Shown: piece after piece, positions 1-7,353 of the stretch
How the letters are laid out: each line of letters starts with the position of its first letter
Numbering within the stretch: position 1 is the first letter of the stretch
Origin: Bacillota bacterium
GTDB taxonomy: Bacteria; Bacillota_A; Clostridia; Lutisporales; Lutisporaceae
Direction of reading: 5' to 3'
Length of the DNA: 7,353 nucleotides
Assembly: GCA_022706865.1 (NCBI GenBank)
Contig: JAKJBT010000079.1
Coordinates: 1 to 7,353 of the forward strand
Program-made: the position numbers and the translations under genes
Notes under the pieces: generated by a model
Databases searched by the model: none
What the model saw: only the letters and a program-made list of their open reading frames with translations
What the model was told of the DNA's origin: nothing

Positions 1-45
1 CTGATAGAGCATATCATGAAAAGGGATAAGCAGATTGCAGAATAA
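1..45 (+). CDS. possible C-terminal end of an upstream gene (partial)
   Basis: Reading from base 1, frame 1 gives LIEHIMKRDKQIAE and then TAA at 43-45, a charged tail typical of a protein C-terminus. The stop lies 11 bases before the GNAT start and abuts its ribosome binding site, as expected for an upstream operon member. Only 14 codons are visible, so no family can be named. A second reading (frame 3, stop at 27-29) cannot be excluded. Confidence 0.35.
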   Translation: MIEHIMKRDKQIAE

Positions 46-56
46 AGGGGTGAAAA

Positions 57-659
57 ATGAAAAAAAGCATGATATATAGAAATGCTGTGATTAAAGACAT
101 ACCTGCAATATCAGAATTGCAGAAAAAGTACCATATTGCAACCATCAGCGAAGAAGACAAACCTGACGGATTTGTTACTACCTTATTTACAGAAGAACAG
201 TTTAAAGAACTTATAGAGAAAGAAGACGGCATAGCAATTGCCTGTGATGGTGATAAGATTGCTGCTTATGCCATGGCTGCGTCCTGGGAATACTGGTCAA
301 AGTGGCCGATTTTTCAGTATATGATTGAAGACCTGCAGAATATTGAATATATGGGGCAGATACTTTCCGTGAAAAACTCTTATCAATATGGGCCGATCTG
401 TATTGATAAGGATTACAGGGGAACGGAAGTACTCCCAATGATTTTTGATTTTTCAAGGATGCAGATGAAGAACAAATATCCCATACTTATAACATTTATT
501 AACCATATAAATTCCAGATCATACAATGCCCATACCAAAAAGCTTGGTCTTGATGTAATAAAAAGCTTCGTGTTCAACAACAACAACTATTATGAATTGG
601 GCTATGATACATCAAAAAAGGTTCGCACCATTCAGGAGAATGGGGGGGAACAGATTTGA
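57..659 (+). CDS. GNAT-family N-acetyltransferase
   Basis: This 200-residue protein has the length and layout of a single-domain GNAT acetyltransferase, which moves an acetyl group from acetyl-CoA to an amine; it should be cytoplasmic. The N-terminus (IYRNAVIKDIPAISELQKKY, residues 6-25) is the usual first strand and helix. Residues 58-75 fit the central strands (GIAIACDGDKIAAYAMAA). Residues 111-121 (YGPICIDKDYR) followed by RGTEVLPMIF occupy the place of the acetyl-CoA pyrophosphate loop, although the classic Q/R-x-x-G-x-G/A pattern is degenerate. Residues 147-180 (FINHINSRSYNAHTKKLGL, then FVFNNNNYYEL) match the C-terminal region, where N-x-R-x-x-x-x-H-x-x-x-G is common. AAAGGGG at 44-50 lies 6 bases before ATG 57 and decides the start. 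The gene overlaps the next by 4 bases, so the two are probably translated together. The acceptor substrate is unknown. Confidence 0.8.
   Translation: MKKSMIYRNAVIKDIPAISELQKKYHIATISEEDKPDGFVTTLFTEEQFKELIEKEDGIAIACDGDKIAAYAMAASWEYWSKWPIFQYMIEDLQNIEYMGQILSVKNSYQYGPICIDKDYRGTEVLPMIFDFSRMQMKNKYPILITFINHINSRSYNAHTKKLGLDVIKSFVFNNNNYYELGYDTSKKVRTIQENGGEQI
642..648 (+). promoter_or_regulatory. ribosome binding site deciding a TTG start, inside the GNAT gene
   Basis: A run of seven G residues, 7 bases before TTG 656, is the only good Shine-Dalgarno-like sequence for the 210-residue gene. It lies in the last codons of the GNAT gene, and the TTG overlaps the GNAT stop codon (TTGA, 656-659). Confidence 0.55.
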
Positions 660-1288
660 ATAAAGTAAAGCTTAAAGAGGCCGAAGAAAGATTTTTCCTT
701 AAATATCCCGGCGGATTTTCAGATCCGTTGATGCTTGAAATTGCAAAGAAGCACAAGGTGGACAAAATGCACAAAGCGGCTCAGGAGAGCTTTGCAGCTG
801 AAAACTTCGATGATCCGGATAAAATTGCTGATTCAATGAGCAGGATTGTCAGCCAGTCTTCAATGGTATCGGTTTTTGAGAAGCCTAAGTTCAGAGACCT
901 TGTCAAGGCAATAAGCCCCGGGGAAAGGGCACTATTATCCCAAGGGCTGAGGGAATTTCTGCATGGGGACCAGGCTTCCGGCTTCGGGCTGATGACCGGC
1001 CTGCTGGATGAATATAAGCTTGCCAAGTGGCCGTTGTTAACTGTATGTCCCGTATACTACAGGCCGGATGTGGAAGTTTTCATCAAACCGACTACAGTTA
1101 AAGGTGTAATTGAATATTTTGAGCTGGAAGGGCTCAAATACAGCCCGAAACCCACCTATGACTTCTATCGGGCTTACCGGGAGCAGATCAACCTGATAAA
1201 AAAAGGGGTCGATGCATCTCTGCAAACTGACAATACAGCTTTCTGCGGTTTTCTGTTGATGTCGCTTGAAAATTCCCCATCCCGTTGA
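656..1288 (+). CDS. unrecognised conserved-looking protein paired with GNAT gene
   Basis: I do not recognise the family. The 210-residue product has no signal peptide and no membrane segment, so it is probably cytoplasmic. The N-terminal half is charged and looks helical (residues 1-85), with a distinctive YPGGFSDPLM segment at 17-26. Residues 86-120 (ISPGERALLSQGLREFLHGD, then a Gly-rich stretch and LLDEYKLAKW) look like a helical core. Residues 125-145 (KWPLLTVCPVYYRPDVEVFI) look like strands, and 146-186 resemble a helical tail with YSPKPTYDFYRAYREQIN. Only two Cys are present (131 and 197) and no nucleotide-binding or metal motif is visible. The start is TTG, supported by the G-rich site at 642-648; the first in-frame ATG (731) lacks a ribosome site and would lose the YPGGFSDP segment. 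Four-base overlap with the GNAT gene implies coupled expression and suggests a related role, for example as the partner or target of the acetyltransferase; that is inference. Confidence 0.75.
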   Translation: MNKVKLKEAEERFFLKYPGGFSDPLMLEIAKKHKVDKMHKAAQESFAAENFDDPDKIADSMSRIVSQSSMVSVFEKPKFRDLVKAISPGERALLSQGLREFLHGDQASGFGLMTGLLDEYKLAKWPLLTVCPVYYRPDVEVFIKPTTVKGVIEYFELEGLKYSPKPTYDFYRAYREQINLIKKGVDASLQTDNTAFCGFLLMSLENSPSR

Positions 1289-1312
1289 GACTGTGTGCCT
1301 CTTACGGCATCA

Positions 1313-1828
1313 TCAGCCGCGTTTCTTTTCGGCAGCCTCAGCATCTGCTTTGGTCTTATGGACTGTGCCTCTTGGATGCTGTGGAGGTGCATAAATGGAG
1401 TACAGCTTTATGGGTTTGTTTCCGGTGTTGATTAGGTTGTGCCATGTACCTGCAGGAATAATAAAGGCAAAGTCATCATAGACCTTTCTTTGAAAGTCCA
1501 GTCTGTCTTTTCTTTCACCCATTTTTACTATTCCCTGCCCTTCTTCAATGCGTATGAATTGATCAATTTCGGGATGGATTTCCAAACCGATATCTTCCCC
1601 AACATTGATGCTCATTAATGTAACCTGCAAATGCCGTCCTGTCCATATAGCGGTGCGGAAGTTACTATTCTCTTTTGAAGCCTCATTAATATTCACCACG
1701 AAGGGCTCCGGCCCATAGTCCTGAATTTCAGTAGAATCATCTTCAAATGCTTCATAGCCCATCATGGGACAGGGCATGTGATACGCCGGCAAGCCGGGGT
1801 AGTATGGGCATGGATACTTTTTATACAC
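1313..1828 (-). CDS. small single-domain cupin protein
   Basis: This minus-strand gene encodes about 171 residues with one double-stranded beta-helix cupin domain (about residues 60-150). Cupin motif 1 reads GLEIHPEIDQFIRIEEGQG near 81-99, with His85, Glu87 and Gln90 at metal-ligand positions; the second His of the classic HxH is replaced by Glu. Motif 2 reads PAGTWHNLIN at 125-134 with His130. The product is thus probably a metal-binding cupin; substrate and reaction are unknown. The N-terminal 25 residues are rich in Tyr, Pro, Met and Cys (YPCPYYPGLP, then HMPCPMMGY), which is unusual for a cytosolic enzyme and could mark a metal-binding or surface/spore-layer tail. I chose GTG at 1828: AAAGGA (1838-1843) is 9 bases upstream and the predicted promoter leaves a leader of about 26 bases. 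ATG 1837 abuts that site and GTG 1846 would have almost no leader. It is convergent with the GNAT pair and divergent from the radical SAM gene. Confidence 0.85.
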   Translation of the reverse strand: MYKKYPCPYYPGLPAYHMPCPMMGYEAFEDDSTEIQDYGPEPFVVNINEASKENSNFRTAIWTGRHLQVTLMSINVGEDIGLEIHPEIDQFIRIEEGQGIVKMGERKDRLDFQRKVYDDFAFIIPAGTWHNLINTGNKPIKLYSIYAPPQHPRGTVHKTKADAEAAEKKRG

Positions 1829-1837
1829 ACCTATCAT

Positions 1838-1843
1838 TCCTTT
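1838..1843 (-). promoter_or_regulatory. ribosome binding site of the cupin gene
   Basis: On the minus strand this reads AAAGGA, 9 bases before GTG 1828. It lies inside the longer reading frame that begins at GTG 1846, which argues for the shorter protein. Confidence 0.55.
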
Positions 1844-1860
1844 CACAGACTAATACTACC

Positions 1861-1889
1861 ATTATATGCCGACTGATTTGAAATGTGCC
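1861..1889 (-). promoter_or_regulatory. predicted promoter for the cupin gene
   Basis: On the minus strand a perfect TATAAT -10 box lies at 1866-1861. Seventeen bases upstream, 1889-1884 reads GGCACA, which keeps only the ACA half of a -35 box. Predicted transcription start is near 1854. The weak -35 suggests help from an activator or another sigma factor; the palindromes at 1901-1908 and 1910-1925 lie just upstream. Confidence 0.45.
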
Positions 1890-1900
1890 CGGAAGTATAA

Positions 1901-1908
1901 GGTGCACC
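1901..1908. repeat. 8-bp perfect palindrome GGTGCACC
   Basis: A perfect self-complementary octamer in the divergent control region, about 12 bases upstream of the weak cupin -35 element and about 25 bases upstream of the radical SAM -35. It could be a protein binding half or whole site, but an 8-base palindrome also arises by chance. Confidence 0.3.
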
Positions 1909-1909
1909 C

Positions 1910-1925
1910 TTTTGCTGCGGCAAAA
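1910..1925. repeat. inverted repeat TTTTGC-N4-GCAAAA
   Basis: Perfect 6-base arms (1910-1915 and 1920-1925) around the 4-base centre TGCG. It sits between the two divergent promoters, so an operator role is more likely than a terminator: the stem has only two G:C pairs and no gene ends nearby. Confidence 0.4.
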
Positions 1926-1932
1926 ATAATAG

Positions 1933-1961
1933 TAAACATTGAATCATTAATGTTGTATAAT
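1933..1961 (+). promoter_or_regulatory. predicted promoter for the radical SAM operon
   Basis: TAAACA (1933-1938, four of six matches to TTGACA) is followed after 17 bases by a perfect TATAAT (1956-1961). A second perfect TATAAT lies 11 bases on, at 1967-1972, without a clear -35 of its own. Start would be near 1968 or 1979, giving a 25-40 base leader to ATG 2005. Confidence 0.55.
1935..1954. promoter_or_regulatory. candidate operator AACATT-N8-AATGTT
   Basis: Perfect 6-base inverted repeat arms (1935-1940 and 1949-1954) with an 8-base centre fill the space between the -35 and -10 boxes of the radical SAM promoter. A dimeric regulator bound here would block RNA polymerase. The right arm overlaps a perfect CATTAATG palindrome at 1945-1952. 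The regulator is unknown. Confidence 0.4.
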
Positions 1962-2004
1962 TGGTTTATAATGCGCAAAAATCCAAATTATGGGGTGTCA
2001 GCAC

Positions 2005-3198
2005 ATGTCTGAATTCAAGAATAAAATTGCTTTAGCAAAAGCACTGTTGTCAAACATTAGGATAATAAGGGTAAAACCTTCTATAAACCTGTTCCTGGCT
2101 GATTATATGAAGAAGTTCAAATTATTGAATGTCGGCGGGCAGCTGATAATCCATTCCCATCTGCCTTCAATAAACAGCAAAGCATTCAGCCGCTTCATAA
2201 ATGAGCATCTGCTGGCAAAAACCGAAGGGCCCTCCCATGCACAAATCTGCCTGACCAATGCCTGCCCGCAGAATTGCAGGTATTGTTACAACAAGAACAG
2301 AAGCGGTGAGCTCCTGAATAAGGACGAAATCAAGCGGCTTATACAGGAACTGAAGGAAATGGGTGTTGTCTGGCTCGGCTTTACCGGGGGAGAACCCCTA
2401 TTGAACAAAGACATTGTTGAGATTGTTGAAAGTGTGGGAGATGACTGCGCAATAAAGCTGTTTACCACAGGAGTAAATCTTACGGAAAATTTGGCAGCGG
2501 AGCTTAAAAGAGCAGGGCTTCTGTATGTTACAGTCAGCCTGGACCATTGGAACGAAGAAGAACATGACCGGATCAGGGGATATGCAGGGGCATTCCGTAC
2601 GGCACTCAGGGCAATAGAAATATTTAAGAATAATGGTATTCATACCAGTGTGTCATCGGTTATTTCCCGGGAGATGGTAAAAGAAAACAAGGTGAGTGAA
2701 CTGCTGGAGTTCCTGATAAGCCTTGGTATCCACGAAGCCTGGCTGAGTGAAACAAAGCCGACGGTAGAAGCTTTCTGGAATGAGGCTTCGGTTATTACCG
2801 AAGAGGAAAGGCTAAGCCTGGTAAGCTTGCAGGATAAATACAACAAAGAGGGAAGGATAACGGTAAATTATCTTGGACATTTTGAAGGAAGAGAGCATTT
2901 CGGCTGTAATGCGGGCAATAAAATGGTATATATTGATGCATTCGGAGAAGTAAGCCCCTGTGTATTTACACCCATGACCTTTGGAAATGTGCGGGATAAG
3001 TCGGCGCAAACCGTTTTTTCGGAGATGAAGGAGCATTTTCCGTCGGAAAGCAGCTGCTTTATTAATAAAAATTACGAATTGCTGAAAAAGCATTATAAGG
3101 GGCAATCACCTATCAGCAAAGAAGATACCCTGGAGATGATGAAGGAGGTCCGGTTCAGCCCGATGTCCGAATTCTTCAGATTGTATTATAAGAGATAA
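2005..3198 (+). CDS. radical SAM protein with cysteine-bearing C-terminal region
   Basis: The 397-residue product is a radical SAM enzyme, which uses a [4Fe-4S] cluster to split S-adenosylmethionine and start radical chemistry. The cluster motif CPQNCRYC (CxxxCxxC) has Cys at 87, 91 and 94, and the SAM-binding GFTGGEPLL lies at 125-133. Strands LFTTG (153-157) and VTVSLDHWN (176-184) fit the rest of the barrel. About 82 residues precede the domain. The C-terminal part has GCNAGNKMVYIDAFGEVSPC (Cys301, Cys319), then FGNV, and Cys351 in SSCF, which resembles a shortened SPASM or twitch-type auxiliary cluster region. SPASM proteins commonly modify peptides or mature enzymes. I chose ATG 2005, since GGGGTG at 1992-1997 lies 7 bases upstream; in-frame ATG 1990 has no ribosome site. 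It is first in a five-gene run, with the next start 18 bases after its stop. No precursor peptide gene was found beside it. Substrate unknown. Confidence 0.9.
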   Translation: MSEFKNKIALAKALLSNIRIIRVKPSINLFLADYMKKFKLLNVGGQLIIHSHLPSINSKAFSRFINEHLLAKTEGPSHAQICLTNACPQNCRYCYNKNRSGELLNKDEIKRLIQELKEMGVVWLGFTGGEPLLNKDIVEIVESVGDDCAIKLFTTGVNLTENLAAELKRAGLLYVTVSLDHWNEEEHDRIRGYAGAFRTALRAIEIFKNNGIHTSVSSVISREMVKENKVSELLEFLISLGIHEAWLSETKPTVEAFWNEASVITEEERLSLVSLQDKYNKEGRITVNYLGHFEGREHFGCNAGNKMVYIDAFGEVSPCVFTPMTFGNVRDKSAQTVFSEMKEHFPSESSCFINKNYELLKKHYKGQSPISKEDTLEMMKEVRFSPMSEFFRLYYKR

Positions 3199-3216
3199 GA
3201 TTGTGGGGGTATGTGC

Positions 3217-3654
3217 ATGAGAATTTATAAACTGTTCAGCATTGCCGCAGCGGCAATATTTGCAGTTGTAGGCATTATTTTTCTGTTTTTCCCTGACTCA
3301 GCTCTGATTTTTTTTAATAATATTTCGGGTTATTTCGGATTACCCCAGGCCCCGCTGCAAGGTGCCGGATTTTATCTTATACTGGCTTCGGCTTATATGT
3401 ATTTTGTAACTTTGCTTGCATATCTGATGTATCGCCATCCGGAGGAGAATATTTACCCGTTGCTGCTGGTACAGGCTAAACTGGCATCTTCTGTGATTTC
3501 CCTATACCTGTTCATGATACACCGGCCTTACCTTATATATTTCGCCAATTTTGTCATTGACGGCTTCATAGGCATATCAGTATTATGCCTCGTGAAAATG
3601 AAAAAAAAGAGGTTTTATTATGCTTCTGAAAATAATACAGATTTACGTTCCTGA
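3217..3654 (+). CDS. four-helix integral membrane protein, unknown function
   Basis: The 145-residue product is largely hydrophobic, with four probable membrane helices near residues 5-27, 49-72, 80-101 and 105-127. Short loops contain FPDSALIFFNN (25-35), YRHPEENIYP (72-81) and HRPY (102-105). The tail after helix 4 is basic (KMKKKRFYY), suggesting a cytoplasmic C-terminus. I do not recognise the family; no catalytic motif is visible. GTGGGGG (3203-3209) lies 7 bases before ATG 3217; the earlier in-frame ATG 3211 is too close to that site. The gene overlaps the next by 35 bases and sits between the radical SAM and Cys-rich genes, so it may anchor or serve that system at the membrane. This is inference from position. 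Confidence 0.75.
   Translation: MRIYKLFSIAAAAIFAVVGIIFLFFPDSALIFFNNISGYFGLPQAPLQGAGFYLILASAYMYFVTLLAYLMYRHPEENIYPLLLVQAKLASSVISLYLFMIHRPYLIYFANFVIDGFIGISVLCLVKMKKKRFYYASENNTDLRS
3241..3257 (+). repeat. 17-bp perfect palindrome inside the membrane protein gene
   Basis: ATTGCCGC-A-GCGGCAAT is perfectly self-complementary about a single central A. In RNA it could form a 7-bp GC-rich stem with a CAG loop, 24 bases after the start codon. It encodes IAAAAI of the first membrane helix, so alanine codons may explain it, but such a hairpin could tune translation. Confidence 0.4.
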
Positions 3655-4153
3655 ACCTATCAGGAAAAGGAAGCTCAATGAATTGTTCCGCTTGACGGCT
3701 GATGCCTTTCAATGTGGGCCGCCGGAGCTCAGGGGGCTTTCTTTTGCGGATTGCCTGTCGAAATACGCCTTATTTACAAGGGAACAGGCTGAGAGTTATT
3801 TGGCAGGCGGAGCCCCTATTGAAGAAATAAAACACCGGTTGTACCAGAATTCTTTTATCTATGGGCAGGACCTGAGGAAAAGCTTTCATATATCAGAATG
3901 GGAGGAGTCTGTTAAAGCCCTTGGTATTATTTACAGGCTTATCGGTATAGATTTTCATTATGAAGGACAGGGCGAATTCATTATTAAACAGTGTTTTTTC
4001 AGCAGGTATTATACAAAGGAAGCCTGTATGCTTATCTCTTCACTGGATGAAGGAATGGCAGCAGGGCTTTCAGGAGGCGGCAGGCTGTGCTTTAATGGGA
4101 GGATCACCGAAGGCTTCGGCTGCTGTAAAGGATTTTTAAGGCAGGGAGACTGA
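3620..4153 (+). CDS. unrecognised cysteine-rich protein next to GMC oxidoreductase
   Basis: I do not recognise this 177-residue protein with confidence. It has no signal peptide or membrane segment. The N-terminal half is charged and helical-looking (residues 10-110, with RGLSFADCLSKYALFTREQA at 38-57). The C-terminal part is striking: Cys125, Cys136, then SSLDEGMAAGLSGGGRLCFN (140-159) and RITEGFGCCKGF (161-172), giving Cys at 125, 136, 157, 168 and 169. This spacing recalls the Cys-containing C-terminal segments of the L-2-amino-thiazoline-4-carboxylate hydrolase-like and V4R-type families, but that is only a loose resemblance. A ligand, metal or Fe-S binding role is plausible. AAGAGG (3607-3612) lies 7 bases before ATG 3620. 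The gene overlaps the membrane protein gene by 35 bases and ends 2 bases before the GMC gene, so the products are likely made together; it could be an accessory subunit of the oxidoreductase. Confidence 0.75.
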   Translation: MLLKIIQIYVPEPIRKRKLNELFRLTADAFQCGPPELRGLSFADCLSKYALFTREQAESYLAGGAPIEEIKHRLYQNSFIYGQDLRKSFHISEWEESVKALGIIYRLIGIDFHYEGQGEFIIKQCFFSRYYTKEACMLISSLDEGMAAGLSGGGRLCFNGRITEGFGCCKGFLRQGD

Positions 4154-4155
4154 AA

Positions 4156-5457
4156 ATGAAGAAAGTGATTGTAGTCGGCAGCGGTGCCGGCGGAGCAGCC
4201 GCTGCATCAATGCTGCAGGGGAAATTTAATGTAACCATCCTGGAGGCAGGCAGAGAGTTCAAGCCTTTTTCTTTCAGCTTGTCCGTCCTGGAAAAGCTTA
4301 AAAAGACCGGCCTTTTCTTTGATGAAAGAGAAATCCGGCTGCTGTTTCCGTCAATGAGAGTCCGTAAAACCGAGAATAAGATGGTTTTGGTCAACGGGGT
4401 CGGATTGGGCGGGACAACCACAATTTCTGCAGGAAATGCCCTCCGGCTGGACAAAGGGCTGAATATGCTTGGAATTGAGCTTGAGGAAGAATTCCGGGAG
4501 CTTTACGAGGAAATTCCAATTACGTATGATCATCAAAATAAATGGAGAGACACAACAAAAAAGTTGTTTGAAATATGCAGGGAAATGGAGCTGGATCCAA
4601 AGCCCATACCGAAGCTTGGAGATTACAGGAACTGCACAGGCTGCGGAAGGTGTGTACTGGGCTGCAGATACGGTGCTAAATGGGACAGCCGTCAAATGGT
4701 TGCAGCCGCACAGGATGCAGGAGCGGAACTCATTACAGGCTGCAAGGTTTTGAAGGTGGTTGTCGAAAAGGAGTATGCCAAGGGAGTACATACAAATAAA
4801 GGCTTCTATCCGGCTGATATTGTCATACTGGCAGCCGGGGGTTTTTCTACCCCTGTAATCCTTCAGAATTCGGGCATCGGATGTGAAAGCAGGCTGTTTG
4901 TCGATCCGGTTCTCTGCATAGCGGCCGAGTATAAAGGAAGCCTTCAGAATAAAGAGCTTTCAATGCCCTTTGCCGTGCAGAGGGAGCATTATATCTTATC
5001 TCCGTATTTTGACTACCTGAGTTTTTTCTTTAATAAAAGCTGGCGGTATCTCGCTTCCGATACTCTGTCACTGATGATTAAGCTGGCGGATTCAAGCACC
5101 GGAAGTATTGATAAAAATAATATCGATAAAACGCTTACCGGTATTGATAAAGAAAGGCTGCAGGAGGGAGTCGGGATTTGCAGGGAGATACTTGACAACT
5201 TTGGTATAAAAAAGGACGATATTTTCCTTGGAACGATAAATGCCGGACATCCCGGCGGTATGCTGCCGCTTACAAGTAAGGAAGCGGAGACCTTCCACAA
5301 TCCCGGACTCCCCGAAAACCTGTATGTTGCAGATGCAACCCTGTTTCCGGAATCCCTGGGGAATCCTCCTATACTTACAATAATGGCTATGGCAAGGAAA
5401 GCTGCTAAAATTATTATGAAACGATTTGATGTGGGAAATTTTGCAGGAGGACATTAA
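4156..5457 (+). CDS. GMC-type FAD oxidoreductase with four-cysteine Fe-S-like motif
   Basis: This 433-residue flavoprotein belongs with glucose-methanol-choline (GMC) oxidoreductases, which typically oxidise alcohols. VIVVGSGAGGAAAA (4-17) is the dinucleotide-binding Rossmann loop, with Glu30 in ILEAG for the FAD ribose. GVGLGGTTTISAGNA (81-95) matches the GMC flavin segment. The C-terminal block GTINAGHPGG (359-368), LYVADATLFPES (389-400) and GNPPILTIMAMARKAA (402-417) is typical of the GMC C-terminal domain, with His365 and Asn403 as candidate catalytic residues. Residues 160-170 read CTGCGRCVLGC, a CxxCxxCxxxC ferredoxin-type pattern that could hold a [4Fe-4S] cluster. Related Cys-rich segments occur in the fatty-alcohol-oxidase-like branch of the family. 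At 433 residues it is shorter than many GMC enzymes (about 500-560). GGGAG (4144-4148) lies 7 bases before the ATG. Donor substrate and electron acceptor are unknown; the Cys motif suggests electron transfer to a protein or membrane partner rather than direct reaction with oxygen. Confidence 0.87.
   Translation: MKKVIVVGSGAGGAAAASMLQGKFNVTILEAGREFKPFSFSLSVLEKLKKTGLFFDEREIRLLFPSMRVRKTENKMVLVNGVGLGGTTTISAGNALRLDKGLNMLGIELEEEFRELYEEIPITYDHQNKWRDTTKKLFEICREMELDPKPIPKLGDYRNCTGCGRCVLGCRYGAKWDSRQMVAAAQDAGAELITGCKVLKVVVEKEYAKGVHTNKGFYPADIVILAAGGFSTPVILQNSGIGCESRLFVDPVLCIAAEYKGSLQNKELSMPFAVQREHYILSPYFDYLSFFFNKSWRYLASDTLSLMIKLADSSTGSIDKNNIDKTLTGIDKERLQEGVGICREILDNFGIKKDDIFLGTINAGHPGGMLPLTSKEAETFHNPGLPENLYVADATLFPESLGNPPILTIMAMARKAAKIIMKRFDVGNFAGGH
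5445..5450 (+). promoter_or_regulatory. consensus ribosome binding site deciding a TTG start
   Basis: A perfect AGGAGG lies in the last codons of the GMC gene, 8 bases before TTG 5459. It rules against the in-frame ATG at 5426, which lies upstream of this site. Confidence 0.7.
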
Positions 5458-5458
5458 A

Positions 5459-6886
5459 TTGAATGCTGTAAATATAAATGAAGTAATAAGTAAACTGCCT
5501 GACTTGCCTGAGGGCTGTAATGAGCTTAATGATTTGCTGATTAAAAAAATCATGAAGCAGAATATCAAGCTGTTTGTTTTGGACGATGATCCGACCGGTG
5601 TCCAGACTGTCAATAATATTCCCGTACTAACAGTGTGGGATGAAGAATCAATAAGGTCGGCATTTCTGGAAAAGGCCAATTTAATATACATTCTTACGAA
5701 TAGCCGAGGTTTGAAAGCAAAGGATGCAGAACATATAAACAGTGTTATTGCTGAAAGAATCTGCAATATTTCACTTGAAACGGGGAAAGCCTTTAATATA
5801 ATCAGCAGGAGCGACTCAACCTTAAGAGGGCATTACCCCCTTGAAACTGAGACAATACGTAGAGTAGTAGAGGGAAAAACAGATATAAGAATCGACGGGG
5901 AGATAATCATCCCGTTTTTTAAGGAAGGCGGCAGATATACAGTTAATGATATTCATTGGATAGAAGATAATGGCAGGTTGATACCGGCAGGTGAAACAGA
6001 ATTCGCAAAAGACGCTGCATTCGGTTATGAAAATTCCGACCTGAAGCTGTGGGTGGAAGAAAAGACCCTGGGAAAGCATAAGTCAAATGATGTAATATCA
6101 ATTTCCCTGGATATGATAAGAGAACAGGGATATGATGAGATTGCCAAAACTTTGCTTGGTGCTGAAAAGTTTCAGAAAATCATAGTCAATGCTTTTGACT
6201 ATAGTGATATTGTAATTTTTACCATGGGACTCATGCTGGCGGAAGAGCAGGGGAAGAATTTTTTGTTCAGGACAGCGGCATCCTTTGTAAAAGTAAGAGG
6301 CGGAATAAAAGATAAAAAATTGCTTACTAAAGATGAATTGATTAAGTATAATAACAAAGGCGGGCTTGTTATTGTCGGTTCCTATGTAGAAAAAACAACA
6401 AACCAGTTATATGCCGCAATGGAGCTTGAATACCTGAAAACCGTTGAGCTAAGTGTGAATAAGGTTATCAGCGGCGAAATGCATAGTGAAATATCCAGGG
6501 TTTCGGCCATAGCAGAGAAAGAAATTGCCAATGGAAATACTGTATTGGTATATACCAGCAGGAATCTGGTAAAGGTATCGCAAAAAATCAGTGAAGAAAA
6601 CCTGGAGGTTTCTGTAAAAGTCTCTTCAGCGCTTGTGAATATTGTGAAATCTCTTAATACGGCGCCAAGTTTCATTATTGCAAAGGGCGGGATTACTTCC
6701 AGCGACATAGGGACCAAAGGGCTTGGGGTAAAGAGAGCACTGGTTGCAGGACAGATAAAGCCGGGGATACCTGTATGGATAACAGATGAAAACAGCAAGT
6801 TTCCGGAAATTCCGTATATTATTTTTCCAGGAAATGTCGGCAATAATCAAACACTGAAAGAGATAATTGCTGAATTGACAATATGA
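5459..6886 (+). CDS. four-carbon acid sugar kinase family protein (DUF1537)
   Basis: The 475-residue product matches the four-carbon acid sugar kinase family (formerly DUF1537; OtnK/DtnK types), ATP-dependent enzymes that phosphorylate acids such as D-threonate, D-erythronate or 2-oxo-tetronate in catabolism. The N-terminal sugar-acid-binding domain shows LDDDPTGVQTV (41-51), TNSRG (80-84) and SRSDSTLRGHYPLE (116-129). The C-terminal nucleotide-binding domain shows GSYVEKTTNQL (307-317), KGGITSSDI (409-417), the LVAGQIKPGIPVW region (428-440) and PGNVG (457-461). Length is near the usual 420-480, and all expected blocks are present, so it looks intact. The start is TTG with AGGAGG 8 bases upstream; it begins 1 base after the GMC stop, so translation is probably coupled. 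Usual partners (PdxA2-like or NAD-dependent dehydrogenase, aldolase) are absent from the window. I cannot tell which acid it uses. No convincing terminator follows the stop. Confidence 0.92.
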   Translation: MNAVNINEVISKLPDLPEGCNELNDLLIKKIMKQNIKLFVLDDDPTGVQTVNNIPVLTVWDEESIRSAFLEKANLIYILTNSRGLKAKDAEHINSVIAERICNISLETGKAFNIISRSDSTLRGHYPLETETIRRVVEGKTDIRIDGEIIIPFFKEGGRYTVNDIHWIEDNGRLIPAGETEFAKDAAFGYENSDLKLWVEEKTLGKHKSNDVISISLDMIREQGYDEIAKTLLGAEKFQKIIVNAFDYSDIVIFTMGLMLAEEQGKNFLFRTAASFVKVRGGIKDKKLLTKDELIKYNNKGGLVIVGSYVEKTTNQLYAAMELEYLKTVELSVNKVISGEMHSEISRVSAIAEKEIANGNTVLVYTSRNLVKVSQKISEENLEVSVKVSSALVNIVKSLNTAPSFIIAKGGITSSDIGTKGLGVKRALVAGQIKPGIPVWITDENSKFPEIPYIIFPGNVGNNQTLKEIIAELTI

Positions 6887-6922
6887 CCTCTTTGATAGTT
6901 TCGGGAGGCTGTATCGCATCTA

Positions 6923-6949
6923 TTGACATGCCATCATGCCCGGTATAAT
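6923..6949 (+). promoter_or_regulatory. predicted promoter for the AraC-family gene
   Basis: A perfect TTGACA (6923-6928) and a perfect TATAAT (6944-6949) are separated by 15 bases, shorter than the optimal 17. Both boxes being consensus makes it the strongest-looking promoter in the window, but the short spacer may make it depend on a regulator. Predicted start is near 6956, inside the inverted repeat at 6952-6967. The spacer holds a direct repeat ATGCC-N3-ATGCC. Confidence 0.6.
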
Positions 6950-6951
6950 AT

Positions 6952-6967
6952 GATAATAGGTATTATC
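6952..6967. promoter_or_regulatory. candidate operator GATAATA-GG-TATTATC
   Basis: Perfect 7-base inverted arms around a 2-base centre, starting 3 bases after the -10 box and covering the predicted transcription start. This position suits a repressor or autoregulation site. ATAATA occurs three times between 6946 and 6958 and the complement once more, so the region is a cluster of one motif. Confidence 0.5.
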
Positions 6968-7017
6968 CATGTTGCTTCAGTTTCTTGGGATTAACGGCAG
7001 AACGAGGAGAAAGGAAT

Positions 7018-7353
7018 ATGGAGGACAATATAAAAAGGGACAGGTTATCTTTAGTTCAGATTGGTACGGAACCTTATCCCAATGACATACTGTTAAACTT
7101 TCAAAATGTTTATACCAGTGAAAAAATGATGGTTACTATATCGAAGAAGGAGTTTTATATGCCTTCGGGAACTCATTCCCATAGTGACTATGAATTTTAT
7201 TTTCCCTTTGTTGAAGGACAGCCCCATATTTTTGGAAGTAATACAATAATATTGAACAAAAACAGAGTAGTTCCCATTAATCCTTTTTTAATCCATGGAT
7301 TGGCCAGGGAAGTTCCAAGGTTTACTGCCATGGACATAATGATGGATAAGGAT
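7018..7353 (+). CDS. probable AraC-family transcriptional regulator, N-terminal part
   Basis: An open frame of 112 codons runs from ATG 7018 off the window edge. The visible part is a cupin-like effector domain typical of AraC-family regulators: PSGTHSHSDYEFYF (49-62) with His53, His55 and Glu59, then EGQPHIFGSNTIILN (66-80) and VPINPFLIHG (85-94) with His93. This pattern of a small-molecule-sensing cupin is normally followed by a C-terminal double helix-turn-helix DNA-binding domain, which is not visible here. GAGGAG ends about 8 bases before the ATG and a second purine run follows. The gene has its own promoter with a palindromic start region. It may control a sugar-acid or sugar catabolic operon downstream or the kinase run upstream; that is inference. 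A stand-alone cupin enzyme cannot be ruled out until the rest is seen. Confidence 0.75.
   Translation, partial: MEDNIKRDRLSLVQIGTEPYPNDILLNFQNVYTSEKMMVTISKKEFYMPSGTHSHSDYEFYFPFVEGQPHIFGSNTIILNKNRVVPINPFLIHGLAREVPRFTAMDIMMDKD

Follow-up and report, generated by a model that had tools for sequence, protein, structure and literature searches.

The four-gene cassette described here holds up in sequence comparison, its genes being conserved together. It lies on the + strand of the 7,353-nucleotide stretch of DNA that was analysed (the window) and encodes a radical SAM/SPASM enzyme (ORF1), a 4-TM membrane protein (ORF2), a Cys-rich protein (ORF3) and a GMC flavoprotein (ORF4) (Table 1). Our best guess is that the four proteins form a self-contained redox pathway of anaerobic bacteria, the substrate of which would be found in or at the cytoplasmic membrane, with a lipid or isoprenoid as the favoured substrate class.

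Table 1. Positions of the cassette genes and adjoining features in the window.
Feature	Position	Strand	Details
Promoter-like site 5' of ORF1, candidate	1933..1961	+	10/12 consensus matches
ORF1, radical SAM/SPASM enzyme	2005..3198	+	397 aa; Pfam PF04055, PF13186, alignment, PDB relatives
ORF2, 4-TM membrane protein	3211..3654	+	147 aa; consensus start 3217
ORF3, Cys-rich protein	3620..4153	+	177 aa; distant ATC-hydrolase relative
ORF4, GMC-type FAD oxidoreductase	4156..5457	+	433 aa; PF00732
Four-carbon-acid-sugar-kinase-like neighbour (SBD_N/NBD_C)	5459..6886	+	PF07005 4.8e-43, PF17042 3.8e-35 (scanned from 5426)

Conservation and layout of the cassette

The same four genes are found in the same order in 11 other genomes, and the order ORF1-ORF2-ORF3-ORF4 is identical in 12/12 loci holding all four. 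Two of the 11 depart from the pattern in detail: the end of ORF1 is altered in L025, and ORF1 and ORF2 lie in one shared frame in L026. This single frame was seen once; the ORF2 homologue search passes over proteins more than 1.75 times the query length and is therefore blind to further proteins of this kind. In larger samples, the ORF3 search (398 genomes) and the ORF2 search (391 genomes) each returned exactly the genomes carrying a close GMC homologue; that the paired searches drew the same genomes was judged from equal numbers and equal labels in the listed parts, and the searches score the best few candidates per genome, so that misses are possible. Three of the genomes (G184, G209 and G258) share upstream DNA and are not independent. 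An earlier, sequence-only reading of this DNA had named scattered homologues with no conserved neighbourhood as the outcome that would count against a cassette; when this was tested, the homologues were found to co-occur and to keep a fixed order. It also suggested looking for the same order in distant Firmicutes or archaea. The single archaeal label among the ORF3 homologues listed (P0002, a Diapherotrites MAG) belongs to a protein 99% identical to the window ORF3 and probably stems from binning.

That four unrelated genes became adjacent by chance has next to no probability. Distant GMC homologues do occur apart from ORF1-ORF3, namely in L022 and on the examined stretch of a Photobacterium plasmid, but the order is the same in every complete locus and the co-occurrence is exact in two genome samples; the co-occurrence results refute chance adjacency, which was rejected. 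One genome (G003, locus L029) has ORF3 and ORF4 with no ORF1 match in the genome at E 1e-25; if its assembly is complete, ORF4 may act without ORF1.

The presence and strand of the four genes were confirmed as first described, with the identity of ORF1 resting on PF04055 and PF13186 and that of ORF4 on PF00732. The mechanical ORF of ORF1 opens at 1990, and the start was taken as 2005 because the mechanical ORFs of six relatives (L002, L017, L018, L019, L020 and L024) open exactly at the residue encoded there. For ORF2, the ATG at 3217 is the start in most of 34 aligned relatives, and counting from it gives the intergenic gaps originally reported (18, -35 and 2). The claim that the genes stand behind one promoter fared less well, as a sigma-70-like site precedes ORF1 but such sites are common in the window (26 observed vs 16.5 +/- 3.6 in shuffles). 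The four-gene limit also needed correction, since tight packing continues beyond it: the kinase-like gene can open at a TTG 1 base past ORF4, preceded by AGGAGG. This gene has no match among the translated ORFs (>=70 aa) of 13 other loci (phmmer), and a link of the cassette to the kinase, cupin or other flanking genes of the window, likewise without a match among the ORFs of those loci, was rejected. Of the gene families that flank the 14 loci compared, none is present at more than 3. Neighbours for the Pfam scan were chosen by eye, with 20/24 scanned (all but one neighbour each of L027 and L029 and the two neighbours of L028), and 3/20 were without a Pfam family. A TetR-type gene adjoins two of the loci, L024 and L029, and the examined stretches of L017, L018, L020 and L024 contain corrinoid-protein or methyltransferase-like genes.

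The four proteins

ORF1 matches PF04055 (4e-28) and the SPASM family PF13186 (5.5e-6). It has a radical SAM core with the CxxxCxxC motif at C87/C91/C94, which is invariant in 11 aligned sequences (window included, L025 left out), as are C148, C301, C319 and C351. A full SPASM domain has seven Cys and two auxiliary clusters; in ORF1 the only invariant Cys of the C-terminal region are C301, C319 and C351, despite the PF13186 match. The PDB relatives are SkfB, MoaA and PqqE, with SkfB the nearest solved structure (3.6e-16, aligned 78-337). The alignment with all three covers the core and, in the case of SkfB, extends into the C-terminal domain, part of which aligns, but ORF1 differs from them in having fewer C-terminal invariant Cys than a full SPASM domain and in its operon partners. 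GDGT-MAS/Tes (PDB 7tol), which serves as a model of how radical SAM enzymes act on lipid tails, shares the radical SAM core (E 1e-8, residues 79-214), whereas the alignment stops short of its rubredoxin and auxiliary-cluster domains (PMC9433317) and the partners differ. GDGT-MAS was absent among the ORF1 profile-search matches at E<=1e-8, and ORF1 is nearer to SkfB and MoaA, which are not lipid enzymes. An anti-phage viperin (pVip) was also considered and rejected, as the match of ORF1 is confined to the core (residues 83-233, 2.3e-18); ORF2-ORF4 gave no PADLOC match at E<=0.01.

The sequence-only reading had left both middle products unrecognised, which still holds for ORF2, where no Pfam family exceeds its cut-off with the window protein, and no longer for ORF3. 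Among 120 listed of 164 ORF2 homologues, Y64 and D117 are invariant (120/120) and K90, S93 and N113 nearly so (119/120); D117 and K90 lie inside predicted TM helices, and the charge pattern suggests an N-in/C-in topology. In ORF3, C125, C136 and D143 (120/120) and C169 (118/118) are invariant among 120 listed of 411 homologues; the list includes a homologue from Acetivibrio cellulolyticus. PF14196 (L-2-amino-thiazoline-4-carboxylic acid hydrolase, ATC hydrolase) matches 18/30 ORF3 homologues at E<0.1 (best 2.8e-5), and one homologue (P0102) has a precomputed PF14196 label, whereas the window ORF3 itself has no match; judged on these profiles, ORF3 is a distant relative of the family. Of five structure models (pLDDT 91.8, 66.4, 61.7, 59.0 and 58.5), one is confident, and in this best model ORF3 is predicted to share the Bet3/V4R/XylR-N/H-NOX fold, with weak Foldseek E values (best 1.1e-3) and matches that include the phenol-binding MopR and PoxR domains. 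A Bet3/V4R/XylR-N-like fold is common to proteins of quite different roles.

ORF4 matches GMC_oxred_N (PF00732, 1.5e-18) and combines the GMC domain with a FAD Rossmann motif (G8 118/118, G10 117/117, G13 118/118). Among 120 listed of 2784 homologues, a CX2CX2CX3C motif of the ferredoxin-type, [4Fe-4S]-type pattern (C160/C163/C166/C170) is present in 120/120, and the catalytic His and its His/Asn partner are found as H365 (120/120) and N403 (117/119). We take this pair, which was also read from a segment alignment, to be the counterpart of the His/Asn pair of cholesterol oxidase. Cholesterol oxidase (1coy) has a GMC FAD domain like that of ORF4 and aligns with ORF4 profile residues 369-426, and FAD-dependent glucose dehydrogenase (6a2u/8hdd) has the same domain, with a Cys segment that aligns weakly. 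ORF4 is nonetheless distant from both (profile E 4.1e-6 and 0.0021), and differs in its [4Fe-4S]-type CX2CX2CX3C motif.

Comparison with mycofactocin

MftC is a radical SAM/SPASM enzyme. Mycofactocin clusters comprise mftA-F plus mftG, which encodes a GMC flavoprotein, and include a TetR-like regulator, according to PMC11778925. They resemble the cassette in holding a radical SAM/SPASM enzyme and a GMC flavoprotein in one cluster. MftG models are among the nearest to ORF4, but ORF4 scores 45.9 bits vs 400 (TIGR04542) and 28.5 vs 387.45 (TIGR03970), and ORF1 scores 86 bits vs the MftC cut-off of 265 (TIGR03962). Membership of the mycofactocin system was rejected, as both enzymes fall far below the curated cut-offs; the first impression of a locus that recalls mycofactocin and is distinct from it is thus borne out for a conserved cassette. 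The cassette also differs in its extra 4-TM protein, its PF14196-like protein and the ferredoxin-type Cys motif of ORF4. No precursor-like ORF shared beyond close kin came to light next to the cassette: when stop-to-stop stretches of >=18 residues within 800 bases on either side of 12 loci were compared as candidates for an MftA-like precursor, none matched better than E 0.005, except in the shared DNA of the close kin L017-L019. No MftF-like glycosyltransferase was found among the 20/24 neighbours scanned with Pfam, and the MftB search (TIGR03967) gave 0/13 cassette genomes, but its control was also silent (0/14 control genomes).

A possible membrane pathway and its alternatives

The cassette may serve one of the functions proposed in the sequence-only reading, namely redox-cofactor, lipid or alcohol processing. 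We give a probability of roughly 0.3 to a scheme in which ORF1 anaerobically functionalises a hydrophobic molecule held in the membrane and ORF4 then oxidises an alcohol. The radical SAM enzyme ORF1, the SPASM-like domain of which would be reduced and carry a single extra Fe-S cluster site, would be tethered by the N-in 4-TM ORF2 to the cytoplasmic side of the membrane, where it would functionalise an unactivated carbon of the substrate. ORF2 may be more than an anchor, since the TM helices predicted for it contain the conserved Lys, Asp, Asn, Ser and Tyr, which could form a substrate-head-group or catalytic site. ORF3 may bind or present the intermediate, given that some known members of the Bet3/V4R/XylR-N-like fold hold hydrophobic ligands, with a possible metal at its Cys/Cys/Asp/Cys set. 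ORF4, using FAD together with the His/Asn pair typical of GMC enzymes, would then oxidise an alcohol of the intermediate, and its [4Fe-4S]-type site would pass electrons singly to a carrier instead of O2. Several findings count against this scheme: one ORF3 model of five is confident, its fold matches are weak and span quite different roles, ORF1 is nearer to SkfB and MoaA than to GDGT-MAS, L029 has ORF3 and ORF4 with no ORF1 match, and the shared ORF1-ORF2 frame is a single case. The fuller form, an undescribed pathway in which a membrane-docked ORF1 would attack an unactivated carbon of a membrane lipid or isoprenoid, ORF2 with a buried Lys/Asp site and the Bet3-like carrier ORF3 would keep hold of the intermediate, and the Fe-S GMC protein ORF4 would complete the reaction without oxygen, is put forward slightly more tentatively.

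It is unlikely, if conceivable, that the product is instead a redox cofactor made and recycled in the manner of mycofactocin, with ORF1 building it from a distant-encoded precursor or a small metabolite and ORF4 re-oxidising it as MftG does. The adjoining radical SAM/SPASM and GMC genes, the PqqE, NirJ, AhbD and MftC models near ORF1, the MftG models near ORF4 and the TetR genes at two loci (cf. the mft regulator) are in its favour, as is the account in PMC11778925 of MftG as the protein that transfers mycofactocinol electrons into the respiratory chain. The shortfall against the MftC and MftG cut-offs, the lack of a short stretch conserved beside the cassette beyond L017-L019, the absence of any dehydrogenase family adjoining more than 3/14 loci and, for what its silent control allows, the MftB result all argue against it. 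Less likely again is a module that breaks down or detoxifies hydrophobic alcohols or aromatics, in which ORF3 would be a XylR-type ligand binder and ORF4 a dehydrogenase. The resemblance of ORF3 to MopR and PoxR, the TetR-type genes of L024 and L029, the ORF3-ORF4 pair standing without ORF1-ORF2 in L029 and the corrinoid-protein or methyltransferase-like genes near four loci would suit such a role, but no flanking family is widely shared, the TetR gene adjoins 2/13 loci only, and a radical SAM/SPASM enzyme is, as a matter of general knowledge, unusual in catabolism. We regard as improbable a RiPP-type maturation, in which ORF1 would modify a peptide encoded elsewhere and ORF4 would be a tailoring oxidoreductase: SkfB is the nearest solved structure to ORF1, and sactipeptide and nif11 maturase models are among its matches, yet within 800 bases of the cassette no precursor-like ORF shared beyond close kin was seen, and ORF1-ORF4 show no peptidase or exporter family above the Pfam cut-off.

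Two of the four members of the cassette have no confident Pfam family, and its hosts are scattered anaerobes; the carriers of the homologues listed include the names Formimonas, Dehalobacter and Dehalobacterium, which are dichloromethane- and organohalide-degrading groups. Pairings of a radical SAM enzyme with a flavoprotein have earlier led to unexpected cofactors, and because so small a set of genes stands on its own, a direct search for the product of the cassette is feasible. If the lipid or isoprenoid reading is true, this product would be a new kind of lipid or redox molecule, made by anaerobic bacteria of patchy distribution.

Recurrence of the four genes

Relatives of ORF4, the GMC flavoprotein gene, were sought in one public-genome scan, which gave 3 loci, and by running a 26-row ORF4 profile over whole genomes, where it matched 6/398 genomes at E<=1e-20 and 4/391, 4/73 and 2/198 at E<=1e-40, the genome samples overlapping. 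All four genes lie on one strand in identical order in 11 of the 13 loci fetched for comparison (genomes G184, G209, G258, G820, G333, G500, G542, G521, G850, G002 and G001), and a search for ORF1, the radical SAM/SPASM gene, across the 13 genomes found it in 11. The ORF1 frame of G521 is shorter (352 aa), with its C-terminal end altered relative to its relatives. In G003 just ORF3 and ORF4 are present, behind a TetR-type gene, and its genome gave no ORF1 match at E 1e-25; the single counterpart in G216 is a distant GMC gene (30% identity), and ORF1 was not found there.

The sharpest test of the unit comes from searches not begun from ORF4. The ORF3 profile, applied to the same draw of 398 genomes, matched five, precisely the carriers of the close GMC gene (the sixth GMC-positive genome being G216), and the ORF2 profile matched 4/391, precisely the four ORF4 carriers. 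Over 12 cassettes, including that of the window and taking L025 (G521) and L026 (G850) as they stand, with G184, G209 and G258 being close kin, mean pairwise identities are 76, 68, 64 and 77% for ORF1 to ORF4, and the identity vectors of the four correlate at 0.90-0.97. One ORF3 homologue (P0002), 99% identical, is labelled Candidatus Diapherotrites archaeon; this label probably stems from binning, as the other named hosts of ORF2, ORF3 and ORF4 homologues are mostly Clostridia-like.

The neighbours of the cassette mostly differ between loci. In an all-against-all ORF comparison of 14 loci, 12 flanking families occurred in more than one locus and none in more than three, most occurring among the close kin L017-L019, and the 800 bases on each side of the cassette gave no inter-locus match better than E 0.005 except DNA common to those three. 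Of 24 neighbours picked by eye, 20 were scanned; three had no family, and the others included an ABC permease, a rubredoxin-like protein, DNA glycosylases, a flavodoxin, regulators of the MmyB-like, TetR and GntR types, a tripartite transporter receptor, a nitroreductase, an S-layer protein, a corrinoid protein and a 2-hydroxyglutaryl-CoA dehydratase subunit. Given co-occurrence in two samples, the same order in 11 fetched loci and these differing neighbours, the homologues occupy a conserved neighbourhood and are not scattered, scatter being what the sequence-only reading had named as a refutation. Comparison of genomes shows that ORF1-ORF4 behave as a unit.

Layout and surroundings

The tight packing described in the sequence-only reading holds, with spacings of 18, -35 and 2 bases when ORF2 starts as in its relatives. 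The single promoter it proposed is not established: a promoter-like site is present upstream, but the scan found 26 such sites against 16.5 +/- 3.6 in shuffled sequence. Neither ORF2 nor ORF3 has a Pfam family over cut-off among the window proteins scanned.

Features of the window and of compared loci
Locus	Feature	Coordinates	Strand	Remarks
Window	Overlapping gene pair (products of 200 and 210 aa)	57-1288		No family over Pfam or NCBIfam cut-offs; first looked acetyltransferase-like by eye only
Window	Cupin_2 protein gene	1313-1846	-	9.5e-12; divergent from cassette
Window	Promoter-like site	1933-1961		
Window	ORF1, radical SAM/SPASM gene	2005-3198	+	PF04055 4e-28; PF13186 5.5e-6
Window	ORF2, membrane protein gene	3211-3654	+	Start at 3217 in most relatives
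Window	ORF3, Cys-rich protein gene	3620-4153	+	
Window	ORF4, GMC flavoprotein gene	4156-5457	+	PF00732 1.5e-18
Window	Four-carbon-acid-sugar-kinase-like gene (SBD_N/NBD_C)	5459-6886		Possible TTG start 1 base past ORF4, AGGAGG in front; no match among ORFs of 13 other loci
L017	Corrinoid-/methyltransferase-like genes	15082-16770		
L018	Corrinoid-/methyltransferase-like genes	3-1632		
L020	Corrinoid-protein family	4597-7451		
L024	Methyltransferase-like family (by eye)	5603-6592		
L022 (G216)	Phosphatase-like ORF (by eye)	3953-4522		Adjoins lone distant GMC gene
L028	Phosphatase-like ORF (by eye), related to that of L022	7224-8459	Opposite to ORF4	Downstream of ORF4
L025 (G521)	Shorter ORF1 frame	5756-6814		
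L026 (G850)	ORF1 and ORF2 in a single open frame	9224-10921	-	565 residues
L029 (G003)	TetR-type gene, ORF3, ORF4	4801-7201		

L017, L018 and L020 share a corrinoid-protein family close to the cassette (B12-binding in L020), and L017, L018 and L024 a second family, methyltransferase-like by eye; this recurrence possibly just reflects the abundance of such genes in these anaerobes.

ORF1 and ORF2

Seven cysteines of ORF1 (C87, C91, C94, C148, C301, C319 and C351) are kept in an alignment of 11 sequences, with the window included and L025 left out. The three invariant C-terminal cysteines point tentatively to a single auxiliary cluster that would have a free iron site. ORF2 has four hydrophobic segments and a predicted N-in/C-in topology, because positive residues favour the termini and inner loop (per sequence 2.2 at the N-terminus, 4.2 at the C-terminus and 1.6 in the inner loop) over the outer loops (0.5 each). 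Among the listed homologues, K90 (119/120) and D117 (120/120), inside the predicted TM3 and TM4, are kept, as are N113 and S93 (each 119/120) and Y64 (120/120). The single ORF1-ORF2 frame of G850 agrees with docking of a cytosolic ORF1 by ORF2 in the N-in orientation; it occurs in 1/12 cassettes, and the ORF2 protein search, by its length window, would have passed over any further fusions of this kind.

A putative pathway and its rivals

The cassette, which keeps a radical enzyme, a flavoprotein with a likely relay cluster, a membrane protein with buried charges and a protein with a predicted ligand-holding fold, reads best as a short pathway, inferred in every chemical step, acting on a hydrophobic, membrane-held molecule. 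The molecule would undergo radical functionalisation, the intermediate would be handed over, and an alcohol would then be oxidised without oxygen, the ORF4 cluster likely serving as electron relay. GDGT-MAS is an established case of radical SAM chemistry performed on lipid tails (PMC9433317), although its likeness to ORF1 is confined to the core. The spread of ORF3 fold models and the length window of the ORF2 protein search count against the pathway, a reading of low probability even before them.

Lower weight is given to a mycofactocin-like cofactor, to a module handling hydrophobic alcohols or aromatics, and to peptide maturation. The structures nearest to ORF1 are SkfB (3.6e-16), MoaA, cytosylglucuronate decarboxylase and PqqE, and ORF1 matches many radical SAM families while scoring far under their cut-offs (TIGR04053 106.6/395, PqqE 99.6/381, MftC 86/265). 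MftG passes electrons to the respiratory chain (PMC11778925). Of the mycofactocin features tested, the cassette fails those of MftC and MftG. An MftB search matched none of 13 genomes and likewise none of 14 control genomes, and no glycosyltransferase appeared among the 20 neighbours scanned.

No description of the four-gene cassette was found in the open-access literature. It would belong among radical SAM/flavoprotein cassettes, with a putative function.
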